This document shows, piece by piece, positions 1 to 60,563 of a stretch of DNA of 60,563 nucleotides. The DNA comes from an uncultured Candidatus Saccharibacteria bacterium (GTDB lineage: Bacteria > Patescibacteriota > Saccharimonadia > Saccharimonadales > Saccharimonadaceae). The stretch's first letter is position 1, and every line of letters starts with the position of its first letter. The stretch is taken from the NCBI GenBank assembly GCA_948435375.1, contig CAOJGQ010000005.1, positions 1 through 60,563 on the forward strand. Direction: 5' to 3'. Both the position numbers and the translations under genes were made by a program. A model generated the notes under the pieces. The model had not been told where the DNA came from, searched no databases, and saw nothing but the letters and a program-made list of their open reading frames with translations.

Positions 1-183
1 TGCGCCCAAAACTGGCTAATTAAGAAGACCACCGACGGCTACTATCAACTGGCTTCCGGGTGTAACGAAAGCTACGTGATTGACATTAGTCACGGCGTGA
101 CGAATGACGGCACCAACATACTCCTCTGGCCCAACAATGGCACCGACAACCAGAAATGGAAGTTTGAAACTGTCAAGAAGTAG
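1..183 (+). CDS. C-terminal tail of a ricin-type lectin domain protein (partial)
   Basis: An open frame enters from the left edge and ends with TAG at 181-183, giving the last 60 residues. It has the look of a ricin B-type beta-trefoil: an NWLIKKTTDGYYQLAS stretch, then a stretch on Thr-Asn-Ile-Leu-Leu-Trp, then NQKWKFETV, i.e. the QxW-type signature near the end of a trefoil repeat. Such modules bind sugars and usually sit at the C-terminus of secreted enzymes or adhesins. The catalytic or anchoring part lies outside the window, so the overall function cannot be stated. A terminator follows after about 30 nt. Confidence 0.7.
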   Translation, partial: CAQNWLIKKTTDGYYQLASGCNESYVIDISHGVTNDGTNILLWPNNGTDNQKWKFETVKK

Positions 184-213
184 GTTTCTGAACAGGCACC
201 AGCGTCCACAAAA

Positions 214-243
214 AGACCTCTGATATCAACCAGAGGCCTTTTG
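214..243 (+). terminator. rho-independent terminator
   Basis: A 9-bp stem (one mismatch) around an 8-nt loop is followed by TTTT, 30 nt after the lectin-domain stop codon. The A run on its other side may also let it end minus-strand transcripts. Confidence 0.75.
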
Positions 244-273
244 TATAGCCACGATTCCTCAGAATTAGTCCCT

Positions 274-2076
274 TTAAATCCCCAAATACTCCCGCCAAAA
301 CTCTTCCGAGGTCAAATAATCTCGTTTTTCTTGGTACTGTTGATAGATCTTATCGCGATTTTTCTCAAACTCTTTCACCAACTTCTTGTAGCGCTGCATT
401 AGTTCCTTGAACCGCTTCCTGTCCTTTCTGTAAACTACCCCAGTCCCTTCGTATGGATTCACGGCAAGTAGTTGTGTACGACGCGCCGAACGCTCAGGTT
501 GCAAAACCCAATCCGCCTGAATTGCAGCCAAATTCGGATTTTCCAGAAACTTCGGGCACCATCTCTGGCCATTCCAGGTCAATTTCAAAAACAACCGATT
601 CTCAAACCTCAGTGGCAAATCTGCCTTAATATTATCCGTCTGCACTGCGTCACCGCCCTGTACTTCCGACAGTGGTGAAAACTTATCGTTCAGCTTATGA
701 CGTTCCGCAACAATTTTATCGCCTTGCGGTTGCATAATAAACTCCGGACCTTTCATAAAATCTTCAAGCGCTTGTAAAATCAATTCCGCTGTATCATAGC
801 TAAATCGCATAATTTCTGTCCGATACGAATCCTTGAACTGTGCCAAAATATCCACATCCGGCATCACCCCCGTAGTCGCTTGTCCAATCCACTCATTCCT
901 CAGCGTCTGGTACTTATCAAACACCGCGTTATGCTTCGTCGTGAAACCCATGTGCCAAACACAAATCCCATTCAGCGTAATAAAATCCGTCTTCGCGCGC
1001 ATCCCATACTCCGCGTCATCCATCCGGATAAACAATGGTAGCGGCAAACCAACTTCTTTGATCACGCTCACCGGAACACAGCAATACCACCAAGCTGCGT
1101 ACGAATTGCGGTGTGGCGCCAAAATCTGCTCATTTGCCAAGTTTTCCCGCAATTTCTCATGGTTAATCTTCGCCCCCTTGAGCGGCCCACCAATCGTCCC
1201 CACATCTTCATGTTGTTTATTTGGTCGCTCGTAATAGAGCATTGCTCCACTGATGAAGCTTCGCTTATATTCTGGCCGCATTAACCTGAGCAAATTATAA
1301 GTCCGCCGAATACTTTCTGGGAGCACCAGCACATCGTCATCCATCAGAAGCACGTGCGTGGCCTCAAGCTCTTGACGTAAACTTTCAATCATTCCACGCG
1401 CAAATCCGCCCGAACCACCCGCATTAATATTCGGATGCAAAAACACATGCTCGCCATGAATATCTTTTTCCGTCAAAGTCCGCCCATTGTCTGTGACGTG
1501 CAGATAAAGATTCTTTGCCAACTCGTCCTCGCCCGAAAGCAACTCACGCTTGATTAATTCCGTATTTTTCCGTATAAAATCTTCTTTTTTACAAGTCGTA
1601 GTCGCAATCGCCAATACCACCGGATTCATTTCTTTTTCGTCCACTTCTACCGTGAAATATCCCCCAAAAATCGTCAGCTCGGGCGACAAAGCTGCAATCT
1701 CAAACCCCACCATCTGTTCATCATTATCAGGGAAGGTATATTCGATTTCCGTTTCCTCTGCCACCTGATAATCCTTTTTTGCAAACTCTTTTTGCGTCAC
1801 GGTTAATGCTTCACAATGATAGCCGAGAAAAGTTACCCGCGCCTCGCCCTTAATTCTAAGATGCAAGGTTAAGATCTTTGCCGAGGTGTATTTCTGCCAC
1901 TTTTGCCACGAACAAGCGTTCAAATAAGTCACAAAATCACACCGCTGCGCAAAACCCAACGTCAAAATCTGCTTTTCCTGGTTATAAATCCCCGAATCCC
2001 CGCGATAAAACAATTTCCGACAACCGCCATGTTTTTCATCAGTCGGAAAAACCAAAGACTGAATCTTGTATTGCAT
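274..2076 (-). CDS. galactofuranosyltransferase GlfT2-like (GT2)
   Basis: About 600 residues, the size of mycobacterial GlfT2 (about 640), which polymerises galactofuranose from UDP-Galf on a lipid-linked acceptor. Visible signatures in order: an N-terminal beta-rich domain, GGSGGFARG (about 220-228), the metal-binding DDD in HVLLMDDDVLV (about 246-248), the WW pair (about 329-330), FIRMDDAEYGMRA (about 353-365) and WHM (about 374). All are typical of the GlfT2 group. The frame can be extended to a GTG at 2100, but GAGGAG at 2087-2092 lies 10 nt before the ATG at 2076 and TATAAT lies at 2118-2123, so the ATG is preferred. UDP-galactopyranose mutase at 8973 would supply the donor. Function inferred from motifs. 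Confidence 0.88.
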   Translation of the reverse strand: MQYKIQSLVFPTDEKHGGCRKLFYRGDSGIYNQEKQILTLGFAQRCDFVTYLNACSWQKWQKYTSAKILTLHLRIKGEARVTFLGYHCEALTVTQKEFAKKDYQVAEETEIEYTFPDNDEQMVGFEIAALSPELTIFGGYFTVEVDEKEMNPVVLAIATTTCKKEDFIRKNTELIKRELLSGEDELAKNLYLHVTDNGRTLTEKDIHGEHVFLHPNINAGGSGGFARGMIESLRQELEATHVLLMDDDVLVLPESIRRTYNLLRLMRPEYKRSFISGAMLYYERPNKQHEDVGTIGGPLKGAKINHEKLRENLANEQILAPHRNSYAAWWYCCVPVSVIKEVGLPLPLFIRMDDAEYGMRAKTDFITLNGICVWHMGFTTKHNAVFDKYQTLRNEWIGQATTGVMPDVDILAQFKDSYRTEIMRFSYDTAELILQALEDFMKGPEFIMQPQGDKIVAERHKLNDKFSPLSEVQGGDAVQTDNIKADLPLRFENRLFLKLTWNGQRWCPKFLENPNLAAIQADWVLQPERSARRTQLLAVNPYEGTGVVYRKDRKRFKELMQRYKKLVKEFEKNRDKIYQQYQEKRDYLTSEEFWREYLGI

Positions 2077-2130
2077 CAACTCGAAACTCCTCGTCCGCAC
2101 TATTTAATTTTAGATATATTATAACACATC

Positions 2131-3375
2131 ATGACATCTATCATCGATTCAAAGCAATTTGTTGCTGGCGTTGGTTACAAGCTTTTGGTTATGGTCGTCT
2201 TCTGATGATTCTGGTTATGGTTCTTGCTGTAATGGTTAGGCTATCGTTCCTTATTTTTTCTGATTATTATCTTCCTCTTGGCACTACAATCGATACTGGC
2301 ATTCACCGCTTTGCGGGTGAAGAAATTGCTACTTTTGGCCAAATAGTTGACCCAGTCATGGGACGCTATGAAGCCTTTTCCCCGTTTTTGACTAGTTATT
2401 CACTTATTGTAGGAATGTCAATGAAGATTTTCGGCGTAACCTATCTCGCAATACTTATCCCTAATATTATTTTTGACCTCATTGCGGCAACCGCTATTTA
2501 CAGTATTTTATATAAGTGGAAAGCTAATAAAACAATTTCCCGACTTGGTGCTACGTTATGGTTGTTAAACCCGCTCGCTATCCTATTTTGTACAGAAGGA
2601 ACAGCGTTGACGGTTGTAAATATGTTTATTGCACTGTCGTTACTTAACATTTTGCTAAATTTTATTGTCATTACCGTTTTATGGTTTTTCGCAACTATTT
2701 AGTCTAGTAACGCAAAAGGTCAATCCATATTATGAGCGTATTTCAAACACAATCGGCTGGAACATTTTCGTAGGTGCGAATTATAACACTGAAGGGCGCT
2801 GGTCGGTAAGTGATTGGGAGATACTCTGGCCAAAACTTCATGGTGAACATGTTTTTGATGATGATTGGGATCCAACTGATGATACTGGAGCGATACCGAG
2901 AGAGGAACTACAACTGGAGTTCTTGTATGCGGGTATCGAACGATATGCTAATATGGGTCCAGCTGGGTTAGTTGTTCATCTCCTGAATAAAACCGAAATG
3001 CTTTTTGGCGAAGGCGTCCAATACCCAGCCTGGAACATTGCGGAACAATTTACCAATATTGACGGAAATGAAGGCTGGTTGCGACTGTTACATGGGTTAG
3101 CTGCAATTTGCCACACTTTATGTATTGTCGCGATGTTTGTTTATGTTGTTAGTACTCTAAAATCATCAAATTCTCCTCGCAAAGTTATTAAACTTGACTG
3201 GTTTTTATTCTTCCTATTGTTAAGTTTTTGCGGTCTTTTTGCCGCCGCATTAATACCGGAAGTGATGGCGCGCTATATGTCGGTCTTTTGGGTAGTTGAT
3301 ATTATATTCTTGACACTCGCTCTATGGAAAATTATTAGCAGAAAACACCAGTTAGGAAAAATAAAATGTAAATAA
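2131..3375 (+). pseudogene. decayed copy of the adjacent GT-C-like membrane protein
   Basis: Two out-of-frame pieces resemble the intact gene at 3471. Piece one (about 2206-2702) carries hydrophobic segments and WLLNPLAILFC, matching WLVNPLQILYC in the intact protein. Piece two (about 2665-3375) carries GWNIFVGANYNTEGRWS, matching GWNVYVGANYDSRGHWT, and a matching C-terminus (LSFCGLFAAALIPEVMARY against LSFCGLVAASMLVEVMYRY). About 100 residues of the middle are missing and the frame changes near 2665-2700. A short in-frame start at ATG 2131 (TSIIDSKQF...) runs into TGA near 2205, suggesting another frameshift. It is read here as a tandem duplicate that lost function. Confidence 0.8.
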
Positions 3376-3455
3376 TCTAGAATTACCACCAGTATCACCC
3401 AACAGCACCCACGCAGGTAAAATTTTGCGTCTTTTATTAATATACTCAGTCATGA

Positions 3456-3461
3456 TATAAT
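3456..3461 (+). promoter_or_regulatory. -10 box of a leaderless promoter
   Basis: TATAAT ends 9 nt before the ATG at 3471, with no Shine-Dalgarno, so the transcript should start at or within a few nt of the start codon. Confidence 0.65.
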
Positions 3462-3470
3462 AAGCCAATC

Positions 3471-5171
3471 ATGGCGCAAGATTTAGCTTCCGAAAAAACC
3501 AACCGAAAATTTCCGCAAAAACTCGCAATTTTTGGCTATCGTTTTGTTATCTTAATTGCAACTCTAATTCTTGGTTGGATTGTTCTATTATATCTGAACG
3601 CGGGACTTGATTTACAACCACTCACTTTCTTTATGCTTGCTGGCTTCCTCATTTTAATTTGTATATTCGTATTACTTTATAATCACAATTACAAAAAGTT
3701 TTTTTCATTTCTGAAACGAAAGTTTCCCAGCCTCACTCTTCAGAAAATTCTCAAAACATGTTTCGTTCTAGCTATCATCTTTGGTCTCATCGCGCGCCTG
3801 TCCACCCTCTGCCTTATGGAGCGAGTACAATTCCACGGCAAAGATTCTGATTATGGCGTCAGTTGGTATTACGCCGACGCATTGGTAGACTCTGAGCGAG
3901 ACCCTGAATTGTTCGAAGAAACTTATGTGGCTTTTTATCCACACCTACTCGGTTATATCGCAACTCTAACCGCTTTCTTGGGGGTTTTTGGCTCCAATTA
4001 TGCAGTGGTAATTATCTTGAACGTTGTTTTCGATATGCTCGCCGTTGTAATACTCTATGTCTTACTAAGAAAATGGCGCAACCGCAGTACAGCCTGTATT
4101 GGAGCAATTCTCTGGCTTGTCAATCCGCTCCAAATCCTCTATTGCGCGGTTAGCATGTCAGTCGTCGCTATCAATGCTTTTCTAGTCTTTGCTCTCCTCG
4201 TTGGCTACCTATTTTTCCAAAAGCTCAAACAAACCCAGCTCGACCCTAAGTTTTCTACCAAGAACCTGTTTATCACGGGTGTTTTTGCCTTATTGCTCGG
4301 CTTCACACTTAGCCTCGGCAATACTTATCGACCAATTTTTACCGCCCTGCTTATTGCTTTTGTTCTTACGCTCTTCCTCGGCGTTCTATATTATGGCAAA
4401 AAACTTATTTTGCCTGCCTTCGTGTCTTGTGTTATGTGCGTCATTGCTTTTGTCGGCGTAAGCTCTTTAGCTTCACTCGTGTACGCCAATATAAACCCGC
4501 AATATTCCAAGGAAGTTGGTGTTGGTTGGAATGTATATGTTGGAGCAAACTATGATTCGCGCGGACACTGGACAGCGCAAGATTTCAGTATGCTGCGACC
4601 AAAACTTTGGGGGGAAAACATCGATCTTGTTGATCCGTTTGACGGCTCCACTCAGGACAATATCAAACCAGCCAATCTCGCTGAGCTTCAAGATGAATTA
4701 TTAGAAATGGGCCTCGTGCGCTACAAGAGCATGAATCCATTAGAACTGATTAGTCACTTTATCCATAAAACTGTAGTCTTGTTCACGGGTGACGGCACGA
4801 CCGTCCCGACTATCACTTGGCCATTTGTTAAAGAATTTGCTATGCAAGATAATCAACCAATTTACCAACTCATCCACAGTCTTGGTAAACTGCTCTTGGT
4901 CTTTTGTATTATCTTATCTTTCATCTTCTCTGGGCGGATATTTATCAAGAGCAAACAAGCTCAAAAGGCTGAGAAAGACCCCATGGTCTTCTGGGTTATA
5001 CTTTCATTCTGTGGTCTAGTTGCGGCGTCCATGCTCGTCGAAGTAATGTATCGCTATATCATGCCAATCAGCGTATTCTTCGTCGTTCTCGCCATTTGCG
5101 AGCTTGGTGGCTGGTTCGATAAAATCAAGAACTCACGCAAAAACATTGATTCTTCTCAATCACGAAACTAG
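3471..5171 (+). CDS. polytopic membrane protein, GT-C/GT39-type glycosyltransferase-like
   Basis: 566 residues with about ten hydrophobic segments. After two N-terminal helices and a basic loop, an extracytoplasmic loop with Asp-rich KDSDYG (about 124-129) and AFYPHLLGYI (about 154-163) precedes further helices, the layout of GT-C transferases (GT39/ArnT group) that use polyprenyl-phosphate sugars outside the membrane. A large exported loop (about 345-430) carries VGANYDSRGHW, and the C-terminus ends in helices. The call rests on topology and the loop motif only, so donor and acceptor are unknown. The gene follows its own decayed copy and stands in the glycan region, consistent with decorating an exported polysaccharide or protein. 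Start is ATG 3471, leaderless. Confidence 0.6.
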   Translation: MAQDLASEKTNRKFPQKLAIFGYRFVILIATLILGWIVLLYLNAGLDLQPLTFFMLAGFLILICIFVLLYNHNYKKFFSFLKRKFPSLTLQKILKTCFVLAIIFGLIARLSTLCLMERVQFHGKDSDYGVSWYYADALVDSERDPELFEETYVAFYPHLLGYIATLTAFLGVFGSNYAVVIILNVVFDMLAVVILYVLLRKWRNRSTACIGAILWLVNPLQILYCAVSMSVVAINAFLVFALLVGYLFFQKLKQTQLDPKFSTKNLFITGVFALLLGFTLSLGNTYRPIFTALLIAFVLTLFLGVLYYGKKLILPAFVSCVMCVIAFVGVSSLASLVYANINPQYSKEVGVGWNVYVGANYDSRGHWTAQDFSMLRPKLWGENIDLVDPFDGSTQDNIKPANLAELQDELLEMGLVRYKSMNPLELISHFIHKTVVLFTGDGTTVPTITWPFVKEFAMQDNQPIYQLIHSLGKLLLVFCIILSFIFSGRIFIKSKQAQKAEKDPMVFWVILSFCGLVAASMLVEVMYRYIMPISVFFVVLAICELGGWFDKIKNSRKNIDSSQSRN

Positions 5172-5219
5172 ATTTCACAACGATATTAGTTTAACCATGA
5201 GGTTAAACCGAAAAACTGT

Positions 5220-6278
5220 CTATCTTTTTACGACCTTTTTTATCAATCCCCCGACTCGCACGCGCAAATTCATCGCCGCAAAAACCATCCTCAGCACAAA
5301 ATAAGGCTTTTCCATAATTAAACAGTAATAAACTCTATCAATCGGCCTAAAATGTTTAAAACTGAAGCTCTCTCCACCAACAATCGTCGACCGCTCCGCA
5401 ACAGGTCGAAAAACTTCCTGTAGCTTCCGATAATACTCGCGCTTATAGCGCCCTTCAATCCGTCGGAAAAAGCCAATATTCGCCCACATTGCCTGCGCGT
5501 AGAAAGCCTCCGCCAGTGCTGGCATTTTCCCAGATTCTTCAATCACCTTAGCCGCAAGCAAAGTATTTTGCACCATAAGCAGCAACTTTTGCCCATTCGC
5601 GCTCGTCGAATTACCCTGGTTTGGGTCATTTCGCCAGTGCACAAACGGCTCCTTGACGACAGAAATCCGTTTTGCTCGACAATAAAAATCCGCCATGAAG
5701 GGAAGATCCTGATACGAAGCGCCCGCCGTTTCGGGAATTTTGATCTTTTTGATAAAACTTGCTCGATAAATCGCCGACCAAATCGACGCATGAAACCCTA
5801 CCAGTTGCGGCCACTCCGCAATCTCGAAGGCTTCGTCTGGCGCCAAATCCAAATCAATTCCCAAAAAATTTCGAAACACTTCATCACGTGTACCGAGTGG
5901 TAAAGTCGAATTATAACTCGTAAACATACCTTTGGTGACGTCAGTGTCATATTTTTTTGCGTTTGCATAAAGCTTCTCATACATCGTCGGCTCAATCCAG
6001 TCATCCGATTCAATAATCCCGATATATTCTCCTGTCGCCATCGCAATTCCGCGATTCACTGCTGTACTATATCCTGCGTTTTTCTGATGTACCGCCACAA
6101 CTCGCTTGTCATGCTTTGCATAATTATCCACGATTTCTGGGCACCCATCAGGCGACCCATCGTCCACCAAAATCACTTCAATGTCTTTCAGGGTCTGGTT
6201 CAAAATACTATCAACACATTCGCGTAAATAATTTTCCACTTTATAAATTGGCACTACAACGGAAATTTTCGGCTTCAT
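5220..6278 (-). CDS. GT2 family glycosyltransferase (cytoplasmic, GT-A)
   Basis: 352 residues. The N-terminus KISVVVPIYKVENYLRECVD is the start of a GT-A Rossmann fold. VILVDDGSPDGCPEI holds the nucleotide-binding DDGS, and IGIIESDDWIEP holds the metal-binding ESDD (about 92-95). The C-terminal third is basic and amphipathic, common in transferases that sit at the membrane face. It shares N-terminal pattern and length with the next gene (6358), to which it is divergent. The donor sugar cannot be read from sequence. TATAAT at 6285-6290 lies 6 nt before the ATG, so it is probably leaderless. It ends close to the end of the convergent 3471 gene, with 48 bp between the stops. Confidence 0.88.
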   Translation of the reverse strand: MKPKISVVVPIYKVENYLRECVDSILNQTLKDIEVILVDDGSPDGCPEIVDNYAKHDKRVVAVHQKNAGYSTAVNRGIAMATGEYIGIIESDDWIEPTMYEKLYANAKKYDTDVTKGMFTSYNSTLPLGTRDEVFRNFLGIDLDLAPDEAFEIAEWPQLVGFHASIWSAIYRASFIKKIKIPETAGASYQDLPFMADFYCRAKRISVVKEPFVHWRNDPNQGNSTSANGQKLLLMVQNTLLAAKVIEESGKMPALAEAFYAQAMWANIGFFRRIEGRYKREYYRKLQEVFRPVAERSTIVGGESFSFKHFRPIDRVYYCLIMEKPYFVLRMVFAAMNLRVRVGGLIKKVVKR

Positions 6279-6284
6279 ACCTTA

Positions 6285-6290
6285 ATTATA
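6285..6290 (-). promoter_or_regulatory. -10 box of a leaderless promoter
   Basis: On the minus strand TATAAT ends 6 nt before the start codon at 6278, and no ribosome binding site is present. Confidence 0.65.
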
Positions 6291-6345
6291 TCATGCCTTA
6301 TACCACGTCAGCCTCGGAATTCTAGCCCAAAAGCTCGAAACCCGC

Positions 6346-6351
6346 TATAAT
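6346..6351 (+). promoter_or_regulatory. -10 box of a leaderless promoter
   Basis: TATAAT ends 6 nt before ATG 6358. Together with 6285-6290 it forms a compact divergent promoter pair between two GT2 genes. Confidence 0.65.
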
Positions 6352-6357
6352 AATCTC

Positions 6358-7347
6358 ATGAACTCGCCCAAAATTTCTATCCTTGTCCCGATTTATAACG
6401 TCGAGCGTTACCTCAAGCAATGCCTTGACAGTTTAGTCAACCAAACTCTTCGCGAACTCGAAATTATTTGTATCAACGATGGCTCGACTGATAATTCTGG
6501 GAAAATCCTCTCCGAATATGCGAAGCGCGATCGCCGTATCGTCATCATCAACAAGTCTAATTCCGGTTATGGCGACAGCATGAACCAAGGCCTGAAAAAA
6601 GCTCACGCTAAATATATCGGCATCCTCGAGCCAGATGACTGGATTGAGCTCGATGCTTACGAAAAACTCTACCAGCTCACAGCCCAAAAACCTGAAGTCG
6701 TCAAAGCTAATTATTATCAAGAAAACGCTAGCAAAACTCATGTCGTCACCGAAATCTCGTCGGATGATGCTGGTAAATTACTCGATCCGCGTGATAATTT
6801 TGCTATTTTTCGCTTTAATCCCGCCATCTGGTCAGCCATCTACGATCGCAAATTCCTCGAAAAAAACGAGATCAAATTCCTCCCCACTCCCGGTGCCTCT
6901 TATCAGGATACTGGCTTTTGGTTCAAAGTCTGGGCCTGCGCCCACAAAGTCATCCTTACGCCCGACGCCTTCGTCCATTACCGCCTCGACAACCAAAGTT
7001 CCTCAGTGAACAGTCCAGCTAAACTCCGCTGCATCGTCGACGAATATCAAGAAATCGAAACCTTCCTTACGGAGCGTGGTCAGTTTTCCGAGCTTGGCAG
7101 CCGCATGAACGCCATCAAATTCCGCAATTACCACTGGAACCTCCAGCGCCTCTCTGCACCTCTCGCCGCCAAGTTTTACGTCACCATGCGCGAGGAATTC
7201 CTCTCCGCCGCCGACGAGGGAATCTTGGACCCTACTTATTTCACCAAGTCCGAATGGCTCGCCCTTAGCATGATTCTCAAGCACCCCCGCCTCGCTTACC
7301 GCATCCTGCGCCTCCGAATTTTCCTCCATAAATGTTTTTCTATATGA
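6358..7347 (+). CDS. GT2 family glycosyltransferase (GT-A)
   Basis: 329 residues. KISILVPIYNVERYLKQCLD opens the GT-A fold, IICINDGSTDNSGK carries the DGS nucleotide-binding motif, and IGILEPDDWIEL carries the PDD metal site (about 91-93). The rest matches the length and pattern of the divergent neighbour at 5220, so both probably act in sequence on the same glycan. The stop lies 47 bp before the Wzm-type permease, which has its own promoter box. Substrate unknown. Confidence 0.88.
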   Translation: MNSPKISILVPIYNVERYLKQCLDSLVNQTLRELEIICINDGSTDNSGKILSEYAKRDRRIVIINKSNSGYGDSMNQGLKKAHAKYIGILEPDDWIELDAYEKLYQLTAQKPEVVKANYYQENASKTHVVTEISSDDAGKLLDPRDNFAIFRFNPAIWSAIYDRKFLEKNEIKFLPTPGASYQDTGFWFKVWACAHKVILTPDAFVHYRLDNQSSSVNSPAKLRCIVDEYQEIETFLTERGQFSELGSRMNAIKFRNYHWNLQRLSAPLAAKFYVTMREEFLSAADEGILDPTYFTKSEWLALSMILKHPRLAYRILRLRIFLHKCFSI

Positions 7348-7382
7348 ACCCTTCGTTGGACATCCCTTGATGCGTATGTTAA

Positions 7383-7388
7383 TATAAA
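7383..7388 (+). promoter_or_regulatory. -10 box of a leaderless promoter
   Basis: TATAAA ends 6 nt before ATG 7395, in an otherwise AT-rich gap without a Shine-Dalgarno sequence. Confidence 0.5.
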
Positions 7389-7394
7389 TATATC

Positions 7395-8213
7395 ATGGGA
7401 ATTCCAAACGTGCTTTGCCGCAAAAACCGTATTTTGCTGGGCGAATTAGTGAAGACCGATTTTCGCCTCCGCTACCAAGATTCTGTCCTCGGTTATTTTT
7501 GGGCCGTCTTGCGTCCGCTCTTGATGTTTGCTATTCTCTATGTAGTTTTTGCTAAGCTTTTGCGCTTCGGCGACGAGATCCCACATTACCCAGTCTACCT
7601 CTTGACTGGCACTGTTCTCTGGAACTTTTTCACCGAATGTACGAACCAAGGCATCCATTCCATCGTCCAACGCGGCGACCTTATTCGCAAAATCAGCTTC
7701 CCGAAATACATTATCGTCGTCTCTGCCACCGCTACCGCCCTTATCAATCTCGCCATCAACCTCTGTGTCATCATCATCTTCGCCCTCTTCAACGGCGTCA
7801 CACCCAGCTTCTCCTGGCTCCTCATCATCCCGCTCATCCTTGAGCTCTACCTCTTTTCGCTCGGCATTTCCTTCCTGCTTGGCGCCATCAACGTCAAATA
7901 TCGCGACATCACCTCAATCTGGGACGTCCTCATCCAAGCCCTTTTCTACGCCGTGCCGATTATCTATCCGATTACTCTCGTGCTTGAGTCCGGAGATTTC
8001 GGTCAATTCGCCTCCAAAATCATTCTACTAAACCCCATCGCCCAAGTCATCCAAGACGCCCGCTATAACCTCATCACTAACACCACGGTCACTACTTGGG
8101 AAATTATCGACGGTCCGCTCCAATTCCTCCCGCTCATCCTTGTTGTTGTCACTCTTGCTGTCGCCGCACTCTTTTTCCGTCGCCGTTCACGCCGTTTTGC
8201 GGAGGAGGTCTAA
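7395..8213 (+). CDS. polysaccharide ABC transporter permease, Wzm/TagG type
   Basis: 272 residues with about six transmembrane helices (roughly 35-60, 66-85, 110-140, 147-168, 180-200, 235-255). FRLRYQDSVLGYFWAVLRPLL near the N-terminus is the amphipathic interface region typical of ABC2-type permeases that export O-antigen, galactan or teichoic acid on a polyprenyl carrier. Its stop codon directly precedes the ATPase start (8214), so the two are translationally coupled and make one exporter. With Glf and the GT2 genes around it, it most likely moves a lipid-linked galactofuranose-containing polymer across the membrane. Confidence 0.93.
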   Translation: MGIPNVLCRKNRILLGELVKTDFRLRYQDSVLGYFWAVLRPLLMFAILYVVFAKLLRFGDEIPHYPVYLLTGTVLWNFFTECTNQGIHSIVQRGDLIRKISFPKYIIVVSATATALINLAINLCVIIIFALFNGVTPSFSWLLIIPLILELYLFSLGISFLLGAINVKYRDITSIWDVLIQALFYAVPIIYPITLVLESGDFGQFASKIILLNPIAQVIQDARYNLITNTTVTTWEIIDGPLQFLPLILVVVTLAVAALFFRRRSRRFAEEV

Positions 8214-8960
8214 ATGAGTCAGAAACCTCACACCGCTATCAAAGTTACCGGTCTGACGAAGAATTTTCGCTTGCCAACCGAGCGTGCTTCTGGTCTTAAG
8301 CAGGCCATTCTGAACTGGCTCAAAGGTATCAAGGGCTACACCACCCAACAAGTTTTGCGCGGCGTCGACCTCGAGATTAAAAAAGGTGAATTCGTTGGTA
8401 TTGTCGGCCGCAACGGCTCCGGAAAGTCCACCCTTTTAAAACTCCTTGCCGGTATTTATTACCCCGAGCAGGGAAACATCGAAGTCCATGGCAGCCTCGT
8501 GCCCTTCATCGAGCTCGGTGTCGGCTTCAACCCTGAACTTACCGGTCGCGAAAACGTCTATTTAAACGGCGCCCTGCTCGGCTTTTCCAACAAAGAAATG
8601 ACCGCCATGTATGATGATATTGTGCAGTTTGCCGAGCTCGAGCCCTTCATGGACGCTAAGCTGAAGAACTATTCTTCCGGCATGCAAGTCCGCCTTGCCT
8701 TCTCGATCGCTATCCGCGCGAAGGGCGACATCCTCATTCTCGACGAAGTGCTAGCCGTCGGCGACGCCGCTTTCCAAGAAAAGTGTAATAATTATTTCGC
8801 TAGCCTTCATGGCAACCAAACCGTCATCCTCGTCACTCACTCCATGGACAACGTCCGCCGTTTCTGTGATCGTGCGATTTTGCTCGAAGATGGAAAAGTG
8901 AAGACCGAGGGTGATCCGAAGATGGTTGCGAAAGCCTACGAAGATTTATGGAATCAATAG
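8214..8960 (+). CDS. polysaccharide ABC transporter ATPase, Wzt/TagH type
   Basis: 248 residues. Walker A GRNGSGKST (about 65-73), the signature YSSGMQVRLAF (about 153-163), Walker B LILDEVLAVGD (about 174-184) and the switch histidine in VTHSM are all intact. It ends right after the nucleotide-binding domain, so it lacks the C-terminal carbohydrate-binding domain found in some Wzt proteins. That suggests export not gated by recognition of a terminal sugar cap. The ATG follows the permease stop directly, with GGAGG inside the permease 3' end. glf follows 12 nt later, making wzm-wzt-glf-GT2 a likely operon. Confidence 0.94.
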   Translation: MSQKPHTAIKVTGLTKNFRLPTERASGLKQAILNWLKGIKGYTTQQVLRGVDLEIKKGEFVGIVGRNGSGKSTLLKLLAGIYYPEQGNIEVHGSLVPFIELGVGFNPELTGRENVYLNGALLGFSNKEMTAMYDDIVQFAELEPFMDAKLKNYSSGMQVRLAFSIAIRAKGDILILDEVLAVGDAAFQEKCNNYFASLHGNQTVILVTHSMDNVRRFCDRAILLEDGKVKTEGDPKMVAKAYEDLWNQ

Positions 8961-8972
8961 AAAGGAGAAATT

Positions 8973-10151
8973 ATGGAATATGATGTGTTGATTGTCGGTG
9001 CTGGCTTGTTTGGTCTAACTATGGCTGAGCGTCTCGTGAACGAATGTGGCCAAAAAGTTCTCATGATTGACAAACGTAATCATCTAGGCGGTAACTGCTA
9101 CTCCGAATTTGATCCCGAAACCGGTATCGAATGTCATAAATACGGCGCTCACCTCTTCCACACTTCCGACGAAAGAGTCTGGGAATATGTCAACAAGTTC
9201 ACCACTTTCACGAATTATGTCCATAAAGTCTATACTACTCACGACGGGGAAGTTTATCCTTTGCCGATCAATCTTGGCACCATCAACCAATTTTTCCACG
9301 CCGCCTACACTCCCGATGAGGCCAGAGTTACGATCGCTGGTCAAGCCGCTACGGCTCCCGCCGAGCCGAAAAATCTCGCCGAGCAAGGCGTTTCGCTTAT
9401 CGGCCAGCCGCTTTTCGACGCTTTTATTAAAAATTACACCGCGAAACAGTGGCAAACTCCCGCCGAAGAACTCTCGCCCGAGATTATCAAGCGTCTCCCA
9501 GTACGCTATAATTACGATAACCGTTATTTTAACAACACTCACGAAGGTTTGCCGACCGATGGCTACGAAGCTTGGTTCAAAAATCTCGTTGCCGCCTGTG
9601 GCGACCGGCTTGAAGTTCGCCTCGAAACTGATTATTTCGATGATCCCGAAGTCCAAAAGTTGCGCGCGCAGGGAATTTTGACAGTCTACACCGGTCCAAT
9701 TGACCGTTTCTATGACTTTCAGTTTGGCGAATTGAAATGGCGCAGTCTCAATCTCGAGAAAGAAGTGCTCGATGTAGACGACTTTCAGGGTTGCCCGGTG
9801 ATGAACTATGCCGACCTCGAGCCGAGATATACCCGCATCCACGAATTCAAACATTTCCATCCTGAACGGACCTTGAATTCAGCTTATAAAGATAGTGCCT
9901 ATGCGGAAAAGTCTGGTAAGACCGTCATCGTTCGCGAGTACAGCAAGACTTGGCACCAAGGTGAAGAACCGTATTATCCCGTCAACACTGCCGAAGACCG
10001 TGCCACTTTGGCGAAATATCAGGCCCTTGCTAGAGAAGACGAAAATGTCATTTTCGGCGGCCGCCTCGGCGAATATGCTTATTATGACATGGATAAAACC
10101 ATCGCCGCCGCACTCGACAAATTCGACGAACTGAAAAAACGCTGGAGCTAA
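8973..10151 (+). CDS. glf: UDP-galactopyranose mutase
   Basis: 392 residues, normal length. It interconverts UDP-galactopyranose and UDP-galactofuranose using reduced FAD. The N-terminal dinucleotide fold reads YDVLIVGAGLFGLTMAE, followed by DKRNHLGGNCYSE and YGAHLFHT. Later EYSKTWHQGEEPYYPV and a C-terminal GRLGEYAYYDMD close the FAD domain as in the family. RBS AGAAAGGAG sits 4 nt before the ATG. It is fourth in the likely operon with the exporter and a GT2, and it supplies the donor expected for the GlfT2-like enzyme at 274. Together they argue for a galactofuranan on the cell surface. Confidence 0.97.
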   Translation: MEYDVLIVGAGLFGLTMAERLVNECGQKVLMIDKRNHLGGNCYSEFDPETGIECHKYGAHLFHTSDERVWEYVNKFTTFTNYVHKVYTTHDGEVYPLPINLGTINQFFHAAYTPDEARVTIAGQAATAPAEPKNLAEQGVSLIGQPLFDAFIKNYTAKQWQTPAEELSPEIIKRLPVRYNYDNRYFNNTHEGLPTDGYEAWFKNLVAACGDRLEVRLETDYFDDPEVQKLRAQGILTVYTGPIDRFYDFQFGELKWRSLNLEKEVLDVDDFQGCPVMNYADLEPRYTRIHEFKHFHPERTLNSAYKDSAYAEKSGKTVIVREYSKTWHQGEEPYYPVNTAEDRATLAKYQALAREDENVIFGGRLGEYAYYDMDKTIAAALDKFDELKKRWS

Positions 10152-10155
10152 TTCC

Positions 10156-11412
10156 GTGGCGGGTGTGGATTTTGACCAATCGCAGGCTGGGCCCAGCCCA
10201 GCCCAGGACGTTGCTGTCCAGCCGAAAGGCGTTTCGGCGAGTGCGCTCCATCAGCATCGTCAGGATTTTCACGTTGCCCGCCCCCTTATCAGTGTCATCG
10301 TCCCGGTTTATAATGCCGCCAAAATTCTCGAACGCTGCGTAAACTCTATTTTGAGCCAAACCTATCCTAACCTCGAAATTATCCTCATTGACGACGGTTC
10401 CACCGACATGAGCGGCAAATTTTGCGACATTTTCGCCAAAAAAGACAGCCACATCAAGGTCATTCACCAAAAGAATCAAGGTCAGTCAGCTGCTCGCAAC
10501 GCTGGGCTCGATTTCGCGCACGGCGAATATATCACTTTTGTCGATTGTGACGACGAAATCGAGCCCACCCTTATCACCGAACTCTATCATCTCATCGTCG
10601 AACATAATGTCAAGCTCGCCATCGGCTCCTTCCTAGAAGTTTTGCCGAGCGGCGAGCGCAAACCATTTGCCACGGGTCTAGCCCAAAACGCCCAAACTCC
10701 CCTGAACTCCGAGTTGCCAAAAGCTACTCAAAAGTCGCCCAGCACCACGCTCCTTAGCACCGAAGAATGCCTTATTGACATGCTCCTAGAGCAAAATTTC
10801 GCCATGGCCGTCTGGGGCAAACTCTATGCCAGGGAACTATTCAACCATGTCAGTTTTCCTGCCGGCGAAATTTATGAAGACGTCGCGACCACTTATCGCC
10901 TCATCCTTCAATGCTCAAATATCGCCCTTACCACATCTACCAAATATTTATACTACCACAACAAAAACTCCACCACTCGTCAAAGTTTCCATCGTCAAAA
11001 ACTCAGCCTGATTAGGTTCACTGACCAAATGTGCGATGAAATTTGGCAACAACTCGGCCAAAACCAAGCCGCTAGCAGTATCCAAAGTGCCAATGACCCA
11101 GATAGCAACTCCGCATTGCAATTTTCTCTTCGCGACGTACTGAACAAACGCCGCATGCAAGCCCGTTTTGGCGTCCTACGCCAAATGGTTATGCTAAAAA
11201 CCAGCACCATAAGTCCTGAAACTACCGGCATGACCAAGCGCGAATTTCGCCGCGCCCGCCGCACTATCGTCAAATATCTTCGCCGCCACAAAAATTATAT
11301 CTTAAAGAACTCTTGCAGCACCCGCCGCGACCTCCTGGCCATGCGCGCTCTGCTCGTCGGCTTGCCTGCCTTCAAAATCGCCTGGCAAGTTTACCAAAAA
11401 CGCAATCAATAA
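10156..11412 (+). CDS. GT2 family glycosyltransferase with extra N-terminal segment
   Basis: 418 residues from GTG 10156. The GT-A fold starts late, at about residue 43 (PLISVIVPVYNAAKILERC), with IILIDDGSTDMSGK and FVDCDDEIEP as nucleotide and metal sites. The first 42 residues are Gln/Ala/Ser-rich and unlike a GT domain. No ATG is available closer to the fold, and GGAG at 10142-10145 in the glf 3' end could serve the GTG. The start is therefore uncertain. The C-terminal third is Arg/Lys-rich. Spacing of 4 nt to glf indicates one operon. Substrate unknown, likely part of the same Galf-containing glycan. Confidence 0.85.
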   Translation: MAGVDFDQSQAGPSPAQDVAVQPKGVSASALHQHRQDFHVARPLISVIVPVYNAAKILERCVNSILSQTYPNLEIILIDDGSTDMSGKFCDIFAKKDSHIKVIHQKNQGQSAARNAGLDFAHGEYITFVDCDDEIEPTLITELYHLIVEHNVKLAIGSFLEVLPSGERKPFATGLAQNAQTPLNSELPKATQKSPSTTLLSTEECLIDMLLEQNFAMAVWGKLYARELFNHVSFPAGEIYEDVATTYRLILQCSNIALTTSTKYLYYHNKNSTTRQSFHRQKLSLIRFTDQMCDEIWQQLGQNQAASSIQSANDPDSNSALQFSLRDVLNKRRMQARFGVLRQMVMLKTSTISPETTGMTKREFRRARRTIVKYLRRHKNYILKNSCSTRRDLLAMRALLVGLPAFKIAWQVYQKRNQ

Positions 11413-11476
11413 CGTAATAAAAGACATAGCCAAAACTTCCAAAAACCCAAAAATTCAAAAAATTCTCGAAAAAGCC

Positions 11477-11505
11477 TTGTGCTTATTAAGTTTTTGCGCT
11501 ACAAT
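11477..11505 (+). promoter_or_regulatory. promoter of the 11512 ncRNA
   Basis: TTGTGC and TACAAT are separated by exactly 17 bp. The predicted start is G at 11512, the first base of a closing stem. Confidence 0.6.
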
Positions 11506-11511
11506 AAATTT

Positions 11512-11700
11512 GTCGAGCAATATATTCATGACCAATTTTTGGTAGTATTTTTATACCATGTAACCTATATTAAGCATTTTAGCCCAGCAAGCTTAATCGA
11601 TATACTTAAGCGGCACCGCATAAATAGCATATCGATTGACAGCTAGTGCTAGATGTTGTATAGGTTATGAATGGCTCGACACCTTGCGGTGTCGCTTTTA
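11512..11700 (+). ncRNA. candidate structured small RNA, about 185 nt
   Basis: A full transcription unit without a reading frame. A promoter precedes it, its 5' end GTCGAGC (11512-11518) can pair with GCTCGAC (11674-11680), and TAACCTATA (11561-11569) pairs with TATAGGTTA (11659-11667). Smaller helices lie inside, such as TCGATAT with ATATCGA and TTAAGC with GCTTAA. A GC-rich hairpin followed by CTTTTA ends it. The closing stem overlaps the left arm of the terminator hairpin, so the two are alternatives. Size and closed-rod shape recall 6S RNA, but the internal asymmetry does not fit it well, and there is no SRP GGAA-loop or tmRNA frame. I do not recognise the family. Confidence 0.55.
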
Positions 11701-11703
11701 GTT
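11677..11703 (+). terminator. terminator of the small RNA
   Basis: CGACACC at 11677-11683 pairs with GGTGTCG at 11688-11694 around a TTGC loop, followed by a T-rich tract. Confidence 0.65.
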
Positions 11704-11895
11704 TTTATGCCTATTAGTGACTTTTGCCCAGGCTCTTCTCGGATAAGTCTCTGAACCAGACCATATCAATCCGAATAAGCCAACTAGCAAACTCGCCCAA
11801 GTTAAAGCAGCAAAGTAGTAGGACACTTTTGCCAGCAGAAAGTTTTGGAGAACAAAATCTACCAAAAAAGAAGCATTAGCTTTAGCGACATCCAA
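11698..11895 (-). CDS. possible small membrane protein
   Basis: An open frame of 65 residues with one long hydrophobic segment (about 23-48: LAKVSYYFAALTWASLLVGL and following) and a basic C-terminus. Its composition looks like a single-helix membrane protein. No clear Shine-Dalgarno or -10 precedes the ATG at 11895, and it overlaps the ncRNA terminator and lies opposite the leader of the 11931 gene. It could equally be a chance frame. Nothing recognisable in it. Confidence 0.3.
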   Translation of the reverse strand: MDVAKANASFLVDFVLQNFLLAKVSYYFAALTWASLLVGLFGLIWSGSETYPRRAWAKVTNRHKN

Positions 11896-11930
11896 GGTGG
11901 CTAATCAAAACAACCATTTTGGAGGTAAGC

Positions 11931-13616
11931 ATGAAACACCATCAAACCCATCAACACCGCCGAACTCATCGAGCTTCGAGCCACAAAACCTTGTGTTCGC
12001 TGTCGAGCAAGCCTTATTTCGCCGGTTGGTCATGCCTTGGGCTTCTGAGTTTTATCATATTTATTACATTCTCGCCAATCAGCTTTTCGCCATCTTCCGC
12101 CCTCCAGAACACCACCCAATCTCTTGACACCACTGCCACCGTGAAAGCCACAGCTAGCCTCGCAGTTTCGCTTACGCCTACCGTCGAGATTAATAGTATG
12201 CCCACTCCGAGCGGCAAATTTAACACTGGTGAAGCAACTTTAAACGTTAGCACAAACAACCTCAAAGGTTACAGCGTTTATATTAATACCAAAGACCAAA
12301 CCACGGCCATGACCCGTGACAATGCCACCACGATCGGAGAATCAGTGCATAAAATCGAGGCTCTCGCCTCTCCCGCTCCTGCGTCCGGCTTTGCTGCCAA
12401 TACGTGGGGCTACAGTTTGGCGGCGACTACAGCCGATGAGTCTACGATTTATCAACCGATTTCTAGCTTGGACCAGCCGATGTTGGCCGGCGGGGGAGCC
12501 ACCCAAACCAACGGCGATACTTATCACCTGACTTTCGGCGCGAAAATCGACCAGGCTCTCCCCGCCGGCCAGTACACCAACCACGTCGCCGTTTCCGTCA
12601 TTGCTAATCCACTTGAGATTACCACACTCTCCGAATTGGTCTATATGCAGGACATGACACCAGAAATTTGCCAAAATACCGGCGAAATCACACCAGGCAA
12701 CGAAGTAGAGAAGCAACTCGTCGACGTCCGTGATGGCAAGAAATATTGGGTCGCCAAACTCGCCGACCAAAACTGCTGGATGACCCAAAATCTCGCCCTT
12801 GACCTCAAGGACAACGCAACCTTGCCTCTTACGCCCTCAACTTCAGACGTCCACGCAGAGTGGCGTCCAGAGAGCAACACGGCTACCAGTTTTCCGGAAA
12901 CTGCCGCCAGCTATTCGGGTACCGGTTCGTGGAACCTAGGTGATTATGTTTTTGCCACCCCAAAGAAGGCCGCTTGCACTGAAACCATGACCGATTATGC
13001 GCAGTGTTCATATTTCCAAGAAGTTTCAAGCTGGCAGCCAGACTTTGTCGCCCAGAACGGCGGCTGGAACGACTACACTGGCTACGTAGCGGCCGATCAG
13101 TCTACCCAAACTTATGACGCGCACTATTTAGTCGGAAACTTTTACCAATTTTACACCGCGACGGCTCAGAGTTCTGCGCCCAGTAGTGATATTTCAAGCA
13201 CTACCGGTTTTAGCGATGCCCCAGATAGTGTCTGTCCTAAAGGCTGGAAACTCCCGACCGGCAGCTCTTACCAATACCCCAACACCGCAAACCGTGCCAG
13301 TTTTTATAATCTCGCTCTGGCTTATGGCTATCCAGAAATTAGCCAGTGGCGGGAAGCCTCAGGCTGGGCGCTCAGAACCCCGCTCAAACAGGGTACTAAT
13401 TATATTATCGACGCACCGATGCATTTCCCGATAATTGGTATGATCAACATGAGCACTATGCAACTACATAGCCCGTCCGGCTGGGGTTATGCCTGGACCT
13501 CCACTAGCAACGATAATAATTGGATTGTGCCATCTATCAGCATGGAGCAAACTTCTATATATATTGCGGATGTCAGGACAGAAAACGGCCTCCCCGTCCG
13601 CTGTCTCGCGCGCTAA
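11931..13616 (+). CDS. exported surface protein with FISUMP (Fib_succ_major paralogous) domain
   Basis: About 561 residues. GGAGGT at 11921-11926 places the start at ATG 11931 rather than the upstream TTG. A basic His/Arg-rich N-terminus is followed by a signal-anchor-like hydrophobic stretch (about 32-50). Residues about 65-225 form a Thr/Ser-rich beta region. Then LVDVRDGKKYWVAKLADQNCWMTQNL and SVCPKGWKLPTGSSY are hallmarks of the FISUMP domain, a C-type-lectin-like fold used by exported proteins and by targets of diversity-generating retroelements. It ends TENGLPVRCLAR, the usual C-terminal pattern. The ligand is unknown. A silent C-terminal cassette of the same family lies tail-to-tail at 13644-13845. 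Confidence 0.8.
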   Translation: MKHHQTHQHRRTHRASSHKTLCSLSSKPYFAGWSCLGLLSFIIFITFSPISFSPSSALQNTTQSLDTTATVKATASLAVSLTPTVEINSMPTPSGKFNTGEATLNVSTNNLKGYSVYINTKDQTTAMTRDNATTIGESVHKIEALASPAPASGFAANTWGYSLAATTADESTIYQPISSLDQPMLAGGGATQTNGDTYHLTFGAKIDQALPAGQYTNHVAVSVIANPLEITTLSELVYMQDMTPEICQNTGEITPGNEVEKQLVDVRDGKKYWVAKLADQNCWMTQNLALDLKDNATLPLTPSTSDVHAEWRPESNTATSFPETAASYSGTGSWNLGDYVFATPKKAACTETMTDYAQCSYFQEVSSWQPDFVAQNGGWNDYTGYVAADQSTQTYDAHYLVGNFYQFYTATAQSSAPSSDISSTTGFSDAPDSVCPKGWKLPTGSSYQYPNTANRASFYNLALAYGYPEISQWREASGWALRTPLKQGTNYIIDAPMHFPIIGMINMSTMQLHSPSGWGYAWTSTSNDNNWIVPSISMEQTSIYIADVRTENGLPVRCLAR

Positions 13617-13643
13617 CGCTACCCACTATAAGAGTAAGTCTTA

Positions 13644-13845
13644 TTATTGCCTCCGTCCCATAAAGCCAGCCCAACGAGGATTGCCATTCGATGGAAGCAC
13701 CTCGGTACGATAGAAATGAAGATTGAATGTGTAGAGTTCAGTTGTAAAAGTAGTGCTAGACCAATAAGCGCCATCAAGACTAGCGCTTCTCAAAGAACCA
13801 TAATCACCATAGAGATACCCGCCACGAGTTAGATATATAGGAGAT
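13644..13845 (-). pseudogene. orphan C-terminal FISUMP cassette (C1)
   Basis: On the minus strand the segment reads SPIYLTRGGYLYGDYGSLRS, then DGAYWSST, then NPRWAGFMGRRQ and two stops, i.e. only the last 65 or so residues of a FISUMP domain. The frame stays open upstream to an ATG at 13952, but that part is Ser/Arg-rich, falls in a hairpin repeat and is not FISUMP. There is no promoter or RBS. Its first 27 bp are identical to those of the cassettes at 56597 and 57268. It lies tail-to-tail with the intact FISUMP gene. It could be a silent donor cassette or a remnant. Confidence 0.7.
13818..13844 (-). repeat. 27-bp cassette-start repeat, copy 1
   Basis: Identical over 27 bp to 56597-56623 (plus) and 57242-57268 (minus). 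It encodes SPIYLTRGG with the same codons, including the rarer ATA and CTA, and sequence similarity drops sharply on both sides. Confidence 0.85.
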
Positions 13846-13904
13846 AACGGATATGTTTGACGTCTACTTTTTCTGCTTCTGCTTGACGAAGAAAATACTG
13901 CAAC

Positions 13905-14091
13905 GAAGTCTACAACAAAACTTCGACTGTTTGTTCTGGTTTTTTGATTCATGTTTTGACGAAGGAGGATCCGGACTTACGAGGAGGAAGAGCGCGCCAT
14001 ACCCGTGACGACGGGATATGGCGACGCACCTCCTTCGTTAGAACAGAATCGAAAAACCAATGCAAAACAATCAAGACTAGCGTGCAGCTTC
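13905..14091. repeat. large hairpin repeat, copy 1
   Basis: An imperfect stem of about 60 bp closes around a conserved core (13969-14027). The core has an unpaired ATCCGGAC...ACGAGGAGGAAGAG strand, an inner helix GCCATA/TATGGC and a terminal CCCGT-GACG-ACGGG hairpin (14002-14015). The inner part of the closing stem is CGAAGGAGG/CCTCCTTCG. Its 3' arm resembles that of copy 3 (shared AATCGAAAAACCAA, AATCAAG, AGCTTCATTAC-like segments). It sits between galE and cassette C1, directly after the galE stop. Confidence 0.75.
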
Positions 14092-14092
14092 A

Positions 14093-15145
14093 TTACTCCA
14101 ACGTCTTGCAGCTCTGCTTCCGGTCCTCTTCCTCTTCGCTCGCATTATTATGCAAAAACCTTAGCGTATCCTTCATCATATCATCGATTGACAGCTCCGT
14201 CTTCCAGCCCAATTTTTCGCCTGCCAGCGTCGGATCCGCGTAGAACTCCGCCAAATCTCCCGCTCGTCGCTCAACCACTTTATGCGGCAGCGCCTCGCCA
14301 CTCGCCTTAGAAAATGCCTTCACCATCTCTAGCACCGACGTACCTTTGCCCGACCCCAGATTATAAACCTGGACTCCAGCCGTCATCTTTTCCATTGCCG
14401 CCAGGTGCCCCTTCGCCAGGTCCACCACATGAATATAATCTCGCACACACGTCCCGTCCGGCGTCGGATAATCATTCCCATAAATCGACAGCTCCGCGAT
14501 CTTGCCCTGCGCCACCTTCATGATAATTGGCATCAGATTATTCGGCCGTCCATTCGGATTTTCACCCAGCAGCCCTGACGGATGCGCCCCCACTGGATTG
14601 AAATAGCGCAGCAGCGTCGCCGAAAATTCTGGATCGCTCGTCGCCACATCGCGCAAAATCTCCTCGATCATAAATTTCGTCCGCCCGTACGGGCTCGAAA
14701 GATTCACCCCCGCCTGCATCGTCTCCACATAGCGCGGGGAATCTTGCGTCCCATAGACCGTCGCCGACGACGAGAACACAATCTTATGTACACCATATTC
14801 CTGCATACATTTCAAGAGATTCACCGTCCCCGAAACGTTATTTTCATAATAATCCAGCGGTTTTTCCACCGATTCGCCCACTGCCTTCAGCCCCGCAAAA
14901 TGAATCACCGCGTCGAACCCGCCCTTTTCGAACATTTTTTCCATTTTGCTCATTTCGAGCAGGTCAATATCATGAAACTTTGGGCTCACCCCAGTCAGCT
15001 CCGCAATTTTCGTCAACACACCAATCTTGCTATTGAACAAATTATCTAAAATCTCTACCTCATATCCCGCCTGGATCAGTTCTACCACCGTGTGCGAGCC
15101 AATAAACCCCGTCCCGCCGGTTACCAAAATCTTACCTTTTTTCAT
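14093..15145 (-). CDS. galE: UDP-glucose 4-epimerase
   Basis: 350 residues, normal length. ILVTGGTGFIGSHTVVELI is the NAD-binding Rossmann motif, VIHFAGLKAVGESV the second conserved block, and SSPYGRTKFMIEE the catalytic Ser-Tyr-Lys group with Tyr and Lys as YxxxK. It makes UDP-galactose from UDP-glucose, the substrate for Glf at 8973. A GTG at 15157 would add four residues, but GGAG 6 nt before ATG 15145 supports the ATG. It is monocistronic on the minus strand, and its 3' end runs into hairpin repeat copy 1, which may act as its terminator. Confidence 0.95.
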   Translation of the reverse strand: MKKGKILVTGGTGFIGSHTVVELIQAGYEVEILDNLFNSKIGVLTKIAELTGVSPKFHDIDLLEMSKMEKMFEKGGFDAVIHFAGLKAVGESVEKPLDYYENNVSGTVNLLKCMQEYGVHKIVFSSSATVYGTQDSPRYVETMQAGVNLSSPYGRTKFMIEEILRDVATSDPEFSATLLRYFNPVGAHPSGLLGENPNGRPNNLMPIIMKVAQGKIAELSIYGNDYPTPDGTCVRDYIHVVDLAKGHLAAMEKMTAGVQVYNLGSGKGTSVLEMVKAFSKASGEALPHKVVERRAGDLAEFYADPTLAGEKLGWKTELSIDDMMKDTLRFLHNNASEEEEDRKQSCKTLE

Positions 15146-15206
15146 ACTTTTCTCCACTAATTTTCTCTAGTCTAGCACACAATTTCCAGAAAAACCACCC
15201 AAAACC

Positions 15207-15235
15207 TTGACAAAAATATAAAAGTGTGATACAAT
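15207..15235 (+). promoter_or_regulatory. TTGACA-N17-TACAAT promoter with TGTG extension
   Basis: One of a recurrent promoter class in this window (AGTGTGATACAAT here). It would give the 15338 gene a leader of about 95 nt. Confidence 0.75.
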
Positions 15236-15325
15236 GGAAGTATGGGGTCGCTCTATTCTCTTATATCATCAACTGGCCCACACAAAACATCTCCTCATAG
15301 CGATGCGAGCGGTTATAATTTGTGT

Positions 15326-15331
15326 TAAAAT
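15326..15331 (+). promoter_or_regulatory. second -10 box, leaderless option for 15338
   Basis: TGTGT-TAAAAT ends 6 nt before ATG 15338, and a further TATAAT lies at 15314-15319. The gene may thus be made both with and without a leader. Confidence 0.45.
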
Positions 15332-15337
15332 AAATTT

Positions 15338-16762
15338 ATGAAAAAAGATACTGGCTTAATTTTCCACATTTTTCTCATCCTCGGAGACGCTATCGCGATT
15401 CTCCTCTCCTTTTTGGTGGCCTATCTCGCCCGCACTCATCTCGACCAGCGCCCCTTCTATTTCGAGGCTGAACCGCTCGAGTTTGCCTTCTCGATGATTT
15501 GGCTGCTCCCAATCTATATTATTATCATGGCCGCGCTTGGACTTTACAAGAAGTCCATTTTTTTGCGTCGCGGTCGCTGGCCCGAATTCGGCCGCCTCTT
15601 GCTCGCCTCCATCATCGGTGTCATGGCTATCATCACCTACGACTTCTTCTTCCATATTGACCTTTTCCCAGTTCGCGTCATGGCGGTTTATGTCATCCTT
15701 ACTTGTTTTATCTGCCTCTGTCTCTTCCGCGGCGCCGTCCGCGCTATTCGTGCTCATGCTCTGAAAAATCGTCGCACCGCCCAACGCGCCATTATTATCG
15801 GTAATAGTAAAAACACCGAATATCTCGCCGATTATATCTCCGCTTTTCCCGAATCCGGTTTCAATCTCGTTGGCGTGGTTTCGAGCGCCAAATACATTCC
15901 GAAGGACCTGCGCAAAAAACAATACTCCTCACTTAAGGAAGCCTTGCGCCGCGCTAAGCCCGATGTTATTTTCCAGACCGATGACCGCCGCACCGAATAT
16001 GTATATCGCCAAGCCGAAAGTCGCCATCTCGCTTATTATTTCGTCCCGTCGAGCGCCATGCTCTCTTCCCAAATGGGCGATCTCGAGCTCATCGGTGACA
16101 CTCCCGCCATCTTCGTCCGCATTACTCCGCTCATCGGCAGTGCCCGCATCATCAAACGTCTCAGCGACATCATCATTAGCCTTCTCGCCCTCGTCGTCAC
16201 CGCCATTCCTATGCTCATCATCTGGCTACTCGAAAAAATCGCCGCCCCGCACGCCCCCGCAATCTACGCCTCTACCCGTCTCTCGCGCTACAACCAAAAA
16301 GTCAAAATCTATAAATTTCGCTCCATGGTCCCCGAATATTCCAGCCTCACCCCCGAAGAAGCCTTCACCAAAATGGGTAAACCTGAGCTGATAAAAAAAT
16401 ACCGCGAAAATGGCGACCAAATCCCGAACGATCCCCGTATTACCAAACTCGGCAAATTCCTCCGCGCCACCTCACTCGATGAGCTCCCTCAACTCATTAA
16501 TGTCCTAAAAGGCGACATCTCCATGGTCGGGCCCCGTGCACTCATGCCCGGCGAGCTACATCATTACGGCGACCGCTCACTCCTCCTCTCGGTCAAATCC
16601 GGCCTGACTGGCCTCGCCCAAGTCTCTGGCCGCCGCGCTATTTCATTCGAAGAGCGCCGCGCGCTCGATATCTATTATATCCGTAATTGGTCTATTCTAC
16701 TCGACCTCCAAATCCTTCTCCGTACCGTCACCGCCGTCATCCTGCGCCGTGGCGCCGAGTAA
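15338..16762 (+). CDS. polyprenyl-phosphate sugar-1-phosphate transferase (WbaP/exopolysaccharide type)
   Basis: 474 residues. Four or five N-terminal helices (to about 150) precede a CoA-binding-like Rossmann region (RAIIIGNSKNTEYLADYIS) and the C-terminal sugar transferase domain. The latter has SARIIKRLSDIIISLLALV, KIYKFRSMV, ISMVGPRALMPGE, and GLTGLAQVSGRRAI with a final FxxRxxLDxxYIxNWS pattern. It starts glycan assembly by moving a sugar-1-phosphate from a UDP-sugar to undecaprenyl phosphate. It would prime the polymer handled by the GT2, Wzm/Wzt and ligase genes here. The GT4 transferase converges on it, only 4 bp separating the stops. Confidence 0.93.
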   Translation: MKKDTGLIFHIFLILGDAIAILLSFLVAYLARTHLDQRPFYFEAEPLEFAFSMIWLLPIYIIIMAALGLYKKSIFLRRGRWPEFGRLLLASIIGVMAIITYDFFFHIDLFPVRVMAVYVILTCFICLCLFRGAVRAIRAHALKNRRTAQRAIIIGNSKNTEYLADYISAFPESGFNLVGVVSSAKYIPKDLRKKQYSSLKEALRRAKPDVIFQTDDRRTEYVYRQAESRHLAYYFVPSSAMLSSQMGDLELIGDTPAIFVRITPLIGSARIIKRLSDIIISLLALVVTAIPMLIIWLLEKIAAPHAPAIYASTRLSRYNQKVKIYKFRSMVPEYSSLTPEEAFTKMGKPELIKKYRENGDQIPNDPRITKLGKFLRATSLDELPQLINVLKGDISMVGPRALMPGELHHYGDRSLLLSVKSGLTGLAQVSGRRAISFEERRALDIYYIRNWSILLDLQILLRTVTAVILRRGAE

Positions 16763-16766
16763 CCTC

Positions 16767-17936
16767 TCACCACCCGCGCAAATACTCATCATAAATTACC
16801 CCCATTTTCTCACGCGCCACATCCACCGAAAATTCTTTTGCTTGTCGAATATTAAATTGCCCCATATCGCGTCGCCGCTCTGGATTACGATAAAGATATT
16901 CGATCGCCTCCACAAACTCCGCCGGCGTCTGAAACAGCTTCCCGATTTTTTCCGAAGTCACCACCTCGCGGTGTCCTCGGTTATCTTTTGCTACCACCGG
17001 CAACCCTGTGGCCATCGCCTCAATAAGTCCCAGCCCTAGCCCCTCGCGCAAACTCGCCGAGATTGCCACGTCGGCTAGCTGGAGCAGCTGCGGCATATCC
17101 TGCCGATAGCCTAAGAAGCACACATTTTCCTCTACTTTCAACTTTTTCACCAACTTTTCCAAGTTTTTCTGCTCCGCCCCTTGTCCCGCCAGTAGCACTT
17201 TCAGATTCGGAATTTTCATCGCTAATTGTGGCAAGGTCTCAATAATCATTTTTTGATTCTTGTTTTTATTCAATTCTCCCGTATAAATCAACACGAAATC
17301 TTCCGGCCGTAAACCTTTCTTTTGTCGCAGCGCCTGCCGTTCCGCCCTTCCCACCGGGTGAAACTTTTCCGTGTCCACCCCCACCCCTGGGATAATGTCT
17401 ACCTTTGCACCGGTAAATTTCCGTTTCGCTAGATTATAATCCTCGTGATTAATCGTCATGATTAGGCCCGTCGTCTTTGCCAACCATTTTTCAATCGGGT
17501 AAAACAGTAACCAGTTAACCAGCGGCGCGCCCTGATAGAAGTGAAAACCATGTGTCGTATAAATCATCGCCGGTTTATACATAACTACTTTCAACTTGTC
17601 CCCCTCTTTTTGCCGCACCTTTTGGCGTTTTTTCTCCACTGCTTTTTCCGCCAGCCGTGTAATCACCCCTCCCACCGGCGTATGACAATGTATCAAATCA
17701 TATTTTTCTTCACTTAGCAACTTTTTCATCTGCTGATAAGCTTTAATATGGTGCCCAAGAGCTAGTGGCGACCTTGCAAAATCCACCTTATGATGTTTAT
17801 CTATATCATAAACTTCCTCTTCGCCGGCCGAAGCATATTCAACCACAAACCCTTTTTCGCGCAAATCTCGCATAAAAGGTCGATTAAACTTCGCAAAATT
17901 TGCCGTATGTGACGCAAACAGAACTTTTTTCGCCAT
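16767..17936 (-). CDS. GT4 family glycosyltransferase (GT-B)
   Basis: 389 residues. The N-terminal KKVLFASHTANFAKFNRPF and DLIHCHTPVGGVITR belong to the GT-B donor/acceptor fold of capsule and exopolysaccharide transferases (EpsD-like). The C-terminal half has LIYTGELNKNKNQ, VCFLGYRQDM and SASLREGLGLGLIEAMATGLP, the EX7E nucleotide-sugar site. TATAAT at 17946-17951 abuts a first ATG (17945) and lies 9 nt before a second (17936). Leaderless initiation at the second is more likely. Donor sugar unknown; it probably adds the second or third sugar to the lipid carrier. Confidence 0.9.
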   Translation of the reverse strand: MAKKVLFASHTANFAKFNRPFMRDLREKGFVVEYASAGEEEVYDIDKHHKVDFARSPLALGHHIKAYQQMKKLLSEEKYDLIHCHTPVGGVITRLAEKAVEKKRQKVRQKEGDKLKVVMYKPAMIYTTHGFHFYQGAPLVNWLLFYPIEKWLAKTTGLIMTINHEDYNLAKRKFTGAKVDIIPGVGVDTEKFHPVGRAERQALRQKKGLRPEDFVLIYTGELNKNKNQKMIIETLPQLAMKIPNLKVLLAGQGAEQKNLEKLVKKLKVEENVCFLGYRQDMPQLLQLADVAISASLREGLGLGLIEAMATGLPVVAKDNRGHREVVTSEKIGKLFQTPAEFVEAIEYLYRNPERRRDMGQFNIRQAKEFSVDVAREKMGVIYDEYLRGW

Positions 17937-17945
17937 AATATCCAT

Positions 17946-17951
17946 ATTATA
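17946..17951 (-). promoter_or_regulatory. -10 box that decides the GT4 start
   Basis: Minus-strand TATAAT ends immediately before ATG 17945, so that codon would not be transcribed from +1; ATG 17936 fits a leaderless start. Confidence 0.55.
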
Positions 17952-17976
17952 CTAAAAGAACGGGGAATCGTCAATC

Positions 17977-18005
17977 TTGTCAGCCATCTCCCTCTCCGCT
18001 ATAAT
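17977..18005 (+). promoter_or_regulatory. promoter of the 18012 gene, leaderless
   Basis: TTGTCA and TATAAT are 17 bp apart, and ATG follows TATAAT by 6 nt. This is the clearest leaderless promoter in the window because both boxes are visible. Confidence 0.7.
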
Positions 18006-18011
18006 CAGACT

Positions 18012-19565
18012 ATGAAGTTGCTCAGGAAGGTATATTTTGCGTTAATCTACCTTTTGCCTGCGGTTTTATTTTTCTCTTATTACCCCTTACTTTCCCTCGG
18101 TCGCGATGCCACTATGAATTTCGAATTCTCCCTCCCTCTCATCTGGCTTTTGATTTTCGCACCGATCGCTCTGGTAAACCTTATTTCCGCGACCAAAAAT
18201 CCCAAAAATCCTTTCCCCGGCATTTCCGACCGTAAATTCTTCCTTTTCGCTCTTTTTCCGCTGTACGCCACCCTCTCTATCTTCTGGTCCACCAACCCTA
18301 CTCGCACTCTCCTCACCGCCGGCGTGCTCTGGCTGACCTTTTTCGCTGTTTTTGCCATCCTCTTTATCACGCCGCTGCTGGGCTCCAGTGAAAAACTCCC
18401 CACCTACTTCCTGAAATCCATCATTTTCTCTACTATTTTCGTCTGCGCTTTTTGCTGGCTGCAATGCTTCCTCGATGTTGCCGGCCTGCCGCGCTCCACC
18501 ACTCTCCTCTGCCCCGGGTGCACATATTACACCTTCGGCTTTCCGCACCCCTCCGGTTTCGCCATCGAGCCTCAGTTCATGGGCAACCTCCTTCTCGCTC
18601 CTACCTTGCTCACACTCTTTCTTCTCGTTTATTCTCCTCGCCGCTCGCATCATTTCGACATCCCCACCCCACTTCTCGTTTTTTCTGCCCTCTTTTTCTC
18701 CGCGACTCTCTTCGTCACTATGTCGCGCGGCGCGATTTATGCCTATGCTGTCGCCCTCTTCCTTCTCCTACTTTTTGCCATTTTTCAGCACCAAAAATGG
18801 CATCTCGTCATCATTATCCCGGTTGTAACTTTCGCCTTCTCGCTAGTCATGCAGGGAACTTTCTCTGCCCTGAGCCCCACTTCTGACACTTTTCTTTCTG
18901 GTGTCACCAAGGTCATCCATCAAATGTCACTCGGCATCATCGATTTACGTTTAATCTCAGAAGACCAGGATTCCAAAACCGCTACACAGGGAACATCTCA
19001 ACCTGTGGAAAAACCTGTGGAAAACTCCCAAAATTCTCTCAAGGATCAGCCAAAAAACAACCAAGAATCAGCAAAAAACTCATCTACAGAAGCTCCGGAA
19101 GACTCCATGTTTGACGGCTATGTTGCTGCTTCCACTAACGTTCGCCTTGGCTTGAATGAAGTTGCGCTCGCAACTTGGTATACTCGTTCCGATGAAGAGC
19201 AGTCTGTTTCGGTGTCCCGTATGCTGTTAGGCGTCGGTCTCGGCGGCGCCGGCGTTGCCATGTCGCGCGCTTTCCCTGAGCATGAGCTTGCCCTACCCAA
19301 CGCCATCGTCCAAAACGAAGCCGTCAGCCTCCTGCTCGAAACTGGCCTGATTGGGATTACGCTTGTTCTGCTTGCACTTTTTCTGGCCTTCTCTCCGCGC
19401 AGCAATTTTTGGCGCAGCCCTGCGCTGCCACTCCTCTGCCCGCTCATCGTTGCCTATTTGATTACGCTTAACTTTTTCTCCGGCCTGCCCAACGCCCTTC
19501 AGATCTACCTTATGCCCCCGCTCCTCTATCTAATCTTTTCCAAGTCCTTAAAAACTCCAAAATAA
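18012..19565 (+). CDS. O-antigen ligase/polymerase-type membrane protein (Wzy/WaaL family)
   Basis: 517 residues with about eleven hydrophobic segments. FALFPLYATLSIFWSTNPTRTLL and TLFVTMSRGAIYAYAVALFLLL carry the Wzy_C-type SRGA motif. A large exported loop (about 300-375) is Gln/Asn/Ser/Lys-rich, followed by GVGLGGAGVAMSRAF, LPNAIVQNEAVSLLLETGLIG, the conserved NxxxxxxxExGxxG-like stretch of ligases. It would polymerise the glycan or attach it to its acceptor outside the membrane. The loop contains PVEKPVEN, encoded by a DNA motif (TGTGGAAAA) that recurs elsewhere in other frames. It is the last glycan gene before a tRNA. Confidence 0.82.
   Translation: MKLLRKVYFALIYLLPAVLFFSYYPLLSLGRDATMNFEFSLPLIWLLIFAPIALVNLISATKNPKNPFPGISDRKFFLFALFPLYATLSIFWSTNPTRTLLTAGVLWLTFFAVFAILFITPLLGSSEKLPTYFLKSIIFSTIFVCAFCWLQCFLDVAGLPRSTTLLCPGCTYYTFGFPHPSGFAIEPQFMGNLLLAPTLLTLFLLVYSPRRSHHFDIPTPLLVFSALFFSATLFVTMSRGAIYAYAVALFLLLLFAIFQHQKWHLVIIIPVVTFAFSLVMQGTFSALSPTSDTFLSGVTKVIHQMSLGIIDLRLISEDQDSKTATQGTSQPVEKPVENSQNSLKDQPKNNQESAKNSSTEAPEDSMFDGYVAASTNVRLGLNEVALATWYTRSDEEQSVSVSRMLLGVGLGGAGVAMSRAFPEHELALPNAIVQNEAVSLLLETGLIGITLVLLALFLAFSPRSNFWRSPALPLLCPLIVAYLITLNFFSGLPNALQIYLMPPLLYLIFSKSLKTPK
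19005..19025 (-). other. two TTTTCCACA (DnaA-box-like) motifs
   Basis: Positions 19005-19013 and 19017-19025 match TTWTNCACA on the minus strand and lie 12 bp apart inside the loop-coding part of the 18012 gene. Binding is not shown. Confidence 0.35.
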
Positions 19566-19607
19566 CCATTGCCAAAAATTTTCTCTCGTGTTACAATAGT
19601 AACACAT

Positions 19608-19684
19608 CGCGGGATAGAGCAGTCCGGTAGCTCGTTTGGCTCATAACCAAAAGGTCGTTGGTTCAAATCCAACTCCCGCAACCA
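19608..19684 (+). tRNA. tRNA-Met (CAT), probably initiator
   Basis: A 77-nt cloverleaf with encoded CCA. The anticodon stem-loop is TTTGG-CTCATAA-CCAAA and the T-arm contains GGTTCAAATCC. The acceptor stem CGCGGGA/TCCCGCA leaves a C1-A72 mismatch, the mark of bacterial initiator tRNA. The usual three G-C pairs below the anticodon loop are reduced to two, which is a deviation. GTGTTACAAT just upstream is its -10 region. Confidence 0.93.
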
Positions 19685-19726
19685 AAATGGTGCCAGTATC
19701 CGTCCCCCCGGACTGGCACCATTTTG
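19684..19726 (+). terminator. terminator after initiator tRNA
   Basis: A perfect 14-bp stem (AAAATGGTGCCAGT with its complement) around a 14-nt loop ends in TTTT, directly after the CCA end. It is symmetrical enough to work on both strands. Confidence 0.88.
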
Positions 19727-19750
19727 CTTCCAACCACTACCCTTTCTCTC

Positions 19751-19779
19751 TTGAAATGAGTTGAAAAACATGCTACTAT
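19751..19779 (+). promoter_or_regulatory. promoter of the 19948 surface protein
   Basis: TTGAAA, 17 bp, TGC-TACTAT. It yields a leader of about 160 nt containing a small hairpin AGACGG/CCGTCT and ending with AGGGAGG. Confidence 0.6.
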
Positions 19780-19947
19780 ATAAAACAGACGGCGAATCCC
19801 GTCTAGAGTAGCAGACTTTTGACCACAGTTATTGGTGGACCCCCAACACCTAATAAACGCCCCCGAAACAGTTTGCTATTTTGTCACTCGTCGCGGCAGG
19901 CTTATCTGTTGCAACATAACGCACCTTAATAGTAGGGAGGAATGAAC

Positions 19948-22896
19948 ATGTCTAATAGATTAAAAACTCTGGGGGTAGCCTATGCTGGCGCCCTGTCCTT
20001 ATTGGCATCCTCAATCACTCCGTTGTCTGCTCATGCGGCCGAAGGAGGCCTTGATTGTGATGCTATCCTGAACACCATGAATGATCTCCACCTTTCCGAG
20101 GAAAGTATTCTTGTCGAAGTTGGAGAATTTTACGAACTGACAATCGAACCAGCCGAGTCGGCTAAACCTCTGGGGTGGCAAATTGATGCCATCGAGTTCT
20201 CTGACCCCAGCCTCGTTACTCAGCACTATAGTGTGCCCAGTGACATTGCAGAAGTCACGACTTCAGAGGGTAAACGTCCCGTCTTGGCGTCCGAACGACC
20301 TACGGACGAACTTTCGTCTTGGGTTGACCCAGCGGAAGTAGCAAACTCAGCCGAAGACCAGCTCAAAGTTTTTGTCGAAGGCTTAAAGACCGGATCCGCA
20401 GAGATCAAGTTTGAGCTTAGTAACCCAAAGTGGGAGAAAACTTGTACTCACGGCCATGCGAAGAAACTTACGCTAACCTGTGAAAACAAAATTGTTCCCG
20501 AGGGTTATAAAGCCGCCATGCTGGATCAGCTGAAAAATTCGCAAAGCAATTTGCAGCAAAACCCGTTTGGTTGGCCGTCATCATGGCGCCCTAACCAATC
20601 TATGAGACAGACTCACGCATCCAATCCAAATCTTCCAAGCGGAGGAAACAAACTGCCAGTCAACGATCAAAATAATGATCAGAACAGCGACCAAAACGGC
20701 AGTCAGGATAAGGATTCGGGCAATTCTGACGGCTCCAATGATTCTGATGATTCCAACGATCCGGGCAATTCGGATAATTCTGGCGACTCAGATAACACTG
20801 GTCAGCCAACCGACCCGGACGACAGCAATGGCGACGCCGGCGACAGCGGTAATCAGGGCGATGGCGATAAGCCTGGTCAGCCCGATGTTGGCGATCCGCC
20901 GGTCGGCCCAGAAAATCCAGGGAATCCTGATGACGACGACCCGGGCACACAGCCTGGTGACGGCGATCAGGGTGACAGTGGCGATAATGGTAATGACGAC
21001 GGTAATCAGGGCGATCCTGAAAAGCCCAATCCGGACAATCCCGAAAATCCTGACCAGCCTGAAAACCCCGATCAGCCTGATCCTGACAACCCGGATAACC
21101 CGCCAGCAGAACTGAAGAAGTACGACACTTCGACCTGGGGTTTTGACCCTGATCAGCTGTCGTTCGTTTACGACGGCCAGGAACATCACCCGGTTCTCAC
21201 CGGCGTTCCCGAGGAAGTCGAGGTAATCTTTACTACTGCCGAGACCAATGTCGGCCAGTACACCCATACCGTGGCGTTCAAAGTGCCCGAAGGCTATGAG
21301 GACGTACCGGATATGGCGGTTGATTACGAGATTACCCCTCTTACACCAGAGATCAGCTACAAAGTCAATCCTTTGACCGGCGAGCTTGAGCTCGTTACGG
21401 CTGGTATTCTGCCGGAAGATCTTGACGGCGAGATCAAAACCAGCGTGATTGATGCGACAAATACCGAACTTTCGGTTATGTCAGTTGAGCCTGGGTATTA
21501 TAATGTTAAAACCCAGATGAATATCGCCGAAGACAAGAAGGGGAACTACACGATCCCTGAGATTGACCGCGAAGAGTATCTTAACGTAACTCAGGATAAA
21601 CCTTGGCTTAACTTCACCCTTGATTACAAGGAGGAAAATGGCCAGCTGCTCGTCACGGTCGGCATCAAGGATCTCAAGATCCCCCAGGTCGGCGGTTATG
21701 ACAAGATTTTGCTGAGCACGAAAATCTTCTATGACAAGGACCGTCTCGAATATGTTGGCCGACAGGATGCTGATTGGACTACGGAGACCATGGACATGAT
21801 GGACTTTAATATCCTGACAGCTGGATATAATGCTCGCGTCAACTCAGACAATGGCCCATTGTCTGAGAATAGCACCATTGCTATTCTCAAGTTCAATTAT
21901 AAGAACCCTGAAGATAAAGCCGACCTTGTTTTCCGCACCGGTACTTTTGGCGTACGCGGCTCCAAGCCACAGGATATTTGTCCCGACCCGACCTATGGTC
22001 AACGCCCACAGGCCGATTTCTACTACCAGAGCGGTGGTAATTTCGTCAGCGTAGCGAACCCAACCGGCGCGATCAAAGTTGACACCCAGGAGGTCGAGAG
22101 CAATCCGATGGACAACGCCTTCTATAAAGGCCCAGAATCTGGTCGTGACAATGCCTTGCAATATCTCCAGAATTATGTTAATCAGCATTTTGAGACCAAG
22201 CCTGACGAAGGCGGTCTCGGCGGTTCCGGCGGAGACGAAAACAGCGGAAACGAGAGCGGTAGCGACAACTCTGGGAATACGGGCAACGACAATGACGAAT
22301 CCAGCACTGGTAGCGGCGACAACTCTGGTGACGCCGGAGATACAGGTAACGACAATTCCGGCAACACTGGCGAAGACAACAAAGGCCCGGATAGCTCCGG
22401 AGACGCTGGCAATCCTGGCGGTTCATCTAGCAATCAGCCATCTATTGGCGAAGGCGAAGTGGAAATTGAGGATTGGGATGCCTACGATATAGGCGGCACC
22501 CAGACAGATGCTAATACGAGCGACACATCTGATAACGACAAAACCGTCGAAGCGGGCGAATCAGCCGTAGCCGACGCGAGCAGTCCAGAGGCTAGCCAAT
22601 CTGCAACAAGCACCACGACCGTAGCGAGCGCTGATAATCCAGCTAACACCAAGAGCAGCGCCGTGGTTGGCGTTCAGTCTAGCACCTCAGCTATCACTCC
22701 GGCAGTTCCAAGCGCTCCGGCTCAGCCATCCGCAGCTCCAGTTTCAGCATCAACCGCTCCTGCGGTCGCAACATCCGTTGCCGCACCCGCAGCCAGCACC
22801 GTAGCTCCGATTACAGTGCCAGCCGCTCCGAGCTCCTCCCCCGAAGCTCCAGCCGCACCGACCTCTGCTGCAGTATATGCGGCACAGGCCGCATAG
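19948..22896 (+). CDS. large secreted surface protein, Asp/Asn/Gly-rich, with MBG-like and cohesin-like domains
   Basis: 982 residues from ATG 19948, which lies 7 nt after AGGGAGG; an ATG at 19942 is too close to it. A signal peptide (to about 30, ending SAHAA) is followed by an N-terminal beta domain to about 185. Next come an Asp/Asn/Gly/Pro repeat linker (about 235-390), an MBG-like domain (about 390-465: FVYDGQEHHPVLTG, YTHTVAFKVPEGYEDV), a region to 540 and a cohesin-like beta domain (about 545-705). A second Gly/Asp/Ser linker and an Ala/Pro/Ser-rich tail ending YAAQAA follow. No LPXTG or C-terminal helix is seen, so anchoring is unclear. The acidic linkers suggest a stalk that displays the folded domains outside the cell. 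Domain names are from pattern only. Confidence 0.75.
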   Translation: MSNRLKTLGVAYAGALSLLASSITPLSAHAAEGGLDCDAILNTMNDLHLSEESILVEVGEFYELTIEPAESAKPLGWQIDAIEFSDPSLVTQHYSVPSDIAEVTTSEGKRPVLASERPTDELSSWVDPAEVANSAEDQLKVFVEGLKTGSAEIKFELSNPKWEKTCTHGHAKKLTLTCENKIVPEGYKAAMLDQLKNSQSNLQQNPFGWPSSWRPNQSMRQTHASNPNLPSGGNKLPVNDQNNDQNSDQNGSQDKDSGNSDGSNDSDDSNDPGNSDNSGDSDNTGQPTDPDDSNGDAGDSGNQGDGDKPGQPDVGDPPVGPENPGNPDDDDPGTQPGDGDQGDSGDNGNDDGNQGDPEKPNPDNPENPDQPENPDQPDPDNPDNPPAELKKYDTSTWGFDPDQLSFVYDGQEHHPVLTGVPEEVEVIFTTAETNVGQYTHTVAFKVPEGYEDVPDMAVDYEITPLTPEISYKVNPLTGELELVTAGILPEDLDGEIKTSVIDATNTELSVMSVEPGYYNVKTQMNIAEDKKGNYTIPEIDREEYLNVTQDKPWLNFTLDYKEENGQLLVTVGIKDLKIPQVGGYDKILLSTKIFYDKDRLEYVGRQDADWTTETMDMMDFNILTAGYNARVNSDNGPLSENSTIAILKFNYKNPEDKADLVFRTGTFGVRGSKPQDICPDPTYGQRPQADFYYQSGGNFVSVANPTGAIKVDTQEVESNPMDNAFYKGPESGRDNALQYLQNYVNQHFETKPDEGGLGGSGGDENSGNESGSDNSGNTGNDNDESSTGSGDNSGDAGDTGNDNSGNTGEDNKGPDSSGDAGNPGGSSSNQPSIGEGEVEIEDWDAYDIGGTQTDANTSDTSDNDKTVEAGESAVADASSPEASQSATSTTTVASADNPANTKSSAVVGVQSSTSAITPAVPSAPAQPSAAPVSASTAPAVATSVAAPAASTVAPITVPAAPSSSPEAPAAPTSAAVYAAQAA
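20690..21110 (+). repeat. low-complexity coding repeat (Asp/Asn/Gly/Pro linker)
   Basis: Degenerate GAT/AAT/GGC/CCT-rich repeats encode the first linker of the surface protein; a similar tract at 22200-22430 encodes the second. Such tracts tend to change length by slippage or recombination. Confidence 0.7.
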
Positions 22897-22932
22897 CGCA
22901 CGCGCCAGTAGCGCTCCAGCTTAGCACCTTAG

Positions 22933-22957
22933 AAGAGGCCCCACAAGGGGTCTTTTC
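22933..22957 (+). terminator. terminator of the large surface protein gene
   Basis: A GC-rich stem (GGCCCC/GGGGTC) with ACAA loop is followed by TTTTCTT, 37 nt after the stop codon. Confidence 0.85.
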
Positions 22958-23100
22958 TTATGCGTAATTTTCCCCACCAGACACAATCCGTTCCTCAAAA
23001 CTGCAATCTACCCACCGCCCCACTCACCCATAAAACCCGAACAAATCCCCACCAAAATTCAAATTAAAACACATTTCCGCCCAAAAATCTTCTACATCTT

Positions 23101-23190
23101 CACCCCTATAATTTCATCAAAAACTCGTCAAAATCACAAAATAAGCATAAAAGGTATTGACAAAAAAGAACATCTGTGATACAATGGAAG
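23101..23190 (+). promoter_or_regulatory. duplicated 90-bp upstream region with promoter (copy 1)
   Basis: TTGACA at 23157-23162 and TACAAT at 23180-23185 (17 bp apart, TCTGTGATACAAT). The 56 bp before TTGACA and the promoter itself align without gaps to 31289-31378, with about 13 differences in 90 bp. The transcript leader (about 95 nt) folds through GAGGGGA...TCCCCTC-type pairing and ends in AGGAGGG before ATG 23282. The gap 22958-23100 before it is AT-rich and holds nothing else visible. Confidence 0.8.
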
Positions 23191-23281
23191 TAACTGATAA
23201 ATGAGGGGATTATCCAGTAGCATATTACCAGATTGGTAGTTTTGGATTTCCCCTCAATTCGAATTTTAGGAGGGAATAACT

Positions 23282-24088
23282 ATGAAAAAACTTACAGAAG
23301 AACAGAGGGGCATTCTCAAAGGATTTTTGGCCGGGATAATAACCGTGGCTATTTTATTTACTATGATAGTAAATAAAATGCCGAAGTTATCGGTCTACAA
23401 CTCTGAGCATCCAACCAGACAGATCGTCACTTGTGACTTCAGGCTCACCGATACCAACGGTCTGTCATTAGACAAGAATGCGAATGGCCAGTGGGAGCTG
23501 TCGTCCGACCAGGATGTCCTGGTCTGGTTAGATCTGCCCGACGATATTGAGGAGTTGGACGCCGACATCTCGTCATCATATCCGTACGAGGTGAAGGCGG
23601 GCGAGACCGGCGTCATCAAAATCGAGGCATATTGCTCCAGTAATTACACGGAGTACATTGGCTCGCTTGAGTTTGTCGCCACCGACGATCTTACTTTGGG
23701 CGCGGTTGGACACGGCGCGAATTATCACAACAGTTCAATTGTGATTAACAACGACACCAACCGTAATTTTTCCTGGATGGAAGAGGGTAAACATGCTTAT
23801 GTGCATTACCCACTCTATACTTCCTGTGCAGGGGAGTATAATGTCTATCCAATCCGCGGCGGGCAGAGTAGTACCGGTTACGAGGTCAGCTTCGACATTT
23901 CGGCAACCGGCGCGCCAGAAATGCTCTACGTGAGCAGTTATCCCGACGGCGATCCGGAGAAAGAGGCTCAAGCCCAACTGGATGCCAAGCTGGAAGAGGC
24001 ACGGCGCAGCGAAGACCGGCAGCAAGCCATTAATGACCAGATCGAAGAACTGGAAGGTATGCTGAAAGAGCTTGAAACACAACAGTAA
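23282..24088 (+). CDS. membrane-anchored exported protein of unknown function
   Basis: 268 residues. A short basic cytoplasmic N-terminus and one helix (about 13-31: FLAGIITVAILFTMIVNKM) anchor it. The outside part (about 35-220) is Asp- and Tyr-rich with beta character and three or four Cys, which could form disulphides. The last 50 residues are a charged coiled coil (EKEAQAQLDAKLEEARR, IEELEGMLKELET). I recognise no family. RBS AGGAGGG lies 6 nt before the ATG. Its promoter region is a near copy of that of the MYG1-like gene at 31708, suggesting shared control. Confidence 0.65.
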   Translation: MKKLTEEQRGILKGFLAGIITVAILFTMIVNKMPKLSVYNSEHPTRQIVTCDFRLTDTNGLSLDKNANGQWELSSDQDVLVWLDLPDDIEELDADISSSYPYEVKAGETGVIKIEAYCSSNYTEYIGSLEFVATDDLTLGAVGHGANYHNSSIVINNDTNRNFSWMEEGKHAYVHYPLYTSCAGEYNVYPIRGGQSSTGYEVSFDISATGAPEMLYVSSYPDGDPEKEAQAQLDAKLEEARRSEDRQQAINDQIEELEGMLKELETQQ

Positions 24089-24130
24089 ACCACAAACAGC
24101 TGCTTCGTACTAGCTACCATCTGGAGACCA

Positions 24131-24167
24131 AAAAGGAGCGCCCTAAAAAGCGCTCCTGATCTTTTTT
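24131..24167. terminator. bidirectional terminator between 23282 gene and nusA
   Basis: GGAGCGC pairs with GCGCTCC. The plus side is followed by TTTTTT and the minus side by TTTTT, so it can serve both converging genes. Confidence 0.85.
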
Positions 24168-24175
24168 GGCGAACT

Positions 24176-25327
24176 TTACTCTTCCGCCCCGCTCATCTCC
24201 CCCTTATCAGCCACCTCTTCATCCGTCTCATTAATCGCGCTAAACAGTGAATCTTCTGCGTTTTTGCGCTTCTTCTTTTCTGGCGCCTTAGCTAGTTCAA
24301 TATCAATATCATACCCCGTGAGCTTCGAGGCCAAGCGCACGTTTTGCCCCTGACGACCAATCGCAATCGACTGTTGGTCCTCAGTGACATAAACCTTCGC
24401 CTTTTTACCATCAATCTCAACTTTTTGCACCTCGGCCGGGCTCAACGCCTCGCGGATATATTCCGAAGGATTCTCACTCCAGTTAATAATGTCGATTTTC
24501 TCGCGCTCACCGATTTCATTCACAATCGCCTGCACGCGCATTCCGCGCCCACCGACAAAAGTCCCGACCGGATCCATCCCCGGCACGGTCGACATCACGG
24601 CAATCTTCGTTCGTCGCCCCGCCTCACGGGCAATCCCGCGAATCTCCACCGAACCATTATCCAGCTCCGGCACTTCCTGCTTGAACAGATATTCGATAAA
24701 CGCCGTGTTCCCGCGCGAGAGAATCAGCTGCGCTCGCGTATCATCGTGCTCAACCCCCTTGATATAAACCTTAATCCGCTCGCCCACGGTATAATACTCA
24801 CCGTCAATCTGCTCCGAGCGCGGCATAATCCCCGAAGCCTTCCCGAGATCAATCCGCACTACCCGCGGCTCCACTCGTGCAATCACCCCTGTCATTACCG
24901 TACCAATTTTATCTTCGAAGGCCGAAAGCACTGCGTCGCGCTCTGCCTCGCGCAATCTCTGGACTACGACTTGCTTCGCCGTCATCGCCGCCACGCGCCC
25001 AAAATCGGTCACTTCATGCGTCTCCTCGATCGTATCGCCGATTTTCGCATCTTTCTCCACTTTCACCGCCTCGGCCAGCGGAATCTCGGTCGCTGGATTG
25101 TACGCCACGTCATCCTCAATCACCTCGCGTGCCACATAAACCGTCGCCTTCCCCGTGTTCGTGTCGAGCAGCGCTCGCACGTTCATGTCGCGGTCCCCAT
25201 TATCCTTGCGCCAGGCCGCTGCAATCGCCATTTGGATCACGTCCAGCACTGCCTCTTCCGGCAAGCCCTTCTCTTCAGCAATAATCTGCACCATCGCGCT
25301 CATCTGTTTCAGGTCTAAACCTTCCAT
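24176..25327 (-). CDS. nusA: transcription termination/antitermination factor NusA
   Basis: 383 residues from ATG 25327, which has AAAGGAG 5 nt upstream; the frame could be extended to 25474 but that part is leader RNA. Domains in order: the RNA-polymerase-binding N-terminal domain (to about 125), S1 (GVIARVEPRVVRIDLGKASG), KH1 (with VGGRGMRVQAIVNEIG) and KH2 (QSIAIGRQGQNVRLASKLTG), then a short Lys/Glu tail. There are no acidic C-terminal repeats, as in most non-proteobacterial NusA. It binds RNA polymerase and nascent RNA and modulates pausing and termination. The leader carries a terminator-like hairpin (25418-25445), so autoregulation is likely. Confidence 0.96.
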   Translation of the reverse strand: MEGLDLKQMSAMVQIIAEEKGLPEEAVLDVIQMAIAAAWRKDNGDRDMNVRALLDTNTGKATVYVAREVIEDDVAYNPATEIPLAEAVKVEKDAKIGDTIEETHEVTDFGRVAAMTAKQVVVQRLREAERDAVLSAFEDKIGTVMTGVIARVEPRVVRIDLGKASGIMPRSEQIDGEYYTVGERIKVYIKGVEHDDTRAQLILSRGNTAFIEYLFKQEVPELDNGSVEIRGIAREAGRRTKIAVMSTVPGMDPVGTFVGGRGMRVQAIVNEIGEREKIDIINWSENPSEYIREALSPAEVQKVEIDGKKAKVYVTEDQQSIAIGRQGQNVRLASKLTGYDIDIELAKAPEKKKRKNAEDSLFSAINETDEEVADKGEMSGAEE

Positions 25328-25417
25328 TTTTCTCCTTTCAATTAATCTCCTCGCCGGCTCATATCTATCGCAAAGCCGGCTGCACTCGAAAGCTCCTATA
25401 TTCCTCAAGCTCCCAAT

Positions 25418-25445
25418 GCAAAAACCGCCCCTCTTCGGGTCGGTC
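25418..25445 (-). promoter_or_regulatory. attenuator-like hairpin in the nusA leader
   Basis: On the minus strand a GC-rich stem (CCGACCC with GGGGCGG) and GAAGA loop are followed by TTTTT, only about 15 nt after the predicted transcription start and about 90 nt before the nusA SD. A second perfect stem, GCCGGCT with AGCCGGC, lies downstream. The layout suits control by premature termination, which NusA itself could influence. Confidence 0.65.
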
Positions 25446-25462
25446 ACTATCTGTATACCCCC

Positions 25463-25490
25463 ATTATAGCGCAAAAATCCTCCCCGTCAA
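25463..25490 (-). promoter_or_regulatory. nusA promoter
   Basis: Minus-strand TTGACG (25485-25490) and TATAAT (25463-25468), 16 bp apart. Confidence 0.65.
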
Positions 25491-25532
25491 CCCCGAAATC
25501 CCAGTTTTCAACCCAAATCACACATGACACTT

Positions 25533-25616
25533 TTCTCCCAAAAATGTGTAAAATCTTCCTCTCTATCCTCCAGAAAATGTGATATTTTACCCTTAATTTC
25601 CTCCAAAAAATGTGAT
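25533..25616 (+). repeat. three 18-bp direct repeats at 33-bp intervals
   Basis: Copies start at 25533, 25566 and 25599, each of the form TYCTCCM-NAAAATGTG. The last two are 17/18 identical (TCCTCCAGAAAATGTGAT against TCCTCCAAAAAATGTGAT). The 33-bp period equals about three helical turns. They end 36 bp before the DUF4143 ATPase start and may be an operator. An inverted TTTACCC/GGGGTAAA pair overlaps the last copy. Confidence 0.6.
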
Positions 25617-25652
25617 GAAATAGGGGTAAAGTAACATAAGGAAATAATTATC

Positions 25653-26966
25653 ATGCAACGCAACATCATTCAAGACCTCATTGCCTGGAAAGACTCTCCC
25701 CGTCGCAAACCCCTTCTTCTCAAGGGCGCCCGTCAAACCGGCAAGACTTATACCTTACGTGATCTTTTTGGTCAACAATATTTCCGCCATGTTGTCTATT
25801 TCAACTTGCAAAACCCTGACCCGTGGTTTCTAGAGCTATTTAATGAGGGTTCAATCGAGCCTCGTCGTATTCTTCAGCAACTTGAGCTACGACTTGGTGC
25901 CGATATTATTCCTGGCGAAACTCTCATTATCTTCGATGAGATTCAAGAGGTTCCGCACGTTCTCACCAGCCTCAAATATTTTGCCGAGGAGACCCCTGAG
26001 TATCATATTGCCGCTGCCGGTAGTCTGTTGGGCGTGTTTCTTCATCAAAACACCTCTTATCCAGTCGGCAAAGTGCAAACCTTGCAGCTTGAGCCGCTCA
26101 ACTTTCGCGAATTTCTCCTCGCTAGTGGTCAGGAGCGTTTAGCCAAACAAATTACTGACCATCCCGAAGAAGCCTTTTCTAACGGCACTCTCCTCGATGC
26201 TTTTCGCGAGTATCAGTTCACCGGCGGCATGCCAGAAGTGGTACAGGATTGGCTCAATCAACATAGCATCGAGCATGTCAATCATCTGCAACATCAGATT
26301 CTCGACGCCTACCGTAGCGACTTCAGTAAATATTCCGATAATAGCCTCGCCGTAAAGATCCGTCAAGTTTTCGAGTGCTTACCCAGTCAATTTGCCAAAA
26401 ACAATGAAAAGTTTCTCTATAGCGTCATTAAGAATGGCGCCCGGGCCCGTGAATATGAGCTAGCCATCGAATGGCTAGTCGACGCTGGTATTGTTCGCCG
26501 AGTTTTTCGTGTTCAACGTGGCGACCAACTTCCGCTCAAGGCCTACCTCGATCACAGTTCCTTCAAGCTCTATTTTCTCGACCTAGGACTTTTTCGTGCT
26601 CTAGCGGAGATTCCTATTGAGGCGATATCGGAGAAAAATAGTATTTTCGATGCTTATAACGGCCTCATCGCTGAGCAATATGTTCTTCAGGAACTATCTT
26701 CCTTCCACCATTCGCTCACCTATTGGAATAGTAATTCTGATGCTGAGGTCGACTTCGTGGGCCAATTCGGCGCCGATATTATTCCTATCGAGGTCAAATC
26801 TGGTGAAAACGCCTACGCTAAAAGTCTCAAAGTCTATCGTGAACGCTACAAACCTCGCTTCGCTATACGTTTTTCGCTTAAAGAGATCGAACTTAACAAC
26901 GGTCTCCTCAACATTCCTCTCTATAAATCCTTCACCTTTCCAAGTCTCCAACCATCCCTCTCTTGA
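25653..26966 (+). CDS. AAA+ ATPase with DUF4143 C-terminal domain
   Basis: 437 residues. The N-terminal AAA domain has Walker A GARQTGKT (about 30-37) and Walker B LIIFDEIQEVP (about 91-101), followed by AAAGSLLGVFL. The C-terminal DUF4143 half includes FRALAEIPIEAI..., a nuclease-like YWNSNSDAEVDFVGQFG and IPIEVKSGENAYAKSL, i.e. a D-x(n)-E-V-K pattern of PD-(D/E)XK type enzymes. Members of this large family occur singly and are often laterally spread; their biological role is unsettled, with mobile-element or defence links suspected. It stands alone, with unusual direct repeats upstream, and its 3' end overlaps the next promoter. Confidence 0.85.
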   Translation: MQRNIIQDLIAWKDSPRRKPLLLKGARQTGKTYTLRDLFGQQYFRHVVYFNLQNPDPWFLELFNEGSIEPRRILQQLELRLGADIIPGETLIIFDEIQEVPHVLTSLKYFAEETPEYHIAAAGSLLGVFLHQNTSYPVGKVQTLQLEPLNFREFLLASGQERLAKQITDHPEEAFSNGTLLDAFREYQFTGGMPEVVQDWLNQHSIEHVNHLQHQILDAYRSDFSKYSDNSLAVKIRQVFECLPSQFAKNNEKFLYSVIKNGARAREYELAIEWLVDAGIVRRVFRVQRGDQLPLKAYLDHSSFKLYFLDLGLFRALAEIPIEAISEKNSIFDAYNGLIAEQYVLQELSSFHHSLTYWNSNSDAEVDFVGQFGADIIPIEVKSGENAYAKSLKVYRERYKPRFAIRFSLKEIELNNGLLNIPLYKSFTFPSLQPSLS

Positions 26967-26991
26967 CAAAAACCATAATCTGTGATACAAT
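26963..26991 (+). promoter_or_regulatory. TTGACA-N17-TACAAT promoter
   Basis: TTGACA overlaps the stop codon of the ATPase gene, and TCTGTGATACAAT follows. The transcript has an 84-nt leader with a GACCTC/GAGGTA hairpin and a GGGCC/GGCCC pairing before the NUDIX gene. Confidence 0.8.
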
Positions 26992-27081
26992 CAAGTTAGA
27001 CCTCTTTGTGAGGTAAGATTTTGACGGGCCAAAGCCAAAAGCGCCAAGGCCCAGCACATTTATAGAAAGGAAGTGATATTC

Positions 27082-27633
27082 TTGCATACCGATACGTTGC
27101 TCGAAATTTCCAAGGAGCGCAGTGCACTTTTTGGTCTTAGGGCCACTCAGGCTCATCGCGAACGCTGGGGCGACTCCTGGTACCGCGCCGGTACAATCGT
27201 AGTAGATTCCGACGGCAAATTCCTGCTCGTTGAGGAGCGTCGCGCCTTGATTAATGGCGTTTGGCGGGATGTTGAGGATATGTGGAATCTCCCTTGTGGC
27301 AGCTGCAACCCTGGCGAACATCTCACTGACGCTGCTATTCGCGAAACCTTAGAGGAGCTCGGACAGCTTGTTTTATTGAAAGGCATCTGCCTCATAAAAC
27401 AAGGTAAGCACGCGGATGATCCAGCACTCACCTTTATTTTCGCCGCCGTTTCAGTCAGCAAGGCTCTGGGATTTGATACTAAAGAAATCAAATCCCAACG
27501 CGCATTTTCCGCCGAGGAAATCCACCAGCTTAATCGCGAGGGAAAGCTCCGTAGCCCGAACCTCGTTATGTCGGCACTCGAAAACTACCAAGCTGGCCTC
27601 ATCGTGTCGCTCGAACTTCTCAGGGAAATATGA
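27082..27633 (+). CDS. NUDIX hydrolase
   Basis: 183 residues from TTG 27082. AGAAAGGAAGTGAT at 27064-27077 matches almost the whole anti-SD and sets the start; a GTG at 27073 lies inside it. The next gene has the same arrangement with ATG. The Nudix box is complete (GSCNPGEHLTDAAIRETLEELGQ region, GX5EX7REUXEEXGU) at about residues 73-95. The N-terminal half (ALFGLRATQAHRERWGDSWYRAG, VVDSDGKFLLVEERRA) is the beta-grasp part. It would hydrolyse a nucleoside diphosphate-linked substrate, with Mg2+ bound by the box glutamates. Substrate unknown. It is followed after about 23 nt by a small frameshifted gene in the same unit. Confidence 0.88.
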   Translation: MHTDTLLEISKERSALFGLRATQAHRERWGDSWYRAGTIVVDSDGKFLLVEERRALINGVWRDVEDMWNLPCGSCNPGEHLTDAAIRETLEELGQLVLLKGICLIKQGKHADDPALTFIFAAVSVSKALGFDTKEIKSQRAFSAEEIHQLNREGKLRSPNLVMSALENYQAGLIVSLELLREI

Positions 27634-27656
27634 CACCAAAAGAAGGGGTGATATTC

Positions 27657-27894
27657 ATGAAAAACGCTATCGTTGTAAAAATCACCGGCGGTCCGGACCA
27701 CAATGAACTGGTGGCGAATCGGCTGTGATAGTGCCATAGTCTTTGGCGAATATGACGCTATTAATCACTGTGGCTACGCCTTGATCACAGTCGAACAGCC
27801 CGAAGCTCCACTGCTGGAAGCAGAATTTCCACGCTTAATTCAGAGCCTCGTAATTGATGAAGGGGAAGAGCAATGGCTCATCGACAAATGGTAG
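27657..27894 (+). pseudogene. small gene needing a +1 frameshift (about 78 residues)
   Basis: ATG 27657, behind AGAAGGGGTGAT, starts MKNAIVVKITGGPDHNELVANRL and meets TGA at 27726-27728. Skipping one base at the stop continues as DSAIVFGEYDAINHCGYALI... to TAG near 27894. The joined product reads as one small protein. Either a point deletion broke the gene or a +1 shift at CUG-UGA is used, as in prfB. An independent start at ATG 27703 in the second frame has no SD. No family recognised. It shares a promoter and SD style with the NUDIX gene. Confidence 0.6.
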
Positions 27895-27913
27895 AATAAA
27901 TATCCTTAGCACG

Positions 27914-27941
27914 AAAAACCGCTGGTCACCCGGCGGTTTTT
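27914..27941 (+). terminator. terminator of the NUDIX unit
   Basis: AAAAACCGC pairs with GCGGTTTTT with a short loop, about 20 nt after the preceding stop codon. Confidence 0.85.
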
Positions 27942-27984
27942 GCCTATTCAAAGCCCAAATACCCCAAACCAAGCAACAAGTGCA

Positions 27985-28022
27985 TTAGCAGTCTTGACAC
28001 TAGACTGCCAATTTACTACAAT
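27985..28022 (+). promoter_or_regulatory. dnaK promoter P1 with CIRCE-like operator
   Basis: TTAGCAGTC-N9-GACTGCCAA (27985-28011) is an inverted repeat close to the CIRCE consensus TTAGCACTC-N9-GAGTGCTAA bound by HrcA. TTGACA (27994-27999) lies in its spacer and TACAAT (28017-28022) follows after 17 bp. A repressor bound here would cover the -35 box. Confidence 0.85.
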
Positions 28023-28030
28023 AAGCCTAA

Positions 28031-28068
28031 TTAGCACTCTTGACACTCGATTGCCAACGCGCTATAAT
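28031..28068 (+). promoter_or_regulatory. dnaK promoter P2 with CIRCE-like operator
   Basis: TTAGCACTC-N9-GATTGCCAA (28031-28057) has a perfect left CIRCE arm. TTGACA (28040-28045) lies in the spacer, and TATAAT (28063-28068) follows after 17 bp. It repeats the P1 layout 46 bp downstream, so dnaK has tandem promoters each with its own operator. No hrcA gene is in the window. Confidence 0.88.
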
Positions 28069-28093
28069 TGGAATAATAATCACGTTGTTTAAA

Positions 28094-28241
28094 ATACGGT
28101 CGTCAGCAGCTAGACTACAGTTCTTTCTCGGGAACATCCGCAGCGCCACGAGCGAGGAAAAGGCGGCTTCCGCCCGTAACGACGGGACGGAAGAACGCCG
28201 GTTCCCGAAAAGAATAGTAGTCTAGCCACCTCCGACCGTAT
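28094..28241 (+). repeat. large hairpin repeat, copy 2 (dnaK leader)
   Basis: Closing helices ATACGGTCG/CGACCGTAT, CTAGACTAC/GTAGTCTAG and CGGGAAC/GTTCCCG surround the same core as copies 1 and 3. The core has ATCCG...CACGAGCGAGGAAAAGG unpaired, inner helix CTTCCG/CGGAAG and terminal CCCGT-AACG-ACGGG (28173-28186). It fills the leader between P2 and the SD of dnaK, so it is transcribed. Its closing arms do not resemble those of copies 1 and 3. It may act as an RNA regulator; temperature sensing is one idea only. Confidence 0.78.
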
Positions 28242-28260
28242 ATTAAAGAAAGGAATTAAT

Positions 28261-30174
28261 ATGTCAAAAATTATTGGTATTGACCTCGGCACCACGAACA
28301 GCGCCTTTGCTTACATGGTAGCCGGCAAACCAGAGGTGATTACGAACAGCGAAGGTGACCGCACCACCCCGAGCGTTGTCGCTGTGACGAAAAAAGGCGA
28401 CCGCCTGGTCGGCAAAGTTGCCCAGCGCCAGCGTGTCACCAACCCGAAAAACACGATTTATGGGATCAAGCGCCTGATCGGTCGCAAATTTGATGACAAA
28501 GAAGTCCAACGCGACCTTGACATCATGCCGTATAAGATTGTCAAAAAAGGCAACGGTGTCGCCGTCGAAATGGATGGCAAGGAATACACGCCGGAGGAAA
28601 TTTCTGCCATGATTCTTTCAAAAATCAAGGCTGATGCCGAAGCATTCCTCGGCGAGAAAGTCACCGAAGCTATTATTACCGTTCCGGCCTACTTCGACGA
28701 CTCTCAGCGCCAAGCGACCAAAGATGCTGGCAAAATCGCTGGTCTAGAGGTGAAGCGTATCATCAACGAGCCAACCGCGGCCGCCTTGGCTTATGGTCTT
28801 GAGAGCAAAAAAGACGAAAAAATTGCCGTTTTCGACCTCGGTGGTGGTACTTTCGACGTCTCAATTCTCGAACTCGGCGATGGCGTCTTCGAAGTGAAGT
28901 CGACGAACGGTGATACTCACCTTGGCGGTGAAGATTTTGACAACATTATCGTCAACTTCCTGCTCGATGAGTTCAAGAAAGAATCTGGCATCGACATCAA
29001 AGACGACGCCGCCGCCATGCAGCGTGTGAAGGACGAAGCCGAGAAGGCGAAAAAGGAGCTCTCCAGCGCGAAGGAAGTCGAAATCAACCTCCCATTCTTG
29101 ACTGCTGACGCCGAAGGCCCGAAGCATTTCGAATACACTTTGACCCGCGCGAAGCTCGAAGAATTGGTGAAGCCTCTGCTCGAGCGCCTCGCCGGTCCAG
29201 TCGAAAAAGCCCTGAAAGATGCCAAATTGACCGCCAAGGACATTAACGAAGTCGTGATGGTCGGTGGTATGACCCGCATGCCAGCCGTCGTCGCCGAAGT
29301 GAAAAAGATTTTCGGCAAAGATCCGATGCAGGGCGTGAATCCCGACGAAGTCGTGGCGGTTGGTGCAGCCATCCAAGGTGGCGTCTTGCAAGGCGATGTG
29401 AAAGATGTCCTGCTACTTGACGTTACCCCGCTTTCTCTCGGTATTGAGACCATGGGCGGCGTTTCCACGAAGCTCATCGAGCGCAACACAACCATCCCGA
29501 CGTCGAAGTCCGAAGTCTTCTCGACCGCCGCTGACAACCAGCCCCAAGTCGAAATCCACGTCCTCCAGGGTGAGCGCGAATTCGCTGCTGACAACAAATC
29601 GCTCGGCAAATTCATCCTCGATGGCATCGCTCCAGCTCCTCGTGGCGTCCCGCAGATTGAAGTAACTTTCAACCTCGACGCTAACGGCATCTTGAACGTT
29701 ACCGCGAAAGACAAGGGAACTGGTAAGGAGCAGTCAATCACGATTCAGAACTCCGGCAACATGAGCAAAGAAGACATCGAAAAAGCTCAGCACGAAGCCG
29801 AGGCGCACGCCGAAGAAGACAAGAAGAAGCGTGAATCAATCGACGCCAAGAACCAGCTTGAGAACGCGATTTATCAGGCCGAAAAAATGCCCGACGAGTT
29901 CAAAGACAAGATTCCCGAAGACGACGCCAAAGCGATCAGAGACGCCGCCGCCGAAGCCAAGAAAGTCCTCGAGGACAGCGACGCCGACAAAGAGAAATTT
30001 GAAGAGGCGAAGAAGGCTCTCGATGCCGTCTTGATGCCAATCGGCGCGAAGATGTACCAAAGCGCCGACGCCGGCAAATCCAGTACTAGCGGCGAAGACG
30101 ACACTTCCGCCAGCGACCCCGCTGACAAATCTGGCGATGACGACGCTGTCGAAGGTGAAGTTGTCGATAAATAA
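28261..30174 (+). CDS. dnaK: molecular chaperone DnaK (Hsp70)
   Basis: 637 residues, full length. N-terminal ATPase motifs [50 protein letters not shown] and [14 protein letters not shown] are all present. The substrate domain begins after [14 protein letters not shown], and the C-terminal lid ends in an acidic tail ([16 protein letters not shown]). It folds and refolds proteins in an ATP cycle driven by DnaJ and GrpE. SD AAAGAAAGGA lies 6 nt before the ATG. Two CIRCE-like operators and a long structured leader control it. grpE and hrcA, often in the same operon, are absent here, and dnaJ is 5.4 kb downstream under another promoter. Confidence 0.98.
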
Positions 30175-30242
30175 CCGTCATCGCTTCATCGTGTCATCAT
30201 AATCATTGGCGCTCTAGATCAACTTTCTGCGCTAAGCCAGCC

Positions 30243-30268
30243 AAAAGTACTCCGCAAGGAGTACTTTT
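30243..30268 (+). terminator. dnaK terminator
   Basis: A perfect 11-bp stem AAAAGTACTCC with its complement around GCAA, ending TTTT. Confidence 0.9.
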
Positions 30269-30314
30269 GCGTACGTTCCATGCTCAACCCAAACCACAAA
30301 ACATGAAAAAACTA

Positions 30315-30343
30315 TTGACATTTTAGCTTATCTGTGCTACAAT
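30315..30343 (+). promoter_or_regulatory. TTGACA-N17-TACAAT promoter
   Basis: TTGACA and TCTGTGCTACAAT, 17 bp apart. It precedes a leader of about 210 nt with CAAGCG/CGCTTG pairing; no upstream peptide with an SD is seen. Confidence 0.8.
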
Positions 30344-30560
30344 AGAAGAATGAGGCTTAAATCTTCAGCCTTCGCACCTCACTTCCCATAACCCCAAGCG
30401 TTTTACCTCGGCTGGAATCATCCCGAACGGTCAAACCTTCCTTTCGAGCCCTGCTAAACCGCTTGGTCTTGCGTTTTACTATCGCGCCAGCGTTTATATA
30501 GATACAACTGAATATCGAAACAAAATTGCTGGCGAGCATAATACGCAAGGAGGAGAGAAC

Positions 30561-31043
30561 ATGGGAAGGAAATTTAAGAAAGGAATGATGGTTATGTGCT
30601 TTGTCGTGGCAGTTTTTCTGCCGATTTGCGGCTTTGGCCTCGCAGGGTGCTATGCTTCTTGGGGGTTTGCCCATGAAGCAGCAACTGGGATTGCTCTGGG
30701 CATTTTCGGTGGTTTGCTTTTCGCTATTGCCGTCTGCGCAATAATTGTCCCGACGTCGGGGCAGCAGGCCCGCCTGCTGTCAACGGTGTGCACAGTTGCA
30801 GGCCTACTGATTATACTGGCGCTTGTTATACATACGTTACCACTGTATGAACTGCTGGGTGGCTGTTTAACGGTACTTATCTCGCCAACCATGATGGTGT
30901 TTGCATTCAGTCAGCGTCGTATTTATCTGCGTCAGCTTCAGCTTGACCGGGAATACGCCGAGACTCAGCTTGAACAGGGAATGCCTCAGCCAGAACCACA
31001 GTCTGCGCTCCCCGAGAAGCCCCAGCTTCACCGGGTGAAATAG
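30561..31043 (+). CDS. small membrane protein of unknown function
   Basis: 160 residues with four predicted helices (about 9-30, 38-62, 72-92, 95-115) and a hydrophilic Gln/Pro/Glu-rich C-terminus (REYAETQLEQGMPQPEPQS). SD AAGGAGGAGAG lies just before the ATG. No recognised motif or family. It is monocistronic, with a strong promoter of the TGTG class, a long leader and its own terminator, so it seems a deliberately regulated unit. Confidence 0.6.
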   Translation: MGRKFKKGMMVMCFVVAVFLPICGFGLAGCYASWGFAHEAATGIALGIFGGLLFAIAVCAIIVPTSGQQARLLSTVCTVAGLLIILALVIHTLPLYELLGGCLTVLISPTMMVFAFSQRRIYLRQLQLDREYAETQLEQGMPQPEPQSALPEKPQLHRVK

Positions 31044-31119
31044 CGCTCCGATAAGGCTAAACGAGCTCACAGCGCAGTAAAGCCTTGCATCGCACGCAAC
31101 CGATCATCCGTTTTCACCA

Positions 31120-31150
31120 GGCACCTCAGCTTCATCGAGGTGCCATTTTC
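31120..31150 (+). terminator. terminator of the 30561 gene
   Basis: GGCACCTC pairs with GAGGTGCC around a 9-nt loop, followed by ATTTTC. Confidence 0.85.
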
Positions 31151-31288
31151 TTGGCTGTCCGTCAATTTTCAGGCCACAAAACCAACCAGCCCTCAGCTCG
31201 CAAAGCTAACTCACTTCAACTATCAACACATCCTTCCAGAAAAACAACTATAAGACCAGTATATTTTACAACATTTTATCCAAACCTC

Positions 31289-31378
31289 CACCCCTGTTAT
31301 TCCACCAAAAACTCGCCAAAAGCGCAAAATAAGCATAAATAGTATTGACAAGAAAGAACATCTGTGCTACAATGGAGA
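31289..31378 (+). promoter_or_regulatory. duplicated 90-bp upstream region with promoter (copy 2)
   Basis: Ungapped match to 23101-23190. TTGACA at 31345-31350 and TACAAT at 31368-31373 (TCTGTGCTACAAT). The similarity begins well before the -35 box, which suggests an upstream element or a recent duplication. Confidence 0.8.
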
Positions 31379-31379
31379 C

Positions 31380-31707
31380 ATAAGCTTGATAAGGACAAAA
31401 GCTTACGGAAATACTCCAACAAGCATAAGAGTCCTAGAAAAGCTTAAGAACATTACTACCCAATATGAAAGTTGTATCCTTGAACTCAAAGTGGGATACT
31501 CGCAGACAACTGTAGCCATTTACCCTCCTTAAATAGCTCTTTGCCTGCGGACACCCCACTTTGAGCATGTTAACTCGGTGGGCAACAATTTCATAGTGCA
31601 CGGTAAATGCGGTTATCTGCATGTCTCCTAATCCGTGACGGGCCGAGGGGCCAAAAACCAATCTAATCGAAAGGTAACCCCGCCCAAGCGGTGGGGGAGG
31701 TGATACT
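31380..31707 (+). promoter_or_regulatory. 328-nt 5' leader of the MYG1-like gene
   Basis: Long leader with no SD-led frame of note. Visible pairings include TAAGCTT-type inverted repeats near its 5' end and a long-range CAAAGTGGG/CCCACTTTG (about 31487 and 31555). It ends in a GC-rich CCCCGCC/GGTGGGG stem that partly occludes the SD GGGGGAGGTGAT. A cis-acting RNA is possible, but it fits no riboswitch I know. Confidence 0.4.
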
Positions 31708-32658
31708 ATGGAAAGAACGACGATGAATATGACGGTTGTCAAGGACGTGGAGCAGGCTACGGTGATTACTCACCCGGCACCACACCACGGCGACGAGTGC
31801 ACAGCGCTCGCCATCCTAGAGATCGTCGAGGGGCGCGTAGATGTTTTACGCACCCGCAACCCGCGAGCCTTCGAGGAAGCTTGGATCCACGGCGTGAAGC
31901 TTGTGGACGTTGGTGGTCGGTACAGCCCTGAGCAGGGTATGTTCGATCACCACCAGGCGGATTTCGAAGAACTCAGGGCAAACGGCGCCCAGTATTCCTC
32001 CGCAGGACTTCTGTGGAAAGAGTTTGGAGCCGATGCTTGCATTGCACTCACCGGTTGCACACAGGCGCAGGCTGAGGCAGCTGCTAAATCGGTAGATGAG
32101 ATGCTCATCAAAGGCATCGATGCTGCTGATTACGGCAACCGCACGATGGATCAAATGTCCATCTCCACGGCTATCTCGGTTCTTAATCCGAACTGGGACG
32201 AGCCGGCGGACGACGAATCGTTCATCGAAGCCTGTCAGCTGGCACACCTCGTGCTGACGCGGACTATCAAATCTTGCGTCGCACAGGTGAGAGGACGGGA
32301 TACTGTTGAGGAAGCTATTAGCGCTTCCGAGGATAGTGTTATGGTCCTCCCTCAGTTTATCGGGGGTTGGATCCAGAACGTTCTGACTACCACCAACCCA
32401 AAGAGCGGGAATCTCCTCTATGGAGTTTTCCGCAATCTTCAGGGGCAGTGGAATTGCCAGGCCATCCCGCCCGTCGGCGCACCACAGGAGCAGCGCAAGC
32501 CCCTTCCTAAGGCTTGGCGCGGCTTGAATGGCGCAGCCCTTGCAGAGATCACGGGTGTGCAGGACGCAGTGTTCTGCCATGCCGGCGGTTTCATCTGTGG
32601 GGCTCGCAGCCAGGAAGGTGCGATGAAGCTGGCGCAGCTGGCGGTCGCCGCAGAGTAA
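31708..32658 (+). CDS. MYG1/UPF0160-family protein (DHH-like metal hydrolase)
   Basis: 316 residues. VITHPAPHHGDECTALAIL (about 18-36) carries the paired His and Asp near the N-terminus, VDVGGRYSPEQGMFDHHQ (about 66-83) the DHH-like metal motif, and GIDAADYGNR (about 134-143) the following Asp. A C-terminal FCHAGGFICGARSQEGAMKLA closes the fold. The eukaryotic family member MYG1 is a 3'-5' RNA exonuclease; bacterial homologues are uncharacterised, so RNase activity is inferred. GGGGGAGGTGAT precedes the ATG by 3 nt. Its promoter region copies that of the 23282 gene. Confidence 0.8.
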   Translation: MERTTMNMTVVKDVEQATVITHPAPHHGDECTALAILEIVEGRVDVLRTRNPRAFEEAWIHGVKLVDVGGRYSPEQGMFDHHQADFEELRANGAQYSSAGLLWKEFGADACIALTGCTQAQAEAAAKSVDEMLIKGIDAADYGNRTMDQMSISTAISVLNPNWDEPADDESFIEACQLAHLVLTRTIKSCVAQVRGRDTVEEAISASEDSVMVLPQFIGGWIQNVLTTTNPKSGNLLYGVFRNLQGQWNCQAIPPVGAPQEQRKPLPKAWRGLNGAALAEITGVQDAVFCHAGGFICGARSQEGAMKLAQLAVAAE

Positions 32659-32685
32659 CAGAAGAGGCCTCTTCTGTGTTTACAT
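32659..32685 (+). terminator. probable terminator of the MYG1-like gene
   Basis: The palindrome AGAAGAGGCCTCTTCT (starting 2 nt after the stop) is followed by GTGTTT. A second hairpin GTGTTTACA/TGTAAACAC comes next. The T tract is weak. Confidence 0.5.
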
Positions 32686-32775
32686 TTGTAAACACAAACA
32701 TGAGTTTAGTTGAGCATTTCGCTGGAATTCTTATGCTTTCGCGTAAAACCAGCAATCAACTTGTATAAACTAGCT

Positions 32776-32941
32776 CATGCCCCAACGGGGAGAGAAAATT
32801 ACAACTGCATATCGGGACAGACCTGGGGCCGCGCATCATCAAATGTCGCATTATGACCCCAGGTTCTCCAAAAGCAACTAGTTTTGGCAGGCGGCTCATT
32901 TGCCCCTGTCATCAAACCCACCCCCATTCGAGGTGGGTTTT
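32776..32941 (+). ncRNA. candidate small RNA upstream of ackA
   Basis: A TATAAA box (32764-32769) precedes about 165 nt without a reading frame. A strong helix ACCTGGGG/CCCCAGGT encloses GCGCAT.../TGTCGC, a short CCCC-AACG-GGGG hairpin lies before it, and a terminator (32914-32941) ends it. ackA has its own TATAAT at 32965-32970 after this terminator, so the unit stands alone. No convincing -35. Family not recognised. Confidence 0.4.
32914..32941 (+). terminator. terminator before ackA
   Basis: AAACCCACC pairs with GGTGGGTTT around a 9-nt loop, ending TTTT. Confidence 0.8.
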
Positions 32942-32987
32942 CGCATTCATTCTATTTTCCATGTTATAATCACAAAAAGGAGCCATT

Positions 32988-34205
32988 ATGGAAAAACTAT
33001 TTCTCGTCACCAACCCCGGATCTTCGTCCCGCAAATACGCCCTCTACCACGACGATGAACGGCTGATCTGCTCGCTGCATTTCGAGACCGAAAACAAGAC
33101 TTTGATCTGCACCCTGAAACACGCTAACGGCGATCAGGTGAAGCTCACCGACGGTTTTAAGCGCCTCGCCGACACTATTCGCTATACTCGCGACATCCTC
33201 CTGAAAGAAAATTACCTCAACGACGGTGTCGAAATCGCTGCTACTCTTGCTCGCGTGGCCGCCACCGGCGAATTTTTCTCTGATGACCATATCGTCGATG
33301 AAGATTGTCTGCGCCGTCTCGAGGAAGAGAAGCGCCGCGCTCCGCTCCACGTCCCGGTTATCGCCGCGGAAATCTCCGAATGTCTCAAAACTTTTCCCGG
33401 CACCCCTGTCATCACCATTTCCGACTCACATTTTCATCATACTCGCGACGATGTGCACAAATATTACGCTATCGACCCCGAACTTGCTGACCGTGCCGAA
33501 ATTAAGCGTTATGGTTATCACGGCCTCTCCATGGGCGCTGTGCGCAACTTCATGCGCGACGAAGGCATTTTGCCGTCCCGCGTGGTGGCTTGTCACCTCG
33601 GTTCCGGCGCCTCACTCACTGCGATCAAAGACGGTTATTCTTACGACACGACCATGGGCTATACTCCGCTCGAAGGTGTCATGATGGCGACCCGCTGCGG
33701 CGACCTCGATCCAGCCGCCGCCTCCGCCATCCAGCGCGAACTTGGCTTCACCGAAGAGGGCCTCGAGGAATATCTCAACCGCCAATGCGGCCTACTCGGC
33801 GTTACCGGGAAGACTAACGACATGCGCGAGGTAATCGAACTGCGCGACAACAGCGACCCCCGTGCCGAACTCGCTTATGATATGTATATTTATCGCATCC
33901 AGCGTGCGATCGGCGAAATGGTCGCCGCCATGCACGGTCTCGATGCGCTGGTTTTCACCGCCACCATCGGCGAACGTAACGCTATGATTCGTCAAGACAT
34001 CGTTAGCGGTTGCAGCTATCTCAACCTCTTCATTGACCCCGCGAAAAACAAAGCCGGCCTCGGCAAATCCGCCTATGTCAACATCGCCACGAAAAAATCC
34101 CTCCCCATTTACGTCATCCAAACCAACGAAACCGACGCCATGATCCGCCGTGCCAAAATTCTTTTGAATCAACAAAAAACCAAAACAGAAACCAAGGGCA
34201 AATAA
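32988..34205 (+). CDS. ackA: acetate kinase
   Basis: 405 residues, family length. LFLVTNPGSSSRKYALY is the N-terminal phosphate loop (NPGSSS in place of the usual NAGSSS). YGYHGLSMGAVRNFM and CHLGSGASLTAIKDG with TTMGYTPLEGVMMATRCGDLDPA are the ASKHA-fold catalytic blocks, and GLDALVFTATIGERNAMIRQDI closes the fold. It makes ATP from acetyl phosphate, a main energy step in fermentative CPR bacteria. SD AAAGGAG lies 5 nt before ATG, with TATAAT at 32965-32970. Phosphotransacetylase is not in the window. Confidence 0.95.
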   Translation: MEKLFLVTNPGSSSRKYALYHDDERLICSLHFETENKTLICTLKHANGDQVKLTDGFKRLADTIRYTRDILLKENYLNDGVEIAATLARVAATGEFFSDDHIVDEDCLRRLEEEKRRAPLHVPVIAAEISECLKTFPGTPVITISDSHFHHTRDDVHKYYAIDPELADRAEIKRYGYHGLSMGAVRNFMRDEGILPSRVVACHLGSGASLTAIKDGYSYDTTMGYTPLEGVMMATRCGDLDPAAASAIQRELGFTEEGLEEYLNRQCGLLGVTGKTNDMREVIELRDNSDPRAELAYDMYIYRIQRAIGEMVAAMHGLDALVFTATIGERNAMIRQDIVSGCSYLNLFIDPAKNKAGLGKSAYVNIATKKSLPIYVIQTNETDAMIRRAKILLNQQKTKTETKGK

Positions 34206-34277
34206 AAAGCCAGGCAAAAAATTGACCGACCCTGAGGTCAGCCAACCTAAGTTACTTGCCGCGAAGCCAAAACATAA

Positions 34278-34544
34278 TTAATTTTTTCCTTCGTTGACAA
34301 TCTCGCGCATCAATTTTACTGATGCAATTTTGTAGCGCACCCCTGCTAAGCATAACGGAATTGCAACTATTCCGAAGGCTGCTGCCGTCCAGATGACTGC
34401 TGCTGGCAGAACCGCTAATGTAGCTTTCGACATCGTGCCTACAACAGTTGCAAACACTATCGCAATCGCACCAAGTGCGATACCTGTGGCACCAAACGCC
34501 CAGGCTCTCATCAGTAGCGCATTATACTTCTGTAATTTTGTCAT
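34278..34544 (-). CDS. small two-helix membrane protein
   Basis: 88 residues from ATG 34544, chosen because AAAGGGGGTGAG lies just upstream; the frame extends to 34610 without an SD. Two hydrophobic helices (about 13-36 and 43-68) are followed by a charged tail (KIASVKLMREIVNEGKN). No recognised family. Alone on the minus strand with a canonical promoter at 34655-34683. Confidence 0.6.
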   Translation of the reverse strand: MTKLQKYNALLMRAWAFGATGIALGAIAIVFATVVGTMSKATLAVLPAAVIWTAAAFGIVAIPLCLAGVRYKIASVKLMREIVNEGKN

Positions 34545-34654
34545 TTTTCTCACCCCCTTTATGACAAAATTCTTGGTTTTTGGTGGTTTTAGCCACCAAA
34601 AACCCGCCACCTTGTCAATCTAAGCCGAAAGCTCAAAACAAGGCTATACTATCC

Positions 34655-34683
34655 ATTATAGCACACATGACCGGAAAAGTCAA
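34655..34683 (-). promoter_or_regulatory. TTGACT-N17-TATAAT promoter with TGTG extension
   Basis: Minus strand: TTGACT (34678-34683), 17 bp, TGTGC-TATAAT (34655-34660). Same class as the plus-strand promoters. Confidence 0.75.
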
Positions 34684-34722
34684 GCATCTCCATAGCCTTT
34701 TGCTGAAAACGGGTAATTATGC

Positions 34723-34728
34723 TAAAAT
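34723..34728 (+). promoter_or_regulatory. -10 box of a leaderless promoter
   Basis: TATGC-TAAAAT ends 7 nt before ATG 34736; no SD is present. Confidence 0.5.
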
Positions 34729-34735
34729 ATCAGCA

Positions 34736-35341
34736 ATGAATGACCAAGTCACCCCAGCCGAAACCGCTGAACTCCTCAGTTTAGCCGAAAAATGCCTGTA
34801 TATTCCGGGTGATTTTGTCGAACTCGGCTGTTACCGCGGCGACACTTCTGTTCTCCTCGGAGAACTCCTCCAAAAATCTTCCGACCCAAAGTGCCTCTGG
34901 CTTTACGATTCTTTCGCTGGGCTGCCCGATAAGACTGTTGAAGACTCCTCTGGTGCCGGCGCCAATTTCCAAGCTGGTGAACTTTTCGTCACGAAACGCG
35001 CCGTAGTCGACAAATTGAAAAAACACGGTCTGAAAATTGCCAACCCCGCCAATCCTAGCACCATCATTGTTAAAAAAGCTTGGTTCGACGAACTCACTCC
35101 GGCGGACCTCCCTTCCAAAATCGCTTTTGCTTTTCTGGACGGCGATCTCTATTCTTCGATTAAAACCAGCCTCGGGCTCGTTGCTCCTCGATTGGCTAGT
35201 CAGGGAATTATGGTTGTGCACGATTATAACAATCCAGAACTTCCTGGTTCTGCCCGTGCGGTCGACGAGTGGCTACGCGCTCATGTCGATTTTACGTTGA
35301 ATATGTATCGTAGCCTAGCAATCCTCCGCCGAGTGTGCTAA
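34736..35341 (+). CDS. TylF/MycF-type SAM-dependent methyltransferase
   Basis: 201 residues from ATG 34736; the frame reaches back to 34580, but the -10 box at 34723 sets the start. YIPGDFVELGCYRGDTSVLL is the SAM-binding motif I. LWLYDSFAGLPDKTVEDS and AFAFLDGDLYSSIKTSLGLV (with the metal-binding LDGD) match the macrocin O-methyltransferase family, and IMVVHDYNNPELPGSARAVDEW is the conserved metal-ligand block. Family members methylate sugar hydroxyls. A role in surface-glycan or nucleotide-sugar modification is plausible but not shown. Confidence 0.85.
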   Translation: MNDQVTPAETAELLSLAEKCLYIPGDFVELGCYRGDTSVLLGELLQKSSDPKCLWLYDSFAGLPDKTVEDSSGAGANFQAGELFVTKRAVVDKLKKHGLKIANPANPSTIIVKKAWFDELTPADLPSKIAFAFLDGDLYSSIKTSLGLVAPRLASQGIMVVHDYNNPELPGSARAVDEWLRAHVDFTLNMYRSLAILRRVC

Positions 35342-35385
35342 TATAGAAAAGGTAGTGGCGACAGTTCTTTTAAGTTGTATGGGGA

Positions 35386-35475
35386 AAGGAGGTATTAATT
35401 ATAGCTCTGACTATTTATTTGTTTGCAAAACCATTCATTGAAATAGAAATTGCTTCCTCAAAGAAGAAGCAATAA
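35386..35475 (+). other. strong SD followed by a 24-codon frame without a standard start
   Basis: AAAGGAGGT lies at 35385-35393. Seven nt later ATA 35401 opens a frame of 24 codons (IALTIYLFAKPFIEIEI...KKKQ) to TAA 35473. No ATG, GTG or TTG is suitably placed. The tail overlaps an ATTGCTTC/GAAGCAAT hairpin. It could be a non-standard start, a mutated small gene or a standby site. The rest of 35342-35590 is AT-rich and otherwise empty. Confidence 0.3.
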
Positions 35476-35539
35476 CATAATCAAATACATTCCTATTCTA
35501 CCAAACTCTTTTATCAACGTCAAGACTTCTTCAAAGTCT

Positions 35540-35559
35540 AGTTATATAATAATATAACT
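35540..35559 (+). promoter_or_regulatory. palindrome over the dnaJ -10 region
   Basis: AGTTATAT-AATA-ATATAACT, a perfect 8-bp inverted repeat containing TATAAT (35545-35550), 31 bp before the dnaJ start. It could be a repressor site. It is not CIRCE-like. Confidence 0.5.
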
Positions 35560-35590
35560 CAAGGACTACTACCGTTAAAGAAAGATTTTT

Positions 35591-36502
35591 ATGGCAAAAC
35601 GAGATTATTATGAAATATTAGGCGTTCCAAAAAGCGCTTCCGACGACGAGATCAAAAAAGCCTACCGCAAGTTGGCGATCAAATATCATCCCGACAAAAA
35701 CCCGGGTGACAAAGCGGCGGAAGAAAAATTTAAGGAAGTTTCTGAAGCGCATGAAGTCCTGTCAGATAAGCAGAAACGTGCGCGCTATGATCAGTTTGGT
35801 CATGCGGGCGTCGGCGGGGCGGCCGGTGGCCGCGCTGGCAATCCGTTCCAGGGCGGCGAGTTTAACTTCAACGGTCAGAACTTCAACTTTGACTTCGGTG
35901 GCGCCGGCGGACTCGACGACATATTGGGCTCGATCTTCGGTTTTGGCGGCGGCCAGCGCCGACGCCCGATGCGCGGTGCTGATCATCGTATCGGTGTCAC
36001 GCTTGATTTCGAAGAAGCTGTTTTCGGTACTACGAAGACTATCTCGGTCGGCGGGAAAAACATCAAAGTCAAAATCCCCGCCGGCATCGACGACGGCATG
36101 TCCATTCGCCTCCCCGGTAAAGGTGGCGAAGCTCCGAAAGGCGGCACCCCAGGCGATCTTTATGTCGTCATCCGCGTCAAACCGCATAAGCGTCTCACGC
36201 GCGAAGGCAGCATCATCCTTTCTGAGGTCAAAATTTCCATGGTCGACGCCGCACTCGGTACTACTATTGACGTCGAAACCGTCGATGGCAGCGTCCGCAT
36301 GAAAATCCCCGCTGGCACTCAGTCTGGTACACCTTTCCGCCTCTCTGGTCACGGTGTCCCACTCATGCGCAGTGACGGCGATCGCGGCCCACATATCGTC
36401 ACGGTAATCGTCGAAACCCCGAAAAACCTCACCAAACGCCAGAAAGAACTGCTCGAAGAATTCCGCGGCACCAAGGGTAAGAAACGTGGATTTTGGGGCT
36501 AA
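35591..36502 (+). CDS. DnaJ-class co-chaperone without zinc-finger domain (CbpA-like)
   Basis: 303 residues. J domain at 1-70 with the HPD motif (YHPDKNPGD), then a Gly/Phe/Asn-rich linker (about 75-125: [17 protein letters not shown]). C-terminal substrate domains I and II follow ([20 protein letters not shown]..., [19 protein letters not shown]). The four CxxCxGxG zinc repeats are absent, so it is of the CbpA/DnaJ-II kind, shorter than the usual 370-380. It stimulates DnaK ATP hydrolysis and delivers substrates. It is not linked to dnaK and has a different promoter palindrome. Confidence 0.92.
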
Positions 36503-36556
36503 AACTGAGACGCCCATCGGTTTTTGCCCAATCTCGCAGCTAAGCCGAAAAAGCTA

Positions 36557-36585
36557 TTGACAAAATCAACTGTCTGTGCTACAAT
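36557..36585 (+). promoter_or_regulatory. TTGACA-N17-TACAAT promoter
   Basis: TTGACA and TCTGTGCTACAAT, 17 bp apart. The 45-nt leader can form CTCG/CGAG with a following ACCG-TTTTT, a weak attenuator-like element. Confidence 0.78.
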
Positions 36586-36632
36586 GAGAATATCTCGGTG
36601 AAGAGTCGAGACCGTTTTTGAGGCATATATTT

Positions 36633-37133
36633 ATGAAAGAATTACGTACTGTAGGCAGCAATACTATCATCAAGGTAGCAGGAATTCCTAATGTTCCAGC
36701 TAAGGTTGATACTGGCGCGGACTCATCAGCTATTTGGGCCAGTGATATTAGTGTCAACTCAGCTGGTGAACTGGAGTTTTCGCTTTTTGCTCCTGAAAGC
36801 CCGCACTATACTGGTGAGAAAATCATCGCCAAGAATTTTCGTGTTCAAAAAGTGCGCAACTCGATGGGCGGCCTCGATATCCGCTACCATACCCAGCTTT
36901 CCATCGTCATCCGAGGCAAGCGTCTGCGAGCCAACTTTACTCTGTCGAACCGCAGCAAAAACAATTTTCCCGTCTTGATTGGTCGCAAAACACTCAAAAA
37001 CCGCTTTTTAGTCGACGTCTCACGCGTTGGAGTGCAACGCCCGTCTAAAATGGATAATTCAGAGCTCAATTCTGAACTTCAAGCTAATCCCCAGGATTTT
37101 CACCTTAAGTATATGGAGAACAAAATAGCATGA
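36633..37133 (+). CDS. retropepsin-like protease of the RimB / ATP-dependent zinc protease family
   Basis: 166 residues from ATG 36633 (TTG 36618 is in frame but follows no SD). TVGSNTIIKVAGIPNVPAKVDTGADSSAIW carries the aspartyl-protease-like DTGADSS motif at about 27-33. RNSMGGLDIRYHTQLSI and FPVLIGRKTLKNRFLVDVSR match the COG4067 family. In Pseudomonas, RimB is a protease that trims poly-glutamate tails added by RimK. The RimK-like gene overlaps its stop by 4 nt (ATGA), so the pair is co-translated. Function by family and linkage. Confidence 0.85.
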   Translation: MKELRTVGSNTIIKVAGIPNVPAKVDTGADSSAIWASDISVNSAGELEFSLFAPESPHYTGEKIIAKNFRVQKVRNSMGGLDIRYHTQLSIVIRGKRLRANFTLSNRSKNNFPVLIGRKTLKNRFLVDVSRVGVQRPSKMDNSELNSELQANPQDFHLKYMENKIA

Positions 37134-38038
37134 ATATCGCCATCCTATCAAACGGCAATGCCAACTATTCCACCAAGCGTCTCGTCGAAGAAGCGAAGAA
37201 GCATGGTCATCGTGTACGCGTAGTAAAATACAAGAACTGTTATTTGTCACTCAATGAAAAACATCCTGATATTTTCTACAAGGGAGAAAAACTGCCGAAA
37301 TATGATGTAATTATCCCACGAATTGCCAATTATATGACGCGCTACGGCAGTGCGATCGTCCGTCAATTCGAGATGCAAGGTGTCTGGACGGTTTCTAGCT
37401 CAATTGCGATTACTCGCGCTCGCGACAAGCTGCGTTCACAGCAAATTCTCACCAAAGCCGGCATTGACACACCGAAGACTTTAGTTTCCCGCAACACGAC
37501 CGATATTGATGATTTGCTTGAACAGATTGGCTTGCCAGTTATTATCAAGCTCGCCTCTAGTACACATGGTAATGGTGTAGTGCTTGCTGATACCAAGAAG
37601 GCTGCTCGTTCCGCCCTTCAGGCGTTCTATTTATACAATGAAGAGGGCACGAACATTCTGCTCCAAGAATACGTCAAAGAATCCGCCGGCACCGACATCC
37701 GTGCCTTCGTGGTTGGCTCGCGCGTGGTAGCTAGCATGAAGCGCCAATCGCTCGATGACGATTTCCGTAGCAACTTGCACAAAGGCGGCGGTGGTGTTAG
37801 CGTGAAACTTACTCCAGAAGAAAATCGCATCGCCGTCAAGGCTGCAAAAGCCATGGGTCTGCACATTGCTGGTGTTGACCTGATGCGTTCCAACCGTGGA
37901 CCGCTAGTGCTTGAGGTTAACGCTTCGCCCGGCTTTGGTGTTGAAAAGATTACTGGCCGCAATGTCGCGGAAAAAATCATTGACTATGTTGAGCACAACG
38001 CTACGCGTCGCAATGCTAAGGACAAAGTCGGCGCCTAA
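37130..38038 (+). CDS. rimK: RimK-family ATP-grasp glutamate ligase
   Basis: 302 residues, the usual RimK length. An N-terminal pre-ATP-grasp domain (MNIAILSNGNANYSTKRLVEEA) is followed by ATP-grasp blocks LPVIIKLASSTHGNGVVLAD, ILLQEYVKESAGTDIRAFVVG, MKRQSLDDDFRSNLHKGGGG and a Mg-binding LVLEVNASPGFGVEKITG. RimK adds glutamate to the C-terminus of ribosomal protein S6 in E. coli; other members act on other peptides. Overlaps the RimB-like gene by 4 nt. The real target here is unknown. Confidence 0.9.
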   Translation: MNIAILSNGNANYSTKRLVEEAKKHGHRVRVVKYKNCYLSLNEKHPDIFYKGEKLPKYDVIIPRIANYMTRYGSAIVRQFEMQGVWTVSSSIAITRARDKLRSQQILTKAGIDTPKTLVSRNTTDIDDLLEQIGLPVIIKLASSTHGNGVVLADTKKAARSALQAFYLYNEEGTNILLQEYVKESAGTDIRAFVVGSRVVASMKRQSLDDDFRSNLHKGGGGVSVKLTPEENRIAVKAAKAMGLHIAGVDLMRSNRGPLVLEVNASPGFGVEKITGRNVAEKIIDYVEHNATRRNAKDKVGA

Positions 38039-38054
38039 ACCTGAGATTTTACCC

Positions 38055-38083
38055 TTGCCAACCTCAGATTTCTAGTTTACAAT
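38055..38083 (+). promoter_or_regulatory. promoter of the 38132 gene
   Basis: TTGCCA (38055-38060), 17 bp, TACAAT (38078-38083). Confidence 0.7.
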
Positions 38084-38131
38084 AGAAGTAGATAAGCATA
38101 AACTTCGCTTTTTGGCGGAAGAAAGATAAAC

Positions 38132-38821
38132 ATGAGAAACACTAAAATCATCGGCGCCACTATGTTGGTTTTGGCTTGCGGTGTTTTTTCAACGCCCAAT
38201 AGCTTTGCAACTAGCACCCCTGCAGGTACAGATCCTTCCGCAACTTCAAATGGCGTATCGCAAAATAACGCGAACATAACCGACGCGACCGCTTTCAATG
38301 ATCTACAAGATTTGCTTGCCGAAACCTATCTTATTCCTGATTATGCCGCCAATCCCGAACTTTATAATTTAGTCCAAACCGCAGAAAGTTTTAGTGAAAA
38401 CTCCGACCCCGACCAAATTATGGCCGTGATTGGTCAGCTTTCTAGCTTACTAGCAACCGAGCAACCCGCTCCATTATCATACGATAGTGCTGATGCCACG
38501 AGCGGCGATTCTAGCGTTGGCGGTGGTGATCCGGCCGACAAATTTGAAGACAATAATGAACCGTCAAATCCTAACTCCGGCTCTACTCCAACTCTTTCAC
38601 CTAGCGATCAACCACAGCCATCTAATTCTTCCGATGCATCCAACACGCCGTCTGGCGCCAGTGGCAACCGCCGTAGTTCTGTGCCAAACACCGGTGTCGC
38701 CGATCAATCGACGGCCACCAGCGCTATCGCCAGCTCGACAATTTTTGCCGGTGCTGCAGTTTTTGCCATTCTTGCCTTTGCTACCCGTCGCCATTATCTC
38801 GCCAAAAAGCATAACCAATAG
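38132..38821 (+). CDS. exported protein with LPXTG-like C-terminal sorting signal
   Basis: 229 residues. A signal peptide (to about 25, IGATMLVLACGVFSTPNSFA) is followed by a mostly Ala/Asn/Asp-rich domain and a Ser/Pro/Asn-rich linker (about 125-180). VPNTG (about 184-188), a hydrophobic helix (about 198-218) and a basic tail RRHYLAKKHNQ end it. This tripartite end is a cell-wall sorting signal with Val for Leu, implying a sortase elsewhere in the genome. No enzymatic motif. It probably projects a small folded part (about 50-110) from the wall. Confidence 0.75.
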   Translation: MRNTKIIGATMLVLACGVFSTPNSFATSTPAGTDPSATSNGVSQNNANITDATAFNDLQDLLAETYLIPDYAANPELYNLVQTAESFSENSDPDQIMAVIGQLSSLLATEQPAPLSYDSADATSGDSSVGGGDPADKFEDNNEPSNPNSGSTPTLSPSDQPQPSNSSDASNTPSGASGNRRSSVPNTGVADQSTATSAIASSTIFAGAAVFAILAFATRRHYLAKKHNQ

Positions 38822-38872
38822 GAATGAAAGCCAGTCATTGTCCGAGAAATGCGAACAGTTGGCTAGCCTAGC

Positions 38873-38902
38873 AAAAATGTTGTAAATTTTACAACATTTT
38901 TT
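38873..38902. terminator. terminator after 38132 gene
   Basis: AAAATGTTGTAAA pairs with its complement, AT-rich, ending in a T6 run; the A run on the other side makes it near symmetrical. Confidence 0.75.
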
Positions 38903-38934
38903 GGCGTGATGGCTTGACAAACCCCAATAAACCC

Positions 38935-38963
38935 TTGATTTTATCGGCAAAGACTGCTATAAT
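38935..38963 (+). promoter_or_regulatory. promoter of the 39027 gene
   Basis: TTGATT (38935-38940), 17 bp, TATAAT (38958-38963). Confidence 0.7.
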
Positions 38964-39026
38964 TATTGAAACAGTGGTGTTGTTTTGACAAAAGTTTGAC
39001 TAGGGTGGGCGTGAGGAGCATGCCTA

Positions 39027-42000
39027 GTGAAAAAGAACCAGCTTTTTGGCATTTTAGCCTTAATGATGGCGCTCGGAATGAGTTTCCCGGCGACTCTTTT
39101 TGCTACTTCTGGATCAAATAACCAAGCCTCTTCAACCCCCTCAGGCTCTTCGAGCCTTGAAACTTCTGCCAATCTCGAAAGCGCTTCCGGTCTAGAAACT
39201 AGCCCCAGCGCCGTTAATGATGCCTTGCGTGGAGAATCAACTGTCCAAGTTGGCGCTTTGCCTGCCGGAGGACAAACTAACAAAAAAGACAAGAAAGAAG
39301 AAGAAAAGAACAAAAAGAAGAAAAAAACTCCCCGCCACGATAACGGTAATGATAACAATTCTGGTGATAATTCTGAATATGCGCCGGACAATAATCAACC
39401 ACTCGCCGAAATGGCAATCAATCCCGGCATGGTTAGCAGCTATGAAGAACTTGTCACACTTCTAACTGACCCCGAATTTACGACGGTGAGCGAAATTCGT
39501 CTAGTGAATGATATTATTATCGACAACGACATTCGCATCGCGCGCGAAACTCCAACCACGATTGATTTGAATGGTCATAGCATTATTTCTTGTGGCAACG
39601 AAATGGTTGGTCATGAAAACGCCCGCGTAATTGACGTTGAACATGGCACGCTTACGGTTACGGGCGAGGGTAGCATCATGGCCATGGGGCTTGGCGGCGT
39701 GGCGATTAGCATTCGTGGCTCAATCAATCAATCAACTGCCAATTATGCCAAAGTTATCATCGACCAGCAAGTTCGCTTGCATGCGCCTAATTCTTACGGC
39801 ATCGTTATCGGCCAAGGTGCCAGCGCAGCCTATGGCGTAGCGGTAGAGCTTCGCGGTAGCATCAGCGCTCAAGACGGGATTTATATTAACGGCAATGTGC
39901 AGGGTGCTGGCGACAATGCCCCTGAGATTCAGCTTGCCGACCATTCGGTCGTCAACGCTGAAGACACGGGCATTGTCGCCGCTGGTTTTGCCAACTGGCG
40001 TTGCGGCGCCAGCACAATCACTAGCGCCACCGGCATCAAAGCTTATTCTGGCAACTTTTCCTTCACGAATACCCAAATTTATGCTGGTGGGGAAGATTTA
40101 ACCAATGATGGTGCTGGCGCCACCTTCCTATTCGGTGGCGAAGCACCTGAAAACGTCAACCTCGAAATCAATGGCGGGATTTACAAAAGTGAAAAAGAGT
40201 ATGTTTTTGCGGATTATGGTCCTTCGAGCGAAGTTGGCACCAATGTTGCCTCCCTTGAAATTTCCGAAGGGCAGTTCAGTAGTCCAGTCGGCGTTTTCTT
40301 TGGTTTTGATCTCGCTGAAGATGATGAAGATGAGCAGGCAACGGTCATCACGGTTCGAGGCGGGAATTTTAGCGAAGATGTCTTTGATTTTCTGGCGCCC
40401 GACATTCATCTTGAAGAAACTGCGGACGGTCGCTGGATCGCAGTTGACGAAGCTGCTTTGAAGTTAGTAGAGGCTAAAGCCGAACTTCAAGCCGTTATCG
40501 ACATCGCGCGCGCTAAGGACGCCGCGCACTACACTGAAGATAGTTACCAAAATCTCATCATTGCGATCGAAACCTGCAGCCAGTTGTTAGCACAAAATGA
40601 GCTTACGCTTGAACAAATTGATGATATTTCCGCTGATTTAAATACTGCGCTTGATGGTCTGGAATTTTTCAATTCCGTTGATCCGGCTGAACTTGCTGCC
40701 GTTCGCCAAGAACTCACTGGGGCCATTGCCGCTGCTAAGGCACTTGATCCTAACAAATACAATACCGAAGATTATCATGATTTTATGGATTTGATTGCCG
40801 AGGCCGAAGCGTTGCTGGACGAAGACGCTGCTTCGGTAGACGATTTTGATAGTATCCTTGGCGAAATTGACGCAATGCGTGAAATTCTCCTCATTTTCGA
40901 CGAAGAACAGGCCTTCACTGCCGCCAAGCTCGCGCTCGAAGAGCTAATCGGCCAAGCTAATGCTGCGCTTAGCGAAGTTGATCCGAGTGATATATGTTAT
41001 GACGAGCTTCGCACTGCTCTGGTTGAAGCGGCTAGCCTGCTGGCAGATGACGCCGACGAAGTATCATCGGACGAATTAGAAAATGCATATGCTCATATTC
41101 ATGCGCTGAAAGAAGCTTTCTTTGCTGAGGAACCTGTCCAGGCGGAAATTGTTAGCCAGTCGGGGTTTCAAAATGAGCTAGAAGATATCGACCAACCAGC
41201 GGTCCAGGACCGACCAGAAAAGATTAGTCAGGATGAAGCTCTTGCCCCGCCCGAGGATTCAAGCCAATTAGGGGTCTCGGATCAACCAACTATTCCAGAT
41301 TACCCGAGAGACTCTGAAATCCCAGAGTACTCAGAAAGCTCGGACACTCCAGAAAACACAACGGACGAATCAGCGCAACCTAGGAATACGGACAAAACTC
41401 TTGTCGAATTGCGTCATGGGCTCGCGGAAATGTTGGCAGCTGTTGTTAACCTCACGATTAGCGACTACCGCCCCGAATTCACCAGCCAATATTATGATCT
41501 ACAAGCCGCTATTTCTGAATCAAAAACTTTACTTTCTCAAGCGTCGGAGACGAGTGCCGCCCTATTTGCTGAAGTCATGAACAAAGTTTTAGTTGCCACT
41601 AGCGGGCTAAAAGATGCCGCCGAGCCCGACGCATCATCCCAGGGTACGGCGCAAACTTCACCAAACCCAGTCGTACATAACACGACTGCACTTGACGCAG
41701 CCACACTCGATACTGCCGTCCTGAGCGAAATTATTGCCCAAATTGCCCAACTTGATGCTACTAAATATACGCCTGAGAGTTACGGGCGAATTATCGTCAT
41801 TCTTGAACAAGCCAAAACCATCATCGCTAATCCCACTACTAACCAAACCGACATCGACCAAATCGTCCTGAGCTTATATCGTGCCACGACAAATCTGACC
41901 CCCGCTCAAGTTTCGCCCGCATCAACCTCCACCCTTGCGCACCAAAGCTACCCAGCTAACCCAACTCAGCCTAGCCGAGCTCAGCCCAACAATCTCGCGC

Positions 42001-42155
42001 CCATAGCTGGAACGGCCACCCCGCCGAGCAACGACGCTGTCGCGCCCAGCCTCATGATGAGCGCCCTTGCTGGCATGTACACTGGTCTTGCCATGTATCG
42101 TAAGAGTCGCATTGCTGCCAAAAACGCCAAGCTCGCCCGCCATAAAAAGCATTAG
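39027..42155 (+). CDS. large surface protein with parallel-beta-like domain and five FIVAR-type repeats
   Basis: 1042 residues from GTG 39027 (GAGGAG 8 nt before it). Signal peptide to about 28, then a Ser-rich and Lys-rich stretch. A right-handed beta-helix-like domain (about 140-470: VNDIIIDNDIRIARETPTTIDLNG..., repeated short strands) follows. Five FIVAR-type three-helix repeats lie at about 474-545, 553-621, 628-698, 790-862 and 896-957 (for instance AKALDPNKYNTEDYHDFMDL and LDATKYTPESYGRIIVILE). A Pro/Thr linker, one C-terminal helix and a basic tail (RKSRIAAKNAKLARHKKH) anchor it without a visible LPXTG. FIVAR repeats act as stalks or ligand modules in adhesins. A role in host attachment is an inference. 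Confidence 0.78.
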   Translation: MKKNQLFGILALMMALGMSFPATLFATSGSNNQASSTPSGSSSLETSANLESASGLETSPSAVNDALRGESTVQVGALPAGGQTNKKDKKEEEKNKKKKKTPRHDNGNDNNSGDNSEYAPDNNQPLAEMAINPGMVSSYEELVTLLTDPEFTTVSEIRLVNDIIIDNDIRIARETPTTIDLNGHSIISCGNEMVGHENARVIDVEHGTLTVTGEGSIMAMGLGGVAISIRGSINQSTANYAKVIIDQQVRLHAPNSYGIVIGQGASAAYGVAVELRGSISAQDGIYINGNVQGAGDNAPEIQLADHSVVNAEDTGIVAAGFANWRCGASTITSATGIKAYSGNFSFTNTQIYAGGEDLTNDGAGATFLFGGEAPENVNLEINGGIYKSEKEYVFADYGPSSEVGTNVASLEISEGQFSSPVGVFFGFDLAEDDEDEQATVITVRGGNFSEDVFDFLAPDIHLEETADGRWIAVDEAALKLVEAKAELQAVIDIARAKDAAHYTEDSYQNLIIAIETCSQLLAQNELTLEQIDDISADLNTALDGLEFFNSVDPAELAAVRQELTGAIAAAKALDPNKYNTEDYHDFMDLIAEAEALLDEDAASVDDFDSILGEIDAMREILLIFDEEQAFTAAKLALEELIGQANAALSEVDPSDICYDELRTALVEAASLLADDADEVSSDELENAYAHIHALKEAFFAEEPVQAEIVSQSGFQNELEDIDQPAVQDRPEKISQDEALAPPEDSSQLGVSDQPTIPDYPRDSEIPEYSESSDTPENTTDESAQPRNTDKTLVELRHGLAEMLAAVVNLTISDYRPEFTSQYYDLQAAISESKTLLSQASETSAALFAEVMNKVLVATSGLKDAAEPDASSQGTAQTSPNPVVHNTTALDAATLDTAVLSEIIAQIAQLDATKYTPESYGRIIVILEQAKTIIANPTTNQTDIDQIVLSLYRATTNLTPAQVSPASTSTLAHQSYPANPTQPSRAQPNNLAPIAGTATPPSNDAVAPSLMMSALAGMYTGLAMYRKSRIAAKNAKLARHKKH

Positions 42156-42229
42156 ATTCTACCCCGTAGCGAAAAACAAAATCGCCTTTTTGAACATGCT
42201 TGTGTTTGCTAATTTTCTGCCAAACCGCA

Positions 42230-42235
42230 TATACT
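42230..42235 (+). promoter_or_regulatory. -10 box of a leaderless promoter
   Basis: TATACT ends 7 nt before ATG 42243; no SD. Confidence 0.55.
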
Positions 42236-42242
42236 GCGAAGT

Positions 42243-43754
42243 ATGTCAAAATTTAAATTCCGTCCGCATGCTCTCTTCCACTGGCTAAACAGCTGGCTTC
42301 ATCCTTCTTGGCTAGTTTATGCAAGCTTTTGTGGTTTTATTTCTGGTCTCAGCCTCTGTCTCGCCTTTCATAATTTTTGGCAAACCTCTAGCCTCTGGCT
42401 TATCGTTGCCATTCTCATGATTCTAGTCGGCATCATCATCTCGCGCCGTTGGCTCATCCCGCTTGCCCTGCTCGCCGGCGCTCTGCTCGGAAATTTTCGC
42501 ATCGCACCCGAACTATCTAGCTCAACCTATTTTAATCAGCTGGCCGGCAGCGAAGTAAATATCACCGGCAAAATCACTGAAGATCCAGACCTTAGCGATG
42601 GAAAAGTAGTTTTGCGCCTCACCGATCTGCGCCTAGAAGGGAAAGACCAAGTGTTTAGCGGTACCCTCTACGCCAGCCTCGCTGGTCGCCAGACCGATTT
42701 CCTACGCTCTGATCAAGTAACCTTACAAGGAAAACTCAACGCTGGTTTCGGCACCTTTGTCGCCACTATGTACCGACCCGAGGTTCTTGCCGTCGAACGC
42801 GCTGTCCCTGGCGACATCTTTGCTGAGATTAAACAAAATTTTGCTACCGCCGTCCATGCGCATATTCCGTCACCCGAAGCCGACCTCGGCCTTGGCTATC
42901 TCATGGGCATGAAAAACGGTCTGTCCAAAGATTTCTCCGACACCCTGCGCTTAGTAGGCATGACTCACGTAATCGTCGCTTCCGGCGCTCATCTTGGTAT
43001 CATCGTGAACCTCACCAAAAAGATCTTTGGCCGCCTTTCGCGCTTCGCCGAACTCCTTGCAGCGCTCTTGATGATTATGACGTTTGTGCTTATCGTTGGC
43101 TTCACCGCCTCTATGACTCGCGCTGCTTTAGTTACCAGTCTCTCCCTCTTAGTCGGCTATGTCGGCCGCAAATTCACTCCGCTTCGTCTTCTCCTATTCG
43201 TCGCTACTCTTACCCTTCTGATTAATCCTTTCTTCCTACTTAATCTTGGCTGGCAACTTTCCTTTGCCTCCTTTTTCGGCCTGCTTGTCGTCCTGCCCCG
43301 ACTGAAACGACAGTTCTACGGTGGCAAAGTCCCGTCCTGGCTCGCCAATATGCTTCTCACCAGCTTTGCCACCAGCCTAGTTTGCGCCCCGATTCTGATT
43401 TATAGCTATGGCACCTTCTCACTCCTATCATTTGTAGCGAACCTCATTATTCTACCCACCCTTCCTTACGTGATGCTATTTACTTTTCTCACTGGCCTCA
43501 CTAGTTCGCTCTCATTTCTCGCCGCTATCTTTGCTCGACTCGCTGCGGCTCTGCTCGATCTCCATATCTTCGTCATCAACTATCTCAGTCAAAAAACTAT
43601 GCTCATCTTCAATCTTCCCACTGGTGATCCCAAAATCTTCCTTGTTTATGTCATCCTGATCCTTTATCTCCTCTCGCCGGCTTGCATTCACCATTTTCGC
43701 AAAAAACATGTTATAATAAAAACAAGATGCAAGTTAATTCCGAGGCCGAAATGA
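42243..43754 (+). CDS. ComEC/Rec2-type DNA-uptake channel, membrane part only
   Basis: 503 residues. N-terminal helices and a DUF4131-like soluble region (about 90-190: VNITGKITEDPDLSDGKVVL...) precede the Competence domain, with GLSKDFSDTLRLVGMTHVIVASGAHLGIIV (about 225-255) and eight or so helices. It ends after the channel and lacks the metallo-beta-lactamase-like nuclease domain of full ComEC (700-800 residues). It would pass single-stranded DNA into the cytoplasm, and the degrading nuclease may be separate. CPR cells are known to rely on DNA uptake. A pseudopilin at 59063 may belong to the same machine. tsaE starts inside its 3' end. Confidence 0.85.
   Translation: MSKFKFRPHALFHWLNSWLHPSWLVYASFCGFISGLSLCLAFHNFWQTSSLWLIVAILMILVGIIISRRWLIPLALLAGALLGNFRIAPELSSSTYFNQLAGSEVNITGKITEDPDLSDGKVVLRLTDLRLEGKDQVFSGTLYASLAGRQTDFLRSDQVTLQGKLNAGFGTFVATMYRPEVLAVERAVPGDIFAEIKQNFATAVHAHIPSPEADLGLGYLMGMKNGLSKDFSDTLRLVGMTHVIVASGAHLGIIVNLTKKIFGRLSRFAELLAALLMIMTFVLIVGFTASMTRAALVTSLSLLVGYVGRKFTPLRLLLFVATLTLLINPFFLLNLGWQLSFASFFGLLVVLPRLKRQFYGGKVPSWLANMLLTSFATSLVCAPILIYSYGTFSLLSFVANLIILPTLPYVMLFTFLTGLTSSLSFLAAIFARLAAALLDLHIFVINYLSQKTMLIFNLPTGDPKIFLVYVILILYLLSPACIHHFRKKHVIIKTRCKLIPRPK
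43712..43717 (+). promoter_or_regulatory. -10 box of tsaE inside comEC
   Basis: TATAAT ends 9 nt before ATG 43727, within the last codons of comEC. It is therefore an internal, probably leaderless, promoter. Confidence 0.6.
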
Positions 43755-44287
43755 TCGATTTTGGGCGCACATTCGCTAGTGCGTTAGTCTTGCCGTGCGT
43801 GCTCGAGCTCAAAGGCGACGTTGGCGTCGGCAAAACTACTTTTGTGCGCGGTCTAGCAGCTGGTCTTGGCCTGAACGAACCGGTCACCAGCCCAAGTTTC
43901 ACAATTTCTAAGCGTTACGCTTGTCAGGGAGGGGAATTAGTGCACTACGATTTCTATCGCCTCGATGACCCTGGTCTCATGTCCAGCGAACTAGCTGATA
44001 CTTTGTCCCAGCCCGACACTCTGGTTGTTATTGAATGGGGCGGCGATGTTCAAGATTTGCTCCCCAATCAAACTATCACCCTTGAATTTAGCCTCCAAGA
44101 CGATAATTCACGCGAGATTAACATTAGTTCTACAACTAATTCACCCCTTGTCCAAAACCTGTGGAAAACCTGTGGAAAACTTTCAGTAACCTGTGGAAAA
44201 ATGAACAAACCTTGTGTGCAAAACTCCGAAAACTGTGGAAAACTCTGCGAAAAACCCACCAAAAACCTCCAGAAAGGCCAAAAATGA
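43727..44287 (+). CDS. tsaE: tRNA t6A biosynthesis ATPase TsaE, with unusual C-terminal tail
   Basis: 186 residues from ATG 43727, overlapping comEC by 28 nt. LKGDVGVGKTTFVRGLAAGLG is the Walker A, SPSFTISKRY the switch motif, and HYDFYRLDD with VVIEWGGDVQDLLP complete the family core (to about 130). TsaE works with TsaB and TsaD to make N6-threonylcarbamoyladenosine at position 37 of ANN-decoding tRNAs. The last 55 residues (LWKTCGKLSVTCGKMNKPC...) are not TsaE-like. They come from a DNA stretch with four TGTGGAAAA motifs, so the tail may be non-functional coding. Confidence 0.92.
   Translation: MQVNSEAEMIDFGRTFASALVLPCVLELKGDVGVGKTTFVRGLAAGLGLNEPVTSPSFTISKRYACQGGELVHYDFYRLDDPGLMSSELADTLSQPDTLVVIEWGGDVQDLLPNQTITLEFSLQDDNSREINISSTTNSPLVQNLWKTCGKLSVTCGKMNKPCVQNSENCGKLCEKPTKNLQKGQK
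44160..44242 (-). other. cluster of four TTTTCCACA (DnaA-box-like) motifs
   Basis: TGTGGAAAA at 44160-44168, 44171-44179, 44192-44200 and 44234-44242, i.e. TTTTCCACA on the minus strand, matching the relaxed DnaA-box TTWTNCACA. They lie in the 3' tail of tsaE and in the start region before tsaB. The same motif recurs at 19005-19025 in another reading frame, which points to selection on DNA rather than protein. No dnaA or AT-rich unwinding region is near, so an origin is not claimed. Confidence 0.45.
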
Positions 44288-44619
44288 CCAAAATGTATCT
44301 CGATACCTCCACCAATCTTGTCAAACTTCAGCTTGGGGAAAAGAGCTATGAATGGGATGCTGGACATGATATGGCGCGTAATTTACAGAAATACATTGCC
44401 GACCAGCTAGCCTTTCAGCATAAAACTTGGCAAGATCTCTCTGAAATCACCTTTTTCTCTGGACCAGGCTCTTTCACGGGGCTTCGTATCGGTGCTGCAA
44501 TTGTGAACGCTTTGGCTGACCAGCTAGATATTCCACTCTACGACCATCATGGCCAACGACATCAAATTATCCTCCCCGATTACGGCCGCCCCGCGAACAT
44601 TAGTCAGCCACGCAAATAA
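44284..44619 (+). CDS. tsaB: TsaB-like t6A protein, short form
   Basis: 111 residues from ATG 44284, overlapping the tsaE stop (ATGA). MYLDTSTNLVKLQLG is the N-terminal ASKHA-like strand pair and FFSGPGSFTGLRIGAAIVNALAD is the strongest TsaB signature. The usual protein is about 200-230 residues, so only the N-terminal half (the part that dimerises with TsaD in well-studied systems) is left. The frame closes normally with no following homologous frame seen, so this looks like a reduced form and not a fresh truncation. Works with TsaE above. Confidence 0.8.
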   Translation: MTKMYLDTSTNLVKLQLGEKSYEWDAGHDMARNLQKYIADQLAFQHKTWQDLSEITFFSGPGSFTGLRIGAAIVNALADQLDIPLYDHHGQRHQIILPDYGRPANISQPRK

Positions 44620-44650
44620 GGCGTATCTTTCAACTAAAACCTCGAAAAAC

Positions 44651-44678
44651 TTGGTATATTCACAAAGTATGATACAAT
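44651..44678 (+). promoter_or_regulatory. rny promoter
   Basis: TTGGTA, 16 bp, TATGA-TACAAT (44673-44678). The 80-nt leader has a GCTGGTAT/ATACCAGC hairpin just before the SD. Confidence 0.55.
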
Positions 44679-44762
44679 AGAATCGGAAATTTATTATTTA
44701 TTATATTTTTGTTAATCCCGCTGGTATCAGGAAAATACCAGCAACAACGAGAAAGGTTTATC

Positions 44763-46280
44763 GTGGATATAGTTTTAGTGATTGTAGCGCTAATCATCGG
44801 CGCTGGTGTTGGTGCGGGCGGACTTTTTGCCTATAATAAAAAGAACGAAAACGGCGGTAAAAATCGCGCCGAAGATCTCATTCGCAAGGCAAAAAATGAA
44901 GCCTCTGACATTGTTTTGAAAGCCAAAAGTGACGCCACCGACATGGCAGCTCGCTCGCAACAAGAAGAGGCCGAACGCCGCCGGGAGTGGAAAAACACAG
45001 AACATCGTTTGAGCGAACGTGAGAATAATCTTGATAACAAACTCGACCAGCTCGAGAAAAAAACCGAGCGTCTCGCTAAAGAAGAAAAAGAACTTGATGA
45101 TTTAAAAACTGAAGTGCGTGATATTCGCAATCGTCAACAAGAAAAACTCGAAAAAATTGCTGGCCTTTCCAAAGAAGCTGCGCGCGAAAAACTGATGCAA
45201 ATGACCGAACGCGACATCAAACAAGATCTCGCTGGCTTGGTCGCCAAGGAGCAAAAAGAAATCAAACACGAAGTTGACGAAACCGCTCAAGCTATTTTGC
45301 TCACCGCCATGGAGCGCATGTCATCCGAAGTGACCGCCGATCGTACGGTTACGGCTCTAAAACTCCCCGATGACGACATGAAAGGCCGCATTATCGGCAA
45401 GGAAGGTCGCAATATTCAGGCTTTACAGCGCGCCACTGGTGTTGATATTATGGTTGATGATACGCCAGGCATGGTAGTACTGTCGAGTTTTGATCCGATT
45501 CGTCGTCAAGTTGCGCGTTATGCGCTTGAACGCCTCATGAAAGACGGACGGATTAATCCTAGCTCGATCGAGGAAGCCGTTGCCAAAGCCGAACGTGAGA
45601 TCGAGAAAGAAGTTATCCGCGCCGGTGAAGATGCAGCGCGCGAAGTTGGCGTGGTTGGTATTCCACGCGAGCTGATCCATCTGCTTGGTGAACTCAAATT
45701 CCGCACTAGCTATGGCCAAAACGTCTTGCTTCACTCTGTGGAGATGGCGCACATTGCGGGCATGATTGCCGAAGAAATTGGTGCGAACAAGCGCGTTGCG
45801 AAAACCGCCACCCTTCTTCACGACATCGGCAAAGCTGTCACTCATAAAATCGAAGGGAAACACGCCGACATTGGTGCTGAATTAGCTAAGAAATATGGCA
45901 TGCCAGACAATGTTGTTCATGCCATGGCCGCTCACCATGACGATATCGAAGCCACTACGCCTGAAGCTGTCATTGTCAAGATTGTTGATTCGCTCTCTGC
46001 GGCCCGTCCTGGCGCCCGTAATATTTCGGCCGAGAATTTTGCTGAGCGTATGCGTGATCTAGAAAATATCGCCACTAGCTTTCCCGGCATCGACAAAGCC
46101 TACGCTATCTCTGCTGGCCGCGAAATTCGCGTTATTGTTGAGCCGAAACAGATTGATGATTTGTCTGCTCTGAAACTAGCACGCGACATTGCCAACAAAA
46201 TCGAAGCAACTATGTCATACCCGGGTGTCATCAAGGTAAACGTGATTCGCGAGACTCGCGCTGTCGAATATGCCAAATAA
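44763..46280 (+). CDS. rny: ribonuclease Y
   Basis: 505 residues from GTG 44763, with AGAAAGG 6 nt upstream; the longer frame from 44709 has no SD and would bury the membrane helix behind extra residues. An N-terminal helix (VDIVLVIVALIIGAGVGAGGLFAY) anchors it, then a long coiled coil (about 30-190), a KH domain (GRIIGKEGRNIQALQRATGVDIMVDDTP) and the HD domain (TLLHDIGKAVTH). It starts mRNA decay by endonucleolytic cleavage at the membrane in bacteria lacking RNase E. The next gene overlaps its stop by 11 nt. Confidence 0.96.
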   Translation: MDIVLVIVALIIGAGVGAGGLFAYNKKNENGGKNRAEDLIRKAKNEASDIVLKAKSDATDMAARSQQEEAERRREWKNTEHRLSERENNLDNKLDQLEKKTERLAKEEKELDDLKTEVRDIRNRQQEKLEKIAGLSKEAAREKLMQMTERDIKQDLAGLVAKEQKEIKHEVDETAQAILLTAMERMSSEVTADRTVTALKLPDDDMKGRIIGKEGRNIQALQRATGVDIMVDDTPGMVVLSSFDPIRRQVARYALERLMKDGRINPSSIEEAVAKAEREIEKEVIRAGEDAAREVGVVGIPRELIHLLGELKFRTSYGQNVLLHSVEMAHIAGMIAEEIGANKRVAKTATLLHDIGKAVTHKIEGKHADIGAELAKKYGMPDNVVHAMAAHHDDIEATTPEAVIVKIVDSLSAARPGARNISAENFAERMRDLENIATSFPGIDKAYAISAGREIRVIVEPKQIDDLSALKLARDIANKIEATMSYPGVIKVNVIRETRAVEYAK

Positions 46281-47049
46281 CACTTCACTCAAGTCGCACG
46301 TCTCCAAAAAGACTATCTTAAAAGCCGTCGCGCTTGTCATAATCATCGGTGCGCTAGTTGGCTATCTTGGCTGGGATATTATTGCGGGTGGCCCACTGAC
46401 GCGAATTTTCTCCGAAGGGAATCAAGAAAAGCTTCAAGCCACTATCGCTTCTTGGGGGATTTTCGCACCATTATTATATATTCTTCTACAAATCACTCAA
46501 ACCGTCGTCGCGCCCATCCCTGGGCAAGTCGTCGGCGGCATCGGTGGCTATCTTTTTGGCGGGTGGGGAATCCTCTGGACTTTAATTGGCACTTTGATCG
46601 GGTGTTATATTGTTTTTCGTCTTGCTCGCCGTTTTGGCCGTCCCTTACTCGAAAAGATCTTCAAAAAGTCCGCTGTCGATAAATTCGATTTTATCATCAA
46701 TGCCAAAAGCTCCTCATTAGTTATCTTTGCGATTTTTCTGTTACCCGGTTTTCCGGATGATATCGTTTGTTATATTGCTGGTCTGACAAATTTGCCGATT
46801 CGTCGGCTTGTTTTTCTAATGGCGTTTGGCCGACTTCCGACTATCATTTTTACCAACATGATCGGCGCTGGTGTCGGCGAAAATCTTACGCTTGTGGCAA
46901 TTGCGTCGCTGGCGGGCGTTCTTTTGCTTGGCCTCATCACCTGGAAACGCGAATGGCTCATGCAATTCTTCAAAGCCAGCACCAAAGACGCCAACCATGC
47001 CAACAGTTCCAAGCAAGAAAAGTCTGACCAAGAATCTCCCGAAGCATAG
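46270..47049 (+). CDS. TVP38/TMEM64 (DedA-like, VTT domain) membrane protein
   Basis: 259 residues with about six hydrophobic segments. After an N-terminal anchor helix, the VTT/SNARE-associated region holds ITQTVVAPIPGQVVGGIGGYLFGGWG and IVFRLARRFGR, then LLPGFPDDIVCYIAGLTNLP, the conserved re-entrant loop features. The tail is Lys/Ser-rich. Some DedA-superfamily members flip polyprenyl phosphate or phospholipids, which would serve glycan recycling here; this is inference. The start overlaps rny by 11 nt, so it is in the same transcript. Confidence 0.88.
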   Translation: MPNNTSLKSHVSKKTILKAVALVIIIGALVGYLGWDIIAGGPLTRIFSEGNQEKLQATIASWGIFAPLLYILLQITQTVVAPIPGQVVGGIGGYLFGGWGILWTLIGTLIGCYIVFRLARRFGRPLLEKIFKKSAVDKFDFIINAKSSSLVIFAIFLLPGFPDDIVCYIAGLTNLPIRRLVFLMAFGRLPTIIFTNMIGAGVGENLTLVAIASLAGVLLLGLITWKREWLMQFFKASTKDANHANSSKQEKSDQESPEA

Positions 47050-47072
47050 CCAAATTATCCTAGCACCAAGAG

Positions 47073-47726
47073 CTACATATAATGATACAGTTCCGCTGCG
47101 TTCGCTAAATCTCCAATTGTCCTGTACTTTTCATAATTTTTGAAGCGTAGATATTTCGCGTCATTTTTATTTGCTAGACTTAGCAATTCGTCAAAATCAA
47201 TCACCTGAAGTTCAATTTCTTCTCCCCCGTCCAGTTGTTGCGGACTGATCTCTTCTAGGCCACTCGCAAGAAAGGTGTAAACCAGCCAATCAATCTTCGC
47301 AAAAGGCTGATTCACGCCAATCAGTTTCCAATCCCGGAATTTCATTCCAGCCTCTTCCGCCATCTCGCGCTTTGCCGCCGCCAGCTCATCCTCATCTGGA
47401 TTATCGTTTCTTCCGCCCGGAAAATCATAAAACCAATCTTTACGCGGCTGTCGTTGATAAGTTACGAGCAACCCCGGCCGGTCAAATGTTGCAATTTTTA
47501 CAACATCCTTCAAACGCTTCTTTTCTCCTGGCGTAATAATTGCTACGATTTTCACCGTATCCGCCCGTCTCAACATCTCAAAAGTCGCCCTTGTCCTGTC
47601 AAACATCTCCTGCGGCCACTGATAAACATCAAAAATCTCTCCCACAAACTTCAATTCCGCCTTCTCCGGAATCGTTTTAACATTTTCCGGCACAAAAGTC
47701 CGCTTGCCAAATTTTCCTCGGTGCAT
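47073..47726 (-). CDS. NUDIX hydrolase, ADP-sugar-pyrophosphatase-like
   Basis: 217 residues from ATG 47726, preferred because GGAGGG lies 6 nt upstream and a TATAAT lies about 35 nt before it; the frame can start at 47783. The N-terminal region (to about 75) is a beta domain. KDWFYDFPGGRNDNPDEDELAAAKREMAEEAGM is the Nudix box with a slightly longer spacer before the first Glu. SGLEEISPQQLDGGEEIELQVIDF follows as in ADP-ribose/ADP-sugar pyrophosphatases. Substrate not determinable. It converges with the TVP38 gene. Confidence 0.85.
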   Translation of the reverse strand: MHRGKFGKRTFVPENVKTIPEKAELKFVGEIFDVYQWPQEMFDRTRATFEMLRRADTVKIVAIITPGEKKRLKDVVKIATFDRPGLLVTYQRQPRKDWFYDFPGGRNDNPDEDELAAAKREMAEEAGMKFRDWKLIGVNQPFAKIDWLVYTFLASGLEEISPQQLDGGEEIELQVIDFDELLSLANKNDAKYLRFKNYEKYRTIGDLANAAELYHYM

Positions 47727-47904
47727 CTTCGCCCTCCATTCCTGTCTTCTAACAATTGTCGCAATTATAACACGCGATTCCATACCTTACCAGTAATTAT
47801 ATATCGCAATTGCATTTTTCCGTATCTACTGATAGAATATAATGAACCGGATTTAGAGTTTACAAATCGCCTACACTGGCCTGATTTATCACAAAAGGAG
47901 GTTT

Positions 47905-49803
47905 ATGCCCAAAACTACCAAGAAAAAATCGTCAAACAGCAATGCTGCCCGTTGGCTATTTTTCGTCATTCTGTTGTTACTTTGCTGTTATGGTTTTTCT
48001 ATGCTTTTTACCCCGAGCGAAACTGTCACCGAAGTCCCGCTCTCCAATATCATTTCCAAAGCCAACACGCCGAATAGTGAGATCGAAAAAATCACTGTCG
48101 AGGGCAATCGTCTCCGTATCACCTATAAAGGTCAAAAACATCCCACCGAAACCTCTTACAAAGATGCCTCCGGTACACTTTACGACCAGGGTTTGATCGA
48201 CCATTGTAGCGAGCTTAGTGGCGCCGAAGCTGAAGCTTGCCACGAAAAATATCCCGCTATCGAATATGTTGAACCATCTAATTTTTGGGATTATGCGATT
48301 AATATTGCCGTTATCATTTTACCAATTGTCGTCATTATTATCTTCTTCAGCTCTATGATGCGTCAGGCGCAGTCGATGAACAGTCAATCCATGGGTTTTG
48401 GCAAAGCGAAGGCTAGGCTTTACGGTCCTGACAAGAAAAAAGTTTTGTTCGAAGATGTAGCGGGGAATGATGCTGCGAAACAAGATCTGACCGAGATCGT
48501 CGATTTTCTCAAAGAACCGAAAAAATATGAAAAACTTGGGGCGAAAATTCCACGCGGCGTTTTGTTGGCCGGTGAGCCGGGCACGGGGAAAACGCTCATG
48601 GCGCGTGCCGTTGCTGGCGAAGCTTCCGTGCCGTTCTTCAGCATTTCTGGTTCCGAATTCGCTGAAATGTTCGTCGGTGTTGGTGCCTCACGCGTGCGCG
48701 ATCTGTTCGCCAAAGCGAAAAAGAACGCCCCCTCGATTATCTTTATTGACGAAATTGACGCGGTCGCGCATAAGCGCGACGCGCGTGGCGGAGCAGGGCG
48801 TGAAGATGAACAGACGCTCAACCAAATCCTGGTTGAAATGGATGGCTTTGACAATGATTCTGGTGTGATTGTAATTGCTGCGACTAACCGCGTCGATATG
48901 TTAGATAAAGCCCTGCTCCGTCCTGGCCGCTTCGATCGTCACGTCAACGTCACGCTACCTGAGCGTAAGGACCGCCTCGAGATTTTGAACGTCCATTTCA
49001 AAAACAAGCCCAAGGAGAAAAACGTTGACTTAGACGCTCTCGCGGCCAAAACCGCCGGCAGTTCGGGGGCTGATTTGGCCAACATTGCGAACGAAGCTGC
49101 CATCACGGCCGCTCGCGAAGGTCATAAAGAGATTACAAATGCCGATTTGACCGAGGCGTTTGAGCGGGTCGCGATCGGCCCCGAGCGCAAGAGTAAGGCC
49201 ATGAACGACCACGAGCGCAAAATCACCGCCTATCACGAAGCTGGTCATGCCATCGTTGGTCATGTCCTGCCCGATTCCGATCCAGTTCACAAAGTTACCA
49301 TTATCCCGCGCGGTCGCACCGGTGGCGTCACCTGGTTCCTCCCACCCGAAGACCGTAGCTACAAAAACATTTATGAACTGAAAGATATTCTCGCTCGTGC
49401 GATGGGTGGCCGCATGGCAGAAAAGCTCATTTTCGGCTCCGACGCTATTACTACTGGCGCTTCTTCAGATCTCAAACATGTCGCTGAGCTTAGTAAGGAA
49501 ATGATTGTTGAAGAGGGCATGGGTAGCCAAACCCGCAATCTCGTCTTTCCCGAGAGCAACGCTGAATATTATATGGTCGCCTCCAGCAAGCCATACTCCG
49601 AAAAGACTGCCGAGCTAATCGACAAAGAAGTTCGTGATTTGTCCGATGAAGCTGCTCGCCGCGCCGAGGAAGTCCTCCGTGCCAACCAGCCGGTGCTCGA
49701 TCAGCTCGCTGCTGCCTTGCTCGAGCACGAAACACTCGAAGAAAAAGAGCTCGCTCCACTTCTGAAGGATGCCAAACTCCCTCCCTCCGCCAAGCTGCAC
49801 TAA
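47905..49803 (+). CDS. ftsH: ATP-dependent zinc metalloprotease FtsH
   Basis: 632 residues. Two membrane helices (about 17-35 and 131-150) flank an exported domain. The AAA module has Walker A GEPGTGKT (about 222-229), Walker [12 protein letters not shown] and the second region of homology [20 protein letters not shown]. The protease has zinc motif HEAGH (about 443-447). It degrades membrane and regulatory proteins at the cytoplasmic face. SD AAAAGGAGG lies 3-4 nt before the ATG. The exported loop is longer than usual and holds two cysteines ([16 protein letters not shown]). Monocistronic. Confidence 0.97.
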
Positions 49804-49817
49804 GGGACAGAGCGGTC

Positions 49818-49850
49818 AAAAAAATGGCTAGAGAATCAATTTCTCTAGCC
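49818..49850 (-). terminator. terminator of the 49938 gene
   Basis: Minus strand: GGCTAGAGAA pairs with its complement (loop TTGA) and is followed by a T run. On the plus strand no T run follows, so it mainly serves the minus gene, though it stands just after ftsH. Confidence 0.8.
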
Positions 49851-49937
49851 ACTAAGGCGCATAGCTTCGAAGCATAAACTAGGATTTATTTTATCCCGAG
49901 GAAACCTATTCATCAAGGCTGGTCATCAATCCTTAGC

Positions 49938-50291
49938 CTATTCATCATACCATTCGTCCAGTCCGTAATCGTCCTGATATTGCAGGTTGGATGGCGTGAG
50001 CGAATAGCCCCAACTCGTGATATCAACATGCCAACCTGCCGCTACGATATACAGCGGAACGTTTTTCAACCAACGTCCATCATATTCTCTACCACGCTCG
50101 CGTGCTGCTTTTTTAATTACGCTTTTAAGCTTATCCCTATCTAAGGCGATATTGTCTGCAGGGTTCTTCCGGCGTTTCTTGATAATTAACTTATTGACCG
50201 CTTGCAAGACGAAGTCTTCCATACGTACATCTGAATCATAAACTTCCAAAGGTGACAAAATCAACGATTTGCTCTGATTTTTTCTACTCAT
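49938..50291 (-). CDS. hypothetical basic protein
   Basis: 117 residues, no membrane segment or signal peptide. The middle is Lys/Arg-rich (KLIIKKRRKNPAD, KKAARERGREYDGRWLKN), the end aromatic and acidic (YQDDYGLDEWYDE). SD GGGAGGG lies 5 nt before the ATG. A canonical minus-strand promoter and a terminator frame it, so it is a real gene. I recognise no family. The basic middle could suit nucleic acid binding, but that is a guess. Confidence 0.6.
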   Translation of the reverse strand: MSRKNQSKSLILSPLEVYDSDVRMEDFVLQAVNKLIIKKRRKNPADNIALDRDKLKSVIKKAARERGREYDGRWLKNVPLYIVAAGWHVDITSWGYSLTPSNLQYQDDYGLDEWYDE

Positions 50292-50383
50292 TCTTTCCCT
50301 CCCGTTTCTAAGTATTTTATTTCGAGCATTTTTAAGACACTAAAACCCCAAGCAACGACTCAAAGAACCGCGCCTCTACCTTC

Positions 50384-50412
50384 ATTATAGCACACATTAC
50401 GACAAAAGTCAA
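50384..50412 (-). promoter_or_regulatory. TTGACT-N17-TATAAT promoter (minus)
   Basis: Minus strand TTGACT (50407-50412), 17 bp, TGTGC-TATAAT (50384-50389). Its -35 box lies only 3 bp from that of the divergent tRNA-Leu promoter. Confidence 0.78.
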
Positions 50413-50415
50413 TAC

Positions 50416-50444
50416 TTAACCCACCTCTATAAGTGTGCTATACT
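50416..50444 (+). promoter_or_regulatory. tRNA-Leu promoter
   Basis: TTAACC (50416-50421), 17 bp, TGTGC-TATACT (50439-50444), 50 nt before the tRNA. Confidence 0.65.
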
Positions 50445-50494
50445 AAAATTATCTGACGCAGGGAATCAGTCTGCGTTACAGTACAAAATTATAT

Positions 50495-50581
50495 GCCCGG
50501 ATGGCGGAATTGGTAGACGCGCTAGCTTCAGGTGCTAGTCTAAGCAATTAGGTGCAGGTTCAAGTCCTGTTCCGGGTACCA
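50495..50581 (+). tRNA. tRNA-Leu (CAG)
   Basis: An 87-nt cloverleaf with long variable arm and encoded CCA. Acceptor GCCCGGA/TCCGGGT (G1-U72 wobble), anticodon stem-loop CTAGC-TTCAGGT-GCTAG giving CAG, and T-arm GCAGGTTCAAGTCCTGT. The 180 bp up to the CDF gene hold no gene; a weak AATCATGATTTTTT may end the transcript. Confidence 0.95.
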
Positions 50582-50713
50582 TAACAGTTCGGCGACAAGG
50601 GCTATAACCTATAACTTAAAGCCACTTGCTCCATCCCGAACATTGACTTAGCGAGCCTCAGACATTGTCCGCTCTTAATCATGATTTTTTCATCCTAACT
50701 TCTTTTCAGAAGA

Positions 50714-50731
50714 TTGATAATTAATTATCAA
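50714..50731 (+). promoter_or_regulatory. 18-bp perfect palindrome upstream of CDF gene
   Basis: TTGATAATTAATTATCAA, 31 bp before the start codon of the cation transporter. An operator for a metal-responsive repressor is possible; no such regulator is adjacent. Confidence 0.5.
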
Positions 50732-50761
50732 GGCCGTCCCTACGGTCATTTTAGGAGTACT

Positions 50762-51754
50762 ATGTCCAAAAAACAATCAAAAACCACACCAACAAAAACC
50801 ACCTCAACAAAAATTTCCCCAACAAAGGCCTCTCCAACAAAAACCACATCCCAGCACAAAATCCTCGTCGCCTTTTTGCTCAATCTCGGCTTTTCAATTT
50901 TTGAATTTTTCGGCGGCGCATTTACCAAAAGTGTCGCAATCACTTCCGATGCAATTCATGATCTCGGCGACGCTCTCAGCATTGGAGTCGCTTATTTTCT
51001 TGAACGATACAGCCAAAAATCGCCCGACCAAAATTACACCTACGGCTACCTTCGCTATTCGGTCATGGGTGGCCTCATCACGACCTTAATTCTGATTGGC
51101 GGCTCAGCGATCGTGATTTATGAATCCGTTGGCCGCCTTTTCCATCCTGTCGCGGTTAATTACGATGGTATGATTTTGCTCGCGATTTTTGGTGTCATTG
51201 TGAATTTTGCTGCTGCTTATTTTACGCACGACAAATCTTCGCTCAACCAAAAATCCGTCAATCTGCACATGCTGGAAGATGTTCTAGGCTGGGCGGTGGT
51301 CTTGATCGGCGCCACCATCATGCGCTTTTCAGGTTTCGCTGTTATCGATCCTTTGCTTTCAATCGCGGTGGCGATTTTTATTCTGGTCAATGCTTTGCAA
51401 AATTTCCGCGCGGTCCTTGACCTTTTTCTAGAGAAAACTCCCCAAAACATTTCATTGGTCGACCTTGAACAACATTTACTCGAGCTCCCAAAAGTCGACG
51501 GCGTTCATCATATCCATGTCTGGAGTCTAGATGGTTATCGTAATTATGCCACGCTGCACATAGTTTCCGAGAACCCCAGCTCTGCGCTCAAATCCGCTAT
51601 TCGCTCCGAATTGGGTGAGCACGGGATTTCTCATGCCACCATCGAGTTTGAAACGCCGGGTGAATCTTGTGAGGCAGAAACCTGCCAGATCAGCTGTAAT
51701 GTCGAGTCTTCTCGTCATTCTGCCCACCATCATTCTCATCGCCATCATCACTGA
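50762..51754 (+). CDS. cation diffusion facilitator (ZitB/CzcD-like zinc exporter)
   Basis: 330 residues from ATG 50762 (TTTAGGAGT just upstream; the frame is open to 50714). A Thr/Lys/Ser-rich N-terminus of repeated xPTKTT units precedes six helices. SDAIHDLGDALSIGVAY (about 66-82) carries the HxxxD metal site of helix II, and LHMLEDVLGWAVVLIGA (about 170-186) the HxxxD of helix V. The cytoplasmic domain has DGVHHIHVWSLDGYRNYATLH, typical of the CDF C-terminal fold. A Cys-containing, His-rich end (SAHHHSHRHHH) probably binds metal. It exchanges Zn2+ or similar ions for protons. Confidence 0.93.
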   Translation: MSKKQSKTTPTKTTSTKISPTKASPTKTTSQHKILVAFLLNLGFSIFEFFGGAFTKSVAITSDAIHDLGDALSIGVAYFLERYSQKSPDQNYTYGYLRYSVMGGLITTLILIGGSAIVIYESVGRLFHPVAVNYDGMILLAIFGVIVNFAAAYFTHDKSSLNQKSVNLHMLEDVLGWAVVLIGATIMRFSGFAVIDPLLSIAVAIFILVNALQNFRAVLDLFLEKTPQNISLVDLEQHLLELPKVDGVHHIHVWSLDGYRNYATLHIVSENPSSALKSAIRSELGEHGISHATIEFETPGESCEAETCQISCNVESSRHSAHHHSHRHHH

Positions 51755-51769
51755 TGCCTCGTCGCAACC

Positions 51770-51797
51770 TTGATTTTGTATGTAAAAAGTGTATAAT
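51770..51797 (+). promoter_or_regulatory. yebC promoter
   Basis: TTGATT (51770-51775), 16 bp, GTG-TATAAT (51792-51797). Confidence 0.65.
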
Positions 51798-51840
51798 TAT
51801 AGATAGTTATTTTATCAACTTCATTAAGCGGGAGAACAAC

Positions 51841-52542
51841 ATGTCCGGACATAGCAAATGGGCCACCACCAAGCGCCAAAAAGCCGTCGTCGATGCGAAG
51901 CGTGGTGCTTTGTTTACCAAAATCGCCAACCAAATTGCCATTGCGGCGCGCGGTGGCACTGACCCGAGTATGAACCCTTCACTGGCTATGATGCTGGAAA
52001 AAGCTCGCCAAGCCAACATGCCGAAAGCCAATATCGAACGTGCAATTGCTCGCGTGTCCGACAAAAGTGCAGCTGCTCTGATCGAAGAAGTGTACGAGGG
52101 TTACGGTCCTGGCGGCGCCGGCATTATTATTGAAGTTGCGACTGACAACAAAAATCGCACCATGCCCGACGTGCGTAATGCTTTGTCGAAGAACGGTGGT
52201 CGCATGGCCGACCCTGGTTCTGTCATGTTCCAATTCGCCCGTAAAGGCTGGATCGAGGTTAGCGATCGGGGCGAAGAGGCCATGCTCCAAGCGCTCGATG
52301 CCGGCGCCGAAGACGTCGACGAAACCGACGACGGCTTAATCATCGTCACCGCGCCGAGCGATCTCATGAAAGTTCGCGCACGGCTCATTGACACTGGTCT
52401 CAATGTTACAAATGCTGAGCTGAAATATATCCCTACCACCACCATTGCTGTCGAAGGCGAAACCGCGGAGAAGCTCGAAAAACTCCTCGACGCTCTGGAC
52501 GATCTCGACGACGTGACCGCCGTCCACACCAACGCTGCCTAA
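51841..52542 (+). CDS. yebC: YebC/PmpR-family protein
   Basis: 233 residues from ATG 51841 (GGGAG 7 nt upstream). MSGHSKWATTKRQKAVVDAKRGALFTKIANQI is the standard family start. GYGPGGAGIIIEVATDNKNRT and NALSKNGGRMADPGSVMFQF match the middle domain. Family members were described as DNA-binding regulators, and more recently as ribosome-associated factors that relieve stalling at proline-rich stretches (established for YebC2/YebC homologues). Monocistronic; the AT-only palindrome directly after the stop is its terminator-like element. Confidence 0.96.
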   Translation: MSGHSKWATTKRQKAVVDAKRGALFTKIANQIAIAARGGTDPSMNPSLAMMLEKARQANMPKANIERAIARVSDKSAAALIEEVYEGYGPGGAGIIIEVATDNKNRTMPDVRNALSKNGGRMADPGSVMFQFARKGWIEVSDRGEEAMLQALDAGAEDVDETDDGLIIVTAPSDLMKVRARLIDTGLNVTNAELKYIPTTTIAVEGETAEKLEKLLDALDDLDDVTAVHTNAA

Positions 52543-52543
52543 G

Positions 52544-52579
52544 CTTATAATATATATATAGATATATATATATTATAAG
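52544..52579. terminator. AT-rich palindrome between yebC and the GNAT pseudogene
   Basis: A 17-bp inverted repeat CTTATAATATATATATA with its complement and a 2-nt centre. It lies right after yebC and also contains the last codon and stop of the convergent GNAT pseudogene. It has no classic T tract but could form a cruciform or hairpin. Confidence 0.55.
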
Positions 52580-53046
52580 TCTTGTGCCAATATTATTCGT
52601 GAAGCCTCAAAACCTTGTCACTGATAAAACTTCACCGCATCAGTGTTGGAAGCAATTACCGTAACATTTAGTTTAGTAGCTCCATTATCTTTACAATATT
52701 TTCTAAAGTCATCAAACAACTTGCTACCAATGGATTACTTACGTAAACCTTCCTTCACGTAGATATTATTGAGCTGAGCCGAAATTGTTTGTCGTGCCGC
52801 GCCGTCCATCGGTCGGCGAATACCCCTGATTAAATAACCAACTGGTTCATCTTTTTGGAAAGCAATTGCAACATAGCTGTTTTCGATCATTTTGTGATAA
52901 GCTCGCGCACCAGCTTCGCTCAAAGCCCATTTCGGATCAAGATCTTTATCCCAGTTTTTGTGCTCAGATTCTGCTAATTCAGCCCCAAGCTTCTGCACTA
53001 TCTCCAAGTCATCGATCCCAGCCCGCCTAATAGCCACATCCATCAT
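52573..53046 (-). pseudogene. GNAT acetyltransferase with two in-frame stops
   Basis: The frame from ATG 53046 reads MDVAIRRAGIDDLEIVQKLG..., YVAIAFQKDEPVGYLIRG and LNNIYVKEGLRK, then TAA (52735-52737). It continues in frame as SIGSKLFDDFRKYCKDNGAT, LNVTVIASNTDAVKFYQ, TGA, then QGFEASRIILAQDL and TAA at 52573-52575. All GNAT motifs are there (GLRK-x-IGSKL in the acetyl-CoA loop, N-x-x-A-x-x-FY-x-x-x-GF at the end), so two point mutations (one of them in the acetyl-CoA loop) interrupt an otherwise intact 157-codon gene. Read-through is conceivable but decay is simpler. It overlaps the HIT gene stop (TAATG). Confidence 0.85.
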
Positions 53047-53519
53047 TACTCCCTACCCTTAATCGCCAACCCCTCTTTTAGTTTCGCTCGTCCGCCAATC
53101 GGAAAGCGCACCTTCTCGCCATCGGTCGGCATGATAATATGCGCATGTAACCGCGTCAATGACGCTCCAGATTTTGCAGGGTCTCCGAAGCGCATACAAA
53201 TCCCCCCACCTTTAACCTTATACTCCTTAATCAATCTCTGCCAAATTTGTTGTAAATCTAGCCACATCTCTGATGAAATTTCCTCAACTTTATATACGGG
53301 GCCCGCTGCCACAATTAGAAACGAAAGTTCACTACCTGGACGCGGGTAACGATTATGCGACACATACCAATACTGTGTACGAAACAGTGTTGGCTGTATT
53401 TCTTGGTCAACATTTTCCTCCGCCATCGGATCCTTGTCTGCCGCTTCCATCTCGACCATGATATCGAGCTGCTCCTGCTCCCGCGCATTCGGCGGATAAA
53501 TATACTTATATTTCCTCAT
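53046..53519 (-). CDS. HIT-superfamily protein
   Basis: 157 residues from ATG 53519, with GAGGAG 7 nt upstream; a TTG at 53534 lies over the SD. YWYVSHNRYPRPGSELSFLIVAA and SLTRLHAHIIMP match HIT hydrolase/transferase folds (galT/Ap4A-hydrolase side). The His triad HxHxH is RxHxH here: the central, nucleophilic His and the last remain, the first is replaced by Arg. It would hydrolyse or transfer nucleotides from a nucleotide conjugate. It overlaps the end of the preceding gene, so it is part of the thymidylate operon. Confidence 0.75.
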   Translation of the reverse strand: MRKYKYIYPPNAREQEQLDIMVEMEAADKDPMAEENVDQEIQPTLFRTQYWYVSHNRYPRPGSELSFLIVAAGPVYKVEEISSEMWLDLQQIWQRLIKEYKVKGGGICMRFGDPAKSGASLTRLHAHIIMPTDGEKVRFPIGGRAKLKEGLAIKGRE

Positions 53520-54468
53520 CTTTTTGCTCCTCAATCAAACAAACCGTTTTAATCCCTTTTTTCTCCGCCAAAGCGTGCGAGCGCTTACTCCAATTTCTCT
53601 CCGGATGGTCCTCAAGGTAATAAATTTCTTTCACACCCTTATCCGCCAATACTTTCATACATTTATCACAAGGGAACAACGTAATATAAACCGGTGTCTC
53701 AGCCAAGCTTTTGACATTACCCATCTTTTTCAGCATATTAATTTCCGAATGTTCTACCGTGTCATAAAACAGCTCCGTACGGTTCGTCACGTCATATTCC
53801 GGGATTGTGAAATCAATCTGATTCGAACCATAAACCCATTGTCCGTTCCAGAAGCACGTCGCCGCCACCGGACAAACATCGTCGGTCGAATACTGCAACT
53901 CTTTCAAAAGTCGTGGAATTGGCTCCGGCATGTCTTTGGTGTATTTTATGCGTCGTTTCGTCTTCGCGGCTGCCTTCGCCACATTTTCTTTCACGCCATC
54001 AATTTTCCGCAATCGGCTCGACAAAGTAATTTGGCGAATTTTATCCGATGTCGAAGTTTTTGCCTGGCGTGGCAAAACCGCCACCTCGCCACAGTATTTC
54101 TGTAACTTCTCAATCTGCTCGTCGGTATAATTTTCCTTAATCACCACGAGCACATCTGGCTTCACCGTTTTGATCAAGTGCCATTTCGGTTCATCCGCTT
54201 CTTTTACCACGATTGCATCGGCAATATTCAGTAGCCGAATGAAATCATAACGCTCTTTTTCTGGAATCACCGGTCGAGTCGGACCTTTACGCTTACGGAT
54301 TTTTTCGTCACTGTCCATCGAAATAATCAAGAAATCGCACAACGCTCGCGCTTTCATTATATAACGCAAGTGTCCCAGGTGAAACAAATCCCACGAACCT
54401 TGTACCAAACCAACTTTCCGGCCTGTTTTCTTTGCAATCTTAACGTTTGCTAGCCAATTCTCGTCCAT
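53506..54468 (-). CDS. fused nucleotidyltransferase and dCMP-deaminase-like protein
   Basis: 320 residues. The N-terminal domain (about 1-140) is a cytidylyltransferase/RfaE2-type fold: KVGLVQGSWDLFHLGHLRYIM with HxGH (HLGH), and RKRKGPTRPVIPEKERYDFI. After a basic linker (about 165-195), the C-terminal deaminase domain has zinc ligands in VEHSEINML (HSE in place of HAE) and LFPCDKCMKVL (PCxxC). The latter makes dUMP from dCMP or acts on a related cytosine nucleotide, which feeds the directly upstream thyA. The transferase half has no obvious partner. The ATG follows the thyA stop with no gap. Confidence 0.85.
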   Translation of the reverse strand: MDENWLANVKIAKKTGRKVGLVQGSWDLFHLGHLRYIMKARALCDFLIISMDSDEKIRKRKGPTRPVIPEKERYDFIRLLNIADAIVVKEADEPKWHLIKTVKPDVLVVIKENYTDEQIEKLQKYCGEVAVLPRQAKTSTSDKIRQITLSSRLRKIDGVKENVAKAAAKTKRRIKYTKDMPEPIPRLLKELQYSTDDVCPVAATCFWNGQWVYGSNQIDFTIPEYDVTNRTELFYDTVEHSEINMLKKMGNVKSLAETPVYITLFPCDKCMKVLADKGVKEIYYLEDHPERNWSKRSHALAEKKGIKTVCLIEEQKDEEI

Positions 54469-55383
54469 CTAAATCGCCACCGGAATTCCTTTAATTGCAG
54501 GCTCAGGGGCATAATCCGTCAGCTCAAAATCTTCTACACGATAGTCAAAAATGCTATCATGGCTATTCGTGATTTTTAGCGTCGGGAATGCCTTACTCTC
54601 GCGCGCCAAAATCTCATCCGCCCACGGCAGTTGATTAGCATAAATATGCGCATCGGAAATCATGTGTACAAATTCTCCTGGCTCAAGGTCCAAAACTTCC
54701 GACATTGCGAGCAGCAGCGCCGAATATTGCACCCAGTTGCTCGGACAACCAATCAAAACATCACAACTCCGCTGAAACATCACCAGGTTCAACCTTCCGT
54801 TCAACACCCGAAAATGCATCCAGCCATGGCACGGACAAACCACCACTTTTTGCTGGTGATCCTTATTGCGAATTGTATATTGCGGAATCCACGGCGTGAT
54901 GAGATGTGCCTTCAATTCTGGCCGTTCCTTGATTTGTTTAATAATCTCGGCAAATTGGTTAAACGACTCGCCTTCGGCAGTCGGAAAATCATGAAACGCC
55001 GCACCATACGAACCCGGGCCAAGGTCGCCAGTCGCAAGCCCTCGTTTTGCGCATTTTTTCTCTGTGCACCAGTTTTTCCACCACTTGCAGCCGAACTTTT
55101 CCAGTTCTTCCTGTGTCCGGGCGCCATTGATAAAGCCAAATAGCTCGCCAATCGGCGTTCGCCAAAACTTAATCGCTCTTTCCGTCAAAACCGGCGCGCC
55201 GTTTTTTAACAAATCAAACCGCATCACCGGCGCGCCTAAGAGGTCAATCGAATCCACTTCTTTACCATTTTCGTCCACCATCGGCGACGGGCTACGTATC
55301 CCATCCTTCAGAACCGCTCGGATTAACTTCTTATACTGTTCGTCTGGCATTCTTTCGTTGTATGGCCGATATTCACCCTTCAT
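54469..55383 (-). CDS. thyA: thymidylate synthase ThyA
   Basis: 304 residues, slightly longer than E. coli ThyA (264). The catalytic block is VCPCHGWMHFRVLNGRLNLV, with the nucleophilic Cys in PCH. QRSCDVLIGCPSNWVQYSALLL binds dUMP, and ISDAHIYANQ is the DxHxYxNx motif, where the last residue is Gln and not the usual His. It methylates dUMP to dTMP with methylene-tetrahydrofolate. SD GAGGAGGT lies 5 nt before the ATG. First gene of the operon thyA, deaminase fusion, HIT, GNAT pseudogene. No dihydrofolate reductase in the window. Confidence 0.95.
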   Translation of the reverse strand: MKGEYRPYNERMPDEQYKKLIRAVLKDGIRSPSPMVDENGKEVDSIDLLGAPVMRFDLLKNGAPVLTERAIKFWRTPIGELFGFINGARTQEELEKFGCKWWKNWCTEKKCAKRGLATGDLGPGSYGAAFHDFPTAEGESFNQFAEIIKQIKERPELKAHLITPWIPQYTIRNKDHQQKVVVCPCHGWMHFRVLNGRLNLVMFQRSCDVLIGCPSNWVQYSALLLAMSEVLDLEPGEFVHMISDAHIYANQLPWADEILARESKAFPTLKITNSHDSIFDYRVEDFELTDYAPEPAIKGIPVAI

Positions 55384-55478
55384 CTGTACCTCCTCTATAT
55401 TAGTACAATCTTAACAAACAACTTCACTTTTGTACAGGGAAGACACCCGCAGTTTCGTTTAATCAATTCCTCTCCCAG

Positions 55479-55507
55479 TTGCCACCTTTGGAAATCTGTG
55501 CTACAAT
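55479..55507 (+). promoter_or_regulatory. tRNA-Ser promoter
   Basis: TTGCCA (55479-55484), 17 bp, TCTGTGCTACAAT (TACAAT 55502-55507), 7 nt before the tRNA. Confidence 0.75.
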
Positions 55508-55514
55508 AAATAGC

Positions 55515-55600
<86 letters not shown>

Positions 55601-55608
55601 GGAAGACG

Positions 55609-55639
55609 ATTTTCTAATATTTGAAAAATATTAGAAAAT
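55609..55639 (+). terminator. hairpin after tRNA-Ser
   Basis: A perfect 14-bp AT-rich stem ATTTTCTAATATTT with its complement, loop GAA. No T run follows, so its role as a terminator is uncertain. Confidence 0.5.
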
Positions 55640-55670
55640 AGGATTTCTTTCAAGAAAGCAGATAAGACGT

Positions 55671-55727
55671 CGAACTTGCGCAAGTTCGTTATCGAACGAA
55701 GCGAGATTTCCATCTTGTCCCCATCCC
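55671..55727 (+). repeat. partial duplicate of the tRNA-Ser 3' end
   Basis: CGCAAGTTCG (55679-55688) and TCTTGTCCC (about 55713-55721) repeat parts of the T-arm and acceptor of tRNA-Ser. They are separated by 24 bp and followed by a degenerate TCCCAGCA. The first piece is the right half of an 18-bp palindrome (55671-55688). It may be the scar of an element that inserted at the tRNA end. Confidence 0.45.
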
Positions 55728-55736
55728 AGCATGCGT

Positions 55737-55813
55737 GGTACCATAGCTCAGCTGGTTAGAGCGCAGGACTCATAAGCCTGAGGTCGGTGGTTCGATCCCA
55801 CCTGGTACTACCA
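55737..55813 (+). tRNA. tRNA with CAT anticodon (elongator Met or Ile2)
   Basis: A 77-nt cloverleaf with encoded CCA. Acceptor GGTACCA/TGGTACT (wobble first pair), D-arm GCTCAGCTGGTTAGAGC, anticodon stem-loop CAGGA-CTCATAA-GCCTG (one mismatched pair), T-arm GGTGGTTCGATCCCACC. CAT can be elongator Met or, if lysidine-modified, Ile2; sequence alone does not decide it here. No own promoter is seen, so it may be co-transcribed with tRNA-Ser. Confidence 0.93.
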
Positions 55814-55957
55814 AAATAAAGACTACACGTTTGATGCGTGTACATAAAAACATGACTCCCCGAGTCTTATTTTTTGTTAATAAAACTACAGCCCCGCCAA
55901 TTTCTCAGCGAGGCCTAAAATCCCAGAACCTTCGAACAGAATTCTCGAGTCCTCTTT

Positions 55958-56473
55958 TTAAGCACGTTTCTCGTCGGTTTCTTCGGCTACAATGAGGTAT
56001 TCAATCCCGTCCTGCGTCGGTGCATTAGCCTCCATCATCTGGATCTCTCGTTTGAAGGTCGACATTCCCGAAAGTCTCCGAAATAGCCTCGACAGTTTCT
56101 CTACCGGCGGTTTACATTTTGTATACAGTATCACCACTGTTTCCGCACCATGTTTTCGCAGCAGCGTTACTAATGTGTGTCGGGTAGCATGGTCCATCGA
56201 GTTAGCAGAATCAAGTGTAACAATGACCACATCTGGCCGCCCTCGTTCAACTTTCACCAGCTCCAACAGGCTCGGTAGACACATGTATGTCCTTTGTATT
56301 ACGCCCTGCAGATTCGCCCGCAGCTTTTCTAGCGTTCGGCTTTTGAAGTCTCCCTCGACATCTGGGCCTACGCCTACTACAATAATTGCAACCGGCCTGG
56401 ACATTTCCGTCTTGATAATAGATGTAATCCCTTTCAACGTGCTTTCATTACCGTTCACCGTCCATCTTTCCAT
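55958..56473 (-). CDS. hypothetical protein with Rossmann/vWA-like pattern
   Basis: 171 residues. Alternating strands and helices are visible: RPVAIIVVGVGPDVEG (about 26-41), RPDVVIVTLDSANSMDHATR (about 79-98), AETVVILYTKCKPPVEKL (about 110-127). The DSANSMD segment is reminiscent of a vWA DxSxS metal site but not exact. No signal peptide. The SD region GGGGGTAAAGGAA precedes the ATG, and a TTGACA-N17-TATGAT promoter lies at 56533-56561. Possible nucleotide or metal binding; no family assigned. The 3' side (55875-55957) has a GCC(T)CGC/GCGGGGC hairpin that could end it. Confidence 0.6.
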   Translation of the reverse strand: MERWTVNGNESTLKGITSIIKTEMSRPVAIIVVGVGPDVEGDFKSRTLEKLRANLQGVIQRTYMCLPSLLELVKVERGRPDVVIVTLDSANSMDHATRHTLVTLLRKHGAETVVILYTKCKPPVEKLSRLFRRLSGMSTFKREIQMMEANAPTQDGIEYLIVAEETDEKRA

Positions 56474-56532
56474 TTCCTTTACCCCCTTACACTGATTTTA
56501 ATTTCAAGACAACACTTCAGTAATGTTTTCTA

Positions 56533-56561
56533 ATCATATCACACACTATAAAATATGTCAA
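56533..56561 (-). promoter_or_regulatory. promoter of the 55958 gene
   Basis: Minus strand TTGACA (56556-56561), 17 bp, TGTGTGA-TATGAT (56533-56538), the same class as the others. Confidence 0.7.
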
Positions 56562-56596
56562 TCACGTAGCGGCTTACCAAACCAAACATCTTCAAT

Positions 56597-56623
56597 TCTC
56601 CTATATATCTAACTCGTGGCGGG
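56597..56623 (+). repeat. 27-bp cassette-start repeat, copy 2
   Basis: Identical to the minus-strand copies at 13818-13844 and 57242-57268. With the latter it forms inverted repeats that face inward and bound a 672-bp segment. Confidence 0.88.
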
Positions 56624-56956
56624 TTTATCTATCTGCCGCATGGCTCTTTGAGGGCTGCCGGTAACGAGGGCAACTACTGGGGAGCCACTACTTATATTTC
56701 TCCGACCCATGCTTATCACCTATATTTCCATAGCACTAACGTCTACCCGTCGGCTAGCACCAGTCGTTGGCACGGCTTTGTGGTGCGGTGCATAAAAATC
56801 AATCCGATCTTCGGTATCTTCTCGTTAGTCATTGGCATCTTTTTCAACGCTATCGATATCTTTTTACCCATTACGATTATGTTTCTAAATATTGACGACG
56901 TGTTTCTCAAACTACTAATTTTACTCGGAATTACAGAGGTAAAATTTAAACACTAG
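56597..56956 (+). pseudogene. promoterless C-terminal FISUMP cassette (C2)
   Basis: From the 27-mer the frame reads SPIYLTRGGFIYLPHGSLRA, then GNEGNYWGATTYISPTHAYH, LYFHSTNVYP and SRWHGFVVRC, i.e. the last part of a FISUMP domain. Instead of stopping after VRC it runs on for about 48 hydrophobic residues (NPIFGIFSLVIGIFFNAIDIF...) to a stop at 56956. Upstream the frame is closed by TAG at 56567, and there is no start codon before the 27-mer. It could only be expressed if joined to another gene's 5' part. Confidence 0.75.
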
Positions 56957-56971
56957 AAATCATATGTTTTC

Positions 56972-57268
56972 TCAAAAGAAGAGTATGTTTCTGCAAAAGC
57001 TCGACGAGCTTCTTCCGTTGCGGAGTATGCCTTTCCAAAACTTGCGCACGATTTTGAAAAACTTAGTAACCTTTCGTCGGACCGTAAAGCCATACCAGCC
57101 GGCATCATCAAGCGACGCATAGACATAAACATTATTGAAAGTTAAGTTAAAAGCTGAAAGCGTAGATGCGGCAGACGTGCCAGACCACAAAATACCATTA
57201 CGATCAGCGTACCTAAGAGCACCGATCCCAACGTGTACATTCCCGCCACGAGTTAGATATATAGGAGA
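56972..57268 (-). pseudogene. promoterless C-terminal FISUMP cassette (C3)
   Basis: Minus strand: SPIYLTRGGNVHVGIGALRY, then DRNGILWSGTSAASTLSAFN, LTFNNVYVY and AGWYGFTVRR, then a basic/aromatic run (KVTKFFKIVRKFWKGIL...) to a stop at 56972. The frame just before the 27-mer has a TAA. The tail of C3 and that of C2 end 15 bp apart, so the two cassettes converge within one segment. No promoter or SD of its own. Confidence 0.75.
57242..57268 (-). repeat. 27-bp cassette-start repeat, copy 3
   Basis: Right-hand partner of the 56597-56623 repeat in inverted orientation; one further base is shared with copy 1. Confidence 0.88.
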
Positions 57269-57328
57269 TTATGAGAATGTTAGTCAGTTTCAGGTTTGGT
57301 TCTGTTTTGCCGAAGAATTAAATATAAT

Positions 57329-57525
57329 GAAGCCTACACTATACTTTGGCTGTCTGTGTCATTGGTTTTTCGTTATTTGCTTTTGGACGCTGGACCATTC
57401 CGGACGTCACGAGGAGGAAGAGGAGCCTTTCACCCGTGACGACGGGATGAAAGGACTCCGTGTCCAGCACCAAAAGACAAATCGAAAAACCAACGGCCGA
57501 CAATCAAGTCTAACGTGTAGGCTTC
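57329..57525. repeat. large hairpin repeat, copy 3
   Basis: Ends pair perfectly (GAAGCCTACAC with GTGTAGGCTTC). An imperfect inner stem contains TTGGTTTTTCG/CGAAAAACCAA and GCTGGAC/GTCCAGC. The core repeats copies 1 and 2: ATTCCGGACGTCACGAGGAGG... unpaired, helix CCTTTCA/TGAAAGG, terminal CCCGT-GACG-ACGGG (57433-57446). It lies between cassette C3 and the UbiB-like gene, about 60 bp from the 27-mer. AATCGAAAAACCAA of its 3' arm occurs once more at about 57555-57568. Confidence 0.78.
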
Positions 57526-57578
57526 ATTACGATATTGCCTTACGTCAAGCCAGAATCGAAAAACCAACACCACCATGT

Positions 57579-57584
57579 TATAAT
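57579..57584 (+). promoter_or_regulatory. -10 box of a leaderless promoter
   Basis: TATAAT ends 8 nt before ATG 57593; no SD is present. Confidence 0.6.
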
Positions 57585-57592
57585 CCAACTAT

Positions 57593-59023
57593 ATGAAACT
57601 CTACCTCGAACTCCTCAAACTCCTTTTCGCCAAACTTTTCCTCCGTCGCCCAAACGGCGAGCTCATCCGCCGCTTCGCCGAGCGCATGGGCATTGTCTAC
57701 ATCAAAATGGCCCAAATGCTCGCCACCCAAAACTTTGGCAACCTGTTCACGGAAGAGGATCGCCTTCTGCTCTCCAGCATTTGTGACAATTGTAACCCGA
57801 TTAGTTTTGTAGAGGTTATGACGATTCTGCGCCGTGAATATGGCGACAGACTTGAAGAAATTTTCGCCCAAATTGATGAAACCCCGGTCGGCTCGGCCTC
57901 CGTTTCGCAGGTCCACCGCGCCATTCTTCAGACCGGTGAGACGGTCGCCATCAAGATCAAACGCCAGGACGTTACCGAAACCATCAACCGTGACTTGAAG
58001 ACTATTCGCAAGCTTACCCATCGTTTTGGCAAGTTTGTCAAATTTCGCAACTTTGCTGGCAGTGACCACGCGCTCGATCTCTACCTTGAATGGATTAAAC
58101 AAGAAACCGATTTTCTCCACGAGCAGGCCAATATTAAAACTTATCAAACTTTTGCAAACAATATCAATGGCAAAGTTAAGCGTACTAAAAAAGTCAAAAT
58201 CCCCAAACTCTACGAAGAATTTTGCACTGAGAATATCATCGTCATGGAATTTGTCAAATCTCCCACCGTCAACAAGCTCCCGCTCACTCCCGAAAACAAA
58301 GCTAAAATCACTACCGCTTTCAATAGCTATATCCAGCTGAGTTTTTGGGCGTTGTTCAACGATCAGCCGGTAGTTTTTCACGGCGATCCTCACAGCGGCA
58401 ATCTCAGCATTGATGACAATGGCGATCTATGGTTTATCGACATGGGCTTGCTTTGTGCGCTCGCGCCCGAGGACGCCAAACTTTGTCGCGATTTTTTCCT
58501 CACTGCCTACGCTGGGAATTACGAAAAACTCTATGCCGAACTCGTGGCTTATGGCGAGATGGATGATCAGCAGAAGCGTGCTTTCAAAGCCGATTGTCAG
58601 CGCTACTGCGCCACCGTTCGTCAGAAAGAAGTAACTTATTACTTTATCGACATGGTCAATATTTGCCTCAGTTATGAAATTGTTCCGCCCAACTTTCTCT
58701 TCAACATGGCCAAAGCCTTCGTTTGCCTGAATGGTATTAGCAATTTCACTGACAATAACTGCACCGCTCGCGAGCTTCTTGCTGCTCAAACTGTTGAATT
58801 CTTACTAAAAAGAAGTCTTAACGATTGCAAGGATTTGGTTATTGATGGTATTAGCATAGTACCCAAGGTCTTAACCAGTGTTTTCGAACAGGGAATTATC
58901 AGCACTTTTTCGGAGTTTATCACCCATCAACCGCTTGAGCAAACTGCCAAAAACTCTCTCGATCATTTGAAAGAAGCCATCGATCTTACGAGTGCTACCT
59001 ATTTTGATCAAACCACTTCCTAG
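57593..59023 (+). CDS. ABC1/UbiB-family atypical kinase
   Basis: 476 residues. GIVYIKMAQMLATQ is the KxGQ-type N-terminal motif (here KMAQ), VGSASVSQVHRA the Ala-containing loop that replaces the usual P-loop, TVAIKIKRQDV the catalytic Lys, FHGDPHSGNLSID the catalytic loop and WFIDMGLL the metal-binding DMG for DFG. The usual C-terminal membrane helices of UbiB are not obvious. In other bacteria the family supports ubiquinone synthesis or lipid-related processes. With no quinone pathway visible here, the substrate is unknown. It starts leaderless, just after hairpin repeat copy 3. Confidence 0.9.
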   Translation: MKLYLELLKLLFAKLFLRRPNGELIRRFAERMGIVYIKMAQMLATQNFGNLFTEEDRLLLSSICDNCNPISFVEVMTILRREYGDRLEEIFAQIDETPVGSASVSQVHRAILQTGETVAIKIKRQDVTETINRDLKTIRKLTHRFGKFVKFRNFAGSDHALDLYLEWIKQETDFLHEQANIKTYQTFANNINGKVKRTKKVKIPKLYEEFCTENIIVMEFVKSPTVNKLPLTPENKAKITTAFNSYIQLSFWALFNDQPVVFHGDPHSGNLSIDDNGDLWFIDMGLLCALAPEDAKLCRDFFLTAYAGNYEKLYAELVAYGEMDDQQKRAFKADCQRYCATVRQKEVTYYFIDMVNICLSYEIVPPNFLFNMAKAFVCLNGISNFTDNNCTARELLAAQTVEFLLKRSLNDCKDLVIDGISIVPKVLTSVFEQGIISTFSEFITHQPLEQTAKNSLDHLKEAIDLTSATYFDQTTS

Positions 59024-59050
59024 TATGTAGCTTGCGCCCCGAATCTATGT

Positions 59051-59056
59051 TATACT
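59051..59056 (+). promoter_or_regulatory. -10 box of a leaderless promoter
   Basis: TATACT ends 6 nt before ATG 59063; no SD. Confidence 0.55.
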
Positions 59057-59062
59057 TGTCAT

Positions 59063-59455
59063 ATGAACGCAAAAAAGGGATTCACGGTCATTGAGCTTAT
59101 GGTTGTTGGGGCTTTTGCTACTCTACTGCTCGTAATTTTCTTTATCCAGAAAGCCAATATTGATGCTATGCGCCGCGATGAAGACCGCAAAACCGCCATC
59201 AACGCCATGTTCTACGCTCTAGAAGAATATTATCATCCCAAAAATGGGTATTACCCTGAATCAATTTCCGAAGAAAATCTCCCCGTCATTGACCCGCAGC
59301 TTTTCACCGATCCACTTGGCGTCAATATGGGCGTTGAGGGCAGTTCTTATAGCTACGAAGCCGCGAACTGCAATAATAAAGGCGAATGTAAAGAATTCAC
59401 CCTCCGCGCCATCCTCGAAAAAGAGGATAACTACGTCAAGAAAAACCGTAATTAA
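59063..59455 (+). CDS. type IV pilin-like / pseudopilin protein
   Basis: 130 residues. KKGFTVIELMVVGAFATLLLVIFFIQKANI is a class III signal: prepilin peptidase would cut between Gly and Phe, leaving N-methylated Phe and Glu at +5, followed by the hydrophobic helix. The globular part holds YYHPKNGYYPESIS and a Cys pair (NCNNKGECKEF) that may form a small disulphide loop, as in major pseudopilins (DPLGVNMGVEG). It may belong to a type IV pilus used for attachment or DNA uptake (ComEC core at 42243). No other pilus gene is in the window. Confidence 0.88.
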   Translation: MNAKKGFTVIELMVVGAFATLLLVIFFIQKANIDAMRRDEDRKTAINAMFYALEEYYHPKNGYYPESISEENLPVIDPQLFTDPLGVNMGVEGSSYSYEAANCNNKGECKEFTLRAILEKEDNYVKKNRN

Positions 59456-59470
59456 TCTAACGGGGAAATT

Positions 59471-60559
59471 ATGTTGCGCAATTTTTTATCTCGAACTCAA
59501 AAAACTTCCTCTTCCTCTTCCTCTTCCTCCTCGCTGTCATCTAAGCCACGCGTCGTTATTGCGCTCGGCGGTAACGCTTTACAGAAAAAAGGCGAAGTCT
59601 CAGCCGCTGCCCAGAAAAAGATCGCTGCCGAAGTTGGCCAAACCATCACCCAGTTATCACGCAACTACGAGATCATTATTTCCCATGGCAATGGCCCGCA
59701 AGTTGGCAATATCTTGCTTCACGAAGAAAACGCTGCCACTGCTTCTGCTCCTGCCATGCCGCTCGAAACCGCTGTCGCCATGAGCCAGGGCCAAATTGGC
59801 TATTGGCTCGCGCAGGCGATTGATAACGCTTTTGCCCAAAACCTCAGCCAGGATTCTGCCGCTCAGGCCTCTGCTCCTGCCGTTAGTCTCGTCACTCAAG
59901 TCCTAGTTGACCCGAGAGACCCAGCTTTTACGGAGCCTAGCAAACCGATTGGTGAGTTTTACGATCAAGCCGCAGCTACCGAACTCATCGAAACTCGCGG
60001 TTGGACTATGCATGAAGATTCTGGCCGTGGTTACCGCCGCGTTGTACCGTCGCCTAAGCCAATCGACATTATCGAAAGTAGCCAAATCCTAGCCCTCGTT
60101 CAGTCCGGCGCCATTGTCATCGCTGCTGGCGGCGGCGGCATTCCCGTGATTCGCACCGAAAAACACCAGCTCCAAGGCGTTGACGCCGTAATTGATAAAG
60201 ATTTTGCCGCTGCGAAGCTTGCTCTCCTAGTTGACGCTGACTTTTTCGTCTCAGTTACCGCCGTGCCGAATGCTTACATTCATTTTGGCCAGCCTAATCA
60301 AACCGCTATTGGCCGGATTTCACGCACCGAGCTAGAGCCATATCTCGCCGCTGGCTATTTTGGTGCCGGCTCTATGCTACCAAAAATCGAAGCGGTCGCC
60401 GCTTTCGTTGACCAAGCCAACCACGCCCAACGCGAAAATTCTCAGGGTACCTGCGCCACTCAGCCCCAAGTCAGCAAATCCCGCTACGGTATCATTGCTT
60501 CGCCCGAAAATCTCGCCGCTGCTCTCGCACTTCAAAGCGGCACAATCGTCACTGCGTGA
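59471..60559 (+). CDS. arcC: carbamate kinase
   Basis: 362 residues from ATG 59471 (GGGGAA upstream), longer than the usual 310. RVVIALGGNALQKKGEVSAAAQKK starts the amino-acid-kinase fold at about residue 27. IIISHGNGPQVGNILLHEE, AMSQGQIGYWLAQAI, RRVVPSPKPIDIIES, IVIAAGGGGIPVI and FGAGSMLPKIEA are all family blocks. It makes ATP from carbamoyl phosphate, the last step of the arginine deiminase route, known in Saccharibacteria as a means of energy gain. The first 26 residues include nine consecutive Ser encoded by tandem CTTCCT units. arcA and arcB are not in the window. Confidence 0.95.
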   Translation: MLRNFLSRTQKTSSSSSSSSSLSSKPRVVIALGGNALQKKGEVSAAAQKKIAAEVGQTITQLSRNYEIIISHGNGPQVGNILLHEENAATASAPAMPLETAVAMSQGQIGYWLAQAIDNAFAQNLSQDSAAQASAPAVSLVTQVLVDPRDPAFTEPSKPIGEFYDQAAATELIETRGWTMHEDSGRGYRRVVPSPKPIDIIESSQILALVQSGAIVIAAGGGGIPVIRTEKHQLQGVDAVIDKDFAAAKLALLVDADFFVSVTAVPNAYIHFGQPNQTAIGRISRTELEPYLAAGYFGAGSMLPKIEAVAAFVDQANHAQRENSQGTCATQPQVSKSRYGIIASPENLAAALALQSGTIVTA

Positions 60560-60563
60560 TATA

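Follow-up and report, generated by a model that had tools for sequence, protein, structure and literature searches.

The window, the whole 60,563-nucleotide stretch analysed here, comes from a Candidatus Saccharibacteria genome and contains two 27-bp inverted repeats, at 56597..56623 (+ strand) and 57242..57268 (- strand). The 27-nt arms are 100% complementary, are separated by 618 nt, and the next base mismatches on either side. Inward from each arm runs a reading frame. The + frame begins with NSPIYLTRGGFIYLPHGSLRAAGNEGNYWGATTY and stops at 56956; the - frame begins with SPIYLTRGGNVHVGIGALRYADRNGILWSG and stops at 56972, 15 bp from the other stop. Perfect repeats and convergent frames had both been described in an earlier note on this DNA, and both were confirmed. 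No upstream start codon was found for either frame.

Each repeat forms the conserved 5′ end of a variable-repeat (VR) cassette, the left one coding for SPIYLTRGG. Cassette 1 (56600..56785, + strand) consists of 62 codons corresponding to the C-terminal half of a FISUMP domain, and cassette 2 (57080..57265, - strand) is convergent with it. In each frame, the domain-like part is limited to roughly the first 62 codons, and the remainder is unrelated spacer. The Pfam FISUMP profile (PF09603) matched neither fragment alone. A profile built from the other copies in the genome matched both (2e-27 and 3e-25). As had been proposed, both cassettes read as silent alternative C-termini of a FISUMP surface protein. 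We take the domain to have a C-type-lectin-like fold, from knowledge of the family; its AlphaFold model had a pLDDT of 29.

The bases flanking cassette 1 on its left (56584..56599, + strand) and the equivalent bases of cassette 2 (57266..57281, - strand) fit the same degenerate 16-nt motif, AAACATCTCCNAATCT. No transposon-type target duplication was seen at the pair. Adjoining cassette 2, a hairpin-forming repeat element with ends TAATGAAGCCTACAC/GTGTAGGCTTCATTA could be read directly at 57325..57529 (no strand assigned). Similar elements, with ends of the TAATGAAG[CT]C type, occur at C1:60806, C2:54266, C23:7165 and C10:29236 (contig:position), and in several cassettes such a hairpin repeat is fused on, at the 5′ or the 3′ side. 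A third silent VR cassette, overlooked in the earlier note, lies at 13656..13841 (- strand). It is convergent with a full-length gene for a 565-aa FISUMP-domain protein (11919..13616, + strand) that does not contain the 27-mer.

The genome (908,884 bp in 30 contigs, 91% complete) was then searched as a whole for the 27-mer, as the earlier note had recommended. With up to 3 mismatches, a 24-nt core of the repeat occurs 85 times, on both strands, as compared to 0 times for the reversed control, showing that the repeat is not due to chance. Allowing 4 mismatches gave 86 copies in the stretches analysed, including in-frame copies in a FISUMP target gene. A profile of the encoded 62-residue unit matched 102 places, among them copies with an altered 5′ end. 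The copies are spread over 19 contigs; viral contigs contained no exact copy of the core. Only 14 of the 86 copies overlap an open reading frame in a simple call (at least 120 aa), and most of these frames are largely the cassette itself or a neighbouring one. A start codon of any kind between the upstream stop and the cassette is present in 21 of 85 copies. Neighbouring copies within 700 bp form 15 convergent, 9 divergent and 9 tandem pairs. The pair in the window is therefore one among many.

These results bear on the earlier reading of the segment as a shufflon, in which a site-specific recombinase would invert the stretch between the 27-bp repeats and thereby swap C-termini. Perfect inverted repeats, convergent alternative C-termini and the 15 convergent pairs are what such a system would display, and inverted repeats with alternative C-termini are indeed shared with the R64 shufflon. 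However, the two repeats are members of a family of about 86 rather than the borders of a local invertible segment, and copies are also tandem, divergent or single. No expressed N-terminus lies beside the segment and no coding frame reaches it from upstream at either end. Inversion of 56597-57268 would only exchange two startless frames. The shufflon reading is not supported. The recombinase search that the earlier note had advised was run for tyrosine recombinases; in the genome, 91% complete, it returned a single one, the housekeeping Xer, also present in every congener tested. One Xer-type tyrosine recombinase each was found in genomes with cassette libraries (G000, the present genome, G063 and G064) and in genomes with few or no profile matches (G026, G015 and G021), which argues against a tyrosine recombinase specific to the library. 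Dispersal over the genome, the lack of an adjoining expressed gene and of any tyrosine recombinase beyond Xer all set the locus apart from R64, and we consider inversion by a shufflon recombinase highly improbable.

Two related readings were discarded. At the cassette edge of G000 and G066, GTTAGAT resembles the GTTRRRY of integron cassettes, but at one end only, and neither an IntI integrase nor a second tyrosine recombinase was found in the genome. An Xer/dif-like site, for which inverted arms were not apparent by eye, was dismissed as unproven.

A candidate source of the cassettes was found on contig C16. This contig encodes a 412-aa reverse transcriptase (RT) that passes PF00078 and carries a YVDD motif together with VIGNLTSQ, which fits the (I/V/L)GxxxSQ motif of the RTs of diversity-generating retroelements (DGRs; PMC3521204). 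A short internal repeat insertion, GSAENGSGCVDDGFAENGYGRVDLEK, occupies residues ~163-200 of this RT (L064) and is skipped by the tblastn matches of its closest relatives. A scan of a genome-contig collection with the RT gave no relative. The C-terminal four-helix bundle of an accessory protein on C16 weakly resembles Avd (4dwl) and chains of DGR RNPs (E ~0.1-0.5 with a high Foldseek probability, for a model of pLDDT 60). On the strand opposite to the RT, an AAC-rich template repeat encodes the N-rich sequence LTRGGNVNITTGSLRNAGNNGNYWASTAYPSELYAYNLNFNSTNVNPSNNNNRWNGFTVRCLA.

C16 starts within a VR. This VR matches the template repeat at all 125 non-A positions compared, differs from it at 13 of 51 A, and is followed by RCLAK, a stop codon, the homing sequence GGTCCGGTGCC and a GGGGAGAAC/GTTCTCCCC hairpin. 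On contig C11, the N-terminal 517 residues of the target run open to the end of the contig. The halves on C11 and C16 would thus make a single target gene, presumably joined across a repeat-induced contig break, so that the full expression site is not available in one piece and the placement of the VR at the C-terminus of the target, before homing sequence and hairpin, is read across this break. Two 5′-truncated copies of the gene, at C10:32427 and C11:12026, differ from the template at A only. Overall, the three VRs that keep the C-terminus of the gene (C16, C10 and C11) are identical to the template at every non-adenine (0 non-A differences) and differ at 13-16 of 51 A. The expression locus that the earlier note had expected elsewhere, with the same 27-mer in frame, is thus represented by the C11 gene running to the contig end, the start of C16 and the C10:32427 fragment. 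Because the differences are adenine-specific with respect to a template repeat beside an RT, the source of the variation is a DGR. At the level of sequence, these comparisons establish that the DGR on C16 acts on the adenines of the region coding for the C-terminal half of a FISUMP protein of secreted type, and thereby diversifies it. The 27-mer is native coding sequence at the 5′ end of its variable repeat (SPIYLTRGG), not a recombinase site, and the 565-aa FISUMP gene of the window is a non-DGR paralogue of the target.

Two further observations were made. On C16, the sequence CCCGTACGATCTTCC is found downstream of the target VR and again on the 3′ side of the template repeat (737-752 and 3600-3650); possibly, it is an RNA or a homing element. 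A second RT of 340 aa, also passing PF00078, is encoded on C12 (L063, C12:1-2550, at 253-1275), and the gene just downstream reads like a phage terminase large subunit. This RT perhaps belongs to a phage-borne DGR or to a defence system.

The dispersed cassettes have the size of the VR and extend from a 5′ ATATATCTAACTCG to a 3′ ACGGTCC. At the DNA level, both ends, 5′ ATATATCTAACTCGTGGCGGG and 3′ GGCTTTACGG(TCC), hardly vary, even where more than half of the body differs. Differences from the template form a ladder from 5 to 80 of 132 non-A positions. Relative to the present template repeat, cassette 1 of the window differs at 28/132 non-A and 25/51 A positions, and cassette 2 at 48/132 and 26/51. 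In the 20 closest copies, 39% of template A are changed as compared to 5.5% of non-A (p ~1e-128, the sites being non-independent). Beyond the three VRs that keep the C-terminus of the gene, about 35 copies show the same adenine bias on older versions of the template, and the rest are more diverged. The homing sequence was found only at the C10, C11 and C16 VRs, at the template repeat and at one contig end; nearly all dispersed cassettes thus lack the IMH at the 3′ end that characterizes an active DGR target. Since nearly all cassettes are devoid of the homing sequence and most of a start codon, they would be frozen, neither expressed nor re-mutated in place. Taken together, the comparisons demonstrate that the cassettes are, as judged from their DNA, frozen copies of the VR of one DGR.

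The same data were considered with respect to a DGR acting in trans, with one RT and one template diversifying all of the ~85 VRs as active targets. DGRs with several VRs are known (PMC3521204, PMC6642488) and the adenine-biased differences of the ~35 copies would be expected. However, nearly all copies lack the homing sequence, most have many non-A differences, and only 21 of 85 have a start. Moreover, identical bodies occur at different sites: C2:40035 and C7:3687 share an identical 186-bp body within unrelated flanks. Diversification of all cassettes in trans is therefore very unlikely.

In addition to this identical pair, several other cassette pairs are 2-6 bases apart, showing that copying between such sites is non-mutagenic. 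The cassette at C15:5414 is a mosaic, the last 99 bases of its variable region being those of C7:15357 and the first 77 those of C10:4707 (corrected p ~0.002 for the C7:15357 comparison). The pair C10:4707/C10:29668 taken alone was not significant after correction. In some cassettes, a ~85-bp hairpin insert was observed between CTAAC and TCGTGGCGGG, with variable stems and a common outer sequence, CTACAGCCACTCTTGTGGT (L031 on C11 at about 92-180, C15:~210, C10:~14880, C26:~1240 and C25:~6415).

The ~86 sites that hold the copies are mostly non-coding, and their left flanks resemble AAACATCTCCNAATCT. The sequence upstream of the target gene itself is AAACATCTCCGAATCT; the 16 bases to the left of the cassettes agree with it at 12.0 of 16 positions versus 5.0 for random sequence. 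Mismatches avoid G (19 as compared to 54 expected, p = 2e-9) and A-to-G changes are rare. The left flank is therefore selected as a site rather than being the remnant of a copy in decay. Nor does neutral decay of a longer copied flank fit with the differing flanks of identical bodies or with the sharp end of the motif at about -17. A Shine-Dalgarno/start-codon reading of the outward edge was rejected, since in those copies that were inspected it led to tiny open reading frames only. Three elements are known to be required for DGR homing: the homing sequence, the hairpin and upstream homology of at least 8 bp (PMC3240598).

The reading frames of the cassettes are conserved. None of 36 young and none of 23 middle copies contains an in-frame stop, as compared to 2 of 24 old ones. 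When a neutral simulation was run to the observed divergence, ~40 of 45 copies were broken (minimum 34), as compared to stops in 2 of 45 old copies. Third codon positions are the least variable in young copies, following the NNC pattern of adenine mutagenesis, and the most variable in old copies, as in ordinary coding divergence. Rapid turnover of young copies could also account for intact frames. Altogether the cassettes are, by sequence, startless, homologous to the variable part of the target and preserved in frame, the properties expected of silent cassettes.

The same organisation was found in related genomes. By thymidylate synthase, the closest relatives that bear a name are uncultured Candidatus Saccharibacteria, at 80-87% identity. 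RTs at 60-67% identity are encoded by G063, G023, G064, G013 and G066. The cassette profile gave 118 matches in G023, 73 in G066 and 63 in G063, and 0-21 in most congeners with other DGR RTs, numbers that the own-genome profile may undercount. In G066, 62 complete cassettes with ends TTCGTCCGTAGCGG and CCCCATCCGTTGTCTGGCGTACTAGGTTAGA have 0 in-frame stops, and in its closest 28 cassettes 40% of A are changed versus 6.6% of non-A. G063 contains 46 cassettes with another pair of ends, also with 0 stops. These libraries, with their different ends, are independent of that of the present genome, which brings the species concerned to at least three. An assembly or binning artefact might be suspected in a 30-contig genome where several contigs end inside or near a cassette, but most copies are internal to contigs and have unique flanks, the estimated contamination is 1.13% and the pattern recurs in three species with different end sequences. 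We regard such an artefact as scarcely credible.

In G063 (L165-L181), ten further copies have a GTGCCGATCTTT tail, like the flank of the G066 template repeat, and most of them have GAACTTC tens of bases upstream, behind a spacer that is unrelated between copies. These tails may be a sign that cDNA of the template is able to insert at places other than the gene. In L168, L170, L172, L173 and L175-L177, also of G063, ~85-bp hairpin units with variable stems lie downstream of cassettes and repeat the terminal TATGTAGGAG of the cassette, showing that different small elements share one end.

Overall, the comparisons show VR copies that, on the DNA evidence, are dispersed, frozen, preserved in frame, bounded by fixed ends and exchanged among sites, in at least three species. 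We consider it fairly probable that they make up a dispersed archive of retired DGR VRs, between which recombination exchanges sequence and from which the expressed gene is probably supplied. The DGR on C16 would invent variants of the C-terminal half of the FISUMP protein by adenine mutagenesis, and VR-sized copies would be placed at the ~86 sites with a AAACATCTCCNAATCT-like left flank. The conserved cassette ends may serve as recombination arms; gene conversion would then exchange cassettes among themselves and return them to the expressed gene. The archive would thereby store and reshuffle variants that worked, as in Borrelia vls or Neisseria pilS. A role as donor for the expressed gene is our inference. 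No cassette segment was found inside the presumably expressed gene: its VR equals the template at all non-A positions, indicating that its last rewriting was by the DGR. We see an even chance that the whole works in two stages, the DGR of this symbiotic, ultrasmall bacterium inventing variants of the binding domain and the silent sites recombining past ones into the surface protein, providing a heritable memory of what hypermutation had produced before.

Alternatively, the cassettes might be a by-product, either selfish or neutral: non-autonomous elements that derive from the VR, multiply at intergenic sites by means of the DGR RT or some other activity, and are never used by the gene. Dispersal on both strands, the specific flank motif and the association with hairpin repeat elements would suit such elements, as would the ten G063 copies with a template-repeat-like 3′ tail, which look as if template cDNA had inserted ectopically. 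This origin is nevertheless rather unlikely in view of frames that are conserved even at 30-60% non-A difference from the template, and in two further species, and of invariant DNA ends beside strongly diverged bodies, which suggest continued exchange at the ends.

DGRs are thought to overwrite their target, so that each earlier variant is lost. Here, retired VRs are kept by dozens with their frames intact, in genomes of less than 1 Mb where bases are costly, and in at least three species. Should the archive feed the gene, it would unite the two principal ways in which bacteria vary their surface, mutagenic retrohoming and gene conversion from silent cassettes, and the epibiont would retain a memory of the binding specificities that it had earlier. 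If no such feedback exists, the cassettes still record, like fossils, what the DGR has produced and which template repeats have succeeded one another within a single genome. A search of the open-access literature retrieved no paper on dispersed silent DGR variable repeats.

The system on C16 shares with known DGRs, of the BPP-1 type as well as the cellular ones of Patescibacteria, an RT with the SQ motif and a template repeat, VR changes that affect adenines specifically, a VR at the C-terminal end of a FISUMP protein, and a homing sequence with a hairpin downstream at the target VR; its accessory protein may be Avd-like. Patescibacteria-restricted DGRs have already been described (PMC8144416). 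What sets it apart is the ~86 additional VR copies that lie outside genes, of which nearly all lack the homing sequence and most a start codon. The Schillinger survey counted up to four VRs per DGR (PMC3521204), and high VR counts are illustrated by 21 VRs merged in a single ORF (PMC6642488). In Thiohalocapsa PB-PSB1, DGR variable domains have also spread within the genome and targets may be reached in trans, but these are 15 full-gene targets duplicated by transposons, whereas the present copies are startless, VR-only fragments of ~186 bp with fixed ends (PMC10907252). As in Borrelia vls and Neisseria pilE/pilS, the cassettes match the variable part of one expressed surface-protein gene and have preserved frames, mosaic bodies and short conserved ends, being here startless by sequence; preserved frames are a common property of silent cassettes in vls systems (PMC11499132). 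Unlike in vls and pilS, the cassettes are scattered over 19 contigs instead of arrayed beside the expression site, the mosaics are seen among cassettes only, and the variants come from a retroelement.
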